Positions 1-64,000 of a stretch of 64,000 nucleotides of DNA are shown one piece after another. How positions within the stretch are numbered: position 1 is the first letter of the stretch; every line of letters starts with the position of its first letter. The DNA comes from Azospirillaceae bacterium (lineage in GTDB: Bacteria; Pseudomonadota; Alphaproteobacteria; Azospirillales; Azospirillaceae). The stretch covers positions 62,001 to 126,000 of the forward strand of contig JARLIO010000094.1 of NCBI GenBank assembly GCA_031291675.1, given 5' to 3'. Position numbers and translations under genes: made by a program. Under the pieces are notes generated by a model. That model saw nothing but the letters and a program-made list of their open reading frames with translations, did not search any database and was not told the DNA's origin.

Positions 1-753
1 GTGGCCGCATTGGAAGCAGTCGATAGTGATCCGCGGGTTGGGGTTGTGGTCGTCACGATCGATATGCCGGACTTTGATGGCCTGGCGCTCGTTGAACGAA
101 TGCGAATCCAAAATCACGAGCGTAACCTTCAGTTTATTGGCGTTGCGCAGCGCGCCGGTCTTACGGATGCGGCACGGGCGATTCATCTGCATCTGACCGA
201 TCTGGTCAGCGACGGCGCCGATGGCAGTCAACTCCATGCCGCTTTGGGACGGGCCCTGGCCAACCTGCAATCCGCACGAACCGCGACCACTTTCGCCCCG
301 GACGTCCTTGAGGACGCCCGCCGCCACTGCATGGCGTTACTCAACACGTTCAAGACGTTGCAACTCGAATCGGGCAGCGGCGATGTCACGGCTTCGGACA
401 CCGCATCACGCCATATGCGTGTGCTGCGGAAAATCCAGCAAGACCGACGTCTGCGCAAAAAGTTCTTCCCGGGTGGGTTGTTCGAGGACCCGTGCTGGGA
501 CATGTTGGTCGATCTCATGATCCAGCATCTTCTCGGACGTCGGGTATCGGTTTCGTCGCTCTGCATTGCCTCGGGGGTCGCCCAAACAACGGCATTGCGC
601 CGCATTATGGTTTTGAGTGAGTATGGCATCGTCAGGCGTAATGCCGATGAAAACGATGGACGCCGGATTTTTGTCGAATTGACCGCACAAGGGGTCGATT
701 TGATGGCCCGATACATCGAAGAAATCGACCCGGCTCCCGGCCGACTGTTGTAG
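1..753 (+). CDS. Response-regulator-like protein with C-terminal winged helix, 5' partial
   Basis: The reading frame is open from the first base, so the true start probably lies left of the window. Residues 1-90 look like the second half of a receiver domain: hydrophobic strand, then an acidic IDMPDFDGL segment that would carry the phospho-acceptor Asp. Residues about 170-245 resemble a MarR-type winged helix (VSSLCIASGVAQTTALRRI recognition region, then a DENDGRR wing). The combination suggests a phosphorylation-controlled DNA-binding regulator. The conserved acidic pair at the start of a receiver is not in the window. Target genes are unknown; the next gene is 260 bases away on the same strand. 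Confidence 0.7.
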   Translation: MAALEAVDSDPRVGVVVVTIDMPDFDGLALVERMRIQNHERNLQFIGVAQRAGLTDAARAIHLHLTDLVSDGADGSQLHAALGRALANLQSARTATTFAPDVLEDARRHCMALLNTFKTLQLESGSGDVTASDTASRHMRVLRKIQQDRRLRKKFFPGGLFEDPCWDMLVDLMIQHLLGRRVSVSSLCIASGVAQTTALRRIMVLSEYGIVRRNADENDGRRIFVELTAQGVDLMARYIEEIDPAPGRLL

Positions 754-1013
754 CCGCGCCATCCGGGTCCCGCGCACCCCGGGGCGTGGCCACCACGCGG
801 TGTCAGCCAACCCCCTGGCAAAGGGCAGGATTGATCCGACAGAGGGAGCCGCATCCGTGACGATCAGGGAGCAAAGGACGCCGTCGCGATCGCCGATGAT
901 TCCGGACGACCCGGTGCGGGAGTCCAGGCCGTCACACCGGATGTTTGGCGCGACTTTCGGTCGGTACGCCGGTCTGTCAGAGCGTTGCCGCACCTTGGCG
1001 GGACGGTGTCGCG

Positions 1014-2147
1014 ATGAGTGAAGGCAAATTCAGTGACGTGATCATGGTCACCAACCCCGTCGAAGCAAACCGGGGGACCGAGGCGCCGCGCCCGCTCTCG
1101 GGCAGCGGGAGCGCCGACGCCAACAAGCAGAGCATGGCGGAACGGCTTCGCAGCCATGGCTGGAGTTACCGACGGATCGCCGAGGACCTTGGCGTTTCCT
1201 ATGTGCTGGTATCACGCTGGCTGGATGGACTGCCGCCGGCCGGCAAGGCTGAACCGGTGGAGCGCAGCCGGCCCCGCACTGCCGCGAATCGAGCAACGCC
1301 CAGCCATGGTCGCGCGGCCCGGCCCACGGCCGCCGCGGGCGATGCGACGGTTCTGGAGGTCCAGTTTCAGGCCTTTGAGCGCTATGTCGGCGAGGTCATC
1401 GACCGACTCGTGGTCCGCCTGGACACGTCCGAGGCGCGCGAAGAGTCTTTGCGCGCCCTGCTCGCAGCCGCGCACACCGAGGGGCAGGCCCGCGAAGCGC
1501 GATTGCTGACATTGCTCGATCAGGAGCGCTCCCGCTGGGCCGAGGCTGAACGCGGTTTTCGCCGGGAGTTCGAAGCCTTCAAGGCCGAGATTCGCACCGG
1601 CATGCCCACTTTTGTGCCCGGCACGGTTGCCGGCCTCGTTGACGAACCGGCCGCCGAGGCCGCCGCCGTGGCGACGGAACCGGCCGCCACGGATGAGGAT
1701 CCATTCAATATTGCGGTGACGGATGAAGATCCGTTCAAAGTCGACGCACCCGATGATGATCCGTTCAAGGTCGACGGCCCGGATGACGATCCGTTCAAGG
1801 CCGACGGCCCGGATGACGATCCGTTCAAGGCCGAGGCCGCGGATGATGATCCGTTCAAGGTCGACGCACCCGATGATGATCCGTTCAAGGTCGATGCCGC
1901 GGATGACGATCCGTTCAAGGTCGAGGCCGCGGATGATGATCCATTCAAGGTCGATGCCGTGGATGACGATCCGTTCAAGGTCGACAGCGCGCGCGATGAT
2001 CCCTTCAAGATCGATGCCGCGAGCGATGATCCCTTCCAGACCTCCCTTGATAGCGTCCCTGCGCCCGAAACTGACCGTGACGAACCCGAACCCGAACCAG
2101 AAGCCCCGAAATCCAAGAAAAGCCGTTTGCTGTTCTGGCGACGGTGA
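1014..2147 (+). CDS. HTH and coiled-coil protein with DPF decapeptide repeats
   Basis: I place the start at the ATG at 1014 (MSEGKF) rather than an in-frame ATG at 945, because the extra residues look non-coding. That gives 377 residues. Residues about 41-72 form a helix-turn-helix of the kind seen in transposases and phage regulators (SYRRIAEDLGVSYVLVSRW). Residues about 105-200 are charged and heptad-like, probably a coiled coil. Residues 226-342 hold twelve copies of a ten-residue unit built round DDDPFK(V/A)(D/E). The protein ends in Pro/Glu-rich sequence and a basic-aromatic tail (SRLLFWRR). No family is recognised. The repeat could be a multivalent docking or calcium-binding tract; that is inference. 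Confidence 0.75.
   Translation: MSEGKFSDVIMVTNPVEANRGTEAPRPLSGSGSADANKQSMAERLRSHGWSYRRIAEDLGVSYVLVSRWLDGLPPAGKAEPVERSRPRTAANRATPSHGRAARPTAAAGDATVLEVQFQAFERYVGEVIDRLVVRLDTSEAREESLRALLAAAHTEGQAREARLLTLLDQERSRWAEAERGFRREFEAFKAEIRTGMPTFVPGTVAGLVDEPAAEAAAVATEPAATDEDPFNIAVTDEDPFKVDAPDDDPFKVDGPDDDPFKADGPDDDPFKAEAADDDPFKVDAPDDDPFKVDAADDDPFKVEAADDDPFKVDAVDDDPFKVDSARDDPFKIDAASDDPFQTSLDSVPAPETDRDEPEPEPEAPKSKKSRLLFWRR
1689..2042 (+). repeat. 30-nt tandem repeat inside the DPF-repeat gene
   Basis: About twelve in-frame 30-nt units each encode an acidic DPFK decapeptide. Central units are almost identical at DNA level (gatgatccgttcaaggtcga core), while the first unit and the last two have diverged. This fits recent expansion by slippage or unequal recombination, so copy number may vary between strains. 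Confidence 0.9.
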
Positions 2148-2478
2148 ACGGCCCGGCGGGGCAAACCGTGGTGACGCCGGCGGCAGCCCGACGGCGCCGC
2201 ACCGCCTCTTCGCTAAAATCTTCGCCACTTTGGATCAGTTTCAAGCGCGCCAACCGACCGGGACCGCTACTATCGTCGCGATCTTGGCGTCAAGCCAAAG
2301 CGGACCGGTGCAATCATACGGTCGAGCGACAGGGGCAATTTCGACCGTGATCAGGCAGATCCCGCAGGGCGGCGCGTATCCGGCGCGTACGACCTCCGCA
2401 GCGTTGGTTCGCGTATCCTCGGATCAATGCCCCCGGAGTGCCCGCTGGGGCACTCGCTTTCTGTGAGAGGATAGAGCC
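2148..2478. other. Intergenic, no gene seen
   Basis: About 330 bases separate the DPF-repeat gene from the binding-protein operon. I see no convincing small gene. The only clear structure is the hairpin at 2436-2455, so this stretch probably holds the promoter and leader of the downstream operon. Confidence 0.5.
2436..2455 (+). terminator. Hairpin in leader of the ATP-grasp operon
   Basis: GAGTGCCC and GGGCACTC form a perfect 8-bp stem with a GCTG loop, followed by GCTTTCTG. It lies 23 bases before the TTG start at 2479. It could terminate upstream transcription or attenuate the operon; the U-tract is weak. Confidence 0.45.
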
Positions 2479-3531
2479 TTGTTCCCTTCGCGCCGCACCG
2501 TCCTGGCGGGGCTCTCTGGTTCGTTGGCGGGGTCGCTGGGGTTTGCCGGACGCATCCGGGCCGCCGCCGGACCGATTTCCATTCCGCTCGAACGCGTCAA
2601 GCGGGTCATCGTGCTGACCCCGCGCAAGACGATCGCTGATATTCTCGGCTTCCGCGACTATTTGCAGACCAGCAGCTCGACCAACAAGCTATCGGTCCAG
2701 ATCGATATCCGTGAAGTCGAGCCTGGTGAAGTCGCCGCGCTGATCCCGCAGATCCGCGCGGCAAAGCCGGACCTGATCCTCACGATCTTCACCCCGATCA
2801 CTCTGGCGACGGTCGGGCGCTATGACGAAGCCAATCCCTCGGCCTTCATCACTGACATCCCGGTCGTGTTCTCGTCGGTTACCGACCCGGTTGCCTCGCA
2901 TATCGTGCAAAAGCTGGAGCAGCCCGACCGGCCGGTAACGGGGACAAGGCACATCGCGCCCATGGCGGTCCAGATGAAGACCATCATGGCCTATCGTCCC
3001 TGGACGCGGATCGCCGCGGTATATAACCCGGCCGAGAACAATATGGTGGGCGCGATCCGCGATCTGAAGCGTGAAGCCGCGCTGCTGAATGTCGAGGTCG
3101 TCGACAAGCCCCTGCCGCGCGATGCCGCCGGTGTCACCGATGCCCGGGCCATTCCCGATCTGGTCCGCGAGGCCGCCGCCGCAGGGGCGCAACTGCTCTA
3201 TATCGGTCCCGATACGCTGGTGGCGTCGAACAACAATACCGTCATCGCCGACGCCGCCCTGACCAACCGGCTGGCGACCTTCTGCTGTACGGAATTGCCA
3301 ATTCGGCGGGCCAATCTGCTGATGGGCCTGGTCAGCCCTGCCATCAATGTCGGTCGTCTGGCCGGGATCAAGGCCGAGGAGATCCTGACCGGCACGGCGA
3401 GCGCAGATCGCATCCCGATCGAAACACTGAACCGGTTCTCCCTGCTGTTGCGCATTGGGACCGCCCGGACGCTCGACCTCTACCCCCCGATGAAGCTTCT
3501 CAACATCGCCGAGATCATTCAGGATTCCTGA
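2479..3531 (+). CDS. ABC transporter substrate-binding protein, Tat-exported (ABC_sub_bind family)
   Basis: The 350-residue product opens with a twin-arginine signal (SRRTVLAGL at residues 4-12) and a hydrophobic stretch to about residue 30, so it should be exported folded to the periplasm. The rest matches the TrpX-like ABC_sub_bind family: two alpha/beta lobes with VPVVFSSVTDPV and an asparagine-rich patch near residue 250. Family members bind small ligands such as aromatic amino acids. The start is a TTG. No permease or ATPase gene accompanies it, so it may act as a ligand sensor for the membrane sensors downstream rather than feed an importer. One base separates its stop from the next start. 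Confidence 0.8.
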   Translation: MFPSRRTVLAGLSGSLAGSLGFAGRIRAAAGPISIPLERVKRVIVLTPRKTIADILGFRDYLQTSSSTNKLSVQIDIREVEPGEVAALIPQIRAAKPDLILTIFTPITLATVGRYDEANPSAFITDIPVVFSSVTDPVASHIVQKLEQPDRPVTGTRHIAPMAVQMKTIMAYRPWTRIAAVYNPAENNMVGAIRDLKREAALLNVEVVDKPLPRDAAGVTDARAIPDLVREAAAAGAQLLYIGPDTLVASNNNTVIADAALTNRLATFCCTELPIRRANLLMGLVSPAINVGRLAGIKAEEILTGTASADRIPIETLNRFSLLLRIGTARTLDLYPPMKLLNIAEIIQDS

Positions 3532-3532
3532 C

Positions 3533-4279
3533 ATGCTTGCCATCTCCCCGCGCCAGATCCTGGCGGATGGGACCGTCCGACAGCACGGTGCGCCGGCGTC
3601 GCAACAGCCCTTTGTTGTCCGCCTGCTTGGCGCCGATGATCTCCCGACACTGGAAACGTTCCGCACGCTGATCTTCGAGGCTCTGCCCGATATTGACGCC
3701 TATTTTCCGGAAACGCAGGACTTCGCCGCCTTGCATCTTGGTGACCGCGGGGTGACCTTCGGCGCGGAGGTCGAGGGGCGTCTGATTGCCTGCGCCGTGA
3801 TCGGCCTGCCCCGGGCCGGATTGCCGTCCTTTGCCGCCGACCTGGCCGAGCCCCGCCCCGCGCCCGAAGTCACGGCTCATATGGCGAGTTGCATGGTTCA
3901 CCCGGATTACCGCGGCAACCATCTGCAGAAATACTTCGTCGGCCTGCGCACGCTGTACGCCGTCGCCGCCGGGCGGCCGCATCACCTGACCCGGATCGCC
4001 CTCAGCAACCCGGTCAGCCTGCGCAATATGCTGGATTGTGGCTACACCGTCCGTCGTATCCTGGTGATGCACGGCACACGCTACCGCTATTTGCTGTATC
4101 GCGACCTGTTATCCGCACCGACTCCGTTCGACGCGGCGGCGCTGCGGATCATCGCGATTCGTGACCGCGATGCCCAGATGCGCGCCATCGACGATGGTCT
4201 GATCGGCGTCCAGGTCGTCGACACCGCGGCCGGCGTCTCGCTGGCCTTTGCCGCCGCAAACGGACCACAACGGTCATGA
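3533..4279 (+). CDS. GNAT-family N-acetyltransferase
   Basis: A 248-residue protein with a GNAT-like core. An N-terminal strand-helix (VVRLLGADDLPTLETFRTL) leads to the presumed acetyl-CoA loop near residues 121-132 (VHPDYRGNHLQK) and a later SNPVSLRNMLDCGY segment typical of these folds. The loop lacks the usual second glycine of the R-x-x-G-x-G/A motif, so substrate or cofactor use may differ. It starts one base after the binding protein and overlaps the ATP-grasp start by ATGA, so the three are translationally coupled. A role in modifying an amino group on the ligase substrate or product is inference. Confidence 0.75.
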   Translation: MLAISPRQILADGTVRQHGAPASQQPFVVRLLGADDLPTLETFRTLIFEALPDIDAYFPETQDFAALHLGDRGVTFGAEVEGRLIACAVIGLPRAGLPSFAADLAEPRPAPEVTAHMASCMVHPDYRGNHLQKYFVGLRTLYAVAAGRPHHLTRIALSNPVSLRNMLDCGYTVRRILVMHGTRYRYLLYRDLLSAPTPFDAAALRIIAIRDRDAQMRAIDDGLIGVQVVDTAAGVSLAFAAANGPQRS

Positions 4280-5529
4280 CCGCCGTCATCGTCGATCCCT
4301 ACTCCACCGGCCGTCTGCTGGCACCGGCGTTGCGCCGCCGGGACCACAGCGTGATTGCGGTGCAGAGCCGACCCGACCTGTCGCCAACGCTGACGGCCAG
4401 CTTCGTCCCCGACGATTTCGTCGCCCGTTTTGCGTTCGATGGCGATCTGCCCGCGCTGGTCGCGCGGTTACAGATTTTCAAACCGGATTTCGTCCTGCCA
4501 GGAAACGAGTCGGCGGTCGAACTGGCGGACCGTCTCGGCGCGGCGCTGGGCACCCGTGGCAACGATCCGGCAACGACGGCGATGCGTCGCAACAAATTCG
4601 CGATGATCGAACGGATCACGGCCGCCGGTCTGTTGTCGGCACGGCAAACCGTCGTCGCCGACACCGGGGAGGCGACGCGCTGGGCGGCACGAAATGGCTG
4701 GCCGGTGGTCGCCAAGCCGCTCGACAGCGCCTCTTCCGACCATGTTTATTTCTGTCGTGACGCGGAGTCCCTGGCAAAGGCGGTCGCGAAAATCCGGGCG
4801 ACGCGCAATTTTTGCGGCCAAACCAACGAACAGGCCCTGATTCAGACCTATCTCGACGGCGACGAATATGTCGTCAACAGCGTCAGCCGCGGCGGCCGGC
4901 ATTACATCTGCGACGTGCTGCGCTCGGCCAAACGCTCCCTCAATGATTCCCCCTTCGTCTACGACTATTATCGCCTGCTCCGCGACGACGATGCGGTGGT
5001 GGCACCGCTCGCCGCCTACACCGTCCAGGTGCTGGACGCCCTCGGTATCGCTGAGGGCGCCGGCCACGCCGAGATCCGCATCACCGCCCGGGGGCCAACC
5101 CTGGTCGAGATCGGCGCCCGCTGCATGGGCCCGCTGGGATCGACCACCGCGATCAGCCAGGGCACCGGCCGCGATCAGGTCGCGCTGCTGGTCGATGCCT
5201 TCGACGGCGGCGCACAGATCGAGCCCCTGCTCGGTGGCCGCTATCGGTTCCAGCGCGATGCCATGGTGCTGTATCTGCCGATCCTGGTCAGCGGACGTAT
5301 CCGGGAACTGCCAGACCTCAGCGGCATCCGGGCGCTGCCCAGCGTCACCGGCGCCGACCTCCTGCCCCGGATCGGCGATATGGTGCGCCCCAGCCTCGAC
5401 CTGACGCAAATGCTGGCGAAGGTGTACCTGTCACACGCCGATATCGCGGTGTTCGAGCGCGATTGGCAGCGGATTCGCAGCCTGGAGGCCAGGTTGCAAC
5501 CCGCCGTCGATCCATCCCCAGCGGCATAG
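4276..5529 (+). CDS. ATP-grasp ligase, amino-acid ligase-like
   Basis: A 417-residue protein with ATP-grasp organisation: a Rossmann-like N-lobe (residues 1-100), the ATP-binding lysine in WPVVAKPLD (K147), a DGDEYVVNSV strand near residue 195, GHAEIRI (E266) and LVEIGARCMG (E278, R282) for metal binding. The arrangement resembles L-amino acid ligases of the BacD/YwfE type, which join a carboxylate to an amine with ATP. A C-terminal domain of about 120 residues follows. Pairing with a GNAT enzyme and a downstream MFS exporter recalls dipeptide biosynthesis-export clusters. The actual substrates cannot be read from sequence. It overlaps the upstream stop by four bases. Confidence 0.8.
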   Translation: MTAVIVDPYSTGRLLAPALRRRDHSVIAVQSRPDLSPTLTASFVPDDFVARFAFDGDLPALVARLQIFKPDFVLPGNESAVELADRLGAALGTRGNDPATTAMRRNKFAMIERITAAGLLSARQTVVADTGEATRWAARNGWPVVAKPLDSASSDHVYFCRDAESLAKAVAKIRATRNFCGQTNEQALIQTYLDGDEYVVNSVSRGGRHYICDVLRSAKRSLNDSPFVYDYYRLLRDDDAVVAPLAAYTVQVLDALGIAEGAGHAEIRITARGPTLVEIGARCMGPLGSTTAISQGTGRDQVALLVDAFDGGAQIEPLLGGRYRFQRDAMVLYLPILVSGRIRELPDLSGIRALPSVTGADLLPRIGDMVRPSLDLTQMLAKVYLSHADIAVFERDWQRIRSLEARLQPAVDPSPAA

Positions 5530-5590
5530 CGCCTTCGGTACCGCCGCCGCGAAGTCCGGCGCGCCACCGCGGTCCTGAACAGGAGAGGAT

Positions 5591-5980
5591 ATGGCCTTTC
5601 AATGTGTCATGGGCGCCGTCACGAAATGCCCGTTCGGTGCCGCCCCCAGCGTCCTGATGGTGTTACCCACCCATATGGATCTGACTGTCTGCATGCCAGC
5701 CGCCAACATCATGGACAGCATTCCGCTGCTCAACATCATGCCTTTCGGCATGTGCAATAGTATCATGAATCCGATGGTGCTCGCGGCAACCATCGCAGCG
5801 TTGGGCGCCTTGACGCCGATGCCCTGCATTCCCATGACGGTCGCCCCCTGGGCGCCCGGCTCCGCCACGGTGATGCTCAACAGCATGCCGGCGCTCAACA
5901 ATTCTTCCAAAGCGATGTGCCTGTGGGGCGGGGCCATCAGCATCGAATTCGCCGGTCAGGCAACCGTCATGATTGCGTGA
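5591..5980 (+). CDS. DUF4280 PAAR-like protein
   Basis: A 129-residue protein with strong resemblance to the DUF4280 family: the early CPFGAAPS segment, IMPFGMCNS, TPMPCIPMTVAPWAPGS and KAMCLWGG landmarks are all present. The family is related to PAAR tip proteins of contractile injection systems and often accompanies secreted toxins. The sequence is rich in Met and Cys (C5, C13, C34, C54, C79, C110). It has no signal peptide and a good ribosome site (aggagagg) before ATG 5591. No tube, sheath, baseplate or VgrG gene occurs in the window, which makes its place between a ligase and membrane sensors puzzling. Confidence 0.85.
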   Translation: MAFQCVMGAVTKCPFGAAPSVLMVLPTHMDLTVCMPAANIMDSIPLLNIMPFGMCNSIMNPMVLAATIAALGALTPMPCIPMTVAPWAPGSATVMLNSMPALNNSSKAMCLWGGAISIEFAGQATVMIA

Positions 5981-6082
5981 CGCGGCCCTTCGGGATTTCC
6001 GACAAAATTAAGTATTTTGGCTCTATCTATGGGGCAGCCCCCGGCGCCCAGGGCCGACAACTGACACGATATCGAGCTTGAG

Positions 6083-6871
6083 ATGATGGTAAGACTGGGA
6101 ATATCCGCCCGAATAATCCTGTTGCTCCAGATCGCGGTGGGTTTTGCCCTGGGATCCACGATTTTGTTGTTCTACTTCAAGATGGAAGCCCTGGTTGAGG
6201 AAACGGTCAGTTCGCGCTTTGTCGTCGTCTCCAACGGTGTCGCCCACGAGATCGAATCGGCGCTGAATCTGGGCCTGAAATTAACCGAGCTGAAGAATCT
6301 CGATGCCATTCTCAATCGAGAGCTGTCGCGCGAATCGCGGATCACCGGCATGACTTTGTTCACCAACCGCGGCGAGATCGTGACCTCGGCCGGATCCGCC
6401 GCGCTCAGCGGATCGCTGCCCAGTGATTGGCTGCGCACCTTGCTGCGCGATCAGAAAGCCGAGCCTCAGGCGACCCTGCTGGTGGCGGCGGGCTCGCAGG
6501 TCATCATGTCGCCGATGCGCGACCCGATCGGCGGGATTGCCGGCGGTATCGCCCTGACCTATTCGCTAAGCGCCGCGCGGGAGAGCATTCACCGCACCAT
6601 TCCCACCATCGTCCTGGGCGGTGCCGTCTGCCTGATCCTCAGCCTCGGTGTCACCATGATCGCGGTCTGGATCACCTTCCGCCCCACCCAGCGGCGGATT
6701 CACCAGACCCTGGACTATCTCCAAGGCCTTGCCGCCGGAGCCACCGGCGCCGTTCCCGTCAGCGTCGCCGCGTTGGCCCCGGGCCTGGATCAATTCGCCA
6801 TCGCGATCACGGCGGCTCGTGCCACCCTGGACGCTGCTGACGCCACCGACAGCCAACGGTCCGCGCCATGA
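6083..6871 (+). CDS. Membrane sensor protein with no output domain
   Basis: A 262-residue protein with a membrane segment at residues about 10-30, an extracytoplasmic domain of about 140 residues, a second segment near 173-195, and a short HAMP-like cytoplasmic tail. There is no kinase, cyclase or methyl-accepting domain. Its layout matches the first third of the following sensor-MFS fusion, so the two may form a heteromeric sensory complex; that is inference. The stop overlaps the next start (ATGA), which indicates translational coupling. The extracytoplasmic domain may be Cache-like (FTNRGEIVTSAGS), but I cannot assign the family firmly. Confidence 0.7.
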   Translation: MMVRLGISARIILLLQIAVGFALGSTILLFYFKMEALVEETVSSRFVVVSNGVAHEIESALNLGLKLTELKNLDAILNRELSRESRITGMTLFTNRGEIVTSAGSAALSGSLPSDWLRTLLRDQKAEPQATLLVAAGSQVIMSPMRDPIGGIAGGIALTYSLSAARESIHRTIPTIVLGGAVCLILSLGVTMIAVWITFRPTQRRIHQTLDYLQGLAAGATGAVPVSVAALAPGLDQFAIAITAARATLDAADATDSQRSAP

Positions 6872-8910
6872 CGCCCGCTTCCTTCATCCGCAACCTCAAC
6901 TGGAAGCTCACGGCGCTGATGACCGTGTTGATGCTGGCCAGTCTGATGGGCCTGACAATCTTCTTCAACGGGGTGTTCCGCCCCTTGATCGAACCGGAGC
7001 TGGCGCGCAAGGCTGAGGTCGTCGGCCATTATGTCATCGCTCAATTCGACCGCGCGATTGATCTCAACATTTCCGTCAACCAACTGGTGGGCGTCGACGA
7101 GCTGTTGGACGACACGATCGCCAACAACCGTGATATCCGAGCCCTGACCCTGACCGATCCCGCCGGGATCATCCTTTATCAATCCACCGATGGCGCTCAC
7201 GACAACACCAAAGCGCCGGCACCACCGCAATCGGGACCGCAACATTTCGATCCCGGCGCCCTGCTCGATACCGCCGTGCCGCTGCAACGCGGCGGCCAGA
7301 GTCTCGCGATTCTTCATGTCGGCATGGACCCGAACCACATTCAGGCCGCCCTGACCGACATCATCTACGACCTGGGCTCGATCCTGCTGGTCGCGATCCT
7401 GTTGAATTTCGAAATCCTGCTCCTGGTCATCGGCACCGGCGTTCTGGCACCGATCCAGGAGATTGTCGGTGCCATCCGCCATGTCGGCAGCGGCGCGCTC
7501 GGCGCCCGGCTTCGCGCCCGCGACAGCAGCGAACTGGCAATGATCGGGCGCGCCATCAACGGGATCCTCGACACGCTGGCGCAGCGCTATCGCCGGCATG
7601 CCGGGACGGGAAACGGCCCGGTCCCCGCTGCACTGGCGCAGCTTGGCACCGCGCTGGCGACCACGACCGTGCCGAACGACAATACCCGTTCGCTCCGCGG
7701 CATTGTCGGCCTGCGCTTTGCCATCTTCATTTTCTCGCTGGCGGAAGAGCTGACCCGCACCTTCCTGTCCGTCTATATCAAGGACATGTTCGAGCCCGTC
7801 CCGGGGCTGCCCGCGGAAATCGTTATCGGCGCCCCGATCGCCCTGTTCATGCTGACCTGGGCGATCGTGCAGCCGATCGCCGGCAGCGTCTCGGAGCATC
7901 GTGGCCGGCGCGGCGTCTTCCTGACCGGGGCCCTGCTGTCGGCGCTGGGGCTCGCCGCCTGCGGCCTTGTCGGTGACCTGTTATGGTTGACCGTCGCCCG
8001 CTGCGTCACCGCGATCGGCTATGCCAGCGTGTTCATGGCCGCCCAGGGCTTCGTCATCGACAATACCGACCCCCGTGACCGCGCCCAATCCATGGCGCTT
8101 TATGCCGGCGGCATCCTGACGGCCGGGGTGTCGGGCCCGGCGATCGGCGGCATCCTGGCCAATGAGATCGGCTTTACCGCAACCTTCCTGGCCTCCGCCG
8201 GGCTGGCGCTGCTCACGGCGCTGATCGGCTGGCGTCTGATCCAGCCCCAGGCGCGAACGGCCCGGCCCCACCCGCCGTCGCAAATCAAGAGCATGCTGCA
8301 GATCGCCCGCAATCCGCGCTTCATTGCGGTTGCCCTGTTCAGTGGCGCTCCGACCAAGATGGGCCTGACCGCCCTTCTGTTCTTTCTGTTGCCGCTCAGC
8401 CTCAACGACCAGGGCGTCAGCCAGGCCACGATCGGCCGCGTTCTGCTGCTGTATTGGCTGCTGATGTTGCTGCTGTCACCGGTGGCGGCCCGGCTCTCGG
8501 ACAGATGGGGGCAGCGGCTGGGCTTCCTGGCCCTGGGCGCGACGCTGGCCGCAACCGCGGCGGTGCTGCTGTCGCGCCATGACATGATGGCGATGGCCGC
8601 GGGCGTTGCCCTGCTCGGGCTGGCCCACGCGCTGGTTGGATCACCCCAACTGGCGCTGTTGTCCGAGGTCTGCCGCCCCGAAGCCAGGAAATATGGTGAG
8701 ACCACGGTGATCGGCCTGTTCCGCCTGATCGAACGCCTGGGATCGGTGATCGCGCCCTTCGTCGCCGGCCTGTTTCTGGCGCATTATGGCTATTCCGGCG
8801 CGCTGCAGGGCATCGGCGGCCTGCTGGGTTTCTGCCTGGTGCCGCTGTTCTTCTTTTATTTCGCTGTTCATCTGCTGCGCCAACGGCGGCTGAAGCGCAA
8901 CACCGCCTGA
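6868..8910 (+). CDS. Periplasmic sensor-HAMP-MFS transporter fusion
   Basis: A 680-residue fusion. Residues 13-33 are the first membrane segment, 34-165 an extracytoplasmic sensor-like domain (LTDPAGIILYQSTDG), 167-192 the second segment, and 193-245 a HAMP-like linker. From about residue 278 a complete twelve-helix MFS transporter follows, with the loop-2/3 signature after helix 2 (EHRGRRGVFLTG) and a repeat in the second half (SDRWGQRLGFLA). HAMP linkers normally drive signalling domains, so coupling one to a transporter suggests ligand-gated or clustered export. The last gene of the operon, it is the likely exporter of whatever the ATP-grasp enzyme makes. Confidence 0.85.
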   Translation: MTPASFIRNLNWKLTALMTVLMLASLMGLTIFFNGVFRPLIEPELARKAEVVGHYVIAQFDRAIDLNISVNQLVGVDELLDDTIANNRDIRALTLTDPAGIILYQSTDGAHDNTKAPAPPQSGPQHFDPGALLDTAVPLQRGGQSLAILHVGMDPNHIQAALTDIIYDLGSILLVAILLNFEILLLVIGTGVLAPIQEIVGAIRHVGSGALGARLRARDSSELAMIGRAINGILDTLAQRYRRHAGTGNGPVPAALAQLGTALATTTVPNDNTRSLRGIVGLRFAIFIFSLAEELTRTFLSVYIKDMFEPVPGLPAEIVIGAPIALFMLTWAIVQPIAGSVSEHRGRRGVFLTGALLSALGLAACGLVGDLLWLTVARCVTAIGYASVFMAAQGFVIDNTDPRDRAQSMALYAGGILTAGVSGPAIGGILANEIGFTATFLASAGLALLTALIGWRLIQPQARTARPHPPSQIKSMLQIARNPRFIAVALFSGAPTKMGLTALLFFLLPLSLNDQGVSQATIGRVLLLYWLLMLLLSPVAARLSDRWGQRLGFLALGATLAATAAVLLSRHDMMAMAAGVALLGLAHALVGSPQLALLSEVCRPEARKYGETTVIGLFRLIERLGSVIAPFVAGLFLAHYGYSGALQGIGGLLGFCLVPLFFFYFAVHLLRQRRLKRNTA

Positions 8911-9032
8911 ACGGGTGCCGGCACGGTGCCCCGTGGCGCGCGATATGGGGGGCCGCGCCGATGGCAAGCCCGCAACGTCATCTCGGGCGTCATGCTGGCG
9001 GAGACACCGCCACAAGGCCAAGGAGGGCGACC

Positions 9033-9443
9033 ATGAAGGTTCTGTCGATCGACCATTTGGTGCTGAATGTCCGCGACGTCGAGCTGTCCGCCGATTGGTA
9101 CCGTCGGGTGCTCGGCATGAGCCGCGAGGATGCGGCCCCGGCGCATGACGGCGCGCGCCGCACCAGCCTGCACTTTGGAGCGCAGAAGATCAATCTGCGC
9201 CCGACCGGCCGTTCGCAAACCGAGTGGTTCACGGCGCGCACCCCGCAGGCGGGCAGCGACGATCTGTGCTTCCTCGTCGACGCAACACCCGAGGCTGTCG
9301 CGTCACATCTCGCGGCGCTTGCGATCGACATCGAGCTGGGTCCGGTCACCAAGCGTGGCGCGCAAGGCCCGATCATGTCTTTCTATTGTCGCGATCCTGA
9401 CGGCAATCTGGTCGAGCTGTCTTCCTACGTTCGATGTCGCTAA
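9033..9443 (+). CDS. Glyoxalase/VOC-superfamily protein
   Basis: A 136-residue single-domain VOC protein. The start at 9033 is set by a strong ribosome site (aggaggg at 9021) and by the family's typical opening IDHLVLNVRDVELSADWY. The C-terminus has the usual CRDPDGNLVELSSY ending with a metal-ligand Glu. Candidate metal ligands are the early His (residue 7), a mid His (residue 46) and the late Glu. Related proteins include dioxygenases, fosfomycin-resistance-like enzymes and virulence-associated VOC proteins; substrate is unknown. It lies 120 bases after the sensor-MFS gene and may be read with it or alone. Confidence 0.85.
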   Translation: MKVLSIDHLVLNVRDVELSADWYRRVLGMSREDAAPAHDGARRTSLHFGAQKINLRPTGRSQTEWFTARTPQAGSDDLCFLVDATPEAVASHLAALAIDIELGPVTKRGAQGPIMSFYCRDPDGNLVELSSYVRCR

Positions 9444-9578
9444 AAAACGCCTTAATCCCGGTCGCCGAAGCGCGGGTCATTGTCGCGTCGATCGACCATC
9501 ACGGGCGGGCAACGACTCCCGTCTCGTCTTTCCTGGCATCAATTGATTTCTCCTCGCCGTGTTCGCTGAGGACTCCCC

Positions 9579-10399
9579 GTCATGCCTCCGCGTGTGCGGG
9601 GGAGCCGGTACCAAAGACAGGAAGCAAAAATCCGACAGGGGTCCATCCCCGCGCGTGCGGGGGAGCCTTTGCCACCGAGACCCATAGAGGGCTTCACCAA
9701 GGTCCATCCCCGCGCGTGCGGGGGAGCCCAGGTGGAACACTTGCGGAAAATCCGCATTGAAGGTCCATCCCCGCGCGTGCGAGGTAGCCGCAGGACAACC
9801 GCATTGAGTGCGAGGTCGTGGGGGTCCATCCCCGCGCGTGCGGGGGAGCCGAAGGGCAGTCATGGCGTCACCTCCCACAGCAGGGTCCATCCCCGCGCGT
9901 GCGGGGGAGCCGCCTTCGGCATTCAACATCTCAAGCTGAGAGCGGGTCCATCCCCGCGCGTGCGGGGGAGCCCTGAGTTCATGAAGGAACACGGTGACAA
10001 GTGGGGGTCCATCCCCGCGCGTGCGGGGGAGCCGCTAATGCCGCAGGGAACAACAATAGGGCGACGGGTCCATCCCCGCGCGTGCGGGGGAGCCGACGTC
10101 AGGATGGCTCTCAAAGATGCTCGCCAGGGTCCATCCCCGCGCGTGCGGGGGAGCCCCGCTCGCCGCAGCTCATATGCGTCGAGTACCGGGTCCATCCCCG
10201 CGCGTGCGGGGGAGCCCGACGTGGTGGCAGAGCCTATCGGACCTTTCTAGGTCCATCCCCGCGCGTGCGGGGGAGCCTTGATGTAAAACAGGCCGCCGCC
10301 TGGTTCCACGGGTCCATCCCCGCGCGTGCGGGGGAGCCTCGGAGTACGCCTTGACGACGGGGCACAGCGTGGGTCCATCCCCGCGCGTGCGGGGGAGCC
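9579..10399 (-). CRISPR. Type I-E-like CRISPR array, 14 repeats and 13 spacers
   Basis: Repeats are 28 nt and spacers all exactly 33 nt (61-nt period). On the plus strand each repeat begins GGTCCATCCCCGCG and ends TGCGGGGGAGCC, with the two GC arms forming a short stem. Repeats start at 9579 (degenerate), 9640, 9701, 9762 (mutated 3' end, gaggtagcc), 9823, 9884, 9945, 10006, 10067, 10128, 10189, 10250, 10311 and 10372. By comparison with the E. coli I-E repeat (GxGTTCCCCGCG...CGGGGATAAACC), the sense strand is minus. That puts the leader on the right and the decayed, oldest end on the left. No cas gene lies in the window. Confidence 0.97.
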
Positions 10400-10524
10400 T
10401 CTCGGGCTTAACGCTCTGAATTTCCTCACTTGTCAATGATTCCTCAGGTGCATAACGGTACCACAACAATTCCTAATACGGGTAGCTTTTTGGTGCCCCC
10501 GGGGAGCCCGCACCGGACAAAATT
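10400..10524 (-). promoter_or_regulatory. Putative CRISPR leader
   Basis: This AT-richer stretch adjoins the intact end of the array, where the minus-strand leader is expected. A fragment at 10493-10509 (ggtgcccccggggagcc) resembles a collapsed repeat. No clear promoter or IHF site could be fixed by eye. Confidence 0.5.
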
Positions 10525-13143
10525 TCATTCCGTCACGCCCGGCCCCACGCCCTCACTCAACAATGCCGTGGCGACCGCCCGCTCGACCGGGCGTGAAAAC
10601 AGATAGCCCTGGCCGAAATCGCAGGCGCTCTCCGACAGGCAGCGCCACTCGGCCTCGGTTTCGATCCCTTCGCCCACCACCGACAGCCCCAGATCATGGG
10701 CCAGATTGACGATGCCGCGGACCAGCCGGCGCTGCTCCGGCGACTCCGGCAGCCCGGTGACAAAGCTCTTGTCGATCTTCAGCACGTCGAACGGGAACCG
10801 CGCCAGCGAGGACAGCGAGGAATAGCCGGTACCGAAATCGTCGATGCACAGCGACACGCCCAGGGCGTGAAAGCGCCGGAACATCGCCAGCGCCATGTCC
10901 GGATTGGTCATGGTCATGCTTTCGGTGACCTCGATCTTCAACCCCTCGGCATGACCGTCCCCGAGAAATTCCAGCAGGGCGGCGATGTAGCGTTCATCCC
11001 AGATCTGCCGGGCCGACAGATTGACATTGACCGACAGCAGCCGGTCCGCCGGCACCAAACGGCGCCAATCGGCCAGGGTGGCGACCGCGGTCTCGAGGAC
11101 GAACCGCCCCAACGGCAGGATCTGGCCGGTTTCCTCGGCGATCGGGATGAAGGTCGCCGGGCTGATCAGCCCCAGTTCAGGATGGCGCCAGCGCACCAGC
11201 GCCTCGAAGCCGGTGATCACCCGACTGTCCAGCGCCACGATCGGCTGATAGGCCAGGAAGATCTCACCGCTGTCGATGGCTCGGCCCAACTCGGTCTGCA
11301 GCCGGTGGCGCACCAGAACCGCTTCGCGCAGCGCGGCATTGAAGACCTCGGTGCGCGCCCGGCCGTGATCCTTGGCGCGGTACAGCGCGATGTCGGCATC
11401 GCGCAGCAGGCTGTCGGCATCGCTGACCTGGCCGTCGTCGACCGCCAGTCCGATGCTGGTCGAGGTCGTCAGCTCCATGCCATTCACCAGGAACGGGCGT
11501 TTCAGCGCCGTCTCGATCCGCTCAGCGCAGTCCAGCGCCGCGGCCAGGGCGCCGCTTGCGCCATCGGCCGAGCCGGGGGTCTCGACAACGACGACGAACT
11601 CGTCGCCGCCGAGACGGGCCAGGAACTGGTTCGACCCCAGGGTCTCGCCGACCCGCTGGCCCACCGCGACCAGCAGGGCGTCGCCGACGCCATGGCCCAG
11701 CGAGTCATTGAGCAGCTTGAAACCGTCGAGATCCAGGAACAGCAGGGCGAGCGCCCCCTGCCGCGAGCCCTCGCGGATCTGGAACCGGCGACGCAGCCAT
11801 TCGACCAGAAAGGCCCGATTGGACAATCCGGTCAGATGATCATGGGTTGCCTGATAGACCAGCCGGGCCTCAAAGGATTTCCGGTCGCTGATGTCGGACG
11901 CCGAACCGGCCGCCCGAACCACGCGCCCCGCCGCGTCGCGCGCCACGATGCCGCGCAGCAGGATCCAGGTCTCCGCCGCCGCGGTCGCAGGCAGCCGGAA
12001 TTCGATCTCCAGGCTGTCGCCCGCCCCGGCTGCGCCGTCCATCACCCGGCACCACGCCGCATCAACCCGGGCACGATCATCGGCATGGACGCAGGAGCGC
12101 AAAATCGCCGGGATCGACGCCGCCACGCCGTCATCGAGGCCGAGCAACTGGTTGAAGCGCTGCGAGCGATAGCTGCGGTCCGCAACGCCATCCCAGTCCC
12201 ACAAGCCATCATTGGCCGCCGCCGCGGCCATGGCGTAGCGCTGTTCGCTCTCGGTCAAGCGGTCCGTTTTCTCGTCGATCTCGGCAAACAGCCCCTGCAA
12301 CGCGGCCCGGCTGTTTTCCAGCGATTGCCCGAGCAGCCCCAACTCGTCACCGGGTTCCCAGACGAACCGCTGGTCGAGATGGCGGTGCGCCAGCAGCCGT
12401 GATTCCGCGACCAGCCGCGCCAACGGGCGAATGATGCGCTGGCGCGTCACCCAGACCGCCGCGGTCGCCAGTGCCAGCACCAACAGGCCGACGATGGCCC
12501 CGCCCCAGGTCATCAGATGCCGCAGCCGGTCGATGCCCTCAACCGTGGTCTCGGTCAGCGCCACCCGGTCGCGGCTCAGTGCGGTGCTCAGCACGTCCAG
12601 CCCGGCGACCGCCGCGGTGATATCGACCCCGGTCTGGTCGCGAATTACCGACACCGGGACACCTGCGGCGCGTTGCGCAGCGACCTCCGGCAAGCGCGCC
12701 TCCAAGGCATCGAGCGTCGCGACAATGTCCGCCACCGCCTGACCTTCCGCCGGCGTCGTCGGTGCGACATCGACATAGGTTTGCAGATTGGCGCGCGCCA
12801 AGGTCAGGCTTCGGGCCAGAGCGGCCAGGGCGACCTCGCTGCCGCTCGCCTGATATTCGCGGAACTGATTGGCAACGCCACCAAAGCCAAGATTGGCACG
12901 AACTTCCGATAGCGCATCGGCCCGGGTCGCCGCCCGCACATCATAATCCTGCCAGTTGTCGGCGACCCAGCGCATGTCGTGGCGCAACAACACCCCGATG
13001 ACGATCATCGCCAACGCGACCAGGGCCAGGCCGGCCGCCAGACCCAGGACCAGCGTGGCGATCGTGGCCCGCAGCCTCCGTCCGCGCGACGGCGCCGCGG
13101 TCGGGGCGCGACCCGGGACGTAGGACCGGAGGCGACGCATCAT
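10525..13143 (-). CDS. Membrane-bound PAS-GGDEF-EAL c-di-GMP enzyme
   Basis: An 872-residue protein: membrane segment at 25-52, periplasmic four-helix-like sensor to about 210, second segment 213-235, HAMP to about 290, PAS-like domain 305-420, GGDEF about 430-590, EAL about 600-860. The cyclase motif GGDEF is intact but no RxxD inhibitory site is seen before it. The EAL domain keeps EALVRW, the Asn in VNVNLSA, IEVTES, IDDFGTGYSS, KIDKSF and GEGIE, so phosphodiesterase activity is expected. It starts two bases after the stop of the chemoreceptor gene, and both share a closely similar sensor module. The pair probably converts one periplasmic signal into both taxis and c-di-GMP outputs. Confidence 0.93.
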   Translation of the reverse strand: MMRRLRSYVPGRAPTAAPSRGRRLRATIATLVLGLAAGLALVALAMIVIGVLLRHDMRWVADNWQDYDVRAATRADALSEVRANLGFGGVANQFREYQASGSEVALAALARSLTLARANLQTYVDVAPTTPAEGQAVADIVATLDALEARLPEVAAQRAAGVPVSVIRDQTGVDITAAVAGLDVLSTALSRDRVALTETTVEGIDRLRHLMTWGGAIVGLLVLALATAAVWVTRQRIIRPLARLVAESRLLAHRHLDQRFVWEPGDELGLLGQSLENSRAALQGLFAEIDEKTDRLTESEQRYAMAAAAANDGLWDWDGVADRSYRSQRFNQLLGLDDGVAASIPAILRSCVHADDRARVDAAWCRVMDGAAGAGDSLEIEFRLPATAAAETWILLRGIVARDAAGRVVRAAGSASDISDRKSFEARLVYQATHDHLTGLSNRAFLVEWLRRRFQIREGSRQGALALLFLDLDGFKLLNDSLGHGVGDALLVAVGQRVGETLGSNQFLARLGGDEFVVVVETPGSADGASGALAAALDCAERIETALKRPFLVNGMELTTSTSIGLAVDDGQVSDADSLLRDADIALYRAKDHGRARTEVFNAALREAVLVRHRLQTELGRAIDSGEIFLAYQPIVALDSRVITGFEALVRWRHPELGLISPATFIPIAEETGQILPLGRFVLETAVATLADWRRLVPADRLLSVNVNLSARQIWDERYIAALLEFLGDGHAEGLKIEVTESMTMTNPDMALAMFRRFHALGVSLCIDDFGTGYSSLSSLARFPFDVLKIDKSFVTGLPESPEQRRLVRGIVNLAHDLGLSVVGEGIETEAEWRCLSESACDFGQGYLFSRPVERAVATALLSEGVGPGVTE

Positions 13144-13145
13144 GA

Positions 13146-14897
13146 TCAGGACAGCCGGGCCGCCGGATCCCCGCCGGCTTCGCGACCGGTGCGCAGGAAT
13201 GACGAGAAATCATCGACGATCGTCTTGAGGCGGATCATTTCGGCGGCGAGGCTTTCCGAGGTCTGCAGCACCGCCGCGGCCGCGCCGCCGGAGCGCTCGG
13301 CGGCAAGCCGCAGCGCGTTGGTCGAGGCGCCGGTGACCGCCGCGGTGCCAACCGTTTCCTGGACATGGCTTGCGATCGCCTGGGTCGCGGTCTCCTGCCG
13401 GTTGACGGCCTCGCCGATGGTTTCGGCCATCGCCGAGACGCCGCGGATCGTTTGCGAAATGCCCTCGATCGCGTCGACGGCACCCGAGGTCGCCCGTTGC
13501 ACCGCCTCGATCTGACTGCCGATTTCCTCGGTCGCTTTCGAGGTCTGGTTGGCCAGATTCTTGACCTCCTGGGCGACGACGGCAAACCCCTTGCCCGCCT
13601 CGCCGGCGCGTGCCGCCTCGATCGTGGCGTTGAGCGCCAGCAGGTTGGTTTGCGATGCGATCGCGTTGATCAGCTTGACCACCTCACCGATCTCCCCCAC
13701 CGCCTTGGACAGGGCGGCCACCGTGCCGCTGGTCTGTTCGGCCTCGATCACCGCCTGGGCTGCGCTGCCGGTCCAGGCCCGGACATTGGTACCGATCTCG
13801 ATGATCGATCGTGACAACGCCTGCGCGACATCGGCGATGCCGGAGATGGCCTCGGCAATGCGCACGGTCCCGCCGGATACCTCGTCGACATTGGCGCTGG
13901 TCTGACGCGAGGTCTCAAGCGTGGTTCGCGCGGCGTCGCGCAGACGGTCCCCGGCGTCGGCGAGGATCCCGGTGATCGCGGCGATGCCCTCATCGAAGCG
14001 GCCCAGCCGCTCGTCAAGGCTCTGTCGTTGCCGCCGTTCCTGCTCGACCGCCTCACGCTCGGCGAGGTTGCTCTGATGCAGCCGCTGCAGCGCCGTGCGG
14101 AATACCTGCAGCGTTTCGGCCATGGCCCCGATTTCGTCGCGCCGTCCCTGATACGGGATCGTGACGGCGAGATCACCGGCGGCCAGGGCGACCATCGCCT
14201 GCTCGACCCGCCGCAGCGGCATCACGACCCGGCGCAGCGTGAAGAACAGGAACAGAGCGGCGACCACCGCGATCAAACCCCCGGCGACGCCGCCACCCCA
14301 CAGGATCACGGTGCGCAGGCGGGCGATCCCGGCTCGGTTGGCCTCACCCAGCGTGGTTCGTTCAAGGGTCAGCTCGGCGTCCAGCGTCTTCATCGCGGCC
14401 ACCGCCGGCGCCGCGTCGAACGGTACGCCGCGGGCAACCTCGCCCGGCGGCTTGCCGCTGGCAAAGCCGGCCTGAGCCGTCGCCAGACCATCGGTCAGAG
14501 ACTGGATCGCCGCGGCGATCACCGTGACCGCGGCATCCTCGGCTGGGTCCAAGGTCGCCGCGGAGCGATAGACATCGAGATTGGCACTGGCAAGGTCAAG
14601 GCTGCGTTGTGCCGGTTCCAACTGCGTTGCGGCCCCGCTTTCCAGATAGTCCTTGAACGCGTGGATCGCGCCGCCGAAGCCGAGCGCGGCGCGCAGCTCG
14701 GACAAGGCGTCGGCTTTGGTCGCTGCGCCGACATCATAGGCATTCCAGCGTTCATCGACCGCGCGGATCCCATTCATCGCCTCGACCCCAACCGCGACCA
14801 CCAGGGCGAGCGCAAGCAGAAGCGCCGTTGCCAGAAATCCGCCGCGCCGCGCCAGACCCGCACGGCGTCGGCCCGCTTTTGTGACTTTTTCGGTCAT
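13146..14897 (-). CDS. Methyl-accepting chemotaxis protein
   Basis: I use the ATG at 14897 (MTEKVTKAG, 583 residues) because GGGGAG sits eight bases upstream; another in-frame ATG lies 15 bases earlier. Layout: membrane segment about 22-41, periplasmic helical sensor, second segment about 200-222, HAMP, and a C-terminal signalling domain with the hairpin-tip landmark [20 protein letters not shown] followed by [13 protein letters not shown]. It senses a periplasmic cue and controls CheA. Its sensor half closely resembles that of the GGDEF-EAL protein encoded two bases downstream ([20 protein letters not shown] against RAATRADALSEVRANLGFGG), which implies duplication of the input module. The two form an operon. 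Confidence 0.93.
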
Positions 14898-15045
14898 CGC
14901 CGTTCTCCCCATCCCTTCGAAACCAGCACATTCAGAGATAACACGCCCGGGCTGCGGCGGCAGACCGCGCCGGGCGACGGCTTCCTGATCAAGCGTCCTC
15001 GGTCGAAGAGTCCCAATGGTCGCCGACGATCCCGGGAGATCACGG

Positions 15046-15741
15046 TCACCGCCGCCTCCCGGCCTTCAGCGCCGGAGCGGGGCAGACATGACCCGCGGAA
15101 GCACAACGCAGGGCACCGACCAGTTCCACCGGATCGAGACGGTAGCGAAAATCGGCATCGACGAAAGCCAGCCGGACGATGCCGTCAACGCCAATCAGAT
15201 AGGTGGCCGGGACCGGCAGTTCCCAGGAGGCATCGCCATTGCGTTGCACCAGATCGACGCCAACCGACGCCAGAAAGCGCTGGTCCGCCGCCGGCAGGCG
15301 AAAGACCAGACCAAAGGCGCGCGCCACCTGATTGCCCGGGTCGCTCAAAAGCTCGAAGTCCAGCGCGCTGTTGCCGATCCCGTCGAGCGCGCCGTCGCGG
15401 CGTTCCGGAGACAGGGCGATCAGCGAGGCGCCGAGCGCCCGGATTTGCGGCGCCACCGCCTGCAAGGCCCGCAACTCGGCATCGCAATAGGGACACCAGA
15501 CACCGCGACAGAAACTCAGCGCCACGGCGCCCCGCGCCAGACGTTCGCTCAGATCAACAGGCCGCCCCCGCGAATTGGCCAGGACAAAGCGCGGTGCCAG
15601 CGCACCCGCCCGAACCGCGCGCTGTTCAATGCCACTGGCCTTGAGACCGGCGATCAATTGCTCGATCGACGCCCACGCCGCCGCGGGAAGCGTCCTGTGC
15701 AACCGATCACGAAGGGTACGAAGTTGCCGGGGTAAGCTCAT
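15046..15741 (-). CDS. Peroxiredoxin-like (AhpC/TSA) protein
   Basis: A 231-residue thioredoxin-fold protein starting at ATG 15741 (MSLPRQLR). A much longer upstream frame exists but is only the antisense of the LysR gene. The active-site segment [18 protein letters not shown] holds three cysteines, with the WCPYC pair in the usual position after the first strand. Later residues follow the AhpC/TSA fold ([41 protein letters not shown]). It resembles the peroxiredoxin-like group that reduces peroxides or acts as a thiol oxidoreductase. It is divergent from the LysR gene at 15934, a frequent arrangement for a regulator and its target. Confidence 0.88.
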
Positions 15742-15933
15742 TGCCGCAATCTTCAGAAGAAATTCTCGTGTCGAGCAAGCTCTTGCCGTCGGTCTCCCGA
15801 TCGATTTTCGCCAAACCGACAGTGCCGCAGCGAACCCTTGCAAAACAGCGCCGCTTCGGCACATTACCTGTGAGCCACACGCAACAATCCGGGCTCCGCG
15901 CCTGTACGCGGTGCCCCGAGCAACGCTGCCACG

Positions 15934-16863
15934 ATGGAACGATTTGACGATCTGGCGATCTTCGTCGAGGTGGTCGACCGGGGCAGCCTCAGTCTGGCCG
16001 CCGATCGGCTTGGCTTGACGCCCTCGGCGGTGAGCCGTCGCATCAGCCAGCTGGAACAGCGCCTCGGTGCCCGGCTGTTGAGCCGCAGCACGCGCCGGGT
16101 CGCGTTGACCGATGCCGGCGCCACCTTCTGTCTTCGGGCCCGCGCGATCCTGACCGCCCTGGACGAGGCGGAACGCTCGGTCAGCGAGATCGGGCAGGAG
16201 CCACGCGGCTTGTTGCGCATCTCGACGCCGGTGCTGTTTGGCCAGATGCATCTGGCCCCGGCGTTGCCCGGGTTTGCCGCACGCTTTCCCCAGGTGGCAC
16301 TGGACCTCAATCTCGACGACCGCGGCGCGACGTCGACCGATGCCGGCTTTGATGTCGCACTCCGCACCGGTCGTCTGACCGATTCGACATTGATCGCGCG
16401 CCGGCTGGCGCCCCTGCGGAGCTGTGTGCTGGCCAGCCCCGGCTATCTGGCACGCAAGGGCACGCCGCTGGCGCCCTCGGACCTGTCGCAGCATGATTGC
16501 CTGGCCTTCGCCAGCGCCGGAGTCCGCCAGGACTGGGACTTCACCGTGGGAACCACGGTGGAGGCGATCCGGATCGCGGCCGCGATCCAGGGTGACGATC
16601 ACGCCGTGCTGAAGATCCTGGCTCTGGCCGATTGCGGTCTGGCACGCCTGCCCGGCTTTGTCGCCGCTGCCGAGATCCGCGCCGGGGCCCTGATTCCGGT
16701 CCTGACCGAATACGAGGTCACGACCGATTCGGTCTATCTGCTGTACCCGCCGGCACGGCAATTGGCCCCCAAGATCCGCGTCTTCATCGACCATCTGCTG
16801 GCAACGATCGGACAAGCCGCCTATTGGGACGCGGCAGCCCTGGCCTGCCCGACCCGGCGGTGA
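15934..16863 (+). CDS. LysR-family transcriptional regulator
   Basis: A 309-residue LysR regulator. The N-terminal winged helix (residues 1-60) reads FDDLAIFVEVVDRGSLSLAA, then LTPSAVSRRISQLEQRLG and LLSRSTRRVALT, all canonical. The remainder is the periplasmic-binding-like effector domain, of the type common in the CrgA-like subgroup (LLRISTPVLFGQMHLAPALP). It is divergently transcribed from the peroxiredoxin-like gene with a 192-base shared upstream region, so it is a good candidate regulator of that gene and of itself. The effector is unknown. Confidence 0.93.
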   Translation: MERFDDLAIFVEVVDRGSLSLAADRLGLTPSAVSRRISQLEQRLGARLLSRSTRRVALTDAGATFCLRARAILTALDEAERSVSEIGQEPRGLLRISTPVLFGQMHLAPALPGFAARFPQVALDLNLDDRGATSTDAGFDVALRTGRLTDSTLIARRLAPLRSCVLASPGYLARKGTPLAPSDLSQHDCLAFASAGVRQDWDFTVGTTVEAIRIAAAIQGDDHAVLKILALADCGLARLPGFVAAAEIRAGALIPVLTEYEVTTDSVYLLYPPARQLAPKIRVFIDHLLATIGQAAYWDAAALACPTRR

Positions 16864-16888
16864 CGGCGCGGCAGGGGCGCCGCCGCGG

Positions 16889-17848
16889 TCAAGCCGGACC
16901 CGCCGCCCGGATGTCGGCCGCGCTCGGCAGATCCGCGCCGCGCCGCGAACAGGTGATCGACGAGGCGGTGATGGCATAGCCCATCACATCGGCCAGGACC
17001 GGGCGCGACAGCGTGGCGATCCGCTCCCGGCTGAGATTGCCGGTGGCCAGCAGACGCGCCAGCAGGGCGGCGTGGAAGGTGTCCCCGGCGCCGACCGTGT
17101 CCTGAACCGTCACAGCGCGGCCCGGCACACTCAGGCTCCCCCCCTTCCAGAAGGCGGTCGCGCCGTTGCCGCCTTGCGTGATCACAGCGAGCACAGGCCC
17201 CTGTTCCAGCCAGTGCGCGGCGACTTGATCCAGCCTTGCATCACGGCCATAGGCGGTGTGGACATCCTCGTCACTGGCCTTGACGATTGTCGCGGTTTCC
17301 AGGAACCCGCCGAAACGATCGCGCCACGCCGCCATGTCGCCGCCGACAAGGGTCGGGCGCACATTGGGGTCGACGCTGATGACGCGCCTGTCCTTTTCGC
17401 GCCGGGCCAGGGCCAGGAAGGCGGCACCGACCGGGTCCACCGCCATGGTGTAGGAACCAAATGTCAGCGCCACAACGGCATCGGGCAGCCGATCGGGCAG
17501 ATCCGCCAGGGTGAGCGCCCGATCGGCCGCGTTTTCACCGTGAAAGCTGTACTGCGGTGAGCCGTCGGGTCCGGTTGACACGACAGAGATGGTCGAAAGC
17601 CGCTCGGGACGCCGCACCAGTGTCGTATCGACACCTTCACGCGCCAACAGCTCAAACAAAAAGGAACCGAAACGATCTTTTGAGATGCCGCCCAGAAAAC
17701 CAGCGGGCGCACCCAGCCGCGCCAAACCGACCGCGACATTGAACGGCGAGCCCCCCGCGACCGCGCGAGCCGGCAGACAGGCCCCTTCGGGGGCCCCGAG
17801 AAAAAGATCGATCAGGGCCTCACCACAGACAATGATCACGTCCGTCAC
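16889..17848 (-). CDS. PfkB-family carbohydrate kinase, fructokinase-like
   Basis: A 319-residue ribokinase/PfkB protein. N-terminal VCGEALIDL and the GGSPFNVAVGLARLG sugar-binding motif are followed by a C-terminal DTVGAGDTFHAALLA signature carrying the catalytic Asp and anion hole. The length fits the family. The likely reaction is ATP-dependent phosphorylation of fructose or a related sugar at the terminal hydroxyl; the substrate is not fixed by sequence. It converges on the LysR gene ending at 16863 and is divergent from the second LysR gene at 18064, which may regulate it. Confidence 0.9.
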   Translation of the reverse strand: MTDVIIVCGEALIDLFLGAPEGACLPARAVAGGSPFNVAVGLARLGAPAGFLGGISKDRFGSFLFELLAREGVDTTLVRRPERLSTISVVSTGPDGSPQYSFHGENAADRALTLADLPDRLPDAVVALTFGSYTMAVDPVGAAFLALARREKDRRVISVDPNVRPTLVGGDMAAWRDRFGGFLETATIVKASDEDVHTAYGRDARLDQVAAHWLEQGPVLAVITQGGNGATAFWKGGSLSVPGRAVTVQDTVGAGDTFHAALLARLLATGNLSRERIATLSRPVLADVMGYAITASSITCSRRGADLPSAADIRAAGPA

Positions 17849-18010
17849 CCTCCCAGGCGCCGCAAGCTTGTTGCGCGCTTTTATTGGTCCGGATCCTGTT
17901 TAGCAAGTTGAGGCGCCTGACGACACCGACTTTTCCGCCGCACCCGACCATACCGGACGGGTCTCGAGAAACCACCGTCGGCATCGCCCTTGTCAGCTGT
18001 TGAGAAGCGC

Positions 18011-18040
18011 TACGAATAAATATATCTTCGCCTATTCGTA
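18011..18040. promoter_or_regulatory. Inverted repeat between pfkB-like and LysR genes
   Basis: TACGAATA and TATTCGTA form perfect 8-bp arms 14 bases apart, in the 215-base divergent interval and 23 bases before the LysR start. The size and position fit a LysR operator controlling both genes. Confidence 0.5.
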
Positions 18041-18063
18041 ATTCCTCTGGGTTCTGAAAACCG

Positions 18064-18945
18064 ATGCGCTACCCTGATCTGGAGATCGATCTGCTGCGCG
18101 CCTTTATCGCCGTGGTGGAAACCGGAAGCTTCACCGGCGCCGCCGAGGTCGTGGGGCGCTCCCAATCCGCCGTCAGCCAGAAGGTTCTACGGCTGGAGGA
18201 CATCCTGGACTGCCGCGTGTTCCATCGCACCAGCCGCTCGCTGACCCTGACCCGCGACGGCGAACGGTTGCTGGTCGCCGCCCGGCGCCTGCTGGAATTC
18301 AACGATGCGCTGTTGCGCGAGCTGCGGGAGCCCACGGCCTGCGGCACGTTGCGGCTCGGCATCGCCGAGGACTTCATTCCCGCCCAACTGCCCAAGCTGC
18401 TGGCCCGCTTCAACCGCATCTATCCCGACGTCCATCTGGAGCTGATGACCGGCCTGAGCTGTCAGTTGCTCGCCGCTTACGACGCGGGACAGCTCGATGG
18501 CGTCATCGCCAAGAAGGATGGCGCCGCCCAGCGCGGCCGGGTGATCTGGCGGGAGCCTCTGGTCTGGATGGCCGATGCCGAGTATCGGCCCGACGACGCG
18601 AAGCCGGTGCGGCTGGTGATGTTGCCACCACCCTGTACCTATCGCGACCTGATGATCGCAAGCCTGGACGGTATCCGCCGCGACTGGACCGCGGTCTGTA
18701 CCGCAAGCAGCCTGATGGGCATCCAGGCCGCCGTCGCCGGCGGACTGGGCGTGACGGTGCTGGGCCGCTCGTTCGCGCAGCCGCACATGCAGATCCTCCG
18801 GACTTCGGAGCAATGGCCGGTGTTGCCGATGACCGAAATCATCGTATTGGGCGAACAGGGCCAGAGCGAGGGGCTGGTCCGCCCCCTGGTCGATTTCCTG
18901 ACAGACGCCCTCTCCGGAAATGAGGCCTTGTTGCTGGCGTCGTGA
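18064..18945 (+). CDS. LysR-family transcriptional regulator
   Basis: A 293-residue LysR protein starting at ATG 18064. The winged helix is typical: LEIDLLRAFIAVVETGSFT, then SQSAVSQKVLRLEDILDCRV and FHRTSRSLTLTRDG. The effector domain begins LRLGIAEDFIPAQLPKLLARF, a pattern frequent among LysR regulators of sugar or aromatic metabolism. It is divergent from the PfkB kinase gene, with an inverted repeat in between that could be its operator. It is not closely similar to the LysR gene at 15934, so the two are not a recent duplication. Confidence 0.92.
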   Translation: MRYPDLEIDLLRAFIAVVETGSFTGAAEVVGRSQSAVSQKVLRLEDILDCRVFHRTSRSLTLTRDGERLLVAARRLLEFNDALLRELREPTACGTLRLGIAEDFIPAQLPKLLARFNRIYPDVHLELMTGLSCQLLAAYDAGQLDGVIAKKDGAAQRGRVIWREPLVWMADAEYRPDDAKPVRLVMLPPPCTYRDLMIASLDGIRRDWTAVCTASSLMGIQAAVAGGLGVTVLGRSFAQPHMQILRTSEQWPVLPMTEIIVLGEQGQSEGLVRPLVDFLTDALSGNEALLLAS

Positions 18946-19223
18946 CGCAAAAAACGGCTGCGACACCAGACCATCGAGCGGCTCGAGCATTTTCCGACCA
19001 AGTAGGTTCCGGTTGGGCATTCCTCGGGTCGATAATGCCCGCAGTTTGCGAGAACGACGCCGCGAATTCGCGGGCAACGCATCCGCATCGGATTTGGTGT
19101 CTTGGTGGAGAGGGTGTCGACCGGCGCCGGGACGCTGACCGGGCGGGCACGCGCGGTCGCGAAAAGTCCTGGTGAGACTCCAGGAAGAAAAAGCCATGCC
19201 CCTGCTATGCTGTAACAAGGGAA

Positions 19224-19298
19224 TGGTGGGCGCGACAGGGATTGAACCTGTGACCCCTACCATGTCAAGGTAGTGCTCTCCCGCTGAGCTACGCGCCC
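19224..19298 (-). tRNA. tRNA-Val(GAC), copy 1
   Basis: On the minus strand GGGCGCG pairs with CGCGCCC as acceptor stem. The D arm GCTC...GAGC, anticodon loop TTGACAT with anticodon GAC, T arm ACAGG-TTCAATC-CCTGT and an encoded ACCA end follow. Total length is 75 nt. Confidence 0.96.
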
Positions 19299-19423
19299 TT
19301 TAACCTGACGGCGCCGGGGCGCCGCTGATACCGTCATTCGGAGGGCATTGTGCCGACCCGAAGATACAAATGGCCGGAACCCGGGGGGCCGGCCCTTTTG
19401 AAACACCTGTTACCGCGGGCTAA

Positions 19424-19498
19424 TGGTGGGCGCGACAGGGATTGAACCTGTGACCCCTACCATGTCAAGGTAGTGCTCTCCCGCTGAGCTACGCGCCC
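19424..19498 (-). tRNA. tRNA-Val(GAC), copy 2
   Basis: The 75-nt sequence is identical to the copy at 19224, exactly 200 bases away, with the same GAC anticodon and encoded CCA. The flanks are only loosely similar, which points to an old tandem duplication. Being upstream in transcription, it may share a promoter with copy 1. Confidence 0.96.
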
Positions 19499-19835
19499 AT
19501 CAGCCTGTCGATGCCGGAACATCGCCGGTACCGCCGTTCGGAAGGCGTCGTCGCCAACCGCCCGGTGGAGCGCGGATGTACCATCATAACCGAATCTTGG
19601 CAAGCGTCTGTTTCACGCGAAAGGTGATTTTTCGCTGCGAAAGATTTTCATTGGCACCCCCGGCCACCCCATTGCCCGGTTCGCCAAACGCCGGAAATTT
19701 GACTATAATCTCACAACAGGTTGCATCGGGAAGACGGCCTCCAGATCGGCATCCCCTGCCGCGAGGCCGCATCCCGATACCGCCCGGACGCCACGCGATG
19801 ACAGCCGCCGATATTGTGGAACCTTCCGTTTGCCT
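19499..19835. other. Intergenic, no gene seen
   Basis: This 337-base stretch lies between the tRNA-Val genes and the amidohydrolase. Its frames show no coding character. It should hold the promoters of both the leftward tRNAs and the rightward gene, but I could not fix either by eye. Confidence 0.4.
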
Positions 19836-20735
19836 ATGGACGCTCAAGCCGACCTGGAATTCAAGAACGACGCCGCATTTGAAATTGTGGCGCCAGGGCA
19901 GGCGTTGATTCCGCTGGTGCTGGCCTCGCCGCACAGCGGCACGCGTTACGCGCCGGCGTTCCTGGCCGCGGCGCGCCTGAGCAGTCACGCCCTGCGCAAG
20001 TCCGAGGACAGCTTCGTCGATGAGATCTTCGACGGCAGCAGGCAATGCGGCGCTCCGTTGATCAAGGCACTGTTCCCGCGCGCCTTCGTCGACGCCAATC
20101 GTGAGGCTTTCGAGCTCGACCCCGAGATGTTCGTCGATGCGCTGCCCGCCTATGTCAACTCCCGCTCGCCCCGGGTGCTGGCCGGACTGGGAACGGTCGC
20201 GCGGATTGTCGGAACCGGCCAGGAGATCTATCGCGAGAAGCTGCGCTTTGCCGACGTGCTGCAGCGGATCAACCAGACCTATCACCCCTATCATCGGGCT
20301 TTGCAAACCCTGATCGAACAGACCCGGCAGGGCTTCGGCACCTGCTTGCTGATCGATTGCCATTCAATGCCCTCCAACCGCGGGCTCGGCGATCCCGACC
20401 CGGCGCATTTCGGCCGGGCCGATTTCGTGCTGGGCGATTGCTACGGCACGGCCTGCGCGACCCCGATCATCGATGCCGCGGAAAACATCCTGGAACGGTG
20501 CGGCTATCGCGTCATGCGCAACACGCCCTATGCCGGCGGCTTCACCACCCGCCACTATGGCCGGCCGCGCCACGGCGTCCATGCCTTGCAGATCGAGATC
20601 AATCGCGAACTGTACATGGATGAGGCGACGCTGGTTCGCAAACCGTTCCTGGACACGCTGCGCCACCAGATGACCGCGCTGATCACCGCCTTGGGCGGAA
20701 CGATGCACCGCCTGCTGCGCCCGCCGTCACGCTGA
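19836..20735 (+). CDS. N-formylglutamate amidohydrolase family protein
   Basis: A 299-residue protein from ATG 19836. Family landmarks are LASPHSGTRY near residue 30, KSEDSFVDEIF, the FVDANREAFELDPEMF segment, and DCHSMPSNRG with its metal-binding Asp and His. The C-terminal NTPYAGGFTTRHYGRP and ALQIEINRELYMDE stretches also match. Family members hydrolyse N-formylglutamate to glutamate and formate in histidine degradation, or related N-acyl substrates. No other histidine-degradation gene is nearby, so the true substrate is uncertain. It converges on mbfA with only 42 bases between the stops. Confidence 0.88.
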   Translation: MDAQADLEFKNDAAFEIVAPGQALIPLVLASPHSGTRYAPAFLAAARLSSHALRKSEDSFVDEIFDGSRQCGAPLIKALFPRAFVDANREAFELDPEMFVDALPAYVNSRSPRVLAGLGTVARIVGTGQEIYREKLRFADVLQRINQTYHPYHRALQTLIEQTRQGFGTCLLIDCHSMPSNRGLGDPDPAHFGRADFVLGDCYGTACATPIIDAAENILERCGYRVMRNTPYAGGFTTRHYGRPRHGVHALQIEINRELYMDEATLVRKPFLDTLRHQMTALITALGGTMHRLLRPPSR

Positions 20736-20777
20736 TCGACCGCCCGGATGCCCCGGCGCCACGACCGCGGCTGACGG

Positions 20778-21734
20778 TCACGAGCTGCCGATCAGAATGC
20801 CGGTTAGAAACACCAGGATGCCACCGACCATCACCTGGAACGCTGCGGCAACCAGAGGCGTATCCATGAAACGGTTGCGGATCCACGAGATCGCGGCCAG
20901 TTCGAGCACCACGATGCCGCCCGAGACCATCGTCGCCAGATTGAAGCTGGGGATCAGATAGGGCAGCGTGTGGCCAAGTCCGCCGACGCAGGTCATCAGC
21001 CCGCACACCAACCCGCGCAGCCAGGGGCTGCCCCGCCCCGTCAGGCTGCCATTGTCCGACAAAGCCTCGGCGAAACCCATGCTGATCCCGGCGCCGATCG
21101 ACGCCGCCAACCCGACCAGGAAGGCATCCCAACTGACCTGAGTGGCAAAGGCCGCGGCAAACAGCGGGGCCAGGGTCGAAACCGAGCCATCCATCAGGCC
21201 CGCCAGACCCGGCTGCACGATCTGAAGCACGAACAGTCGCCGCTCCGCTTCCGTTTCCGCATTCAGCACGTCGGGCGGAAACAGCTTGTCCTCCAGGCCC
21301 TCTGCCATGGTTTCGTGGCGCCGCTCGGCGGCGGCCAGGTCGCCCAGCAGTTGGCGGACCGCGGTGTCGGTGGATTGCCGCGCGGCCCGGACATAGAATC
21401 GCTTGGTCTCAGCCTCCATGATCTCGGCCTGACGGCGCACCGCCTGGATCCCCAGCGGCCGGCTCAACCACACCGGCTTGCGTTCGACGAAACCGCGAAT
21501 ATCCTGGCGGCGGATCAAGGGGATGTGGTCGCCGAACTTGGCATGATAGAGATCAAGCAGGTGGTGGCGATGCTGGTTCTCCTCCGCCGACATGTCCCGG
21601 AACAGCTTGGCCGACGCGGCATATTGCTCGCGCAGCCCCTCGGCAAAGTCGTCATAGATCCGGGCGTCCTCCTCTTCCAGCGAGATCGCCAGCGCCAATA
21701 ATTCCTGTTCCGTCAGCTCGGAAAAATTCTTCAT
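20778..21734 (-). CDS. mbfA: MbfA-type membrane-bound ferritin with VIT1-like domain
   Basis: A 318-residue protein starting at ATG 21734 with GGGAG upstream. Residues 1-150 form a ferritin-like four-helix domain with glutamate-rich metal sites (SLEEEDARIYDDF, EENQHRHHLLD, EAETKRFY, AAERRHETMAE). Residues about 170-318 form a VIT1/CCC1-like membrane domain with several helices. Proteins of this build in Bradyrhizobium and Agrobacterium export iron and protect from iron and peroxide stress, often under Irr control. I did not find a convincing Irr box upstream. Confidence 0.88.
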   Translation of the reverse strand: MKNFSELTEQELLALAISLEEEDARIYDDFAEGLREQYAASAKLFRDMSAEENQHRHHLLDLYHAKFGDHIPLIRRQDIRGFVERKPVWLSRPLGIQAVRRQAEIMEAETKRFYVRAARQSTDTAVRQLLGDLAAAERRHETMAEGLEDKLFPPDVLNAETEAERRLFVLQIVQPGLAGLMDGSVSTLAPLFAAAFATQVSWDAFLVGLAASIGAGISMGFAEALSDNGSLTGRGSPWLRGLVCGLMTCVGGLGHTLPYLIPSFNLATMVSGGIVVLELAAISWIRNRFMDTPLVAAAFQVMVGGILVFLTGILIGSS

Positions 21735-22147
21735 AGTCCGTCTCCCTGTTCGGCCGGATCGGCAAATTTCGCCCGCCGGCCTTCCCAACTACCCGTTCAG
21801 GCGATATCGCCGCCATCATTCCGGCCGCCGAAACAACCCACAGGACTACAGTCAGCTCACTGACACATAACCTGCCCTTTGGAATTCAAGGAGGTTCGTC
21901 CTAAAATAGCTGTGGTCCCCAACCTTGTCGATCATCACCGCTTCCAAGGCCGCCCTGCCCCCCATCGCCGGCCAACCTGGGCGAATCGTTCTGAAGCGCG
22001 ATATAAACTTCGCGCATCAGAAGGCAAACATTGGACGCCGCATTCGCTTGTTGTACGAAGTCGAGATCACGCCTCTCGGGTATGTCGGACGCCCCAAATG
22101 GCGCTTGCCGGGCGATCCGGCGGTGGACGGCCGATGAGCGTTTCCCC
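21735..22147. other. Intergenic, no gene seen
   Basis: About 410 bases between the mbfA start and the stop of the HigA-like gene. Open frames here overlap on both strands and show no family resemblance, so I call none. The right part should contain the mbfA promoter. Confidence 0.4.
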
Positions 22148-22462
22148 TTATGCGGCGACGTCGCGACGAAGCGGCACAACATCGGAGGCGATCCGATCTC
22201 CGATTTGCGCCTTCGCCATCTTGATGTCGTAGGTCGTTTGCAGCCGGAGCCAGAAATCCTCGCTCATGCCAAAAAATCGGCCCAGCCGCAACGAGGTATC
22301 CGCACTGATCGACCGGGTACCGGCAATGATGCCGGAAATGCGGTTGTGGGGGACCTTAAGTCTTTCGGAAAAGGCTCGGGCGCTCAGGCCAAGTTCGACC
22401 AGCTCGTCCGCCAGCATTTCTCCGGGATGGATCGGCGGCAGTCCGTCAACGGGGTCGCTCAT
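22148..22462 (-). CDS. higA: HigA-family antitoxin
   Basis: A 104-residue XRE-type antitoxin starting at ATG 22462 (MSDPVDGL), with GAGGAGAAGG just upstream. The opening PPIHPGEMLADELVELGLS is the hallmark of HigA/VapI antitoxins. The helix-turn-helix follows (ARAFSERLKVPHNRISGIIAGTRSISADTSLRL), then FFGMSEDFWLRLQTTYDIKMA. It neutralises the toxin encoded 10 bases upstream and should repress the operon. The toxin-first order is typical of higBA. Confidence 0.92.
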   Translation of the reverse strand: MSDPVDGLPPIHPGEMLADELVELGLSARAFSERLKVPHNRISGIIAGTRSISADTSLRLGRFFGMSEDFWLRLQTTYDIKMAKAQIGDRIASDVVPLRRDVAA

Positions 22463-22472
22463 GCCCTTCTCC

Positions 22473-22793
22473 TCAGTGATAGTCGACGATCTCGACGTCA
22501 ATCGCATCGCCATCGGCCATCAGAATATCCGAACCCTCGCCCAAAGGCTGGCGTCGTTCCCATCGGAAACACACCCACCATTGGTCATTGATCCGGATAC
22601 TGTACTGACCGGATCGATCACCGCCCAACGCTTCGAACCGATTCGAAGGGAGCGCCCTCAAGTCGGCCAGCCGGCTGGCCTCGTTCAGATAGGCCAAGCG
22701 CCGCTGTGCCTGCGCGGTGAACGCTTGGTACCGTCGGGCATGGCCGCCTCCAAACAGCACCTCCGCGTCAGCATCTCGGAAGCGTTTGATCAT
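22473..22793 (-). CDS. higB: HigB-like RelE-superfamily toxin
   Basis: A 106-residue toxin-like protein. I choose ATG 22793 (MIKRFRDAD); a GTG nine bases earlier is possible. It matches the HigB/RelE-type fold of the higBA systems in which toxin precedes antitoxin: an IKRFRDADAEVLF opening, ALPSNRFEALGGDRSGQYSIRI and WWVCFRW strand. Such toxins cleave mRNA on the ribosome. The C-terminus carries an insertion relative to the shortest members (QPLGEGSDILMADGDAI) before the final VEIVDYH strand, which fits the family. It is 10 bases upstream of higA. Confidence 0.9.
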   Translation of the reverse strand: MIKRFRDADAEVLFGGGHARRYQAFTAQAQRRLAYLNEASRLADLRALPSNRFEALGGDRSGQYSIRINDQWWVCFRWERRQPLGEGSDILMADGDAIDVEIVDYH

Positions 22794-22946
22794 GTGGCCC
22801 ACGGTACATCACGCATACCGCCCGGTCAAGCCGCTGGCGCCCCACGCAAAAGGCGGAACACCGACCAATCCTTCGTGCGTCGGGAATCACGCCCTTTGAC
22901 CAACGGCTGGATCCGAGAACGACGCCGCCGGGCGCCGACGCGCCGC

Positions 22947-23249
22947 TCAGGGCGTCGTTCCGCCCGACGACCGGCCGGAACCGACGACACGGGCCTGTGC
23001 CGGATCGCGGGCCGCACCCGGTACCGGAACGACCGGACCCAGCGCCAACCAGGGTGCCCAAACCAGAGTGGCGAACCGGGTCCACAGCAGAAACGGATTG
23101 CTGCCACGCAGCAGATCGGCGACCGCCGCGAAGCCCGGCGTCGCCGTCAGGGTCAGCGCAACATAATCGCTGCGGCCATCCGCCGAACGACCATGGGTCA
23201 CTTCCAGATCCAGGTGAGGCAGCGCAGCGGCGACGGTGGTTTCATCCAT
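22947..23249 (-). CDS. Hypothetical protein, 100 residues
   Basis: I do not recognise this protein. It begins at ATG 23249 with AAGGAG eight bases upstream. The first half alternates strands and charged turns (LPHLDLEVTHGRSADGRSDY), followed by ATPGFAAVADLL and a Trp-rich hydrophobic stretch (FLLWTRFATLVWAPWLALG) that could be a membrane or amphipathic helix. The tail is Ala/Pro/Arg-rich. It sits between an intact and a decayed toxin-antitoxin pair, all on the minus strand. The good start signal favours a real gene. Confidence 0.55.
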   Translation of the reverse strand: MDETTVAAALPHLDLEVTHGRSADGRSDYVALTLTATPGFAAVADLLRGSNPFLLWTRFATLVWAPWLALGPVVPVPGAARDPAQARVVGSGRSSGGTTP

Positions 23250-23399
23250 CAGGCATCTCCTTGGCTGGGATCATTCCCGGTCTATCGATAAAGCCATTCG
23301 ATGCTGCGGTGCAACACAATGCGTCCATACCCGTCAATCATCGGGTTCGGCGCTTTTTGCCGCCCCATCCATGCCGGCTCCCGCTCCCTTTAAGGACGT

Positions 23400-23775
23400 T
23401 CACGCGGCGCGCTGGAGATCGTAGGGACGGATCAGTATCTCCGTGGGGATTAGCAGGGCTTCGGACAGCCGGCGGATCATTGAGACGGAAAAGCGCCCTG
23501 CGACGGTTCATCACCTCCGATACCCGCCCGCTCGATCCCATGATTGGTTCCAGGTCGGCGCGGGTCATTCCGCGCTGCTCCATCATGAACGCGATGGCTG
23601 CGATCGGGTCAGCCGGCGGCATCGGGTGATGACGGCGCTCATAGGCTTCCACCAGAATCGCGAGGATATCGAGGCGGTCACCGGCGGGCGTGTCGGGTTC
23701 AGCATCCCACAGCCGTTCGATCTCGGCGAGAGAAGCCTGGTAATCGCCGGCAGTCTTGATGGGGGTCACGTCCAT
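23400..23775 (-). pseudogene. HigA-type antitoxin with a frameshift
   Basis: From ATG 23775 the frame encodes the N-terminal part of a COG5499-type HigA antitoxin (DRLDILAILVEAYERRHHPM, then AIAFMMEQRGMTRADLEPIMG and GRVSEVMNRRRAL). After RRAL the frame runs into unrelated sequence. One base fewer in the A4 run at 23489-23492 (T4 on the coding strand) restores the expected ending SVSMIRRLSEALLIPTEIL and a stop at 23400. This is either a real inactivating +1 change or a homopolymer sequencing error. The matching toxin gene is only a 3' fragment, which favours decay. Confidence 0.8.
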
Positions 23776-23858
23776 CAGATGCTCTCCAGTCTGCCGGCAT
23801 GGTTCAATTCATCGTATTCGCTATGTGTCCTGACGAAACGAATATGGGAGGCGTGAAG
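23775..23858 (-). pseudogene. 3' remnant of a HigB-type toxin gene
   Basis: Directly upstream of the frameshifted antitoxin, and overlapping its start by one base (TGATG), the minus strand encodes IRFVRTHSEYDELNHAG and then a stop. This is the conserved C-terminal end of HigB mRNA interferases of the COG4680 type. An in-frame stop at 23859-23861 ends the homology, and the cupin gene ends just beyond, so the 5' part of the toxin gene has been deleted. Confidence 0.75.
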
Positions 23859-23872
23859 TCATGTCCCCGTAT

Positions 23873-24241
23873 TCAGCGAACAGGATCCGCCGTCGGCTCA
23901 GAAAAAAACACCGCGAGCCAGATCGTCGGCCCATCGGGATCGGTTGCCTCGACGCGATGCCGTTGATGAGCGGCGATCAGCACATGGTCGCCGGGTCGGA
24001 GGCTGCGGGCCTGGGCCTCTCCCTCAAAGCGCAGCAGAGCCGCCCCGACCAGCACCGTCACCCATTCGGCCTGGTCCTGGTCGTACCAGAATCCCGGCGG
24101 GCTGGCCTGGCCCCAGGATACGATTCGCTCCATGCGCACGCCGGCCTGATCCACCAGCGTGGTGATGCGTTCGGCATCCGCGCGCACGCTGTCTACCGCA
24201 AGCAGATTGGCGAGCACTCCGGCACCGTCGGGCCGGTTCAA
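23873..24241 (-). CDS. Cupin-domain protein coupled to polA
   Basis: A 122-residue single cupin. The core reads VSWGQASPPGFWYDQDQAEWVTVLVGAALLRF split over two strands, then LRPGDHVLIAAHQRHRVEATD, which corresponds to cupin motif 2 with its His. The start is a TTG that overlaps the polA stop (TTGA), so it should be translated by coupling from the polA message. Function is unknown; small cupins of this kind bind a metal and may be isomerases, dioxygenases or sensors. The stop lies close to the decayed toxin remnant. Confidence 0.8.
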   Translation of the reverse strand: MNRPDGAGVLANLLAVDSVRADAERITTLVDQAGVRMERIVSWGQASPPGFWYDQDQAEWVTVLVGAALLRFEGEAQARSLRPGDHVLIAAHQRHRVEATDPDGPTIWLAVFFSEPTADPVR

Positions 24242-27096
24242 TGGGCGTCAGCCCAGCTATGGCCGCTGCCGGCTTCCGCGACCAGGGGCACGCCCAGCCG
24301 GGCCGCACCCTCCATCACCGTCCGTACCACCGCGGTCGTTGCCGCTAACTCGGCGTCGGGAACCTCGAACACCAGTTCGTCATGGACCTGCAGCAGCATG
24401 CGGGCGTTCAATCCAGCGGCGGCCAATGCCGGGGGCATTCGGATCATCGCCCGCTTGATGATGTCGGCGGCCGTGCCCTGGATCGGCGCGTTGATCGCCT
24501 GACGCTCGGCGAAATTTCGCGTCGCCGGATTCTTGTCGGTGATCCCGCGGATATGGCAGCGCCGACCGAACAGCGTGGTGACGTAGCCCTGGGCACGCGC
24601 CTCGGCCTTGACCCGCTCCATGAACACCGCCAACTCCGGAAACCGCTCGAGATAGCGCTTGATGAACGCGTTGGCCTCACCGGCGCCGATGCCGAGCTGC
24701 CGCCCCAGCCCGAATCCACTGATGCCATAGATGATCCCGAAATTGATCGCCTTGGCCTTGCGCCGGATATCGGCGGTCATCTGGTCGAGCGGCACGCCAA
24801 ACACCTGGCTGGCGGTCAGGGCGTGAATGTCGACCCCATCGCGGAACGCCTGCTTCAGGGCCTCCAGCCCCGCCATCTCCGCAACCAGACGCAGCTCGAT
24901 CTGCGAGTAATCGACCGAAAGCAGCGTATGGCCCTCCGGGGCGATGAAGGCGCGGCGGATCTTGCGCCCCTCCTCGGTGCGGATTGGGATGTTCTGCAGG
25001 TTGGGATCGGTCGACGACAAACGCCCGGTCGCGGTCGCGGCCAGGGAGTAACTGGTATGGACGCGCCCGGTTTGCGGATCGATCTGCTCCTGCAACGCGT
25101 CGGTATAGGTTCCCTTCAGCTTGGACAGCTGGCGCCAGTCGAGCACGCGGGCCACAACTTCGACGCCCTGCTCGGCCAAAGGTTCCAGGATCGCGCTGTC
25201 AGTGCCATAGGCCCCGGTTTTGCCCTTTTTGCCGCCCGGCAGGTTCATCTTGTCGAACAGCACCTCCCCCAGCTGTTTGGGAGAGGCGACGTTGAAGGCG
25301 CAACCGGCAAGACTGTGGATCTGCCCTTCCAGCGTGGCCAGCCGTTCGGTGAAATCACGGCTCAACCCGACCAGGACGGCGCGGTCGACCAGCACACCGG
25401 CCCGCTCCATCGCGGCAACGATGGGGATCAGCGGGCGTTCCAGCGTTTCATAGACCGTGACCAGCCGCTGTTCGATCAAGGCCGGCTTCAGCACCCGGTA
25501 GAGCCGCATCGTGACGTCGGCATCCTCGGCAGCGTAGCGGCAGGCCTCGTCCAGGCGGACACGATCGAAGGTGATGCGCGATTTGCCGGTTCCGGTCACC
25601 GCGTCGAAGCTGACCGGGGTGTAATCGCACAGCTTCTGCGACAGCTCATCCATGCCGTGGCCGCGCTGCCCAGTGGCCAGGACGTAGGAAATCAGCATGG
25701 TATCGTCGTGCGGCCGCACATTAATGCCGCGGCCGGCCAGCACCTGCATGTCGAATTTGAGGTTGTGGCCGACCTTGAGGACCGCGGGATCCTCGAGCAG
25801 CGGCTTGAGCATCGCGATCGCCACGGCCTCGGCCAGTTGAAGCGGCGGCGCCGGCAGCGGAACCAGATCGAGCGAGCCGGTTCCGCCGACCGGACCCCGG
25901 GGCGTCGCCGGGTCGATATGGTTGAGCGGCACATAGCAGGCGCGTCCCGGTTCGATCGCCAGCGACAGGCCGACCAGCTTGCAACTGGCCGGGGTCAGCG
26001 AATCGGTCTCGGTGTCGACCGCGACAATCCCGGCGGCAAAGGCGCGGTCGACCCACGCCTGCAGCGCCGCTTCGGTCTGAACCAGTTCATAGGCACCGGC
26101 ACCTTCGGGTGCCGCGTCGGATTCCGCTGCCGGAGCCGAACCGGCCTGGACCGCAACGATCCCGTCCGCTGTCCCGCCATCGGGCCGGCGACCGGCGCTG
26201 CGCAGATCATTTTCGATCCGGGTGATGACGGAGCGGAATCCCTGGACGCGAAGAAAACTGACCAGCTTGTCATGGTCCGGCTCCCGGATGCGCAGCTGGT
26301 CCAACGGCACCGGGATCGGAACATGGTCTTCCAATCGCACCAGCTGCCGCGAGATCCGGGCCAGATCGGCAAACTCGATCAGGCTCTGGCGCCGCTTGGG
26401 CTGTTTGATCTCACCGGCCCGGGCCAGCAAGGTGTCAAGGTCACCATACTCTCCGATCAATTGGGCCGCGGTCTTGATGCCGATCCCGGGAACCCCGGGA
26501 ACATTGTCGACGCTGTCGCCCGCCAGGGCCTGGACATCGACGACCCGTTCCGGCGGCACGCCGAATTTCGCGATGATCTCATCGTAGCCGACCGGCTTGT
26601 TCTTGAGCGGATCCAGCATCCGGACGCCGTCGCAGACCAGCTGCATCAGGTCTTTGTCCGACGAGACGATGGTCACCGCGCGTCCGGCCTCGCGCCCCAG
26701 CCGGGCATAGGTCGCGATCAGATCATCGGCCTCGTAGCCCTCCAGCTCGATCGACGGCAGGCAGAAGGCTTCAACCGCCTCCCGGATCAGGGCGAATTGA
26801 GGGACCAGTTCCTCCGGTGCCGGCGGCCGGTTGGCCTTGTAGGCGGGATAGATCCTGTTGCGGAAATTTTCGCGTTTGGCATCGAACACCACGGCAACCG
26901 CCTGCGCCTTCAGGTCTGCCAGAAGACGCAGCAACATATTGGTGAAGCCGAGCACCGCGTTGACCGGTGTGCCATCGGCACGGGTCATCGGCGGCAGCGC
27001 GTGGAAGGCCCGGAAGATGAATCCCGAGCCGTCGACCAGATAAAGGCCATCCTGGGGGGCGGTGTCCGCGGCGGCGGTGCGTTCAATGTCGGTCAT
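24238..27096 (-). CDS. polA: DNA polymerase I
   Basis: A 952-residue protein from ATG 27096 (MTDIERTAA); an upstream in-frame extension looks non-coding. The 5'-3' exonuclease domain covers about residues 15-290 (LVDGSGFIFRAFHALPPM; YEADDLIATYAR). The 3'-5' exonuclease domain keeps its metal ligands (AVDTETDSL, KVGHNLKFDMQ, YAAEDADVTMRL), so proofreading should be active. The polymerase domain has motif A (VDYSQIELR), motif B (RRKAKAINFGIIYG) and motif C (LQVHDELVFEVP). It removes RNA primers and fills gaps in replication and excision repair. A cupin gene overlaps the stop. Confidence 0.97.
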   Translation of the reverse strand: MTDIERTAAADTAPQDGLYLVDGSGFIFRAFHALPPMTRADGTPVNAVLGFTNMLLRLLADLKAQAVAVVFDAKRENFRNRIYPAYKANRPPAPEELVPQFALIREAVEAFCLPSIELEGYEADDLIATYARLGREAGRAVTIVSSDKDLMQLVCDGVRMLDPLKNKPVGYDEIIAKFGVPPERVVDVQALAGDSVDNVPGVPGIGIKTAAQLIGEYGDLDTLLARAGEIKQPKRRQSLIEFADLARISRQLVRLEDHVPIPVPLDQLRIREPDHDKLVSFLRVQGFRSVITRIENDLRSAGRRPDGGTADGIVAVQAGSAPAAESDAAPEGAGAYELVQTEAALQAWVDRAFAAGIVAVDTETDSLTPASCKLVGLSLAIEPGRACYVPLNHIDPATPRGPVGGTGSLDLVPLPAPPLQLAEAVAIAMLKPLLEDPAVLKVGHNLKFDMQVLAGRGINVRPHDDTMLISYVLATGQRGHGMDELSQKLCDYTPVSFDAVTGTGKSRITFDRVRLDEACRYAAEDADVTMRLYRVLKPALIEQRLVTVYETLERPLIPIVAAMERAGVLVDRAVLVGLSRDFTERLATLEGQIHSLAGCAFNVASPKQLGEVLFDKMNLPGGKKGKTGAYGTDSAILEPLAEQGVEVVARVLDWRQLSKLKGTYTDALQEQIDPQTGRVHTSYSLAATATGRLSSTDPNLQNIPIRTEEGRKIRRAFIAPEGHTLLSVDYSQIELRLVAEMAGLEALKQAFRDGVDIHALTASQVFGVPLDQMTADIRRKAKAINFGIIYGISGFGLGRQLGIGAGEANAFIKRYLERFPELAVFMERVKAEARAQGYVTTLFGRRCHIRGITDKNPATRNFAERQAINAPIQGTAADIIKRAMIRMPPALAAAGLNARMLLQVHDELVFEVPDAELAATTAVVRTVMEGAARLGVPLVAEAGSGHSWADAH

Positions 27097-27540
27097 GGCC
27101 GCCAAATTGCGGCATTCGGGCGGGCTTGTCGAGGGGCACCGTTGCCCCGCAACGGCTCTCATTTTGGCGCCGAAGCGTTGGGCTTTCGCCCAAACCCAAC
27201 GGGGGCCATGCCCCAGACCCCTTTGTTTTTGTCAAAATAGAGGGGGATTCGGGGTTCACCTCCGAGCCGGTGCGGGCGGCAGCACGCGGGCCGACAGCCA
27301 AAATGAGAACGGCTGGTTGCCCAGCCCCACCCCCATTCCGTTCGGATCCGCCGATTTCAGGCCACACAACAAGGTCGCGGGTCCGCGGCGAAGCCGGGAA
27401 TGGCCGCCGGCCCTACATCCATTGTCTAGCAGCGCAAACCGCCCTGCCGGACCCACATTGAATAAAGTGTCCGAGGTCCGACACACCCGGCCTCAACAAC
27501 AAAGCGCTCCTTCAAGAGGGCGAAACAGGGGAGATTTACC
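27097..27540. other. Divergent intergenic region between polA and CBS gene
   Basis: No gene is seen in these 444 bases. An 11-bp inverted repeat (CTCATTTTGGC at 27158-27168, GCCAAAATGAG at 27297-27307) flanks a GC-rich stretch with smaller hairpins. The region must contain the promoters for polA (leftward) and the CBS gene (rightward); none is certain by eye. Confidence 0.45.
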
Positions 27541-27972
27541 ATGCATGTTGCCGCGGTCCTGAAACGCAAGGGGACAAAGATCATCACGATCGCCCCCGAC
27601 CAGAGCATCACCAAAGCGGCCCATCTGCTGACCAGCAACCATATTGGGGCCGTCCCGGTTGTCGATCCGCATGACGGCCTGGTCGGCATCATTTCGGAAC
27701 GCGATATTGTTCGCGGCATAACCGAGCATGGTTCGTCGGTTCTCAATCTGGCCGTCGAGACGCTGATGACCCGCGATGTCCTGACCTGCACGCCGCAGGA
27801 GACGATGGGAACGATCATGGATCTGATGACGACGCGGCGCATCCGTCACCTGCCGGTGATCGAACGGGGCGCCTTGTGCGGCATCATCAGTATCGGTGAC
27901 GCGGTCAAGAACCGTCTCGACGAGAACGAGTTGGAGATGGAAACCTTGCGCGGCTACCTCGGCGGAACCTGA
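27541..27972 (+). CDS. CBS-domain pair protein
   Basis: A 143-residue protein consisting almost entirely of two CBS motifs forming one Bateman module: DQSITKAAHLLTSNHIGAVP with VGIISERDIVRGI, and QETMGTIMDLMTTRRIRHLP with CGIISIGDAVKN. A purine-rich ribosome site (aggggaga) precedes ATG 27541. Such stand-alone modules bind adenosyl ligands (AMP, ATP, NADH or SAM) and regulate partner enzymes; the partner is unknown. It converges on the histidine kinase gene with 34 bases between stops. Confidence 0.9.
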   Translation: MHVAAVLKRKGTKIITIAPDQSITKAAHLLTSNHIGAVPVVDPHDGLVGIISERDIVRGITEHGSSVLNLAVETLMTRDVLTCTPQETMGTIMDLMTTRRIRHLPVIERGALCGIISIGDAVKNRLDENELEMETLRGYLGGT

Positions 27973-28006
27973 GGCATCGCGCGGCGCCCTGATGACGCGG
28001 TCATGC

Positions 28007-29038
28007 TCAGCCCGTTGAGATCACGGGCAGCTTAACGCGCACCAGGGTGCCGCGACCCGGCATCGAGCAAACGGACACCGGATGATCCAGCAACCGCGAT
28101 AGCGCGGCGACGATCGCTATGCCCAGACCAAGACCGCCCCGTCGCTCGGGCGATTGAGTCGCAGCCCCGGATTCGATCCGAAAAAACGGCTCGAAGATCC
28201 GCGACTGCTGATCCGGGGCAATGCCGCAACCGGTATCCCAGACTTCGAACCAGATCGACCGGCCGCGATCACGGCAACCGAGCAACACGCCGCCCCGGCT
28301 GGTGAAAGTCAGGGCATTGCCAATCAGCGGCGCCAGCATTGTGCCCAGGAGCAGGGGATCGCTCCGCACACGCCGGCGACCCGCGATGATCCGACGCGGA
28401 TAAAGCCTGAAATCGAGGCCCCTGGTTCGGGCGAGCGGCGCAAATTCGGCCCGCAACCGCTCCACGACAAGCCCGAGATCGGTCGGTTCAAACGCCGGCC
28501 GCATCATCCCGGCGTCAAGCCGCGACAATGCCACCAGATTGCCCAGCATGCCCTCAAGGCTCTTCAAGGACTGCGCCACCAGATCGATCAGCTCCCGCTG
28601 CCGCGGCGGCTGTTCGGCCAGTTCCAGAACCCCCAGGAACAGCCCGGCAGCGTGCAAGGGCTGTCGCAACTCATGCCCGACCGTGGCGAAGAACCGATTC
28701 AGCGGCGGTGCCGCCGGGACCAAAGTCCCGACATAGCCGCCATCCCGTGCCGGCGCCACCGTGAGTTCCAGCCAAAGCGCCGGTGTCGTCCCCAACAGGA
28801 ATGGCGCCGTCAGCGCCGTGGCGGTCGCGCGCGCCCGGGCCCAGGCCGCCGCAACGCCGCCCGCATCCTCGAACCAGTCGAGCCAACGCGGTGCCGCCGT
28901 GCCCGCGATGGTATCAGCCAGCAGTTCCCGGGCGCGCCGGTTGAGAAAATGGCAAACCCCGGCGTCGTCGCAATGAAACAGTCCGATCGGCAGGGAATCG
29001 GCGTAGCGCCGATCCGCCATCGTGACCGCCGTCACCAT
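28007..29038 (-). CDS. Soluble sensor histidine kinase, PAS-like input
   Basis: From ATG 29038 (343 residues; a second candidate ATG is at 29020). No membrane segment is present, so it is cytoplasmic. An N-terminal PAS-like segment (LPIGLFHCDDAGVCHFLNRRARELL) is followed by the H-box GHELRQPLHAAG with the phospho-acceptor His. The ATPase domain has an N-box variant (LIGNALTFTSRGG), DTGCGIAPDQQSRIFEPFFR and GGLGLGIAIV. The LRQPLHA type of H-box is common in orphan and hybrid kinases. No intact response regulator is adjacent, although a possible receiver relic lies upstream at about 29337. Confidence 0.85.
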   Translation of the reverse strand: MVTAVTMADRRYADSLPIGLFHCDDAGVCHFLNRRARELLADTIAGTAAPRWLDWFEDAGGVAAAWARARATATALTAPFLLGTTPALWLELTVAPARDGGYVGTLVPAAPPLNRFFATVGHELRQPLHAAGLFLGVLELAEQPPRQRELIDLVAQSLKSLEGMLGNLVALSRLDAGMMRPAFEPTDLGLVVERLRAEFAPLARTRGLDFRLYPRRIIAGRRRVRSDPLLLGTMLAPLIGNALTFTSRGGVLLGCRDRGRSIWFEVWDTGCGIAPDQQSRIFEPFFRIESGAATQSPERRGGLGLGIAIVAALSRLLDHPVSVCSMPGRGTLVRVKLPVISTG

Positions 29039-29884
29039 TGAACAGCCTCGCGGACCCGCCTGCCACGGTTCCGAGCGATCACATCCCCCAAAGGCAGCAC
29101 GCCGAAGCGGACGACGTCGACCCAGGGCGGGCTGCATCCGGCCCGATCCGGCCTCACGCAACCAGGTTCGACGCGGCCGGGTTCGACACGGCCGGACAAA
29201 CGCCCGTGCCGGTTGCTGACAGCCACATCCTTGAAGATCGCGAGATCAATGACCGGCAAATCCCGTCGCCACTGCCGCAGCGTGCGATGACGGCCTGCGA
29301 GAAACACCGGATGATCATTTACGCTCCGAATCCGCATCGCGGCGCCAGCCCTTCCGCCATTCCAACCAAAACCGAGGCTCAATGGCTGCGATCAGGCCAG
29401 ACTATAAACCATTGATGAAAATCATGACCGCAAAAAGTCCCGTCGCGGCCTCATCAACGTCGCGTGCACCAACGGACCGAGTCGGAGGGGGCCGGCCCGA
29501 CCGCCGCACCAGCCCGTCGCCAAAGTTCCGTTGAAATGCCGATGTGCGGGTCAGATCCATCCGCCATGGCGCCCCTGAAGGCGCATAAATATCACGGTGA
29601 CCGGCACGGCGGCACCGGGTTCGTGGCGCTACCCGCACCGCAAAGCGCAAGGGCTCGATCGCGCACCAGAGACCACAAAAGCAAGAAAGCATCGCACACG
29701 ACGTCAACGGCGTTTTGTCGCCTGGCCACGGCCGGACAGTTTGCACTGGATGCTTAATTTTTTCTGTGCATAATTTGCCTTTGGAGTCAGTGCCCGAAGT
29801 GAAGATCGGGGAACTGTACCGTTAACCGCGCCGTGTCGCATTCGAAGGTCGTACGATTTGTCGCGCTTCAGTCAGCATAGCGCC
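29039..29884. other. Long intergenic stretch, no intact gene
   Basis: Some 850 bases lie between the kinase start and the cold-shock gene. Frames here have poor codon character and no family match apart from the short receiver-like relic at 29257-29337. The right end becomes AT-richer (from about 29755) and probably holds the cold-shock promoter and a long leader. Confidence 0.45.
29257..29337 (-). pseudogene. Possible response-regulator relic
   Basis: The minus strand from ATG 29337 reads MRIRSVNDHPVFLAGRHRTL, very like the start of NarL-type receivers (VDDHPVFLAGL), with the first conserved Asp changed to Asn. The resemblance fades within about 27 residues, and the frame never reaches a phospho-acceptor or DNA-binding domain. 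It lies upstream of the histidine kinase on the same strand, where a partner regulator gene would be expected. Confidence 0.4.
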
Positions 29885-30418
29885 ATGTCTTTCGACGATG
29901 GCGTCCAAGCCCGGGCTCTGGTCAAGTGGTTCAACGTCACCAAAGGCTTCGGGTTCGTTGCACCGGTCGATGGCACGCCCGATGCGTTTCTTCATATCTC
30001 GGTGCTGAACCGTGCCGGTTTACAGGAAATCAGCGACGGAACCGAGATTCTGTGCACGATCACCCAGGGCGCCAAAGGCCCTCAGGTCATTCGGATCGTT
30101 GAGGTGATCGGCGGCGGCACAACGGCGCCGCGCACCAGCTACCGGGATGCCGCCGGTCCTGGCGCCCGGGTCGACAGCGCCCCGGAAAGTCCCGCGCCAA
30201 CCGGTCCCGAAGTCGAAATGCCGGGGACCGTAAAATGGTTCAAGGTCGACAAGGGGTTCGGTTTCATTACCACCGATGATGGCGGCAAAGACGTCTTCAT
30301 TCACAAGAGCGTCCTGCGCCGCTGCCATATTGAGCAGCTTGAGGCCGGCCAACGCGTCCAGATGCGGGTCCAGGACGCTCCCAAAGGTCGCGAGGCGACG
30401 TGGATCCTGCCGATCTGA
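29885..30418 (+). CDS. Double cold-shock-domain protein
   Basis: Starting at ATG 29885 (MSFDDGVQ, 177 residues; a TTG at 29858 is possible). Two cold-shock domains are joined by a Pro/Ala-rich linker. Domain 1 (about 6-70) has VKWFNVTKGFGFV and AFLHIS. Domain 2 (about 112-177) has VKWFKVDKGFGFI and DVFIHKS, the RNP1 and RNP2 nucleic-acid-binding motifs. Tandem-domain members are typical of alphaproteobacteria and act as RNA chaperones or regulators, not only in cold. Domain 1 is more diverged (PVDGTPD loop). Confidence 0.93.
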   Translation: MSFDDGVQARALVKWFNVTKGFGFVAPVDGTPDAFLHISVLNRAGLQEISDGTEILCTITQGAKGPQVIRIVEVIGGGTTAPRTSYRDAAGPGARVDSAPESPAPTGPEVEMPGTVKWFKVDKGFGFITTDDGGKDVFIHKSVLRRCHIEQLEAGQRVQMRVQDAPKGREATWILPI

Positions 30419-30889
30419 CCGGATCGGTGAGGCCCGGCGCTACGCCCGCGGCCTGATGGCTGCCGCAACGTTCTGTTCGGGCGTGCGCCATCCGGAGTGC
30501 CATCCGGCGCCGCGAGTCCCGGGGCGGCACCGCACTGATGCGCTTCGGCCGCACTGCGACACAAGCGCGCAGCTTAACGCTTGTTAGAATTTTTATTATT
30601 AAATTCAAGGTGTTGAACATCTTGAAGGAAAGCCGGATTTGTCCCCCGGCCATAGTTTTCCCGCCGAAAACCATCTAAGAATTATGGGCTTGTGTTGCTG
30701 CGAGCGTTTCGCGGGTCACGATTGTCGATCCGAAGAACAGCGCACGAACAATAAGCATTACCATATCGGTCTGGTGATACCATTGGGGCAAAATTGCCAT
30801 ATTCGGGACGATGATAACAGCAGTCCCGGCGCTTTGCTCTGGAACACCTACTGGTTAGTCTGACAACAGCTAATTCGGAGGAAACATCC
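30419..30889. other. Intergenic, no gene seen
   Basis: These 470 bases separate the cold-shock gene from ompW. The left half is GC-rich, the middle (30580-30630) AT-rich with a near-perfect palindrome, and a good ribosome site (cggaggaaac) ends the region. No protein-coding frame is convincing. Confidence 0.5.
30604..30626. promoter_or_regulatory. Near-perfect 23-bp palindrome upstream of ompW
   Basis: The arms TTCAAGGTGTT and AACATCTTGAA pair at 10 of 11 positions around a single central G. It lies in an AT-rich patch 264 bases before the ompW start. A dimeric regulator site is the likeliest reading; a transcript hairpin is the alternative. Confidence 0.45.
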
Positions 30890-31582
30890 ATGCTTCGATC
30901 TCACAAAGTCACGGCAGCATTGATTTCAGGCGTCGCAATCTCATTGATTGGCGGTGCGGCTTCCGCACAGGAATTCACGCCGAAGCAGGCGGGCCAACTC
31001 CTGGTGCGACTGCGCGGCATCGCGGTTGCGCCGGTGGAGAACGGAACCTGGAAACTCCCCAGCGGGGCGGAAATCGCCGGAAGCGGCACCACACTCGGCA
31101 GCAGCCAGGTCCCGGAAGCCGATTTCAGCTATTTCATCACCGACAATATCGCCGTCGAACTAATCGCCGGCGTGACCCGACACGACGTCAAAGTCAATGT
31201 CTCGGGCACGCAGATCGCCAATGCCGGTCATGTCTGGCTGCTACCCCCGACGGCCACGGTTCAATATCACCCCTTTCCGGCCGCTCAGTTCAGCCCATAT
31301 ATTGGTGCCGGCATCAATTATACTTTCTTCTTCAACGCCGGAGGCTGGGATTCCAGCAGCGGCGTGCCCCTGACCAAGGTGAAATATTCCGATAATGTCG
31401 GCGGCGCTTTCCAGGTCGGCTTCGACTACGCCCTCAGCGGTCCCTGGTCTCTCAATCTCGATGTCAAGAAGCTGATCCTCAGCACCACAGCGCGGGCGAC
31501 CAGCCCGGGAATCGGCGTCCTGAAATCCGACGTCGAGATCAATCCCTGGATTGTCGGCATCGGCGCCGGCTACCGCTTCTGA
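30890..31582 (+). CDS. OmpW-family outer membrane protein
   Basis: A 230-residue protein with a signal peptide (basic start, hydrophobic core, cleavage after GGAASA near residue 26). The mature part matches OmpW: an early LVRLRGIAVAP strand, AVELIAGVTRHDV, LLPPTATVQYHPFP with YIGAGINYTFFF, and a terminal GIGAGYRF ending in the aromatic residue needed for outer-membrane insertion. It should form an eight-stranded barrel with a hydrophobic channel for small molecules. A strong ribosome site (ggagg) precedes the ATG. It stands alone as a transcription unit. Confidence 0.92.
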   Translation: MLRSHKVTAALISGVAISLIGGAASAQEFTPKQAGQLLVRLRGIAVAPVENGTWKLPSGAEIAGSGTTLGSSQVPEADFSYFITDNIAVELIAGVTRHDVKVNVSGTQIANAGHVWLLPPTATVQYHPFPAAQFSPYIGAGINYTFFFNAGGWDSSSGVPLTKVKYSDNVGGAFQVGFDYALSGPWSLNLDVKKLILSTTARATSPGIGVLKSDVEINPWIVGIGAGYRF

Positions 31583-31953
31583 CACCATCGCGATCATGCC
31601 AGGCGCGCCACCGCGCACCTGGCTTCGCCGCGGCGCCAACCACCCAACGGCCGCCCCATCGCGCTGACCCCTTCGATTGCAGCCGCACGCGGCAAGTCAA
31701 ATACTTCGAAGAGCGCCATCGTTTCTGGCATTCTCGCAATAAACCCTTTCCTTGCCGTTCTGATCCCTTTACCTTTTCGTCTAGACCTTAAGTATAGGCT
31801 GCCGCCAATAAGGTGCGGCCGACTGGCACTGTGACAGGTTGCCACGCTGGTCCTTGCCGCGACCCATGCCATCTTCAGAGCCACGCCCAAGAATTAACGG
31901 ATTAGTGGATTGGAGATAACAATCCGATCAGGCTCTTGAAATATGGAATTCCG
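31583..31953. other. Intergenic region after ompW
   Basis: No gene is seen in these 371 bases. A GC-rich inverted repeat (GCCAGG at 31598, CCTGGC at 31618, with further pairing inside) just after the ompW stop may act as terminator. AT-richer DNA near 31760-31800 and 31890-31930 could hold the promoter of the small membrane protein. Confidence 0.4.
31598..31623 (+). terminator. Hairpin after ompW
   Basis: GCCAGG and CCTGGC, with inner CGCG pairing, form a GC-rich stem 16 bases after the ompW stop. There is no T-run, so it may only stabilise the 3' end or assist Rho. Confidence 0.35.
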
Positions 31954-32304
31954 ATGTCCGATCGCGCAATCGTGGCGACAGGAACGTGGTTGCTGAGCAT
32001 GGTTCTGATCGGAACCCTTTCCGTCGGGACCAGCTTGGCTTTTTACGCCGTCATCGTGATCGCCGCTGCCATCGCAGCCTTGTTTCTCTGCGTGAGCAGC
32101 ACGACGCATACCAGCGAGCTCCCTGGCAAAAAAGGCGCCAAGGCCACGCCTTTACCACGTTCGTTTGTGGTACCGCCGGCGGCGGGCGAACCGCATATGT
32201 CGATCCAGGCACACCACCGCCCGGCCGACGGACCGCCGTCATCCGCATCGCCGTCCTGCTGTGCCCCGGCCACGATCGGGTCCGACAGCGATTACGGCCC
32301 CTGA
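31954..32304 (+). CDS. Small membrane protein, hypothetical
   Basis: I do not recognise it. From ATG 31954 (MSDRAIVATG) it would have 116 residues. Two hydrophobic helices fill residues about 6-45 (WLLSMVLIGTLSVGTSLAFY and AVIVIAAAIAALFL), followed by a cytoplasmic or periplasmic tail rich in Pro, Ser and His with a CC pair. There is no clear ribosome site; a TTG at 31936 is an alternative start. The helices support a real gene, but the low-complexity tail could be over-extended. Confidence 0.45.
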   Translation: MSDRAIVATGTWLLSMVLIGTLSVGTSLAFYAVIVIAAAIAALFLCVSSTTHTSELPGKKGAKATPLPRSFVVPPAAGEPHMSIQAHHRPADGPPSSASPSCCAPATIGSDSDYGP

Positions 32305-32330
32305 ACCGCGGTCTTTGAACCGCGCCCCCG

Positions 32331-33494
32331 TCAGCGAGCGCCGAAATGATGACCCAGACGCTCGATGGCGCGATCAACCAGCCCATCACTCTTGCAGAAG
32401 CAAAACCGAATGCACCGGCTGGTGACCGGGTCCTGATAAAAGGCGCTCAGCGGGATCGCCGTCACGCCCGCGGCGACGGTCAGATCGTGGCAGAAGGCGT
32501 GGTCGGTACCAGCGAAACCGGTCGGGGTAAAATCCGCAACGAGGAAATAGCTGCCCTGCGCCGGCAGCACGGTCCAGCCGATCGCGGCGAGACCGGCGGC
32601 CAGGCGGTCCCGGCGCGCTTGCAGGGTCGAGACCAGATCCCGGAAATAACCGTCATCCTTGCCCAGGCCATAGGCCACCGCGGTCTGCAAATTCGGCGGC
32701 GTCGTGAACGTCAGAAATTGATGGGCCCGGGCGACCGGCTGCATCAGCGCCGGCGCCGCCGTGACATAACCGACCTTCCAGCCGGTCAGGGAAAAAGTCT
32801 TGCCGGCCGAGCCGATGCGCAGCGTCCGTTCCCGCATGCCCGGCAAGGTCATCAGCGGGATGTGTTGGCGGCCATCGAACACAAGATGCTCATAAACCTC
32901 GTCGCAGACCGCATAGGCGTCAAACCGGCGCAAAAACGAGGCGATCAGTGCCAACTCCTCGGTGGAAAAAACCTTGGCCGCGGGATTGAGCGGATTGTTG
33001 AGCACCAGCAGCTTGGTCCGGGGCGAAAACGCCGCCGCGAGGTCGGATTCATTGAACGACCAATCCGGCGGCGACAGGGTGACCCGTCGCGGAATGCCGC
33101 CGGCACGCAGGATGATCGGCAGATAGCTGTCATAAGCCGGCTCGAACAGCACGACCTCGTCGCCCGGTTCGATCAAGCCGAAAAAGCAGGCGGCGAGCGC
33201 CTCGGTCCCGCCGGAGGTCACCATGACCTCGGTCGCGGGGTCGACCGTCAAGCCGTAGAAGCGCGCGGCATGGTGCGCAACCGCCTGCCGCAGCGCCGGC
33301 ATCCCCATCATCGGCGCATACTGGTTGCTGTCATCAAGCAACGCCCGCGCCGCGACATCCAGAACGTCGGCGGGTCCACGATCGTCGGGGAAGCCCTGCC
33401 CCAGATTGATGCTGTCATGCGCGCGGGCCAGTTGCGACATCACCTCGAACACAGTGGTGCCATAACGCGACAAGATCGAATTTCCGGATTTCAC
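32331..33494 (-). CDS. Class I/II PLP-dependent aminotransferase
   Basis: I take a GTG start at 33494 (VKSGNSILSRYG, 387 residues), because homologues begin shortly before YGTTVFEVMSQLAR. Landmarks are INLGQGFPDD, NQYAPMMGMPALR, TSGGTEALAACFFGLI, NNPLNPAAKVF and the PLP-binding lysine in GSAGKTFSLTGWKVGY. The sequence resembles the methionine/kynurenine aminotransferase group (YbdL-like), which uses methionine, glutamine or aromatic amino acids as donors. Sequence alone does not decide the substrate. It stands alone, convergent with the small membrane protein gene. Confidence 0.9.
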   Translation of the reverse strand: MKSGNSILSRYGTTVFEVMSQLARAHDSINLGQGFPDDRGPADVLDVAARALLDDSNQYAPMMGMPALRQAVAHHAARFYGLTVDPATEVMVTSGGTEALAACFFGLIEPGDEVVLFEPAYDSYLPIILRAGGIPRRVTLSPPDWSFNESDLAAAFSPRTKLLVLNNPLNPAAKVFSTEELALIASFLRRFDAYAVCDEVYEHLVFDGRQHIPLMTLPGMRERTLRIGSAGKTFSLTGWKVGYVTAAPALMQPVARAHQFLTFTTPPNLQTAVAYGLGKDDGYFRDLVSTLQARRDRLAAGLAAIGWTVLPAQGSYFLVADFTPTGFAGTDHAFCHDLTVAAGVTAIPLSAFYQDPVTSRCIRFCFCKSDGLVDRAIERLGHHFGAR

Positions 33495-33642
33495 GAAACG
33501 CAAAGCCCCAATGGTATCAAACAACACAAAGCTAGCGCATCCCGGCGGCCCCGTCCAGGCGCCGGCGATCAGGGTCGCTACGGCATTTTCCGACCAGGGG
33601 AGTTCCGGTTGGGCGTAGAAAATGCGATAAAACAAAGATCGA

Positions 33643-33678
33643 GAGCCGTCTCCGATCCAACGTGATCGGAGACGGCTC
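33643..33678 (-). terminator. Strong 15-bp hairpin at cassette boundary
   Basis: GAGCCGTCTCCGATC and GATCGGAGACGGCTC form a perfect 15-bp stem with loop CAACGT. Read on the minus strand it is followed by TCGATCTTTGTTTTATC, as in a Rho-independent terminator. It would stop leftward transcription coming from the two-gene cassette side. Confidence 0.7.
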
Positions 33679-33823
33679 CAGCAGGTGATATGTCGTGCTG
33701 CCATACAGGCGAATCGGGTAAAAACCTTATCGGAAAACGACGTTTGGAAGAAAGTTGTCGTCCGAGGCGGCGCGTCGACGGAAAACGCCCGCGTTCAAAA
33801 ATTAGGTCGGGGATCCGAGGTAA

Positions 33824-33837
33824 ATCGTATATACGAT
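33824..33837. promoter_or_regulatory. 14-bp palindrome before two-gene cassette
   Basis: ATCGTATATACGAT is a perfect palindrome in AT-rich DNA, 71 bases before the GTG at 33909, and contains a TATATA that could be a -10 element. It fits an operator for a dimeric repressor acting on the cassette. Confidence 0.45.
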
Positions 33838-33908
33838 AAAAGCCAGCCGCGGGGCTTGAATATCGGGCACGCTTGTGCGGCGCCGGGGAAAAGGAGCGAG
33901 GCTCGGTC

Positions 33909-34358
33909 GTGACGAAGCGTGGTGGCAACAATCCCAAGCGCCGGATCGTTGGGCAAGGGCGCATTCCAGATGTGGAGTTGGACGCCCTCACGGTACGCGT
34001 ACGGTACGGCGGTAGCACCCACCACAAGAGAAATGCGGGAGACTATCGGTTCATTCCTCCATCGAACCCCAGGGGCTCTAAAAGCCTGTGTGACGATCTC
34101 CGGGTTATTCTCATGAGGGAGGCAGCCAGCCTCATGAAAAACGGTATAAAAAAGGGAATGGTTAGTGAAATTCTTCCCGATGGCTACCCCAAATATATCT
34201 GGGCAGTCGATGACCATGACGAACCATATGAAGCAAAACGGGGTGACGATGGGTGCACCTACCATGGATATCGATTGAACGAGGCCAACGAGTCCTTGAT
34301 GCGCGAGTTGGTACTTGACGAATGGCACCAGCGGCGCACGAGATCTGACGATGATTGA
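33909..34358 (+). CDS. Unrecognised small basic protein, first gene of cassette
   Basis: I choose the GTG at 33909 (149 residues) with ggagcgagg upstream. The basic N-terminus (TKRGGNNPKRRIVG) leads to a folded part: HKRNAGDYRFIPPSNPRGSK, a helical segment with GIKKGMVSE, then GYPKYIWAVDDHDEPYEAK and TYHGYRLNEANESLM. The conserved-looking His, Tyr and Trp positions suggest an enzyme or toxin, but I cannot name a family. It overlaps the next gene by eight bases, so the two are coupled. Lower GC than the neighbours supports horizontal acquisition. Confidence 0.7.
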   Translation: MTKRGGNNPKRRIVGQGRIPDVELDALTVRVRYGGSTHHKRNAGDYRFIPPSNPRGSKSLCDDLRVILMREAASLMKNGIKKGMVSEILPDGYPKYIWAVDDHDEPYEAKRGDDGCTYHGYRLNEANESLMRELVLDEWHQRRTRSDDD

Positions 34359-35661
34359 GATATCCTTTCAGCCTGAGCGCCCCAATGAGGGATTCCCTGA
34401 GGAACGAGCGACTTTCGGGCATCTTCAAATCCGGGCAGATGGCCAGACCCTGACAGAAGGGTTCGATCGTTTTATCAACAGCTCCCGAAAAGGACCGCTT
34501 GTTTCTGCGTATCATCTGGCCGAATGGCTGATCTGGAACTGGTGGCGCCTGAAACACGAGCCACGGCCACGTACTAATCCGCACCGGGCTTGGTGTTTCG
34601 CGCATATGCTCACGTCCATCGGTGAAGGCTATGTCTGGCCAAATATCACGATCTGGTCTGATGGTTATCGCAGCGTGGTCGAATCAAAACAGACGGCAAC
34701 GGCCGAGGAGCCGGCTTTCCGTTATTTTGGGGCACCCACCGTCCTTTGCTCTTGGGAAGACGTGGAAACCGCGATTGACCATTTTACCGGGGCTATTCTG
34801 GCAAGGCTGGAGAGTGAGCAGGTCGGAGAGACAAATCTGCATAGACTTTGGCGCGATCTCGAACGGGAGCGCTCGGAGCAGGATCTGGAGCGTTATCGCC
34901 GGTTAGAGGCTCAACTCGGGTTCGATCCGGATGAGGCACCCGAAACGGAGATGAACGCTCGCTTGGATGATGCTGCGACTTTGGGCGAAGAAGCTGTGGG
35001 TGAACTTGCCTATCAGGCGGCTCTCCAATCCTCCGGCCGGACCCAAATGCTTTCCGCTGCACAGATCTTCGATATGACGCGGAACGACGGCTTCGAGTTT
35101 GTTTGCGCGGATGCAATGAGCGAAACTGCGGACTGGCAGAGTATTGCTCCCTGGGGAACATGCGCCGCCTCCGACATTGGTGTCGCGGCAGCTCACGCCG
35201 TCAGAAGAATGCTGCCGCCTGGGAAAATCAGCGACGAGAAATTGGCTCGGATTGCTGGAACAAGCCAATACGTACTGAATTATCAACCAACGCGAGGGCC
35301 TTTATCGTTTGCATTACTTGACGATAATGACCGTGGGCACATCGTTCTGTCAGGAACCCGCGACGTCAATCGACGATTCGAACTGGCTCGTCTCATAGGT
35401 GATAGAATGATGCGATCGACAGGTCGCCTTTATCCGACAACGAGTGCGCGCAGCTATCGCCAGAAAGCGCAGCGCGCGTTCGCAGCCGAGTTCCTTGCTC
35501 CAATTGAAGAAGTCATAGAGATTGCTAATGGTGATTTTTCGGATGACCGACAAGACGATATCGCGCGGAATTTTGGCGTTTCAAATATGGTAATCGACAG
35601 GTTGCTTAAAAATAACCGCATCATCGAACGCAATCCCGGTGACTATCTTGATGCGCCCTGA
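34351..35661 (+). CDS. Large partner protein with degenerate ImmA/IrrE-like C-terminus
   Basis: A 436-residue protein from ATG 34351. The N-terminal 170 residues are Trp-rich (LAEWLIWNWWRL, AWCFAHMLTSIGEGYVWPN) and unrecognised; a charged helix (170-215) follows. The C-terminal 130 residues follow the ImmA/IrrE (M78) layout: RRFELARLIGDRMM where active members have the AHELGH zinc motif, then AFAAEFLAPIEEV, and IARNFGVSNMVIDRLLKN. The metal-binding His and Glu are absent, so it is probably a pseudo-peptidase. With the overlapping first gene it may form a toxin-antitoxin-like or defence pair; that is inference. Confidence 0.75.
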   Translation: MIEISFQPERPNEGFPEERATFGHLQIRADGQTLTEGFDRFINSSRKGPLVSAYHLAEWLIWNWWRLKHEPRPRTNPHRAWCFAHMLTSIGEGYVWPNITIWSDGYRSVVESKQTATAEEPAFRYFGAPTVLCSWEDVETAIDHFTGAILARLESEQVGETNLHRLWRDLERERSEQDLERYRRLEAQLGFDPDEAPETEMNARLDDAATLGEEAVGELAYQAALQSSGRTQMLSAAQIFDMTRNDGFEFVCADAMSETADWQSIAPWGTCAASDIGVAAAHAVRRMLPPGKISDEKLARIAGTSQYVLNYQPTRGPLSFALLDDNDRGHIVLSGTRDVNRRFELARLIGDRMMRSTGRLYPTTSARSYRQKAQRAFAAEFLAPIEEVIEIANGDFSDDRQDDIARNFGVSNMVIDRLLKNNRIIERNPGDYLDAP

Positions 35662-35669
35662 ACGAATCA

Positions 35670-35689
35670 GATCTCTTGATCAAGAGATC
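35670..35689 (+). terminator. 20-bp perfect palindrome after cassette
   Basis: GATCTCTTGATCAAGAGATC lies eight bases after the stop at 35661 and is followed by T-rich DNA (tcatattttatgttt). This fits a Rho-independent terminator for the two-gene cassette. Confidence 0.65.
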
Positions 35690-35856
35690 GTCATATTTTA
35701 TGTTTGGAAACAAATAGCGTCCGCAACCCAGCCTTCCGAAACAAGGGCAGTTCATCAATCTTCCGACAAAGACTGATGCCGCCAGACGATCACGATACGA
35801 CGAGCGCGCGCGATCGGGCCAAGGGGCTGCGTCGCCGTCTTCGATGAGGAAACTCT

Positions 35857-36795
35857 ATGAAACGCGTTCTTGTAACCGGCGGGGCCGGATTCCTGGGATC
35901 TCATTTGTGCGAGCATTTGCTCGACCAGGGTCATGAAGTCATTTGCGTCGACAATTATTTTACGGGCCGGCGCACCAACATCGGCCATCTCTTCGAGAAT
36001 TCAAACTTCGAGGTGATCCGCCACGACATCACCTTCCCGCTCTACCTGGAAATCGACGAGATTTACAATCTGGCCTGCCCGGCATCACCGGTTCACTATC
36101 AGTTTGATCCGGTCCAGACCGTCAAGACCAGCGTCCATGGCGCGATCAACATCCTGGGCCTCGCCAAACGGACCAGGGCCAAAGTGTTTCAGGCCTCGAC
36201 CAGCGAGGTTTATGGCGATCCGACCGTCCACCCGCAGCCGGAAACCTATGCCGGCAATGTCAACCCGATCGGCCCCCGCGCCTGCTACGATGAAGGCAAG
36301 CGCTGCGCCGAAACCCTGTTTTTCAGCTATCACCGGCAATATGCCGTCAAGATCAAGGTGGCGCGGATTTTCAACACCTATGGACCGCGGATGCACCCCA
36401 ATGACGGCCGGGTCGTCTCCAATTTCATCGTCCAGGCCTTGCGCAATGAACCGATCACGATCTATGGCGACGGCGGACAGACCCGGTCTTTCTGCTATGT
36501 CGACGACCTGATCGACGGTTTCATCAAGCTGATGGACAGCCCGGACACCGTCACCGGGCCGATCAATCTCGGCAATCCCGAGGAGTTCACCATTGGCGAG
36601 CTCGCGGCACTGGTCGTCAGCATGACCCACTCGCAGTCGCCGATCATTTATCATCCCCTGCCCCAGGACGATCCGCAGCAGCGCCGTCCGGACATCACGC
36701 GGGCCACCACCTTGCTCGACTGGCGGCCAACCATCCGGCTGCAGGACGGGCTGGAGCGCACCATCGCCTATTTCCGCACCATCCTGGACGCGTGA
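35857..36795 (+). CDS. UDP-glucuronate decarboxylase (UDP-xylose synthase)
   Basis: A 312-residue extended short-chain dehydrogenase. The NAD-binding [10 protein letters not shown] is at residues 8-17. The active-site stretch includes STSEVYGDP and YDEGKRCAE with the Tyr-x3-Lys pair. [27 protein letters not shown] and [21 protein letters not shown] are characteristic of UDP-xylose synthase rather than 4-epimerases. It converts UDP-glucuronate to UDP-xylose for surface polysaccharide. No glycosyltransferase genes are adjacent. The 195-base upstream interval separates it from the acquired-looking cassette. Confidence 0.92.
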
Positions 36796-36861
36796 GCGGG
36801 CCTGGACGCCTGAGCGGGGGGGGGTGGGCGGCCGCAACCGCGGCCGCCCCGCCGAAACCGT

Positions 36862-38415
36862 TCAGTCGGCTACCGGCGGCACCCAGCGCAGCACCGGTTT
36901 GCGGGCCGCGGCGGTTTCATCAAGCCGGCGACGCGGGGTCAGGCGCGGCGCGTCGGCGAAGAAGCCGACATCGCCCGCCTGAGCACGGGCCACCAGTCCG
37001 CGCAGCACCGTGATCAATTGATCGAGGCTCTGCCGGGATTCGGTCTCGGTCGGTTCAAACAGCAGCGCGCCATGGACGACCAGGGGGAAATACATCGTCA
37101 TCGGGTGATAGCCCTCATCGATCATCGCCTTGGCGAAATCGATCGTGGTGATCCCGGTGTCCTTGAGGAACCGATCATCGAACAGCGCCTCGTGCATGCA
37201 CGGCCCCGGGAACGATCCGGTCATGACGTCGCCCAGACTGGCCAGCAGATAGTTGGCATTGAGCACCGCGTCATTGGCAACCTGGCGCAAACCATCGGCG
37301 CCATGGCTGAGGATGTAGGCGAGCGCCCGGATGAACATCCCCATCTGGCCATGGAAACCCTTCATCCGCCCCAGTTCGACCCCGGTCGCCCCGGTGTCAC
37401 TGCGGTGCTCGACCAGACGCAAGCCCGCGCCATCATGGACGACATGAGGCAGGGGTAGATAGGGCGCCAACGCCGCCGACAACACCACGGGGCCGGCACC
37501 CGGACCGCCGCCGCCATGGGGCGTCGAGAATGTTTTGTGCAGGTTGATGTGCATGGCGTCGATGCCGAGATCCGCCGGGCGGACCCGACCGACGATCGCA
37601 TTGAAATTGGCGCCGTCGCAGTAGAAATAGGCCCCGGCCTGATGCACGGCATCGGCGATCGTGATGATGTCCCGTTCGAACAGGCCACAGGTGTTGGGAT
37701 TGGTCAGCATGATCGCGGCGACATCGGGGCCCAGCCTGGCGAGCAGGGCGGCGACATCGACGCGGCCCTCGCTGTTGGCCGGGATCGGGTCGACGATGAA
37801 ACCGCAGGCCGCAGCCGAGGCCGGGTTGGTGCCATGGGCACTTTCCGGGACCAGAACCCGCGGCCGGCTCTCACCACGGGCGGCCAGCGCCGCCCGGATC
37901 GTCAGCATGCCGCAGAATTCGCCATGGGCACCGGCGCCCGGTGACATCGCCACCGCGGGCATACCGGTCAACGCCTTGAGCCACCCTGCCAGTTCGTCGA
38001 TCAGAGCCAGCGCGCCCTGGACGGTCTTGACCGGCTGCAACGGATGGATGTCGGCCAGCCCGGGCAGCCGGGCCAGTTTCTCGTTGAGCCTGGGATTATG
38101 CTTCATGGTGCACGATCCCAGCGGATACAGGCCGGTATCGATCGCATAGTTCTTCTGGCTCAGGCGCGTATAATGCCGAACCACCGTCGGTTCCGACAGA
38201 CCCGGCAGACCGATCCGGCCGCGGGGCGCCACCGCGCCCAGGCGCAGCGCCGCCGTCGGCGGTTCCGGCAGGTCGACACCGCTGGTCCCGGGGCTGTCCT
38301 GTTCGAAAATCAGCGGTTCCTCGACCATCAGTGCCCGGTTGCCGGACAAGGTCGCGAAGCCGGAGTGGCCATCCGGCGTCGCCTCGGGTGCGGTCTTGCG
38401 GCCGGTATTGTTCAT
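36862..38415 (-). CDS. gcvPB: Glycine dehydrogenase (decarboxylating) subunit 2
   Basis: A 517-residue PLP subunit of split glycine decarboxylase (P protein). The PLP lysine lies in [21 protein letters not shown], preceded by [11 protein letters not shown] and [12 protein letters not shown], all typical of the GcvPB half. With GcvPA it decarboxylates glycine and passes the aminomethyl group to lipoyl-GcvH. Its start overlaps the gcvPA stop (ATGA), and it is the last gene of the riboswitch-controlled operon. The C-terminus is about 20 residues longer than usual ([20 protein letters not shown]), ending in VLRWVPPV. Confidence 0.96.
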
Positions 38416-39761
38416 CGAATCACCTCTTCAAGACCGGCGACAAGCGCCGCGACATCGCCATCGCTGGTGGTTTCCGTCACCGCGACCAGCAACAGCTCCG
38501 CCAGATCCGGCCGATCCGGATACAGGCGCGACACCGGAACCCCGGCCAGGATCCCGCGATCGGCCAGCACATCAACAATGGCTGCGGCCGGGCGCGGCAG
38601 GTGGATCGTGATCTCGTTGAAGAATGCGCCATTGAGCACCGTGATCCCCGGTACTGCGGCCAGACGCTCGGCCAGCATGATCGCCTTGGCGTGGTTGAGG
38701 CGGGCCAGATCGGTGAATCCGGTCTCCCCCAGCAGGCTGAGATGAATACTGAAAGCCAGGGCGCACAAACCACTGTTGGTGCAAATGTTGCTTGTCGCCT
38801 TTTCGCGCCGGATATGCTGTTCGCGGGTCGAAAGGGTCAGGACGAACCCGCGCCTTCCATCGGCATCGACCGTCTGTCCGCACAACCGTCCCGGCATCTG
38901 ACGCACAAAACGATCCCGCGTCGCAAACAGACCGAGATAAGGCCCGCCGAAGGTCAGGCCATTGCCCAGCCCCTGGCCTTCGCCAACCACGATATCGGCC
39001 CCCATCTCGCCTGGCGGCGTGACCAGGCCCAGGGATACGACCTCGGTGACCACCACCACCAGCAACGCGCCTTTGGCGTGACAAGCCGCGGCCAGGGCCG
39101 AGAGATCCTTCAACTGTCCGAACACGCTGGGATTTTGCACGACGACGCACGAGGTCCGATCATCGATCAGGGCCTCAAGATCCTCGGTCCCGTTGGGGTC
39201 CGGATCGGCGATCACGACATCGAAGCCGACATAATGGGCATCGGTGTCGACCACCTCGCGATAATGCGGATGCACGCCGCCGGAGAGCACCGCGCGGCTG
39301 CGCCGGGTCACCCGATTGGCCATCATCACCGCCTCGGCACAGGCGGTGGCACCGTCATACAGCGAGGCGTTGGCGACCTCCATCCCGGTGATCAGGGCCA
39401 CCTGGGTCTGGAACTCGAACAGATACTGCAACGTCCCTTGTGTGATTTCCGGCTGATAGGGCGTGTAGGAGGTCAGAAATTCGCCACGCTGGATCAGATG
39501 ATCGACCGTCGCCGGGACGTGATGGCGATAGGCGCCGGCGCCCAGAAAGCTGGGGACGCTGCCGGCCGCGACGTTACGCGCCGCCAACGCCGCAATATGG
39601 CGTTCGACCTCCAGCTCACCCTGGTGGCTGGGCAACCCCGCGATCGGGCCGGCGAGCCGCGCGGCAGCCGGCACGTCGCGAAACAGCTCATCGACCGAAG
39701 CGACGCCGATCCGATCCAGCATATGACGCCGATCGGCTTCAGTCAGCGGAAGATAGCGCAT
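38412..39761 (-). CDS. gcvPA: Glycine dehydrogenase (decarboxylating) subunit 1
   Basis: A 449-residue partner subunit of the split P protein. The opening [20 protein letters not shown] and later [40 protein letters not shown] and [14 protein letters not shown] are diagnostic of GcvPA. It has the aminotransferase-like fold but lacks the PLP lysine, which is in GcvPB. It overlaps gcvH by one base (TGATG) and gcvPB by four, so the three are translated in close coupling. Confidence 0.96.
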
Positions 39762-40132
39762 CAGTGCTGGGCCTCGACGAAGGACTGATAGCCAGCCTCG
39801 TCCATCAGCCCGTCCAGCTCCGCCGGCGCCGACAGCCGGACCGTAAAGAACCAGCCCTCGCCCTCGGGATCGCGGTTGACCAGGGCAGGGTCATCGCTCA
39901 GCGCGGCATTTCCTTCGATGACGACGCCGGAGACCGGGGCGAATACCTCGCTGGCCGCCTTCACCGATTCGACAACTGCCGCCTCCTTGCCGGCTTCCAG
40001 CACACGGCCGGCCTCGGGCACCTCGACGAACACGACATCACCCAGCTGCTGCTGGGCAAAGTCCGTGATACCGACGACGGCAACATCGCCATCGACGCGC
40101 AACCACTCATGATCCTTGGTGTATTTCTTCAT
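39761..40132 (-). CDS. gcvH: Glycine cleavage system H protein
   Basis: A 123-residue lipoyl carrier starting at ATG 40132 ([15 protein letters not shown]); longer upstream frames are non-coding. [20 protein letters not shown] and the lipoylation site [13 protein letters not shown] (Lys) are intact. It shuttles the aminomethyl group between P, T and L proteins. The start lies 160 bases after the gcvT stop, a larger gap than elsewhere in the operon, so an internal promoter is possible. The dihydrolipoyl dehydrogenase gene is not in the window. Confidence 0.96.
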
Positions 40133-40292
40133 GGCAAAAAACCCCAATAGCTTGGCAACATGTTGAGAGGCAGGACGATCAGAAGATTGCAAACCGCAGC
40201 GCATGGCGACCCGCCCGGCCAGGAGACCCTCGTCACGGAACGCACGGCCCGGAACACACGGCGCGACGCGACCGCTTGCAGCGGTGATCGGA

Positions 40293-41438
40293 TTAGAGCG
40301 TACCGCCACGGAAGAAGCGCGCCGGGACGAAGGGCAGCTTCGCGACCGTCGCCGCCAGCGGCTTGCCACGGACGATCAGGGTCAATGCGGTATCCGGCGT
40401 CGCCTGCGCCGCCGCGACATAGCCCATCGCGACCGGCCCGTTGACGGTCGGGCCGAACCCCCCGCTGGTGACGATACCGACCCGCTGACCCGCCGGATCC
40501 TGAATCTCGGTGCCATCGCGCGCCGGCGCCCGTCCGACGGGACGCAGCCCGACCCGCACCCGCTCCGGACCCTCGGCCCACTGGCGTTGGATCAGGGCGT
40601 CGCCTGGAAAGCCGCCCGCGGCGCGCCGCCGGGCGCTGATGGTCCAGGTCAGGCCCGCCTCGACCGGCGTCGTGGTCTCATCGATATCGTGGCCATAGAG
40701 GCACAACCCCGCCTCCAGCCGCAGCGAGTCGCGCGCCCCCAGACCGATCGGCGCCACCTCGGGTTCCGCCAGCAGCAGCCGGGCGATGGCTTCGGCATGA
40801 TCGGCGGCAACCGAAATCTCGAACCCGTCCTCGCCGGTATATCCCGAGCGGGTCACAGCAACCGCGATGCCGCCGATCACGGCGTCGGTGACGGTCATGA
40901 AGCGCAGCGCCGCGATTCCCGGAATATGGCGGCCCAGAACCAACGCCGCCGCCGGCCCCTGAAGCGCCAGCAGGGCCAGATCCTCAAGCGGCTCGACAGA
41001 GATCGACGATGGCAGGGCAGCACGCAGATGGGCGATGTCGTCCCGCTTGCACCCGGCATTGATCACCAGGAACAGGTGATCGCCGCCATTGGTCACCATC
41101 AGATCGTCGCGGATGCCGCCCTGTTCATTGAGCAGCAGCGTATAGCGCACGCGTCGTTCGCCCAGCGCCTGCAAATCGCCGGGAACCAGCCGCTCCAGCG
41201 CCGCACGGACATCGGGACCCGACAGGCGCACCTGTCCCATGTGGGAAACGTCAAACAGCCCGGCCTGGGCGCGCGTATGAAGATGTTCCTTGAGGATGCC
41301 CGCGGGATATTGCACCGGCATTTCGTAGCCGGCAAAGGGCACCAGCCGCCCCCCCAGCTCCCGATGCAACGCATGAAGCGGCGTGGTGCGCAGTTCATCC
41401 GGTGGCGAAACCGAATCCTGGGGCAAAGCTGTAGTCAC
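40293..41438 (-). CDS. gcvT: Aminomethyltransferase (glycine cleavage T protein)
   Basis: I use a GTG start at 41438 (381 residues) because GAAGGAA lies eight bases upstream and homologues begin near [20 protein letters not shown]. Landmarks: [34 protein letters not shown], the [12 protein letters not shown] segment and [19 protein letters not shown]. The enzyme transfers the methylene group from GcvH to tetrahydrofolate and releases ammonia. As first gene of the operon it sits about 55 bases downstream of the glycine riboswitch. Confidence 0.96.
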
Positions 41439-41492
41439 GCGCAGGTTCCTTCGACAGAGTTGCACCGCGCCAAGATCGGCACGGCCACGCCC

Positions 41493-41753
41493 CCTCTGTC
41501 GCGAACCTGAGAGATTCACCGCACCGTCAGTGGAAACATTTCCGGCCGTCAGTCCGCCCCATGGCCGACCCGTCAGAATGCCCGCCGATAACGCGGCTTA
41601 CGCCTTCGGTGAGACCACGGCCGTCATCGAGCCTTGGTCTGCTTTCCAGAGTGCCTACTCCTGCGGTCCCTGTTGCCTGAGAGTTTCCGGGGCGGTTGCT
41701 CCTTCGGCGCCGTCGAACCGGCCAGGGCCGATCCGCCGATCTCTCCCGCGAGG
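41493..41753 (-). promoter_or_regulatory. Tandem glycine riboswitch
   Basis: On the minus strand two glycine aptamers follow each other. The first has GGGAGAG, GCCGAAGGAGCAA and CTCTCAGGCAACAGGGACCG. The second has CACTCTGGAAAGCAG, CACCGAAGGCGTAAG and CTCTCAGGTTCGCGACAGAG. These are the conserved blocks of the gcvT element. It should switch on the gcv operon when glycine is abundant. The 55 bases before gcvT must hold the expression platform. Confidence 0.93.
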
Positions 41754-41811
41754 TCTACGGCATGGCGGCAGCGCTCCCGGATCATCTCCCGGTCACGTCA
41801 CCGACCGCTCT

Positions 41812-41839
41812 ACCCTAACCGGGTTCCCGGGATTGTCAA
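41812..41839 (-). promoter_or_regulatory. Sigma70-type promoter of gcv operon
   Basis: On the minus strand TTGACA (41839-41834) is followed after 16 bases by TAGGGT (41817-41812), about 60 bases before the riboswitch. The -35 box lies in a small inverted repeat (CCGGGATTGACAATCCCGG), which may also bind a regulator. Confidence 0.6.
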
Positions 41840-41911
41840 TCCCGGTCCTTGGCCCAGTCCTTGGCCCAGCCCTTGTCCCCATCCTGCACCGTTATGCCGC
41901 GCGGCCGGCGC

Positions 41912-42508
41912 TCACTTCGGCCCCTTGTCACCGACTAGGCGGTTATAGGCGAGCTGATCACGGCTGAGCTGGAACCCGGCCATGACGGTGTAGGCGCGGG
42001 CATCCTTGCCCTTGGGCAGCGGAATGCGCTGTTCCAGCGATTCGGCTGTACCGCCACGGGCCGCGTCCTTGAAGTCGATCGCCGCCGAAAACTCCTGCTT
42101 GGCGACGATCTCGCCATCGGGCGCGGTAATCGCGACAAAATAGGGCAAATGGGCCGGTTCGGTTCCCTTGAAGGCCGGCCCCCGTTCGGCACCGATGAAC
42201 AGATTGAAGCTGACCGTGACACCCTCGTCGTCATAGTCGCACTGGCCCCGGAAATCCAGGAGCCCCGCGCGGGCAACGATATCGGTCAGGTCGCGGCCGG
42301 GGCCGTCGCGGAACTGGGTAATCTGGGTGGCATCGGGCACAAACCCAACCTTGGGGCACGCGCGCCCGGCAACGGTTTTCGGGGGCGGGCCGCTCAGGCC
42401 CAGGGTCGAGCAGCCGGCAAACAGCGCACAGCACCCCCCCAGCAGTATCACTTTCTGCAGCGTCGTCCTGGGGGTAATGTATGAGGCGGTCGTCATCAGA
42501 TTGGCCAT
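41912..42508 (-). CDS. Putative lipoprotein
   Basis: A 198-residue protein whose N-terminal hydrophobic stretch ends in a lipobox (LFAGC, Cys about residue 33), so it should be an anchored lipoprotein. The mature part starts SGPPPKTVAGRACPKVGFVPDA and has beta-rich character (GVTVSFNLFIGAERGP, YFVAITAPDGEIVAKQEF). I cannot name a family; similar proteins occur widely in alphaproteobacteria without known role. It lies just upstream of the gcv promoter on the same strand but ends before it. Confidence 0.78.
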   Translation of the reverse strand: MANLMTTASYITPRTTLQKVILLGGCCALFAGCSTLGLSGPPPKTVAGRACPKVGFVPDATQITQFRDGPGRDLTDIVARAGLLDFRGQCDYDDEGVTVSFNLFIGAERGPAFKGTEPAHLPYFVAITAPDGEIVAKQEFSAAIDFKDAARGGTAESLEQRIPLPKGKDARAYTVMAGFQLSRDQLAYNRLVGDKGPK

Positions 42509-42665
42509 CGGCGTGATTGCGTATCGGGCAGCGGGACTTTAGTGAAGCCGATGCCCCGGCACAAGCCGGGCTTCACCCTTTTACGCTCGCTGGGGAAGGA
42601 ATTGTGATGGATCAGTGTGTGCCCCCGGTCCGGGACGCCGGATCACGCCGCCAGCGGCGGACGCC

Positions 42666-44063
42666 ATGACCCGCCCCCGGCGGATCGCCATCATCGGCGC
42701 CGGCTTCACCGGCACCCTGCTGGCCGTTCACCTGATCCGCCAATCCCGGCGGCCGGTTGAGATCATGTTGATCGAACGCAGCGGCAGCTTCGGCCTCGGC
42801 CTGGCCTATTCCAGTGGCAACGCCAACCATCTGCTCAATGTCCGCGCCGCCAACATGAGCGCCTATCCCGACGATCCCGCCCATTTTGTCCGCTGGCTCT
42901 GGCAAAATGACGCCGACGCCGGATCGGTGCCGCCCAGCGGTCACGCTTTCGTCTCGCGCGGTCGCTATGGCCGCTACGTCCAGGAGCAACTGACCAGTGC
43001 GCTGGCGGCGGTGCCGGCACACGTCGTCTGCGGTCGCACCACGGCTGACATTGCCGCGATCGCCCCGGCGGCCGCGGGGGCCGATTACCCGGTCGTCCTG
43101 TCGACGGCCAACGGCGACACCATCACCGCCAATACCGCCGTGCTGTGCATCGGCAATTTTCCGCCCTCGCCACCGTCGGCCGTCAGCGCCGCGGCCCGTG
43201 ACGCTCCCGGTTTTATCGGCGATCCCTGGCACCCGGCCGGGCTCACCGCGATTCCCGAAGACGTCGCCGTCCTGACCATCGGCACCGGGCTGACGATGGC
43301 CGACGTCGTGATCTCACTTGACGATCAGGGCCATCGCGGCCCGATAACCGCCTTGTCGCGGCGCGGGCTGCTGCCGACATTGCACGCGGAGGTCAGACCC
43401 CACCCCGGCTTCCTGGACGCGACGGCGCTGCCCGACACGGTGCTGGCCACATTACATCTGGTTCGGGGCGAGATCCGCCGTGCCGCGGCGGAGGGCCGGG
43501 ACTGGCGCAGTGTCATCGACGCCATGCGCCCCCATCTGCAACGCCTGTGGGCCGGCTATCCGCTGACGGAACGCCGCCGTTTCCTGCGCCACCTGCGCCC
43601 CTATTGGGACGTCCACCGCCACCGCATGGCGCCCGCCGTCGCGGCACGCCTTGAGCGCTGGCGCGGCGACGGCCAGCTCAGGGTCGCGGCGGGCTGGTTG
43701 CGCCGGCTCGACCGGGACGGTGACGGCTTCATCGCCACCTGGCAACCCCGTGGCGGGGTCCCGGCGGTCACGGCGCGATTCGGGGCCGTCGTCAATTGTT
43801 CCGGCCCCGAATGCGATTATGGCCGCATCCACCATCCCCTGGTCCGCGACCTGCTCGACCGCGGTCGGGCCCGCCCCGATGCGATGCGGCTCGGCCTCGA
43901 CGTCCACGACGACGGCACCCTGATCGGTATCGACGGGGTGCCCTGGTCGAACGTCTATGCCCTGGGCCCCGTGACCCGTGGCGCCGCGTGGGAGATCGTT
44001 GCCGTCCCCGAGCTTCGGACGGCGTGCGCCACCCTCGCCCGCCATCTCACCGCGACACCATGA
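42666..44063 (+). CDS. FAD/NAD(P)-binding protein
   Basis: A 465-residue protein from ATG 42666. The N-terminal dinucleotide fold RIAIIGAGFTGTLLAVHLI is followed by IERSGSFGLGLAYS and NHLLNVRAANMSAYPDDP, features of the FAD_NAD_binding_9 family (YdhS-like). A second nucleotide site reads VLTIGTGLTMADVVISL. The C-terminal part includes VVNCSGPECDYGRIHHPLV. These proteins are probable flavin oxidoreductases or hydroxylases of unknown substrate. It stands alone on the plus strand, with 157 bases to the divergent lipoprotein gene. Confidence 0.87.
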   Translation: MTRPRRIAIIGAGFTGTLLAVHLIRQSRRPVEIMLIERSGSFGLGLAYSSGNANHLLNVRAANMSAYPDDPAHFVRWLWQNDADAGSVPPSGHAFVSRGRYGRYVQEQLTSALAAVPAHVVCGRTTADIAAIAPAAAGADYPVVLSTANGDTITANTAVLCIGNFPPSPPSAVSAAARDAPGFIGDPWHPAGLTAIPEDVAVLTIGTGLTMADVVISLDDQGHRGPITALSRRGLLPTLHAEVRPHPGFLDATALPDTVLATLHLVRGEIRRAAAEGRDWRSVIDAMRPHLQRLWAGYPLTERRRFLRHLRPYWDVHRHRMAPAVAARLERWRGDGQLRVAAGWLRRLDRDGDGFIATWQPRGGVPAVTARFGAVVNCSGPECDYGRIHHPLVRDLLDRGRARPDAMRLGLDVHDDGTLIGIDGVPWSNVYALGPVTRGAAWEIVAVPELRTACATLARHLTATP

Positions 44064-44159
44064 GGACGATCACACGCGCGGCCCAACAGCGGGAGCGATT
44101 CGATCGCGCCACGCCCTGCCGCAATACGCCCTGTCTTGCCGAAAGATAAGAACTCTCAA

Positions 44160-44729
44160 ATGTCTATTTTTTCGCCCGCTCAACTCTTTGGCTATCTTGT
44201 GTTTGCAATTGGTGTTTTGGCCTTCCTGCAAAAGAAAGACACCAAACTCAAATATTTACTGTCGATTGAATCAGCATTCTATATGATTCATTTCTTCCTT
44301 CTGGGAAACATGTCAGCCTGCGCCAGCGCGGCGATCTCGTCGGTCAGAACCTTTCTGTCGCTGCGTTTCCACTCGCGCATCCTGGTTGTCTTTTTTATCG
44401 CGCTGAACATCGGGATTAGCGCGATGGTTGTCCAAAGCTGGATCGGCTGGTTGCCGGTGATCGGATCCTGCACCGCCACGATCGCGGTGTTCCTGATGAC
44501 CGGGATTCCGATGCGGGCGACCTTGCTGAGCGCGACGTTCTTCTGGTTGGCCAACAATATCCTGTCGGGCTCGATCGGGGGCACCGCGCTGGAGACGATG
44601 ATCGCCATTGCGAATTTTTCAACCATCGTCCGGATGGTTCGGGGACGCCGCAACGCGGCCCCCGCCGCCACTTTTCCCGTCGAACCGATGACGCCGCCGT
44701 CTCCATCCCCGACGGTCTCAACGCCTTGA
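44160..44729 (+). CDS. YgjV-family inner membrane protein
   Basis: A 189-residue membrane protein from ATG 44160 (MSIFSPAQLFGYL); a TTG at 44136 would add eight residues. It has about six hydrophobic helices. The opening QLFGYLVFAIGVLAFLQKKD, HFFLLGNMSACASAAISSVR and the later FWLANNILSGSIGGTALE match the Imp-YgjV family of unknown function, probably transport-related. The final 30 residues are Pro/Ser/Thr-rich and unlike the family core. The first half of the gene is AT-richer than the flanks. Confidence 0.82.
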   Translation: MSIFSPAQLFGYLVFAIGVLAFLQKKDTKLKYLLSIESAFYMIHFFLLGNMSACASAAISSVRTFLSLRFHSRILVVFFIALNIGISAMVVQSWIGWLPVIGSCTATIAVFLMTGIPMRATLLSATFFWLANNILSGSIGGTALETMIAIANFSTIVRMVRGRRNAAPAATFPVEPMTPPSPSPTVSTP

Positions 44730-44867
44730 TGTCGGGTTTGCCCTTCCACGATGCCCTTCTGATCCGACTTTGACGGCGTACCGAAAATCGGGTATTATGA
44801 CCGTGGGTAGACCATGCCATCGAGACGCGAGAGAATCGGCGTCTTGGGTGCGGCAGGGGAGGCAATC

Positions 44868-45179
44868 GTGAGTGTATCAAGCGTAGGAACGACGAATTCG
44901 TTCTTCTATCTGAATCGCTCTCTCAATACGGGGACGAACGCCGCGGCGGCGCAGACCGGAACCCAAACGGGAACAACGACCGGATCGACGAGCGCGACGG
45001 GAACGATCGGATCAACGACGAACGCCGCAACGTCACCGGCGGCCAACGCCGCCAATAATGTCACGACTTCGGCCGCCCTGGCCGCGGCGGTGAATACCAC
45101 CAGCGCCACCAGCACCACGCCGCAAACCAGTGGCACGAGCTCGGGGCTCCTGGGAACTGCGGTCAATTTCACGGTCTGA
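44868..45179 (+). CDS. Ser/Thr/Ala-rich small protein
   Basis: No family is recognised. I favour the GTG at 44868 because ggggagg precedes it closely. The 103-residue product begins SVSSVGTTNSFFYLNRSLN and then becomes a low-complexity run of Thr, Ser, Ala, Gly and Asn (GTTTGSTSATGTIGSTTNAA), ending SGLLGTAVNFTV. There is no classical signal peptide. The composition recalls secreted or surface adhesin-like peptides, or an unstructured spacer. It is 140 bases after the ygjV-like gene. Confidence 0.5.
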   Translation: MSVSSVGTTNSFFYLNRSLNTGTNAAAAQTGTQTGTTTGSTSATGTIGSTTNAATSPAANAANNVTTSAALAAAVNTTSATSTTPQTSGTSSGLLGTAVNFTV

Positions 45180-45415
45180 GCGGTTTGCGGCCGGGATCGT
45201 GGCACGGCGAGCGCCGGTGCCAAGCGGTTTATTGTGGCCGAGCAATGGACCAGAACGGCGCCGTCGTCCCCTCGGGTCGGCGCGCTTCTGGCGCGGTTGA
45301 TCCCGGCAACGTCGCCGTGTAAGTTGATCCGGGCGTTGACGAGACGACCGCGGAGTTCGGCGTTACCGGATAAGACTCGCCTGCATCCCACTAGACTGCC
45401 AATGACGGGGCCCTC

Positions 45416-46609
45416 TTGCGATCGGAATCCCACCAGAAGGTCGAGAACGATGGCGCAGGCGCGGATCCGTCGCCGCGCTCACCCGGCACCGGCGGGGCGA
45501 TCAGCCGACGCCAACTGTTGAGTGCAACAGCCCTGCTCGGCTTGGCCGCCTGCACCACACCTCATGTCGGCCCCGGTGTTGGCTCAAGGACCGACGGCGC
45601 CATTCCCATCGCCGACCGCCCGGCGGCGACGACGCGCCTGCTCGCAGACACCGTCACCATCGATATGAACAGCCATGCCGGCCGGGTGCTCGCGGCGCGG
45701 CGGCAAAGCGCCTCCCCGCCGTTCGAGCCACTGGCCGAACCGATGCGCGCCGGCGGCATGGCCGTGATCTGCCTCTCCATCGTCACCGACACCCCGGTAA
45801 CCCGGACCACGGCCGACAAACGCATCGTCGCGGCGCGTCCCCCGGAACCGGGCGAGCTCTACACCTGGAGCCGCGGCGCCTTCTCGCGGCTCCAGGCGCT
45901 GATCGCCCGCGAGCAGTTGACGATCATCACCGACGCCGCCAGCCTGCGAACCGCGCGCCAGCACGGCCCGGCGGTGATCGTCGCCGTCGAAGGGGCTGAT
46001 TTCCTTGAGGGCGCACTCGACCGCCTTGATGAGGCGCATCAGCGCTATCAATTGCGCCAGTTGCAGTTAACCCATTATCGCGCCAATGAATTGGGTGACA
46101 CCCAAACCGATACGCCGGTTCACGGCAAACTGACCGATTTCGGCACTGCGATCATTCGCGGTTGCAACCGCCTGGGCATCGTCGTCGACATCGCCCATGC
46201 CACCTTCGAGATGGCCAAGCAGGCCGCATCGGTGACAAGCAGGCCGCTGATCCTGTCGCACACCTCGCTGATCAACCAGCCGCCGCCCGGCAGCCGCCAG
46301 ATCACGCCCGATCATGCCCGCCTCGTTGCCCAAACCGGCGGTGTGATCGGCATCTGGCCGCCGACAACGATTTTTCCCGATCTCACGGCCTATGCCGACG
46401 GTGTCGCGCGCATGGTCGATATTGTCGGCGTCGACCATGTCGGCATCGGCAGTGAAATGATGGGCCTGTCGTCGGCCTCGGTGTTCGAGAGCTATCGCGA
46501 TCTGCCGCAACTAACAACGGCACTGCTGACAGCCGGGTTCCAGATCGATGAAACCGCCCGGATCCTCGGCGGCAACTACCAACGCGCCTTCGAGGCAACC
46601 CTGGTGTGA
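45416..46609 (+). CDS. Membrane dipeptidase family (M19) protein, Tat/lipobox signal
   Basis: A 397-residue protein from TTG 45416, though the exact start is uncertain. SRRQLLSATALLGLAAC combines a twin-arginine motif with a lipobox (Cys about residue 47), so it is probably a Tat-exported lipoprotein. The rest follows the M19 fold: EGADFLEG, VVDIAHATFEMA, LILSHTSL and VGIGSEMMG. Zinc ligands Glu and two His are present. The usual first site DGHND is replaced by DMNSHAG, with Gly where the Asp ligand should be. It may hydrolyse dipeptides or D-amino-acid substrates, or have altered activity. Confidence 0.85.
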   Translation: MRSESHQKVENDGAGADPSPRSPGTGGAISRRQLLSATALLGLAACTTPHVGPGVGSRTDGAIPIADRPAATTRLLADTVTIDMNSHAGRVLAARRQSASPPFEPLAEPMRAGGMAVICLSIVTDTPVTRTTADKRIVAARPPEPGELYTWSRGAFSRLQALIAREQLTIITDAASLRTARQHGPAVIVAVEGADFLEGALDRLDEAHQRYQLRQLQLTHYRANELGDTQTDTPVHGKLTDFGTAIIRGCNRLGIVVDIAHATFEMAKQAASVTSRPLILSHTSLINQPPPGSRQITPDHARLVAQTGGVIGIWPPTTIFPDLTAYADGVARMVDIVGVDHVGIGSEMMGLSSASVFESYRDLPQLTTALLTAGFQIDETARILGGNYQRAFEATLV

Positions 46610-46806
46610 CGCGGAACGCCACAGTGCCAATTCCCATCCCCGGCGTCAGACCGCGGCTGCTGCCAGCCCTCAGCCGATCTCTCGCGTCCCGCAAACCTGT
46701 GGCCAAAGCCCGGCATCCGGGACAACATCGTGCTGACGACGCTCATCAAGATTATTAAGTAAACTGGCACCGTAGCCCCAGACTCGACGATACCGGGCAA
46801 AATGCG

Positions 46807-47430
46807 ATGATCCGTGGGATGACAAACGCCAGAAAAAAGACCATTTTTCTCCCCGGTGCGGGCGGAAGTGCCGCATTTTGGAAACCAACAGCTGACCGTA
46901 CCGGTTTGGATGGCGTGTTCCTGGCATGGCCGGGCCTGGGCGACGAGCCCGCGCATCCCGACGTGAACAGCATCAACGATCTTGTCTCTCTGGTGCTGGA
47001 TCAGATGGACGAGCCCGTCAACATCGTCGCTCAGTCGATGGGAGGACTCGTTGCGCTCAAGGTGGCCGGGGCAGCTCCCGCAAAGGTCGGTCGGCTCGTG
47101 TTGACCGCTACCTCGGGTGGCGTCCCGGTTTTTGATCTTGGCGGTTCGGATTGGCGCGAGGACTATTACCAAGCCTTCCCGCGCGCAGCGAAGTGGATTG
47201 CTGAGCCTTTTGAGGATTTATCGACCCAGATAAAGTCAATCCACGCGCCTACGCTTCTGCTTTGGGGCGATAGCGATCCGATCAGTCCGGTGGCTGTGGG
47301 TGAACGACTACGAACGCTTCTGCCCGATGCCCGTATTCATGTTGTCAACGGTGCGGATCATGACCTCGCACAGACCCATGCCGATGTCGTTGCGAACCTG
47401 ATCGAACAGCATTTAACGGAAGCCTCGTAA
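46807..47430 (+). CDS. Alpha/beta hydrolase
   Basis: A 207-residue hydrolase. ATG 46807 or 46819 could start it. The oxyanion stretch FLPGAGGSAAFWKP opens the fold. The nucleophile elbow is AQSMGGLVALKVAG (Ser), the acid lies in LLWGDSDPISPV, and the catalytic His in VNGADHDLAQTH. The lid is very short, giving a compact enzyme. The substrate is unknown; close relatives include esterases and TA-independent housekeeping hydrolases. The TAA stop coincides with the first bases of the dispersed repeat at 47428. Confidence 0.87.
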   Translation: MIRGMTNARKKTIFLPGAGGSAAFWKPTADRTGLDGVFLAWPGLGDEPAHPDVNSINDLVSLVLDQMDEPVNIVAQSMGGLVALKVAGAAPAKVGRLVLTATSGGVPVFDLGGSDWREDYYQAFPRAAKWIAEPFEDLSTQIKSIHAPTLLLWGDSDPISPVAVGERLRTLLPDARIHVVNGADHDLAQTHADVVANLIEQHLTEAS

Positions 47431-47570
47431 TGGCTCGCATCGCTGACAATGAGAGGATCTCTCGCCAGCGTCATGCTCGCGAACGCGGGCATCCAGGGCC
47501 CCCAGGCGCTATCGTTCGGAGCTTGCGGCCCTGGGCCCCCGCGTTCGCGAGGGCGACGGTGGCAAACTCG
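47428..47570 (+). repeat. Dispersed 143-nt hairpin repeat, copy 1
   Basis: It starts at the TAA of the hydrolase gene (taatggctcgcatcgctga) and is about 85-90 percent alike by eye to the inverted copy at 57196-57337. Inside, tgctcgcgaacgcgggc and gggcccccgcgttcgcgag form two arms of a long imperfect hairpin. The sequence belongs in style to the proteobacterial intergenic repeats whose translation reads xxPAxAGIQ. Confidence 0.85.
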
Positions 47571-47718
47571 ACAATCCGAACCGCCCGATAGCGATGCCGA
47601 TCGTGACCCTGGGCCTCGCGACCACAACCGATCACGCGGGACGGGGCATCGTGATTGCGCCGGCCCGGCAGCCTTCCAGGCGCGGTCGCGCCCGTCGCGC
47701 GCCGCCCCCGGCCCGCCA

Positions 47719-48150
47719 TCACGACGCCTGGTGAGGGGTCCGCAAACAGTCAGCGACAAACAGGTTCAGCCGCTTGCCCAACCGCTCCGCAGTCGCCTGT
47801 TCGAAGGCCAGCGTTTCATCCGGGACCGTATCGCCATGGATGCGCATCAGGATTTCAACCTGGCTGTCGGCCGTCAGGCGCAACTCGAAGACGCCCTTGA
47901 TGTAATGACCGCCTTGATACTGGGCGGCGTAGAACGTCACCAGAAAATCCTCGGCCTGGTCGGTGACCGCAAGGCGCCCAACCCCCTGAAGCTGGTCATT
48001 GATGGGCAGGACAAGATCATGCAGAACCGGGCCCAGGGCGGCGAATTTCTCGTGCGTCTCGTCCGTAATCTCCGCCCTTGACCGCCGGTGTTCGGCCAGT
48101 TCAACCTCGCGTTTACGGATCAGGGCGTTGATTTCGTCATTGTCAAACAT
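47719..48150 (-). CDS. Hypothetical protein, 143 residues
   Basis: I start it at ATG 48150 (MFDNDEINALIRKREVEL). It is soluble: a long charged N-terminal helix (to about residue 40) followed by an alpha/beta part (FLVTFYAAQYQGGHYIKGVF, FELRLTADSQVEILMRIHGD) and a helical C-terminus. No family is recognised. It lies at the left edge of the prophage remnant on the same strand as the terminase genes, where a portal gene would be expected, but it does not look like one. Confidence 0.65.
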   Translation of the reverse strand: MFDNDEINALIRKREVELAEHRRSRAEITDETHEKFAALGPVLHDLVLPINDQLQGVGRLAVTDQAEDFLVTFYAAQYQGGHYIKGVFELRLTADSQVEILMRIHGDTVPDETLAFEQATAERLGKRLNLFVADCLRTPHQAS

Positions 48151-48320
48151 GGGTAATCCATCACGATGGAGTGTGCAGCGAAGGGGCAGAGCCCTTCCGT
48201 TGAGAGATATAGGGATGATACGTGAAGAAATTGCCAATTAACCCCGCGCTGAAATGTCGCCGTTGCATAAATTTTTGAAACTAACAATCAAAGAATGCAA
48301 AAATTGTGCGGTGCACCATT

Positions 48321-50357
48321 TCAACTATTGTCCGATGCCACAAACATCGCGCAGCCGGGCGCGCGAACCGCAACCATGAAGCCCCGTTCGGTGCAGCGGC
48401 CGCCCTGAAAGGCCGAGCAGCGACCGCAAACGCCGGCCGGCAGCGAATCGATCAGTTGGGCAAGCTGAACCGGCAGGCCGGGCATCGCTTCCGCAGCCGG
48501 CTTCGGCGTTCCGGGCCCGCCAGCCTCCGGCGCCCCCGGCATCATGAATCCCGCGGTTCCGGTCAGCCGCGCCCAGGCGATATCGCACAGCATGTTGGCA
48601 TAAGCAAAGTGCGGATCGATGCCCCCGGTCTTGACCACCTTGGCCCGCGCCCTCCGGGTCTGCGGGTCGTCCTCGACCACCAGGGCAACACGGGTGAAAT
48701 GCAGGAACACCCAGTCGCGCAGGATCGCGATGCGCCGCCGCTCGCCGCGTTCGATCACGTCCTGCTCCAGCGATGCCGGGTCGGCAAACAGGCAGGCCCG
48801 GTTGCGCAACCGGAACAGCGCGGTCTGCATCGCCTTGTACTGGTTCAACGTCACCGTATAGCGGGTGCGGTCCTCGGCGCTGGTGCGGCGGTCGGACCGT
48901 GACAGCTCGTCACCCCACAGCATCATGTCGTCGCGCAGATCGGCATAACCGGCCAGGAACACCCGGCCGCGATGGCGATTGGCAAAGCGGCGGGCATCAT
49001 TGACGTTGGGCAGCTGTTCGAGGACGCAGACCGCGACACCGTATTGCGCCATCAGGTCCGAACAGCGCTCGAACGGGTCGTTGTCAAACACCGCCTCGAC
49101 ATGCACCACCGCCTGCCGGCCATCGCCCAGGCGCTCCTTGATGATGACGCAGTTGAAGCCACCCATCTGATCAATGCCGGCCACGGTATCGCGTGCCGCC
49201 GTCTTCCAGACGACACCAAGACGGCGCCCCTCCTCGACACAGGCCAGGCAGTCCTCGAGGCTGACCGGCAACTGGCTGGAATCGATATAGGGCCGCGCCA
49301 GTTTCCGGTTGTAGAAGCTCTTCTTCTGCCCCCCGGTGACCGCGCGGTTCCAATCCCCGATCAGATCGCGCGGCGTGATGGTCGGGCTGATGGTCTGGGG
49401 CAGCAGCATGCTCTCGATCGCGGCACCGGGAACCGTTGCGATATAGCGTCCCTGTTGCGGATCGGCGATCCAGCCGCCGCAGTCGCCGCACAGCCAGACA
49501 TACTCGTTGATCGGCGCCCCGGCGATCTGGCCGCTATTGTAACCGATCGATCGCGGGAAGTTGCGATAAGGGTCCGACAAATCGCTGAGGGCACCGCAGC
49601 GAAGGCACAGGCTGTGCCAGACCTCCTGCGTGCCCTGCTTGTACCAGTAGTTGATATCGGCATCGGGCAGATTGGCCGTCGACAGCATCAGCATCATACG
49701 GAAATCCGACGCGCTGAGCCGTTCGCGTACCTTGTCGATCTGCTCCAGCGTCATTTCCTGGACTTCGTCGAGGCTGATCATATCCATGGGCCGGCTCTCG
49801 GTCGACACCCGCCCCGAAGTCCACAGAAACAGGAACCCGGATTCGCCAATAACCCGGGTCAGGACATTGCCCTCGCCAATGCGCAGAACGGTACCATCCT
49901 GGACGCGGCTGGTCATCCGTTGATGGATTTCCGGAATGGTCCGGACGATACGCAGGAACCGATGTTCCGACTTGTAGGCCGCCGTGGCCTGATCAGGCAG
50001 AAACATGCCGATCACCAGCGGCTCGAACTTCAAGGCCAGATAGAGATCGGCCAGCGTCTCCCAGACCGTCAGGCCCAATTGAGCCGCTTTCTGGATCACG
50101 ATGATCCGCCCGCGGCCCTCGGCCCGGGTCGTCGGGATCTTGTCATAGACCGGGATCAGCGCCGGCCGGTTCTCCAGGGTGAAGGGCTTGCCATCAACCT
50201 TGAGACCGCGCCGGCCCATCTCGACGCACCAGTCGCGGAACGACATGGTTTCGGGGATGGCGCCGGGCCGCCCCAGGCCGATCTCGGCGGCGAACGCGGC
50301 CAGCCGGCGCGCTTGGGCCTTCAGCGACCATGACAACAGGGGGTTGTCGCTGCTCAT
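48321..50357 (-). CDS. Phage terminase large subunit, GpA-like
   Basis: A 678-residue terminase. The N-terminal ATPase has a diverged Walker A (IIVIQKAAQLGLTVWE) and a Walker B MDMISLDEVQEM. Four paired cysteines near residues 255-300 (CLRCG, CGDCGG) resemble the zinc insertion of lambda GpA-type terminases. A nuclease-like half follows (GIDQMGGFNCVIIKE; AYADLRDD-type acidic residues). An extra C-terminal CGRCSAFQGGRC motif is unusual. It cuts and packages phage DNA. The start overlaps the small-subunit gene by ATGA. No portal or head genes follow. Confidence 0.88.
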   Translation of the reverse strand: MSSDNPLLSWSLKAQARRLAAFAAEIGLGRPGAIPETMSFRDWCVEMGRRGLKVDGKPFTLENRPALIPVYDKIPTTRAEGRGRIIVIQKAAQLGLTVWETLADLYLALKFEPLVIGMFLPDQATAAYKSEHRFLRIVRTIPEIHQRMTSRVQDGTVLRIGEGNVLTRVIGESGFLFLWTSGRVSTESRPMDMISLDEVQEMTLEQIDKVRERLSASDFRMMLMLSTANLPDADINYWYKQGTQEVWHSLCLRCGALSDLSDPYRNFPRSIGYNSGQIAGAPINEYVWLCGDCGGWIADPQQGRYIATVPGAAIESMLLPQTISPTITPRDLIGDWNRAVTGGQKKSFYNRKLARPYIDSSQLPVSLEDCLACVEEGRRLGVVWKTAARDTVAGIDQMGGFNCVIIKERLGDGRQAVVHVEAVFDNDPFERCSDLMAQYGVAVCVLEQLPNVNDARRFANRHRGRVFLAGYADLRDDMMLWGDELSRSDRRTSAEDRTRYTVTLNQYKAMQTALFRLRNRACLFADPASLEQDVIERGERRRIAILRDWVFLHFTRVALVVEDDPQTRRARAKVVKTGGIDPHFAYANMLCDIAWARLTGTAGFMMPGAPEAGGPGTPKPAAEAMPGLPVQLAQLIDSLPAGVCGRCSAFQGGRCTERGFMVAVRAPGCAMFVASDNS

Positions 50358-50956
50358 GCGTCGGCCGTCGTGGCGTCGCGGTCCGGTGGCATCGCATCCG
50401 CACCATTGGCGCTATCGGGCCCGGTCGCGCCGCCCCAGGCGACATTGATACGTTGTAGCCGGCGCACTACCCGTTCGGCGATTTCGGGCGATTCGGCACG
50501 CAATTCATCGAAGATCGCGGCGTGAAACCGCTCCAGCTGAGCGATCGTCGTCACCCGGTCGTGCAGTTTCGCCGCGGTTTCCATGGTGCGACGCAGATGT
50601 TCGGAGGCCATCAGCAACAGGCGGAATTCCGTGGCACCGGCACGCTTGCCGCCGCCACTGACCCCTTGCTCCGCCTGGGCGATGACCTGCTCGGCAACGG
50701 CGATGCAAGTCCGAAGCTTTTCCAGGACCGGAATCATGCCGCCGTCGCGCGCGCCGCCCGCGGTGGCGGCTGCCGCGCCCAGGCCGGCCGGCGTGGTGCG
50801 ATACAGCACGGCATCGATCCAGCGATACAGGGTTCGCTTGCTGACACCCATCGCAGTCACCCGCCGTGACAGGTCGGCGCGATCAAACAATCGCCCATGC
50901 TGTTGGATTTCTTCGCAAATCATCTGCTCGACCTGGGGGCGCATCTCATGCGTCAT
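50354..50956 (-). CDS. Putative terminase small subunit
   Basis: A 200-residue protein with an N-terminal helix-turn-helix (DRADLSRRVTAMGVSKRTLYRWIDAVL), then long charged helices (residues 75-175) suitable for oligomerisation, and a disordered acidic tail. Position directly before the large subunit, with ATGA overlap, and the HTH-plus-helices plan fit a small terminase that recognises the packaging site. Sequence similarity to a named family is not obvious, so the call rests mostly on context. It overlaps the preceding gene as well. Confidence 0.65.
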   Translation of the reverse strand: MTHEMRPQVEQMICEEIQQHGRLFDRADLSRRVTAMGVSKRTLYRWIDAVLYRTTPAGLGAAAATAGGARDGGMIPVLEKLRTCIAVAEQVIAQAEQGVSGGGKRAGATEFRLLLMASEHLRRTMETAAKLHDRVTTIAQLERFHAAIFDELRAESPEIAERVVRRLQRINVAWGGATGPDSANGADAMPPDRDATTADA

Positions 50957-51390
50957 GACGTGGTTTCACCTTCGTTTCCGCCGCCGCCAGCTGGATGGCC
51001 ACGCCGATCGGTTTCGGGCAGCGGCACAATGATGAACATCTCCGGCGAGACCGCGCGATCGGGATTGGCAACACAAGCAAAGCGCCGACCGTTGATTTCC
51101 AGGCCGCATCCGCAAATCCCGGAGGGCAAACCATCGCGATCGCCATGGCACGCCACGAAACAGGTCGAGCAGCGGAACAGGTCGCCGCAGATCTGAACCT
51201 GACCGCCGCAACGCCGACAGGCATGACCGGTGTCGCGCCAGCTGCTGTGTGCCCAGCCCATCGCGCCCCAGTCCCGGGGCGCCCAGGGATCGCCAGCCGC
51301 GGCAGCGGCCTCACGCTCGGCTTTTCGTTGCCGCCGAGCGGCGCGGGTCGTGGGGCGCGGGGCAACGCCAGGACCCTCGCGGCCCCTCAT
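50953..51390 (-). CDS. Zinc-ribbon-like phage protein
   Basis: I start it at ATG 51390 (145 residues), which overlaps the upstream gene's stop. A basic N-terminus (RPTTRAARRQRKAERE) is followed by CRRCGGQVQICGDLFRCSTC and a further CGCGLEINGRRFAC, giving paired cysteines likely to bind one or two zinc ions. Function is unknown; small zinc proteins next to terminase genes often include HNH-like or packaging cofactors, but no HNH motif is seen here. It is coupled by overlap to both neighbours. Confidence 0.65.
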   Translation of the reverse strand: MRGREGPGVAPRPTTRAARRQRKAEREAAAAAGDPWAPRDWGAMGWAHSSWRDTGHACRRCGGQVQICGDLFRCSTCFVACHGDRDGLPSGICGCGLEINGRRFACVANPDRAVSPEMFIIVPLPETDRRGHPAGGGGNEGETTS

Positions 51391-52013
51391 ATCGGCAGCT
51401 CCAATTGCTGTCCCGCAAACAGCGGGCGCGCCCGGCACAAAGCCACGGCGCCCGCAGCCTTGCGAACCGCGAGAATGATCGCCTCCAACCGGTCGCTGAC
51501 ATCCGCGAAATGGCCGACGTGATAACGCCGGCCATCGCGGTAGGCTACGGTCTCCTGGTGCAAGCGAAGGGAAATTCGCGGGGCCGATCCCCGGGCATTG
51601 CGCCCGCGCTGAGCCTCACGGTGGCGGTTGTAGCAGGAGATACAAAGTCGTTGATTGATCAGACGGTCGACGCTGCGCCGACAGCGCGGACAGATGCCAT
51701 CGGCAAAGGGATCGAGCCGGATCCGGTCCGCACGACCGGCGTTGAAGGCACCCACCGGGCAGGCCCGGCAGTGCCAGAGACTTTGCCAGGGCTCCGCCCT
51801 TCCGCGCTGGGCCACGCGCCACAGATGCACGCAACAGTCATACGGTACATCCGCCTGCTGACGATGGCAGCGGAACGGCGCCATCCCCTCGCCGCCACGC
51901 GCCGTGTCGCGCACCGACATCGCCATCGAAATCGGGGATGGCGCAGGATTGATCCGCTCTTCAATTATCCGCCCCTGGATCATCGATCCTTGAATCATCG
52001 ATTCTTGAACCAT
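51387..52013 (-). CDS. Cys-rich phage protein, hypothetical
   Basis: A 208-residue protein from ATG 52013 with GGGAGG upstream. The N-terminus has a short repeat (MVQESMIQGSMIQG). Cysteine and histidine clusters follow: FRCHRQQADVPYDCCVHLWRV, LWHCRACPVGAF, GICPRCRRSVDRLI and LCISCYNRHRE, which look like two or more zinc-binding knuckles. The C-terminal third is a basic alpha/beta segment. No family is recognised. It is in the middle of the remnant's leftward operon and overlaps the next gene by four bases. Confidence 0.65.
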   Translation of the reverse strand: MVQESMIQGSMIQGRIIEERINPAPSPISMAMSVRDTARGGEGMAPFRCHRQQADVPYDCCVHLWRVAQRGRAEPWQSLWHCRACPVGAFNAGRADRIRLDPFADGICPRCRRSVDRLINQRLCISCYNRHREAQRGRNARGSAPRISLRLHQETVAYRDGRRYHVGHFADVSDRLEAIILAVRKAAGAVALCRARPLFAGQQLELPI

Positions 52014-52054
52014 CGCCGCCTCCCGTCACGAAATTTTCCGGCCATTCCCTATCC

Positions 52055-52462
52055 TCAGTCGCGGCGCGGGACGGGTTCGGCCGGCGCCGCGCTATGGCAT
52101 GCGGCGTGGTGACGTCGGCAATAGGCAGAGTCGGGCATCGGATCCGCCTGGCAATAGCGCCATTCCAATCCCGGCACGTCACCGACGATAAAGCGACAGC
52201 CGATCGGTTCTTTGGGACCCAGCGGCAACGACAGCCGTTGCTCGACGCCAGCCATGGTCGCGCTGCGCAAGCCGTAGCGCCACGCCAGGCCGGCAATCAC
52301 GATCGGCGCGATGCCGTAGCGCCGTGCGATTTCGGCGTGGCTGAAGCCCTGTTCCAGCAACAGGGCACGCAGCGCGGGCGCCGAAGGCCAGAGATCGGTG
52401 CGCCGCAGCGCCGCTTCGGGGCTGCGTTCCGGCGCCGGGTCGACAATTCTGAGTGCTCGCAT
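52055..52462 (-). CDS. GcrA-like protein
   Basis: A 135-residue protein from ATG 52462 (MRALRIVDPAPER). The helix-turn-helix reads LLLEQGFSHAEIARRYGIAPIVIAGLAWRYGL. The C-terminus has the GcrA signature: GCRFIVGDVPGLEWRYCQADPM and SAYCRRHHAACH, with paired Cys and His. GcrA in alphaproteobacteria binds sigma70 and methylated GANTC promoters to time the cell cycle. Phage copies could redirect host transcription. Here it sits inside the remnant between the PAPS-reductase-like gene and the Cys-rich genes. It is shorter than chromosomal GcrA. Confidence 0.75.
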   Translation of the reverse strand: MRALRIVDPAPERSPEAALRRTDLWPSAPALRALLLEQGFSHAEIARRYGIAPIVIAGLAWRYGLRSATMAGVEQRLSLPLGPKEPIGCRFIVGDVPGLEWRYCQADPMPDSAYCRRHHAACHSAAPAEPVPRRD

Positions 52463-52508
52463 CACGTCAGCGTTTCCCCCTATCTGGTTGACCAGCCCCG
52501 GCCGGCGC

Positions 52509-53507
52509 TCAACGGACGCCGGATTTCGACTGAAGAGTCCGCGACAACGGATTTTGCGGTGCTGTCGCGGGCCACGACGGCACGGCGTCGCCATCGACAA
52601 AGCAACCGCAACCGCCGATCTCGAAGCGATCGACGCGATGCCCGGCGGCGACAAGATGGCGAAATGCGGCCAGGGTCAGCGGCTTTTTGGGGCCACCGCC
52701 GTGGCGGCTGGCCATCATCGCGACGTCACGGCCCAGATCGCGGCGCAGTGCCTGCTCCTGGACCTCATGAAAGGCGTATCGTTCGGGAAACTGCCGCAGC
52801 AGTTCGACATAATGGCCCTGCCCGGCCTTGCAGCAGAAGCCGCTGCAATTGTTGTGGGCAAAACCGCGCCGGGTAAGATCGGGCGGCGCAATCCCGACAT
52901 CGTGCAGCCAGCCCAGTATGTCGGGCCGGGCCACCGGGGGTGCCTCGCACAACGGGGCCTCAAGGCGCCAGCCCTGCGCCGCCCAGCGGGCGCGGGCGCC
53001 ACCGCCGCGCCGATCCCCGGCAAAACGATGAAGCTCCGTCCAATCGATGCCAAGATAAAGGACGGTGTCGGACGGATCGCGGTGCCTGCGCAACCATCGT
53101 TCCGCCGGACGACGCTTCAGCACCCGCGAGCAGGGATCGATGGCGCTATTGCCGAGAAACCGTTCGTCGGCAAAGACCTGCCAGGGGTCGCGTCCCTCAA
53201 CGATCCAGACCAACCCCGGCAGGACGCGCGCCAAAGCGTCGCGGATCGCCGCCAGGGCCATCCGCCGGCCGAAACGGTCGCCGTGATAGTCGGGAACCGC
53301 CGCGATAGCATCGCCAAGGGGCGCGGGTAAGGCCGTGCCGAACAGATGCGCCGCCCCCTCGGCCAGGAACCGATAGAGATCACTGTCCTCGGCCAGGGTG
53401 TCGGTAAACAGGAGGGTCAAATCCCCGCTGCCGTGCCGTTCGACCAGCCTCTTTGCAGCCCCCCAGCTGCCGACCCCACCCGAGAACATCACGACATGCC
53501 CGGTCAT
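52509..53507 (-). CDS. PAPS-reductase/DndC-like nucleotide alpha-hydrolase
   Basis: A 332-residue protein with the PP-loop MFSGGVGSWGAAKR at residues 7-20, the adenylate-binding site of PAPS reductase and DndC-type enzymes. Cysteines in DPCSRVLKRRP, HNNCSGFCCKAGQ and GGCGCFVDGD could hold an iron-sulfur cluster. LYLGIDWTELHRF is another family landmark. Phages carry such genes, presumably for sulfur or DNA modification. It is the first leftward gene of the remnant, divergent from the repressor, with operator-like palindromes between. Confidence 0.85.
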   Translation of the reverse strand: MTGHVVMFSGGVGSWGAAKRLVERHGSGDLTLLFTDTLAEDSDLYRFLAEGAAHLFGTALPAPLGDAIAAVPDYHGDRFGRRMALAAIRDALARVLPGLVWIVEGRDPWQVFADERFLGNSAIDPCSRVLKRRPAERWLRRHRDPSDTVLYLGIDWTELHRFAGDRRGGGARARWAAQGWRLEAPLCEAPPVARPDILGWLHDVGIAPPDLTRRGFAHNNCSGFCCKAGQGHYVELLRQFPERYAFHEVQEQALRRDLGRDVAMMASRHGGGPKKPLTLAAFRHLVAAGHRVDRFEIGGCGCFVDGDAVPSWPATAPQNPLSRTLQSKSGVR

Positions 53508-53655
53508 GACGAACCAGGGCCAATCGCCAGGATATGCCGATCACCGCCAATCATGCTGCGCCCTCATTTTCGATCCGGGACGGGCCGAAAAGAGAAGGAT
53601 GGCCGCCGTGACGCCGCTCGGCGCCACCCCCGCTTTCTCGATCCCAGTGGGATGT

Positions 53656-53673
53656 TATGGGATATTTCCCACA
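53656..53673. promoter_or_regulatory. Operator-like palindrome, distal
   Basis: TATGGGATATTTCCCACA has the perfect core TGGGA-N4-TCCCA and repeats the half-site of the operator at 53715. It lies in the divergent region and could control the leftward phage operon. Confidence 0.6.
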
Positions 53674-53714
53674 TTGTCAAGCGGACACTTCCCATTACGC
53701 ATCGCGGCGTCATC

Positions 53715-53732
53715 TGTGGGATAGTGCCCACA
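53715..53732. promoter_or_regulatory. Operator-like palindrome at repressor start
   Basis: TGTGGGATAGTGCCCACA has perfect 6-bp arms and ends two bases before the repressor ATG at 53735. Binding here would block the repressor's own translation start region or promoter, as in autoregulated phage repressors. Confidence 0.65.
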
Positions 53733-53734
53733 CC

Positions 53735-54268
53735 ATGATCGACGATACCGAGACCGAAACGCTGGCGCAGCGGCTGGAGCGGCTGATGAAGGCGGCAGGG
53801 CATTCCTCCCGGAGCCTGTCATTGGCTGCCGGGCTGAATGCCACCGCCGTCCGCGACATCGTGAAGGGACGATCAGAACACCCGTTGATTTCAACCGTCC
53901 AGGCCTTGGCGGCCGCCTTGGCGGTCGATCCGACGTTTCTCGCCGGCGGCGACCGGCCTTACCGGTCGGTTGCCCCCGCCCTGGATCGGCGGAACGGGGC
54001 CAAAGACCCGGCGGCCAAAGACTCGGCGATCGACGCGCCCGTCGTGGCAATCCCCTTGGATCGTGACAATCTGCGACGAGCCATTGTCGCGATTGAAACC
54101 TACCTGCAATCCACCGACACCGATCTGCCACCGAAAGCCGTGGCCGATTTGGTGCTGAGACTGCACGATTGGCATGCCCGCGACGTCGCCAGGAACGGTT
54201 CCTGGGAATTGACGGCGTCACACGCGGCCGCCTGGATCGAAGATATCCTCGATCTCAAAAGACCATAA
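53735..54268 (+). CDS. XRE-family phage-type repressor
   Basis: A 177-residue protein from ATG 53735 (MIDDTETETLAQRLERL). The N-terminal helix-turn-helix (HSSRSLSLAAGLNATAVRDIVKG, then PLISTVQALAAALAVDP) is typical of CI-like and XRE repressors. The C-terminal part lacks the Ser-Lys peptidase of LexA/CI and is a short helical dimerisation segment. Operator-like palindromes with TGTGGG half-sites lie immediately upstream. It probably represses the divergent leftward operon and itself. It is the only regulatory gene of the remnant. Confidence 0.85.
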   Translation: MIDDTETETLAQRLERLMKAAGHSSRSLSLAAGLNATAVRDIVKGRSEHPLISTVQALAAALAVDPTFLAGGDRPYRSVAPALDRRNGAKDPAAKDSAIDAPVVAIPLDRDNLRRAIVAIETYLQSTDTDLPPKAVADLVLRLHDWHARDVARNGSWELTASHAAAWIEDILDLKRP

Positions 54269-54420
54269 GAGCCGAGAAGCAAGCCGACAATCAACCCGAC
54301 AACGAAAGCCGCCAACAACTGCGGCCAGGCACGCCGGCCCCGGCCCCGCCGTCTACGGCGTGAAAATATCGACTTGATCGCGGACTTATCGTCACCGTTT
54401 ACGTAATCTCCCGAAGACAT
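54100..54420 (-). CDS. Doubtful small membrane protein antisense to repressor end
   Basis: From ATG 54420 the minus strand encodes a basic stretch (SIFSRRRRRGRGRR) and one strong hydrophobic helix (LLAAFVVGLIVGLLLGSYGLL). The C-terminal half lies antisense to the repressor gene, which argues against it. The first 50 residues, outside the repressor, look plausible. I keep it as a low-confidence possibility. Confidence 0.25.
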   Translation of the reverse strand: MSSGDYVNGDDKSAIKSIFSRRRRRGRGRRAWPQLLAAFVVGLIVGLLLGSYGLLRSRISSIQAAACDAVNSQEPFLATSRACQSCSLSTKSATAFGGRSVSVDCR

Positions 54421-55416
54421 GCGGATCAGTCCCTTGCTATAGCTCTAACTTCCGCGCGGGGAAGGCGAGATTGAGCGGGTGGCAACGGGCCGTATCCGTT
54501 GACGGTCGTGAGTTCGGGCGGACGAGGGCATTCGGCCGCTACGATGCTCGTCGCTCGCGAGAGCGGCGATACTCATTCTATCTTTCTTACAAGAGAAAAT
54601 AAAATATGGCCTGCCGTTTTCGGTCGTGTCTTTTGTAACGCCTGATGATTTTGCAAAAACCGTTCGATATTATACAACTTTTTAGTTTATTGCCCCCTTC
54701 CGCGAATAGATTTAAACGGAATGGCTGTAAGACAATTCCGGTCGCGGGCGGCAGAGTCGCGACGCCGCCTGCGCGACCGGCGCGTCACCGGCCTCGCCCT
54801 GCCCGGCATCATCAGACTCGCACCACCTTCGATGGCGACTTGAAGGTGCGCGTCTCGAATTTTATCGGGCCGCGGCCATCGCCACCGGTCGGCACGCGCG
54901 CTCCGGCCGCCGCTTACGCCCCGGGGACGAAGTTGGCACGATCGTTCCGGGATCCAACCGACCCAGGCAACAGCGCTGAATGAGGGATCTATCCCTCATT
55001 CAGGGCGCTAAAATCACTGACGACACCAGCCCCGGCACGGCGGCCAATCCAAGCTTCGCGGGGTGACGCGAACACCTGTCGTACGTCCCTGTCACACAGG
55101 CCCGCGACAATGAGAATAACCACGCCGAATGGCAGCAACAAAATTAGCATAGGAGGCTCGTCTATTGCTGCACTGCAAAATACGACTCCGGCCATTGGAT
55201 ATTCATCGATAAAACACACCGCGATCTGTTGCAGCGCAATCCTTGAAACGATCGGAAACAAAGGCTGGCGTTGCCTTATTCTTTCAGGTATTATTATGAC
55301 ATGTTCAGCGCGGTTCGATATTAACGCTGACATCACCGCGGAACACTTCAGGTAAGTTGTCCCGTTTCTGGTATGGCATCATCCCAACACGGCATGTCCG
55401 ATTGGAGTCCGTTCCG
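54269..55416. other. Long intergenic region right of prophage remnant
   Basis: About 1.1 kb without a convincing gene. It is AT-richer near 54580-54720 and 55240-55330. Contents are a perfect palindrome at 54976 and a weak leftward frame at 54989-55336 (115 codons, one hydrophobic stretch PPMLILLLPFGVVILIVAG, ending inside the palindrome) that I do not accept with confidence. No integrase, att-like direct repeat or tRNA fragment was recognised. Confidence 0.4.
54976..55003. terminator. Perfect 13-bp inverted repeat
   Basis: CTGAATGAGGGAT and ATCCCTCATTCAG face each other across two bases. There is no T-run on either side, so it may be a protein-binding or cruciform site rather than a terminator. 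Confidence 0.45.
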
Positions 55417-57066
55417 ATGTCGACAATCCTCGGCAACCTCAGTATCCTCAAGAAACTCGTGCTGGCGTTTGCCTGCCTTGTCGCGATCAGCCTGATCACC
55501 GGCGGAATGACCTGGTGGCAGGTCACCGTCATCCAGTCCGCGGTCGAGGCGACGGCGCACACCCAGGCGATCTTGAAATCCTACGCCCGATTGATGCAGG
55601 TGCTGGTCGACCAGGAAACCGGTGTCCGCGGCTTTCTGCTCAGCGGCGACGACCGCTTCCTCGCCCCATACCGCACCGGTGGCGCCGATTATGACAAGGC
55701 GCTGGCGGCGGCGAAGGCCCTGACGGTTGAGGATGCCGATCAGCAGAACCAGCTCGCCCGGCTTGATGAATCCGCCCGGGCCTGGATGATCAATCTCGCC
55801 AAGCAGGTGCAGACGCTGGAGATCAACGTCAACGAGACGACCGCGATGGACGCGATGCGCGCCACGCTCGCGGACATGACCCGCAGCGCGGATTCAGTCC
55901 TGGCCACGCGTCGCCAGGCCCAGGTCACGGCCATAGCCCTGACCCACATCGTCACCTTGATCGGTGTGCTCGGTGCCGCCACGGCGGCAATCGTGCTGTG
56001 CTGGCTGCTGACCCGTGGCATCGCGGCGCCGATCGTGCGCATGACGCGGTTGATGCGGCGTCTGGCCCAGGGTGACCAGAGTATCGAAATCCTGGACGCG
56101 CAGCGCGGCGATGAAGTCGGCGCGATGGCGCGGGCGGTCGAGGTCTTCAAGAGCAACGCCATTGAAGCCGAGCGTCTGGCCAGCGAACAGGGGGCGGAGC
56201 AGGCCGCCAAGCGCCGGCGTGCCGAAACCATCGCCACGCTGGTGCAGAGCTTTGAGACCCAGTCGGTTCAGATCCTCGACGTGGTCACGACCTCGGCGCA
56301 GGATCTCGACCAGACCGCCCAGTCGATGGCCACGATCGCCGACCAGACCAATCGCCAGGCCACCGCCTCGGCCGCAGCCTCGGAACAGACCGCAGCCAAC
56401 GTCAACACCGTCGCCGCCGCCGCCGAGGAAATGGCCAGCACATTGCGGGAAATTTCGAGCCAGGTGTCACGCTCGAGCGCCGTCGCGACCCAGGCGGTTC
56501 GCGAGGCCCAAAACACCAACTCAACCGTGCAGAGCCTAGCCGAGTCCGCGCAAAAAATCGGCGAGGTTGTGACTCTGATCAACGATATCGCCAGCCAGAC
56601 CAATCTGCTGGCCCTGAACGCGACGATCGAGGCGGCCCGCGCCGGTGAGGCCGGCAAGGGCTTCGCGGTTGTCGCCTCGGAGGTCAAGAATCTCGCCAAC
56701 CAGACGGCGCGGGCGACCGAGGAAATCGCCAACCAGATCGCGACAATGCAACACGCCACCACCGGCGCGGTCGCGGCGATTACCCATATCGGCACCACGA
56801 TCACCACCATCAACGAAATCACGACAGCGATCGCCAGCGCGGTCGAGGAACAGTCGGCCGCAACCGGAGAAATCGCCCGCAATGTTCAGCAGGCCGCGGC
56901 CGGCACCCAGGAGGTTTCCCACACCATCAGCCAGGTCACGCAGGCCGCCAGCCAGACCGGCAGCACCGCCCAGCACGTCCTGACCGCGGCCAACAATCTG
57001 GCGACACAGTCGGACTCGCTGCGCCAGGAGGTCGAGAGCTTCCTGAACAGGATCCGCGTCGCCTGA
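55417..57066 (+). CDS. Methyl-accepting chemotaxis protein with CHASE3-like sensor, paralogue 1
   Basis: A 549-residue chemoreceptor from ATG 55417 ([14 protein letters not shown]), with ggag upstream. Membrane segment about 14-34; the extracytoplasmic domain has the CHASE3-like [20 protein letters not shown]; second segment about 180-200; HAMP ([17 protein letters not shown]); and a long signalling domain with the tip [20 protein letters not shown] and [13 protein letters not shown]. It shares most of its sequence from the HAMP onward with two further receptors at 59803 and 61983. It should signal to CheA at the membrane array. Confidence 0.95.
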
Positions 57067-57195
57067 CCGTCACGGACCACCGGTCCGGGGGAAAGAGAGA
57101 TCCAGGGGAGGTTTCGGCCGGTCCGAGGCTTTCCCTGTTCCCGGCACGCGACCGCCGCGTCTGGCACGCGCCGTAATGCCTACTGGGTGCGCCAT

Positions 57196-57337
57196 CGAAT
57201 TTGCGACCGTCGCCCTCGCGAACGCGGGGGCCCAGAGCCGCAAGCTCCGAACGATGGCGCCTGTGGCCCTGGATGCCCGCGTTCGCGAGCATGACGGTGG
57301 CGAGAGATTCTTTCATTTTCAGCGACGCGAGCCACTA
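57196..57337 (-). repeat. Dispersed hairpin repeat, copy 2 (inverted)
   Basis: Read on the minus strand it begins at the TAG of the HupE-like gene (tagtggctcgcgtcgctga) and matches copy 1 over its whole length with scattered substitutions. The arms tgctcgcgaacgcgggc and gcccccgcgttcgcgag are conserved. It lies between the convergent chemoreceptor and HupE-like genes and could act as a bidirectional 3' end. Confidence 0.85.
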
Positions 57338-58576
57338 CCCTGACACAAAACCGCGGCTAACGAACCAGAACAGGCCCAATCCCACCAGCGATGCCGCGCC
57401 GTAATCGGCGATGTTGATCCGCGACAACAGCCGCCACCGGTTGCCGACCAGCGCGCCAAGCGCCAGCATGACACCGACCAGCACCAGCTGGCCGATTTCG
57501 ACGCCGACATTGAATCCGACCAGAATCGGCGCCAGACGATCAGCCGGCAGCTTCATTGCCACCAGGGCGTTGGCAAATCCGAAGCCGTGCACCAGGCCGA
57601 AAATCGCCGTGATCGCAAAATGCAGACGCGCCGGCCGCTGCAGCCCGGCGGCGAGCATCAGATAACAGACCGCAAACAGACCGCTACCGCCCAGAAGCAA
57701 CACCGGCAGTCCACCGCCGCCCGAGAGCTTCAGCCCCGCCAGAGCCGCCGCCACCAGGGCAAACAGCGCCGCAACCGGCGCGGGTTGCCGACTCGCCAGG
57801 ACCACGCCCTCGGCCGCCACCACCGCGATGGTCAATCCGATCAGGGCCTCGATATATTGCGCCTCGGGCCGGACGATCCTCAGCACCGACAGCGCCAATG
57901 TCACGCTATGGCCCAGGGTGAAACCCGTAATCGCCAGGGCCAGGTCGCGTAGCCGAACCGCCAACAGCGTCAACCCCAGCAGAAACGCCATGTGATCGAC
58001 ACCGGTCAGGATGTGTTCGATCCCCATCGTGATGAAATCAATCCAGCCGGCCCGCGCCAGCGGGGTCGCGGCATCATCGGACAGCGTGGCCTGCCGATCG
58101 GTCTGAGTGAACAGGCGTTCGCTGAAGGCGCCGCCATCGCGACGGATCCGGGCAAATCCGACATGCGCCGGGACAAGGTCGAAAAACGCGTTGAAGTGGA
58201 GGGTGACGGCCTCGCCTCTGTCACAGCGAAAGATCCAGTCCACCCGGGCGTAGCCCTCGCTGGCGGCCAGACTGTGCGGCCCGTCCACGACCGGGCAGAC
58301 GGCGGCGTCATCGCCCGCCGACACGCCGACCCGCGTCGCCAGATAGGTGCGCAGCTCCGCCCCGGCATCGCCACCCGCCGCCATCGGGATCCGGTCGAGT
58401 TCCAGGATCGGCACGGTCAGGGTCAAATGGACCTGCGCGCCGTTGATCTCCCACAGGGCGTAGCTCTCACTGCGGGTATGGGCCGAAAGCCGGGCCGGCA
58501 GGCACAACCCCGCGATGACGCCGCATAGCATCACCAGGATCACCATCGCGACGGCGCGGCGCAAGGGACGGCTCAC
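57335..58576 (-). CDS. HupE/UreJ-family membrane protein
   Basis: A 413-residue protein with a signal peptide (to about LSAHTRS), a periplasmic beta-rich domain of about 150 residues, and then a membrane domain of six to seven helices. FITMGIEHILTGVDHMAFLLG, FTLGHSVTLALSV and LVHGFGFANAL carry the histidines typical of the HupE/UreJ-2 family, which moves nickel or cobalt or related ions. The gene overlaps the PpiC-like gene by ATGA; the same pair occurs in other proteobacteria. No hydrogenase or urease gene is in the window. Confidence 0.88.
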   Translation of the reverse strand: MSRPLRRAVAMVILVMLCGVIAGLCLPARLSAHTRSESYALWEINGAQVHLTLTVPILELDRIPMAAGGDAGAELRTYLATRVGVSAGDDAAVCPVVDGPHSLAASEGYARVDWIFRCDRGEAVTLHFNAFFDLVPAHVGFARIRRDGGAFSERLFTQTDRQATLSDDAATPLARAGWIDFITMGIEHILTGVDHMAFLLGLTLLAVRLRDLALAITGFTLGHSVTLALSVLRIVRPEAQYIEALIGLTIAVVAAEGVVLASRQPAPVAALFALVAAALAGLKLSGGGGLPVLLLGGSGLFAVCYLMLAAGLQRPARLHFAITAIFGLVHGFGFANALVAMKLPADRLAPILVGFNVGVEIGQLVLVGVMLALGALVGNRWRLLSRINIADYGAASLVGLGLFWFVSRGFVSG

Positions 58577-59469
58577 GGCTCAATCCCAGCGGCGACGGCA
58601 ATTTCGGCACGGCCACGCAGGAAAGCCAGATAATCGGTCTGCGCCCGGTCGACCTTGACCCGCAGATAGTCCCGGGCGACACGGTCGCGAACCGCGGCAA
58701 AATCGGGCACCGCACTGGTCTCCCGCGCGGTCAGCACCAGCAGATGCTCGCCGTCATCGGCGGTCACCGCGATCGCCTGCCCCGGCGACAGTCGCGTCAG
58801 CGCGGCCAACGCATCGGGCGACAGGGTGGCGCCGGCGGTCAGATCGGTCAAAGGCGTATCCGGCACCAGGGTTGCCGGCACCAGGCCAAGGCGCGCCACC
58901 ATTTCGGTCAACGGCTCGCCGGCGGCCAGCCCGCGGGCCGCCCGATCGGCCGTTCCGGCTCCGGCGGGAACCCGCAGATCACGCACCGAGAAGGTCCCGG
59001 GATCAACAAACCGGCTGCGATTGGCTTCGAAGAAGGGCCGAAGCTTGGCGTCGTCAGGCTGCTCGGCCAGAACATCGGCGTCAATATTGTCGATAACCGC
59101 GGTAACGATCGCTTCGCGCACCGCCAATTCCGTGGTTGGCAAGCCGACTTCGAGACCGCGCTGAACCAACAATTCCTCGTCGATCAGGCGGCGCAGCGTA
59201 TCTTTCCGTTGTGCTGGCGCGGCATCGGCCGGCGCAACATTATAAAGATTGCGCAGCAACTTTTCGTAGGAATCTCGGCCAATCGCGACGCCATTAACGC
59301 GAGCCACACCACCCGCCGGCAAGGCTTGCCGATCGCCGGCCTCCGGGCCGGTGAAAAGACTGGCGGCCGCAAGCGCCAGACCTGCCACCGCTCCGGCGGC
59401 AAACAAGCGCAAGGATCGTCGGGCCCGCGCCACGGGAACTGCGGGAACCACCAAGGAAAAATCGTCCAT
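58573..59469 (-). CDS. PpiC/SurA-like peptidyl-prolyl isomerase family protein
   Basis: A 298-residue protein with one N-terminal membrane anchor (SLRLFAAGAVAGLALAAASL), then a SurA-like chaperone helical region (VNGVAIGRDSYEKLLRNL, RRLIDEELLVQRGLEVGL) and a parvulin-like domain that is poorly conserved (PGTFSVRDLRVPAGAG; LSPGQAIAVTADDGEHLLVL). Isomerase activity is therefore uncertain. It probably assists folding of the HupE-like protein's periplasmic domain. It precedes that gene with a four-base overlap. Confidence 0.82.
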   Translation of the reverse strand: MDDFSLVVPAVPVARARRSLRLFAAGAVAGLALAAASLFTGPEAGDRQALPAGGVARVNGVAIGRDSYEKLLRNLYNVAPADAAPAQRKDTLRRLIDEELLVQRGLEVGLPTTELAVREAIVTAVIDNIDADVLAEQPDDAKLRPFFEANRSRFVDPGTFSVRDLRVPAGAGTADRAARGLAAGEPLTEMVARLGLVPATLVPDTPLTDLTAGATLSPDALAALTRLSPGQAIAVTADDGEHLLVLTARETSAVPDFAAVRDRVARDYLRVKVDRAQTDYLAFLRGRAEIAVAAGIEP

Positions 59470-59802
59470 GGGAGGATCTCCAGAGCCGAATATTCAGCAG
59501 CGAACGGGATGACGCTGGAAGCGGCGGCAGCGTGCCGCGGCGCAAGGCCGTGCCGACACCCTGATGGCGAAACGCGGATACGCCGCAATATACCGTCTCA
59601 CCCTATCACCGCGGACGACCGAATCGATATTCGATTTGTTGCACGGAACATAATTTCCGCACCTGTCTTTTCTAATTGCGTGGAGCTATAGAGACTGTAG
59701 CCTGACGCGGCAATAGGTTGCCAAGACGCGTTGCCGTCCGGCCACAATTCAACCGTCAATGCTTTGTTGACGCTGCAAGTCTGATGATGGGAGCCTGCAC
59801 CG
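59470..59802. other. Divergent intergenic region, no gene seen
   Basis: These 333 bases separate the leftward PpiC-like gene from the second chemoreceptor. The middle (59620-59700) is AT-richer and likely contains promoters. A ribosome site (gggag) precedes ATG 59803. Confidence 0.45.
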
Positions 59803-61491
59803 ATGTCACTATCCCTTGCCAATCGAAGCATTTTCCAAAAACTGCTGCTGGCGTTCGCCTGCTTGGTCACCATCAGTCTTGCAATCGGTGGCATCACATG
59901 GTGGCAGGTTTCCGTCATCGAAAATGAAGTTGCCACCACCGATCACACCCAGCTTGAGGTCGGGGCGCTGTCGCGGCTGATGAGCAACGTGACCAGCCAG
60001 CAGACCGCGCTCGCCGACTTCCTGCTGGGCGGCGACGATCAATCGATCGCGTCGTTCCGGACGGCGCAGGCCGGCTACAACCCGGCCCTGGAACAGGCCC
60101 GCAAACTGGCCGCCACCGATGCGGCCCAGATGGACCGTCTCAACGATTTTGACCAGGCGGAAAAAATCTGGGCAACCGCGACCGTCGCCAAAGAGATTGC
60201 CCTGGCGTCCGACCCCGCGACCCGCGATCAGATCCATGCCTTGATCAGCAGCGGCACCGGCCGCACCCAGCTCGAAGCGGTCTGGGCCAAGATGCTTGAA
60301 ATGAACCAGGCCGCGACAACTACGCTGCGCATCCGCAACAAGAACCGCAATCGCGCGATCCAGTTCACCTATCTCGGAACCGGCATCGGCGTTGCCGCCG
60401 CGGCGGCAACCGCAATCCTGCTGTGCTGGCTGGTGACGCGCAATATCGCCCGCCCGATCGTCCGGATGACACGGCTGATGCGGCGGCTGGCGCAGGGCGA
60501 CCAGTCGATCGAGATCCATGACGCGCACCGCGGCGACGAGGTCGGGGCCATGGCCCGGGCCGTCGAGATCTTCAAGACCAATGCCATCGAGGCCCAACAG
60601 CTCGCGGCCGCGCAGGCCGAGGAACAGGCGGCCAAGCAGCAACGCACCGAAACCGTGACCGCGCTGGTCGAGAGTTTTGAAGGTCACGCGGTTCAGATCC
60701 TGGGCATGGTGGCAAAATCGGCGCGCAGCCTCGACAGCACGGCGCAGTCCATGACCACGATCGCCGAGCAGACCAATCGCCAGGCCACCGCATCGGCGGT
60801 GGCCTCGGAACAGACAGCGGCGAACGTCAACACCGTCGCTGCCGCCACCGAGGAAATGGCCAGCACCTTGCAAGAGATTTCGACCCAGGTCGCCAAATCC
60901 AGCGCGGTCGCCAACCGGGCGGTCGAAGAGGCGCGGGAAACCACGTCGGCGGTGCAGAGCCTGGCCGAATCCGCGCAGCGCATTGGCGAGGTGGTGACCT
61001 TGATCAACAACATCGCCAGCCAGACCAACCTGCTGGCGCTCAACGCGACGATCGAGGCCGCGCGCGCCGGTGAAGCAGGAAAGGGCTTCGCCGTGGTCGC
61101 ATCCGAGGTCAAGAACCTCGCAACCCAGACCGCACAGGCGACCGAGGAGATCGCGAGCCAGATCACGGCGATGCAGCAGGCCACCGATGGTGCGGTCGCC
61201 GCCATCTCTCACATTGGCACCACGATCGGGTCGATCAACGAGATCACCCTCACGATCGCCGGTGCGGTCGAGGAACAGTCGGCGGCCACCAACGAGATCG
61301 CCCGCAATGTTCAGCAGGCCGCGGCGGGAACCCAGGAAGTGTCCAGCACCATCGCCCGCGTGACCGAGGCCGCCGCCGAAACCGGCACGGCCGCCCACAA
61401 TGTCCTCGACGCGGCAAACGACCTGACCAGTCAGTCCGATACGCTGCGGCGCGAAGTCGAGACCTTCCTCGACGGGATCCGCGCCGCCTGA
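59803..61491 (+). CDS. Methyl-accepting chemotaxis protein with CHASE3-like sensor, paralogue 2
   Basis: A 562-residue chemoreceptor. Same plan as the paralogue at 55417: membrane segment about 15-35 ([20 protein letters not shown]), periplasmic helical domain, second segment about 195-215, HAMP and signalling domain with [20 protein letters not shown]. In the sensor the CHASE3 core is altered to [20 protein letters not shown], losing the usual Arg-Gly, so ligand preference has probably shifted. The HAMP and signalling parts remain almost identical to paralogue 1. Confidence 0.95.
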
Positions 61492-61982
61492 GCCCCTCGT
61501 CGTCAGCAAATCCGGGATCGATCGCAGCCACGCGCCGGCTTGCATCATCCCGGCGGCGCGACCCCGAGTCCGTTGCGCGGCGCCGCCCCGGCAGCGCTGA
61601 ACAGCGCGCCCGACGTCAGCGCCGCGACCCGTGCCTCGGATTCGGCCCGGAGCATCACACTGTCATTCCGGAACCGATGACAATTTGCGCGGCATGCGGC
61701 TCGACCATGTCCAGACAAGGGGATTGGACCGGCATCCAGGACGGCTCATCACGGTCCCGTCAACGCAACACCGTCATGATTTCATATCATTGACATCATC
61801 GCTTCAAATATTGATCACGTTCCTCCATCGGGGATGTAACACTTCTGGTTGTTGTTCATTTCTATTTACTCCGCCGGGCGAATTCCGTAGCTTTCTCCCA
61901 TTAAATTCTCTTGAGCATTGCCGCCCCCGCGGTTGGGGGCGTCGTTTTGTGTTGCCTTCGCTACTCAGGTTGAGGGGAGACC
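61492..61982. other. Intergenic region before third chemoreceptor
   Basis: About 490 bases without a gene. From about 61780 the DNA is AT-richer and likely holds the promoter of the third receptor. A terminator-like hairpin lies at 61922-61948, close before its start. Confidence 0.45.
61922..61948 (+). terminator. Hairpin in leader of third chemoreceptor
   Basis: CGCCCCC and GGGGGCG pair around GCGGTT and are followed by TCGTTTT. It lies 35 bases before ATG 61983, so it may attenuate that gene or stop read-through from paralogue 2. Confidence 0.5.
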
Positions 61983-63674
61983 ATGACGATGTCCGTGAGC
62001 CTTGGCGCGCTCAATATCCTGCAAAAGCAGCTGCTGGCCTTTGCCTGCCTCGTCGCCCTGTCGGTGGTGGTGGGTGCCGTCACCTGGTGGCAGCTCTCGG
62101 TCGTCGGAGCCGGTATCGCCGCAGCCGATCAGACGACCGCGGTCGCCAAGGCGAACAACGCCCTCGTGGAAAACCTGCTGAGCCAGGAATCCACGGTTCG
62201 TGGCTATCTGCTGACGGGTGATGACAGGTCACTCCAACTCTATCATGCCGCCCAGGCGGGATATGAACCGGCCCTGGCCCGGGTGCGCAGCAGGACCCAC
62301 CTGACCGAGCAGTTGGCGCGGGTCGACGATCTCGATCGCCTGGCCAAGACATGGATGAACGACATCGGCGCCAAGGAAGTCGCGCTGATGGCCGACCCCG
62401 CGACCCGTGACCAGGTCCGTGCCATGATTGCCGGCGACGCGGGCAAAGCCGACATCGATGCCATTCGGGCCAAGATCACCGAAATGACGCAATTTGTCGA
62501 CGGCATCCGGGCGATGCGCGATGCCGCGCGCAACCGGGCGCTGCACATCACCTATGCGGTCACGGCGATCGGCGTCGTCGCGTCGGCCGCCGCGGCGATC
62601 CTGCTGGGCTGGCTGCTGACCCGCAATATCGCGCGGCCGATCGTCCGGACCACAGGGTTGATGCGGCAACTGGCTGCGGGCGATCATTCCATTGAGATTC
62701 CGGACACCACGCGCCGCGATGAGATCGGCGCGATGGCCAAAGCGGTCGAAGTCTTCAAGCACAATGCCATCGACACCGCACGGCTCGCCGCGCAACAGGC
62801 CGCCGACGACCAGATGCGTCACCAGCGGACCGAAACGGTGACCACACTGGTCCATGGCTTCGAGGATCAGGCCGTCCAGATCCTGGGCATGGTCGCGAAA
62901 TCGGCGCGCAGCCTCGACCACACCGCAAAATCAATGGCAACGATTGCCGAGCAGACCAACCGCCAGGCCACCGCCTCCGCCGTCGCCTCGGAACAAACCG
63001 CCGCCAACGTCAATACCGTTGCCGCGGCCGCCGAGGAAATGGCGAGCACGCTGCGCGAGATTGCCTCCCAGGTCGAGAAATCCAGCGCCGTCGCCAGCCA
63101 GGCCGTTCGCGAGGCCCAGGATACCAATGCCACCGTGCGCAGTCTGGCCGAGTCGGCGCAGAAGATCGGCGAGGTCGTAACCCTGATCAACGATATCGCC
63201 AGCCAGACCAATCTGCTGGCCTTGAATGCGACGATCGAGGCCGCCCGCGCCGGTGAGGCTGGCAAGGGCTTTGCCGTGGTCGCCTCCGAGGTCAAGAACC
63301 TCGCCAGCCAGACCGCAAAGGCGACCGAAGACATTGCCGGCCAGGTCGCGGCCATGCAGCAGGCGACCAGCGGCGCCGTTGAAGCCATCAACCATATCGG
63401 CACGACAATCGGCGCGATCAATGAAATCACCACGGCGATCGCCGGGGCGGTCGAGGAGCAGACGGCGGCCACGGGCGAAATCGCCCGCAATGTTCAGCAG
63501 GCCGCGGCCGGCACCCAGGAAGTCTCCAGCACCATCGGTCAGGTCACCGAGACCGCGGCGAAGACCGGATCGGCGGCCCAGGATGTCCTGGCCGCCGCCG
63601 GAGATCTGGCCCGTCAATCCGACACGCTCCGCCAGGAGATTGAGACCTTCCTCGACGGCATTCGCGTGGCGTGA
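61983..63674 (+). CDS. Methyl-accepting chemotaxis protein with CHASE3-like sensor, paralogue 3
   Basis: A 563-residue chemoreceptor from ATG 61983 with gaggggag upstream. Membrane segment about 18-38 ([20 protein letters not shown]), sensor with an intact CHASE3-like [20 protein letters not shown], second segment near 197-217, HAMP ([15 protein letters not shown]) and signalling domain with [20 protein letters not shown]. It is closest to paralogue 2 in the linker ([16 protein letters not shown]) and to paralogue 1 in the sensor motif, suggesting duplication with recombination. A strong hairpin follows the stop. Confidence 0.95.
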
Positions 63675-63894
63675 CCGGCGGCACCGGGCGCGACGCCGAG
63701 ATCGCGCCCGGTGCCGGCATGAATTCGATCTCGTCGCCCTCCTTGAGTTCGAGTGCTTCGACCACGGCGGCGGGAAGGCGAACAGCAAGACTGTCGCCCC
63801 CTTTGGCGAGCTGACTGTCATTCTCCATTCGACCAAGTTTGCTTTGTGTCCGCACCGCGTCCGCAAAACGGACCTGCCCCCGGGGCCAAATCAT
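63544..63894 (-). CDS. AbrB/MazE-like antitoxin, 3' end probably replaced
   Basis: The start at ATG 63894 overlaps the preceding stop (ATGA) and has GAGGAG upstream; a second start at 63828 ([11 protein letters not shown]) is possible. [27 protein letters not shown] is a clear AbrB/MazE-type swapped-hairpin DNA-binding domain. After about residue 60 the frame enters the terminator hairpin and continues antisense to the chemoreceptor gene for about 55 codons, unlike any antitoxin tail. The gene therefore looks truncated, or its true end is obscured by a frameshift. Confidence 0.55.
63679..63716. terminator. 15-bp GC-rich hairpin after third chemoreceptor
   Basis: CGGCACCGGGCGCGA and TCGCGCCCGGTGCCG form a perfect 15-bp stem with an eight-base loop, four bases after the receptor stop. 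No T-run follows, but the stem is strong enough to protect or end transcripts from both sides. Confidence 0.6.
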
Positions 63895-64000
63895 TTCTCC
63901 TCAGCAATCACCCGGTGAACGTCCTCAATCGCATTCAAGAGCGCCAACGGATCTGTCGGTACCGCCATTGCCGCGGCGAGGACGTCACTGCGATTCTCGA
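63891..64000 (-). CDS. C-terminal end of an unidentified gene, partial
   Basis: The minus strand is open from the window edge and encodes 35 residues ending [17 protein letters not shown] before TGA at 63893. The reading frame overlaps the AbrB-like start by ATGA, which supports a real coupled gene. The visible part is helical and acidic; no family can be named. Confidence 0.45.
   Translation of the reverse strand, partial: ENRSDVLAAAMAVPTDPLALLNAIEDVHRVIAEEK

Follow-up and report, generated by a model that had tools for sequence, protein, structure and literature searches.

The window, a stretch of 64,000 nt from an Azospirillaceae bacterium, contains terminase genes next to a divergent repressor gene. 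As an initial annotation had observed, portal, capsid and tail genes are missing from this locus; in the genome as a whole they are not, as the portal, sheath, baseplate wedge and other virion genes are encoded elsewhere. Granted the assembly, the virion genes are dispersed over separate loci. We consider it probable that this locus is the control-and-packaging operon of a gene-transfer-agent-like system that is dispersed over the genome and descends from a contractile-tailed phage about 90 kb in size. A further proposal is that this is the first contractile-tailed gene transfer agent, independently exapted from such a phage; its virion operons, at six or more host loci, would be joined only by the ancestral phage late signal and would all obey a single repressor switch in the window. 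We regard the case for and against this proposal as evenly balanced.

The packaging operon and its control region

The ORF listing gave six leftward ORFs between 48321 and 53507 and an HTH gene running divergently (Table 1). The resulting module (C66) consists of the repressor, PAPS-reductase-like and weakly GcrA-like genes, two genes for cysteine-rich proteins (zn208 and zn161), terS and terL. Matches to phrog_2967, phrog_424, phrog_675 and PF05876 agree with the gene arrangement described initially, and the phage origin proposed for it was right. In profile searches TerL matched PF05876 at 6.5e-12 and phrog_675 at 8.8e-85, while the repressor matched phrog_2967 at 1.3e-11 as well as HTH_3. 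TerL has a single match in its own genome and no match in the PDB, and aligned with six relatives at 47–63% identity.

Table 1. Features of the window module and virion genes found at other loci of the genome
Feature	Position	Strand	Basis
terL, large terminase (GpA family), 678 aa, C-terminal cysteine motif	48321..50357	-	PF05876, phrog_675
terS-like small terminase, 200 aa, N-terminal HTH-like stretch	50354..50956	-	similarity to pre-terL genes of relatives
zn161, cysteine-rich protein	50953..51438	-	32–38% similarity to L004 and six other loci
zn208, cysteine-rich protein, candidate late regulator	51387..52013	-	relatives at 71 viral loci
Weakly GcrA-like protein, 135 aa	52055..52462	-	Pfam GcrA 13.6 bits, cut-off 26.9
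PAPS-reductase-like protein, 332 aa	52509..53507	-	phrog_424, 9.6e-40
Sigma-70-like promoter of the leftward operon, TTGACA-17-TAACAT	53652..53680	-	promoter scan
Operator 1, across the promoter spacer	53656..53673		18-bp near-palindrome
Operator 2, just ahead of the repressor start codon	53715..53732		18-bp near-palindrome
HTH repressor, 177 aa from the later ATG	53735..54268	+	phrog_2967, HTH_3
Portal	C22:4253-5764		one match in own genome
Sheath	C70:32761-34470		one match in own genome
Baseplate wedge	C71:6234-7343		one match in own genome

The terS-like protein showed 26–29% similarity to the products of genes that directly precede terL in L007, L009 and Rhodovarius, and its HTH matches fell under the Pfam cut-off. 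The similarity of zn161 extended across 74–93 residues in L004, L009, L012, L014, L015, L017 and L021 (E 3.9e-5 to 0.002), with no hit in Pfam. Eight cysteines are invariant among 28 aligned zn208 sequences. A structure model of zn208 reached a pLDDT of 78, and its fold search returned neither a Foldseek match at E <= 0.001 nor a VIA match at Z >= 5. The PAPS-reductase-like protein has a match in 71 phage records and in the PDB (21fy_C, 'PptA', 2e-7). Sub-threshold HTH matches annotated as 'DNA transposition' were also seen in the module.

The initial annotation had suggested that a phage GcrA could tie expression to the host cell cycle and GANTC methylation. We rejected this form of control: the protein scored below the Pfam GcrA cut-off, searches for a PDB hit and for viral relatives returned nothing, and the control region (53508–53760) has no GANTC, although 253 bp could miss one by chance at the window mean of 2.0 per kb. 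The single-sequence structure model of this protein (pLDDT 44) was too poor for use. Its ORF extends to 52654 from a TTG; the ATG at 52462 is the more likely start, which corrects the one assigned earlier.

A scan of the control region identified one promoter, compared with a mean of 0.1 in shuffled sequences. It reads into the PAPS-reductase-like gene, and operator 1 spans its 17-bp spacer. The operators noted initially were borne out as two near-palindromes whose core, TGGGATAnTnCCCA, has exactly two copies genome-wide, both in this region of the window. Although the repressor ORF opens at 53657, the ATG at 53735 is its more likely start, which would place both operators upstream of the repressor. 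With exact copies in the window only, the operators were rejected as a signal common to all loci; since they occur only here, one switch would govern all loci.

Virion genes at other loci

Besides C66, virion genes were found in separate islands adjoining host genes on C22, C19, C70, C71 and C34, giving six loci. The C22 island encodes the portal, a protease (phrog_1028, 8.2e-24), a scaffold-like protein and the capsid (phrog_752, 6.1e-81). Sheath, tube and tail genes make up the C70 island, in which the putative tape-measure gene was assigned from its position and length, and baseplate genes make up that of C71. C19 encodes a 261-aa adaptor homolog and the N-terminus of a tail fibre (PF12571, 3.5e-54), and C34 carries a PAAR spike-tip protein. 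Within the islands, gene order matches that of relatives.

Pfam searches showed host-type genes on both sides of the C66, C22, C70, C71 and C34 islands. These encode FMN_bind_2, MucR, M19 dipeptidase, hydrolase, MCP chemotaxis, ABC transporter, LexA, LuxR-type, flagellin, radical SAM, aminotransferase, M20 peptidase and arginase proteins. On its mucR side contig C22 stops in poly-C, and C19 stops inside the fibre gene. At least 100 kb separates the C66 island from that of C70, as judged from the distances to the nearest contig ends (73.8 and 26.4 kb). No internal stop was found in 27 of the 28 ORF rows checked; the 28th had wrong coordinates and was open on recheck. Codon use of the virion genes is host-like (percentiles 10–99, except TMP at 3 and PAAR at 5), and that of zn161, zn208 and the repressor lies at the low edge of the host range.

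These results bear on two earlier explanations of the window module, both of which we dropped once the portal, sheath and wedge genes had been found in the same genome. One was truncation of a prophage by simple deletion, for which the supposedly deleted parts are present elsewhere in the genome. The other was a satellite that packages itself in helper capsids with its own terminase, as might be suggested by a single 6-kb locus that places packaging genes under repressor control. Phage satellites of the PICI or P4-like kind are self-contained mobile units with an integrase and attachment ends that depend on helper capsids. In the window module, Pfam and PHROG profiles for integrase families gave no hit, as annotated initially, and exact repeats common to both flanks are at most 10 bp long. 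With portal, protease, capsid, tail and baseplate genes of its own elsewhere in the genome, we now consider a satellite very improbable.

The late signal and related phages

Every island outside the window carries GTCGTGACGGCA, which precedes late genes across the phage family and most often lies exactly 22 nt from the start codon. Genome-wide, GTCGTGACNNCA has 29 sites compared with 6 for the reversed pattern. In 42 related loci the corresponding counts were 55 and 3, with shuffled patterns averaging 1.7 (maximum 9). An ATG was found at +22 behind 49 of 108 core hits. The signal lies 22 nt ahead of the portal gene in this genome, Rhodovarius, contig G405, PHB04 and RHOApe, with the 8-base core in three of these, and it also precedes genes homologous to the first one on C70 and to the 383-aa gene on C71. 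On C19 the exact signal was found only ahead of the third gene, and a one-mismatch copy precedes the first. On this evidence the islands look like ancestral transcription units that were moved whole.

A scan of the window module allowing up to one mismatch found no late signal. A two-mismatch look-alike before zn208 was not counted, as a pattern that loose (up to three mismatches) gives some 20 hits in this 6.5-kb stretch. At the 59 zn208 loci left after deduplication, the surrounding sequence had 13 copies of the motif compared with 2 of the reversed pattern, a difference that shared ancestry could equally explain. Six exact intergenic sites, on C30, C41, C43 (twice), C53 and C88, are not followed by any recognised virion gene, and none was counted as an island. 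The site at C43:144781 precedes genes for a 198-aa hydrophobic protein and a patatin; a search for phage hits to the 198-aa protein and to the C30 ORF found none. C41 has an apparent decayed copy of the C43 leader.

TerL and capsid similarity relate the system to Bordetella phage PHB04 (Phabquatrovirus), Pseudomonas phage Dolphis, Morganella phage Mecenats66, a Rhodovarius crocodyli prophage and the Rhodovastum replicon RHOApe. TerL identity is 59% for PHB04, 56% for Rhodovarius, 51% for RHOApe, 46% for Dolphis and 41% for Mecenats66, and capsid identity is 46–48% for PHB04, Dolphis and Mecenats66. The late signal is present in PHB04, Dolphis, Rhodovarius and RHOApe, and late-gene order is as in Rhodovarius and G405. 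The records of the relatives are 86–112 kb long, and whereas these phages carry their genes on one replicon together with giant and other genes, the virion genes here lie at six or more loci.

According to the initial annotation, its reading would be refuted by relatives in which the same genes run on into head and tail genes. This is found in part: terL and head genes share one replicon in Rhodovarius, G405, PHB04, Dolphis and RHOApe, and Rhodovarius has the order zn208, zn161, terS, terL, portal, with further genes between zn161 and terS. A search beside the terL genes of relatives for the PAPS-reductase-like, GcrA-like and repressor genes, however, did not find them. Headful packaging was demonstrated for Mecenats66 (PMC9503643). 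Its TerL groups with those of PHB04 and Dolphis, and the window TerL belongs to this clade.

The main rival is that the islands are relics, seen before decay, of a former prophage or phage-plasmid that chromosome rearrangement has recently shattered. TerL was found in 1 of 82 family genomes (this one, the only genome of its genus in the set), which favours such a recent event, and in 2 of 385 class-sample genomes including this one. The same reading gains from the seemingly decayed leader copy on C41 and from genes that were searched for and not found: a muramidase-type endolysin (one profile against this genome, a search without a positive control) and, in 380 kb of own sequence, the giant genes of relatives and a gene conserved between the adaptor and tail genes (RH 44838-45728, G405 33049-33858). 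Replication genes were likewise absent from these 380 kb, in which most other genes of PHB04-lineage replicons have no match. Shattering is opposed by the open reading frames, the host-like codon use, the single copies of terL, portal, sheath and wedge, the late signal retained in the outside islands, and cuts that sit at the borders of genes and transcription units. We consider a shattered prophage unlikely, though it is the alternative that deserves most weight.

The contractile tail with its PAAR spike could also belong to a working multi-locus injection or killing device whose head is retained incidentally. The wedge profile matched 4 of 82 family genomes (this one, G033, G050 and G047), of which G033 alone was inspected. 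G033 has a contiguous tail-only cluster of the same lineage with zn208- and zn161-like genes and no TerL match, and this cluster looks like a tailocin. Tailocins resemble our case in that a host has retained contractile tail genes from a phage lineage, but they come without head or packaging genes, whereas terminase, portal, protease and capsid frames are present and open here, although a tail device does not need them. This makes an injection or killing device improbable.

Relation to gene transfer agents

RcGTA and other alphaproteobacterial type I gene transfer agents (Rhodogtaviriformidae) likewise have their phage-derived particle genes spread over several host loci, in RcGTA at least 24 genes distributed over five loci (PMC10883770); the genes are scattered in the host genome (PMC9662315), and packaging is headful (PMC11841831). 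Our system differs in its contractile tail, its phage ancestor of about 90 kb and its lack of a single main head-tail cluster; its particle and transfer are predictions. Stanton in 2009 reportedly described the VSH-1 genome of Brachyspira as divided, as it is here. VSH-1/BhGTA has a different host phylum and ancestor, and its tail is non-contractile (PMC9662315).

In the available text of PMC9662315, the definition of a gene transfer agent includes a genome that has become endogenous to the host, frequently at several loci, and caudoviricete-derived proteins that form a virion-like particle. Here the genes are endogenized on C66, C22, C19, C70, C71 and C34, and at the gene level caudoviricete-derived homologs are present for packaging, head, adaptor, tail, baseplate and fibre. 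The other criteria in that text are own genes that do not all fit into one head, particles with mostly random host DNA, vertical inheritance with co-diversification, and delivery of the packaged DNA to other cells; for our system, particles, packaging of host DNA and selection are what we infer. Three independently exapted groups with an established genetic basis are evaluated there, and the tail type, where named, is non-contractile (PMC9662315). None of the titles listed in literature searches on this point, which covered few subscription papers, reported a contractile-tailed gene transfer agent. The scattered-locus arrangement is typical of gene transfer agents, but this phage lineage is not known to have given one.

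If the dispersed gene-transfer-agent-like system operates as we propose, relief of repression would fire the leftward operon. One of its products (zn208, zn161 or the GcrA-like protein) would then turn on the scattered late units via GTCGTGACGGCA, and zn208 may be this activator. TerS and TerL would fill heads by the headful mode known for the terminase clade, mostly with host DNA because the islands are not linked to a phage replicon, and the particles would deliver host DNA to kin.

If this is true, a contractile system dispersed one operon at a time would add another route to gene transfer agents, and would show how a phage can be dismantled yet stay co-regulated, every late unit having its own signal. 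It also suggests a cheap search route, in which genomes are scanned for a phage late signal rather than for a gene cluster, and 'headless' terminase modules should be checked genome-wide before they are called satellites or remnants.

The terminase operon and its relatives

An ORF check bore out the six leftward genes and the divergent HTH gene of the initial annotation, and profile matches agreed with three of its assignments: TerL belongs to the GpA terminase family (PF05876, 6.5e-12; phrog_675, 8.8e-85), the first leftward gene groups with phage PAPS-reductase-like proteins (phrog_424, 9.6e-40) and the divergent gene resembles phage repressors. The proposed operators were recovered as two near-palindromic sites between the repressor and the leftward operon, one of which overlies the spacer of the sole promoter-like site found in the control region. 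The 5.87-Mb genome has just two exact copies of their core, and both are in the window; with one mismatch the core matched 7 genome sites compared to 8 for the reversed pattern. The GcrA label was abandoned, as the match was weak (13.6 bits against a cut-off of 26.9), and the suggested control through GANTC found no counterpart in the control region, which contains 0 GANTC sites.

TerL was 46-59% identical to the TerLs of 91-96-kb phages (PHB04, ST4, Touem01, Dolphis and others), 56% to that of a Rhodovarius crocodyli prophage, 51% to that of RHOApe, a 112-kb Rhodovastum replicon, about 50% to a protein encoded on a contig of 104 kb in G405 (a genome of the same class) and 41% to that of Mecenats66 (86 kb). 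RHOApe (NZ_OW485606.1) resembles a phage-plasmid of the same phage family: terminase, portal and late signals were present in the 42 kb that were read. Among bacteria this TerL was found in 1 of 82 genomes of the family, namely its own, and in 2 of 385 genomes of the class sample, its own included. The idea that relatives might carry the module joined to head genes held in part: the Rhodovarius order is zn208, zn161 (both cysteine-rich in the window), terS, terL, portal, other genes separating zn161 from terS; no relatives of the PAPS-reductase and GcrA-like genes were found near related terLs.

Virion genes at several loci of the genome

The module had been described as headless; portal, protease, capsid, sheath and wedge are nevertheless encoded on other contigs of the same genome. 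Profile searches, that for the portal built from six portal proteins, yielded a single portal (contig C22), a single sheath (C70) and a single wedge (C71); granted the assembly, each of these and terL has one match in the genome, and the virion genes are dispersed over several loci. The nearest contig end lies 73.8 kb from the window island and 26.4 kb from the C70 island, and these two are therefore at least 100 kb apart.

Features of the window, of other contigs of its genome and of G033, a genome of the same family
Locus	Position	Content	Remarks
Window	48321-53507, leftward	Six-gene operon
Window	end at 54268	Divergent HTH gene
Window	19224-19498	Tandem tRNA-Val (gac) genes	Equal Rfam scores
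Window	34001-36000	G+C 0.53-0.55 (surroundings ~0.6-0.65)	Possible foreign segment
Window	41654-41758	Glycine riboswitch	Upstream of leftward gene called at 40293-41369
C22		Portal, maturation protease, scaffold-like gene, major capsid protein, together	Flanked by FMN_bind_2 and MucR genes
C22 (L091)	1-115	Run of >100 C opening the contig	Probably assembly artefact
C70		299-aa gene, 89-aa gene, sheath, tube, two overlapping small genes, 999-aa ORF, two more tail genes	Between ABC-transporter genes and radical-SAM gene
C71		Wedge; tube-initiator-like, sheath-initiator/gp25-like and baseplate-like genes	Adjoins LexA and LuxR-type genes; flagellin-type genes farther along
C19 (3.6 kb)		Arginase-family gene, 261-aa gene, 149-aa gene, exact signal, tail-fibre N-terminus	Last gene broken off by contig end
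C34		87-aa PAAR protein (phrog_281, 1.3e-11; Pfam 25.2 bits, slightly below cut-off 27)	Between host-type genes
C30 (L148:8962-9807)	41952	Signal before 281-aa ORF	ORF without phage matches
C43 (L152)	144781	Signal; hydrophobic 198-aa gene and patatin-like gene downstream	Shares 121-bp stretch with C41, 87% identical
C41 (L150)	13644	Signal	Appears decayed
C88 (L154)	112278	Tandem signals, one imperfect	No recognised gene downstream
G033:C10 (L116, L117)	62400-87700	Contiguous contractile tail cluster	Same phage lineage

By position, the 999-aa ORF of C70 is a putative tape measure. On C19, the 261-aa protein is 42% identical to its G405 and Rhodovarius counterparts, and its Dolphis homolog is annotated as a head-to-tail adaptor although the phrog_772 label is tail fiber; the 149-aa protein is 50% identical to that of Rhodovarius, and the fibre N-terminus matched PF12571 (3.5e-54). 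In 380 kb of the genome's own sequence, 19 of 91 Rhodovarius genes and 21 of 53 G405 genes had matches; one in each set was a GapR-type host gene and one a weak match of a giant gene, leaving 17 and 19, and the remaining genes had no match there. The rest of the genome was covered with the terL, portal, sheath, wedge and endolysin profiles.

No internal stop was present in 27 of 28 ORF rows, and the 28th ORF is also open. Codon use of the virion genes fell within the host range (percentiles 10-99) except for the tape measure (3) and PAAR (5); zn161, zn208 and the repressor lay at percentiles 3-5. Exact repeats flanking five islands reached at most 14 bp at C34 and 9-10 bp at the other four.

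A late signal shared with the phage family

The islands on C22, C70 and C71 all have GTCGTGACGGCA in their upstream regions. Among 42 deduplicated related phage loci (of 58 collected), GTCGTGACNNCA occurred 55 times; the reversed pattern occurred 3 times, and 30 shuffled patterns averaged 1.7 (maximum 9). An ATG stood 8-13 nt after GTCGTGACNNCA in 30 cases, compared to a mean of 0.13 (maximum 2). The 8-base core matched 108 times in 43 loci versus 33 for its reverse; an ATG stood at exactly +22 in 49 of these 108, with minor peaks at +14 (20) and +23 (11) and an average of about 2 at other offsets, and in 44 the reading frame opening at +22 ran for 60 codons or more. Family-wide (the Rhodovarius prophage, G405:C62, G033:C10, L008, L009, L013, L014, L016-L018, L021, L022, L274 and others), the ATG mostly lies exactly 22 nt from the start of GTCGTGACGNCAnnnT, and by eye no clear Shine-Dalgarno sequence intervenes. 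These elements are possibly promoters of leaderless messages.

The signal precedes the portal gene by 22 nt in this genome, Rhodovarius, G405, PHB04 and RHOApe. Three of these, Rhodovarius, PHB04 and RHOApe, deviate from the 12-mer pattern in the four bases past the core. It also precedes homologs of the first C70 gene (by 22 nt in G405, 25 nt in Rhodovarius) and the Rhodovarius homolog of a 383-aa C71 gene (22 nt). As homologous genes carry it in the phages, we conclude that the island borders correspond to transcription units already present in the phage.

Used as a probe, GTCGTGACNNCA matched 29 sites in the genome versus 6 for the reversed pattern. Fourteen were exact GTCGTGACGGCA, 12 of them intergenic. 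Virion genes adjoin half of these 12, with a pair of sites on C22 and single sites on C70, C71, C19 and C34; C19 has a further one-mismatch signal 42 nt before the 261-aa gene. The other six (C30, C41, C43 twice, C53 and C88) adjoin no recognised virion gene, and in the window the signal was absent even with one mismatch allowed. A T three bases past the 12-mer, found at 97% of 30 well-spaced phage sites, was seen by eye at eight exact sites, including all six virion sites. The C30 ORF bears a tag resembling a phage-cargo tag.

Resemblance to gene transfer agents

In its anatomy the system resembles a gene transfer agent. Once derepressed, the window operon would provide the terminase together with an activator of late genes; head and tail would then be made from the islands, and host DNA would be packed into the heads because the islands carry no attached phage replicon. 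Within this TerL clade, Mecenats66 uses headful packaging that begins at a preferred start (PMC9503643), and all gene transfer agents probably share this mode (PMC11841831). Against such a mechanism, TerS keeps an HTH-like stretch, a profile search of the genome for a muramidase-type endolysin returned nothing, one conserved gene had no match in the 380 kb and, as the main point, no related genome with the same islands was found. Of the six defining features given in PMC9662315, two are shown so far; we therefore call the system gene-transfer-agent-like and do not count it among the members. The satellite proposed in the initial annotation and a tailocin were both set aside as labels for this system, each on a tested feature.

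The G033 tail cluster contains an HTH gene, an N-acetylmuramidase, zn208- and zn161-like genes and four exact late signals. No head or terminase was recognised among the called genes in the 40 kb read, nor was a TerL match found genome-wide, and the cluster is likely a tailocin. Within one bacterial family, then, the phage lineage was apparently co-opted on two occasions: in G033 for a tail device, and in the genome described here for a dispersed particle.
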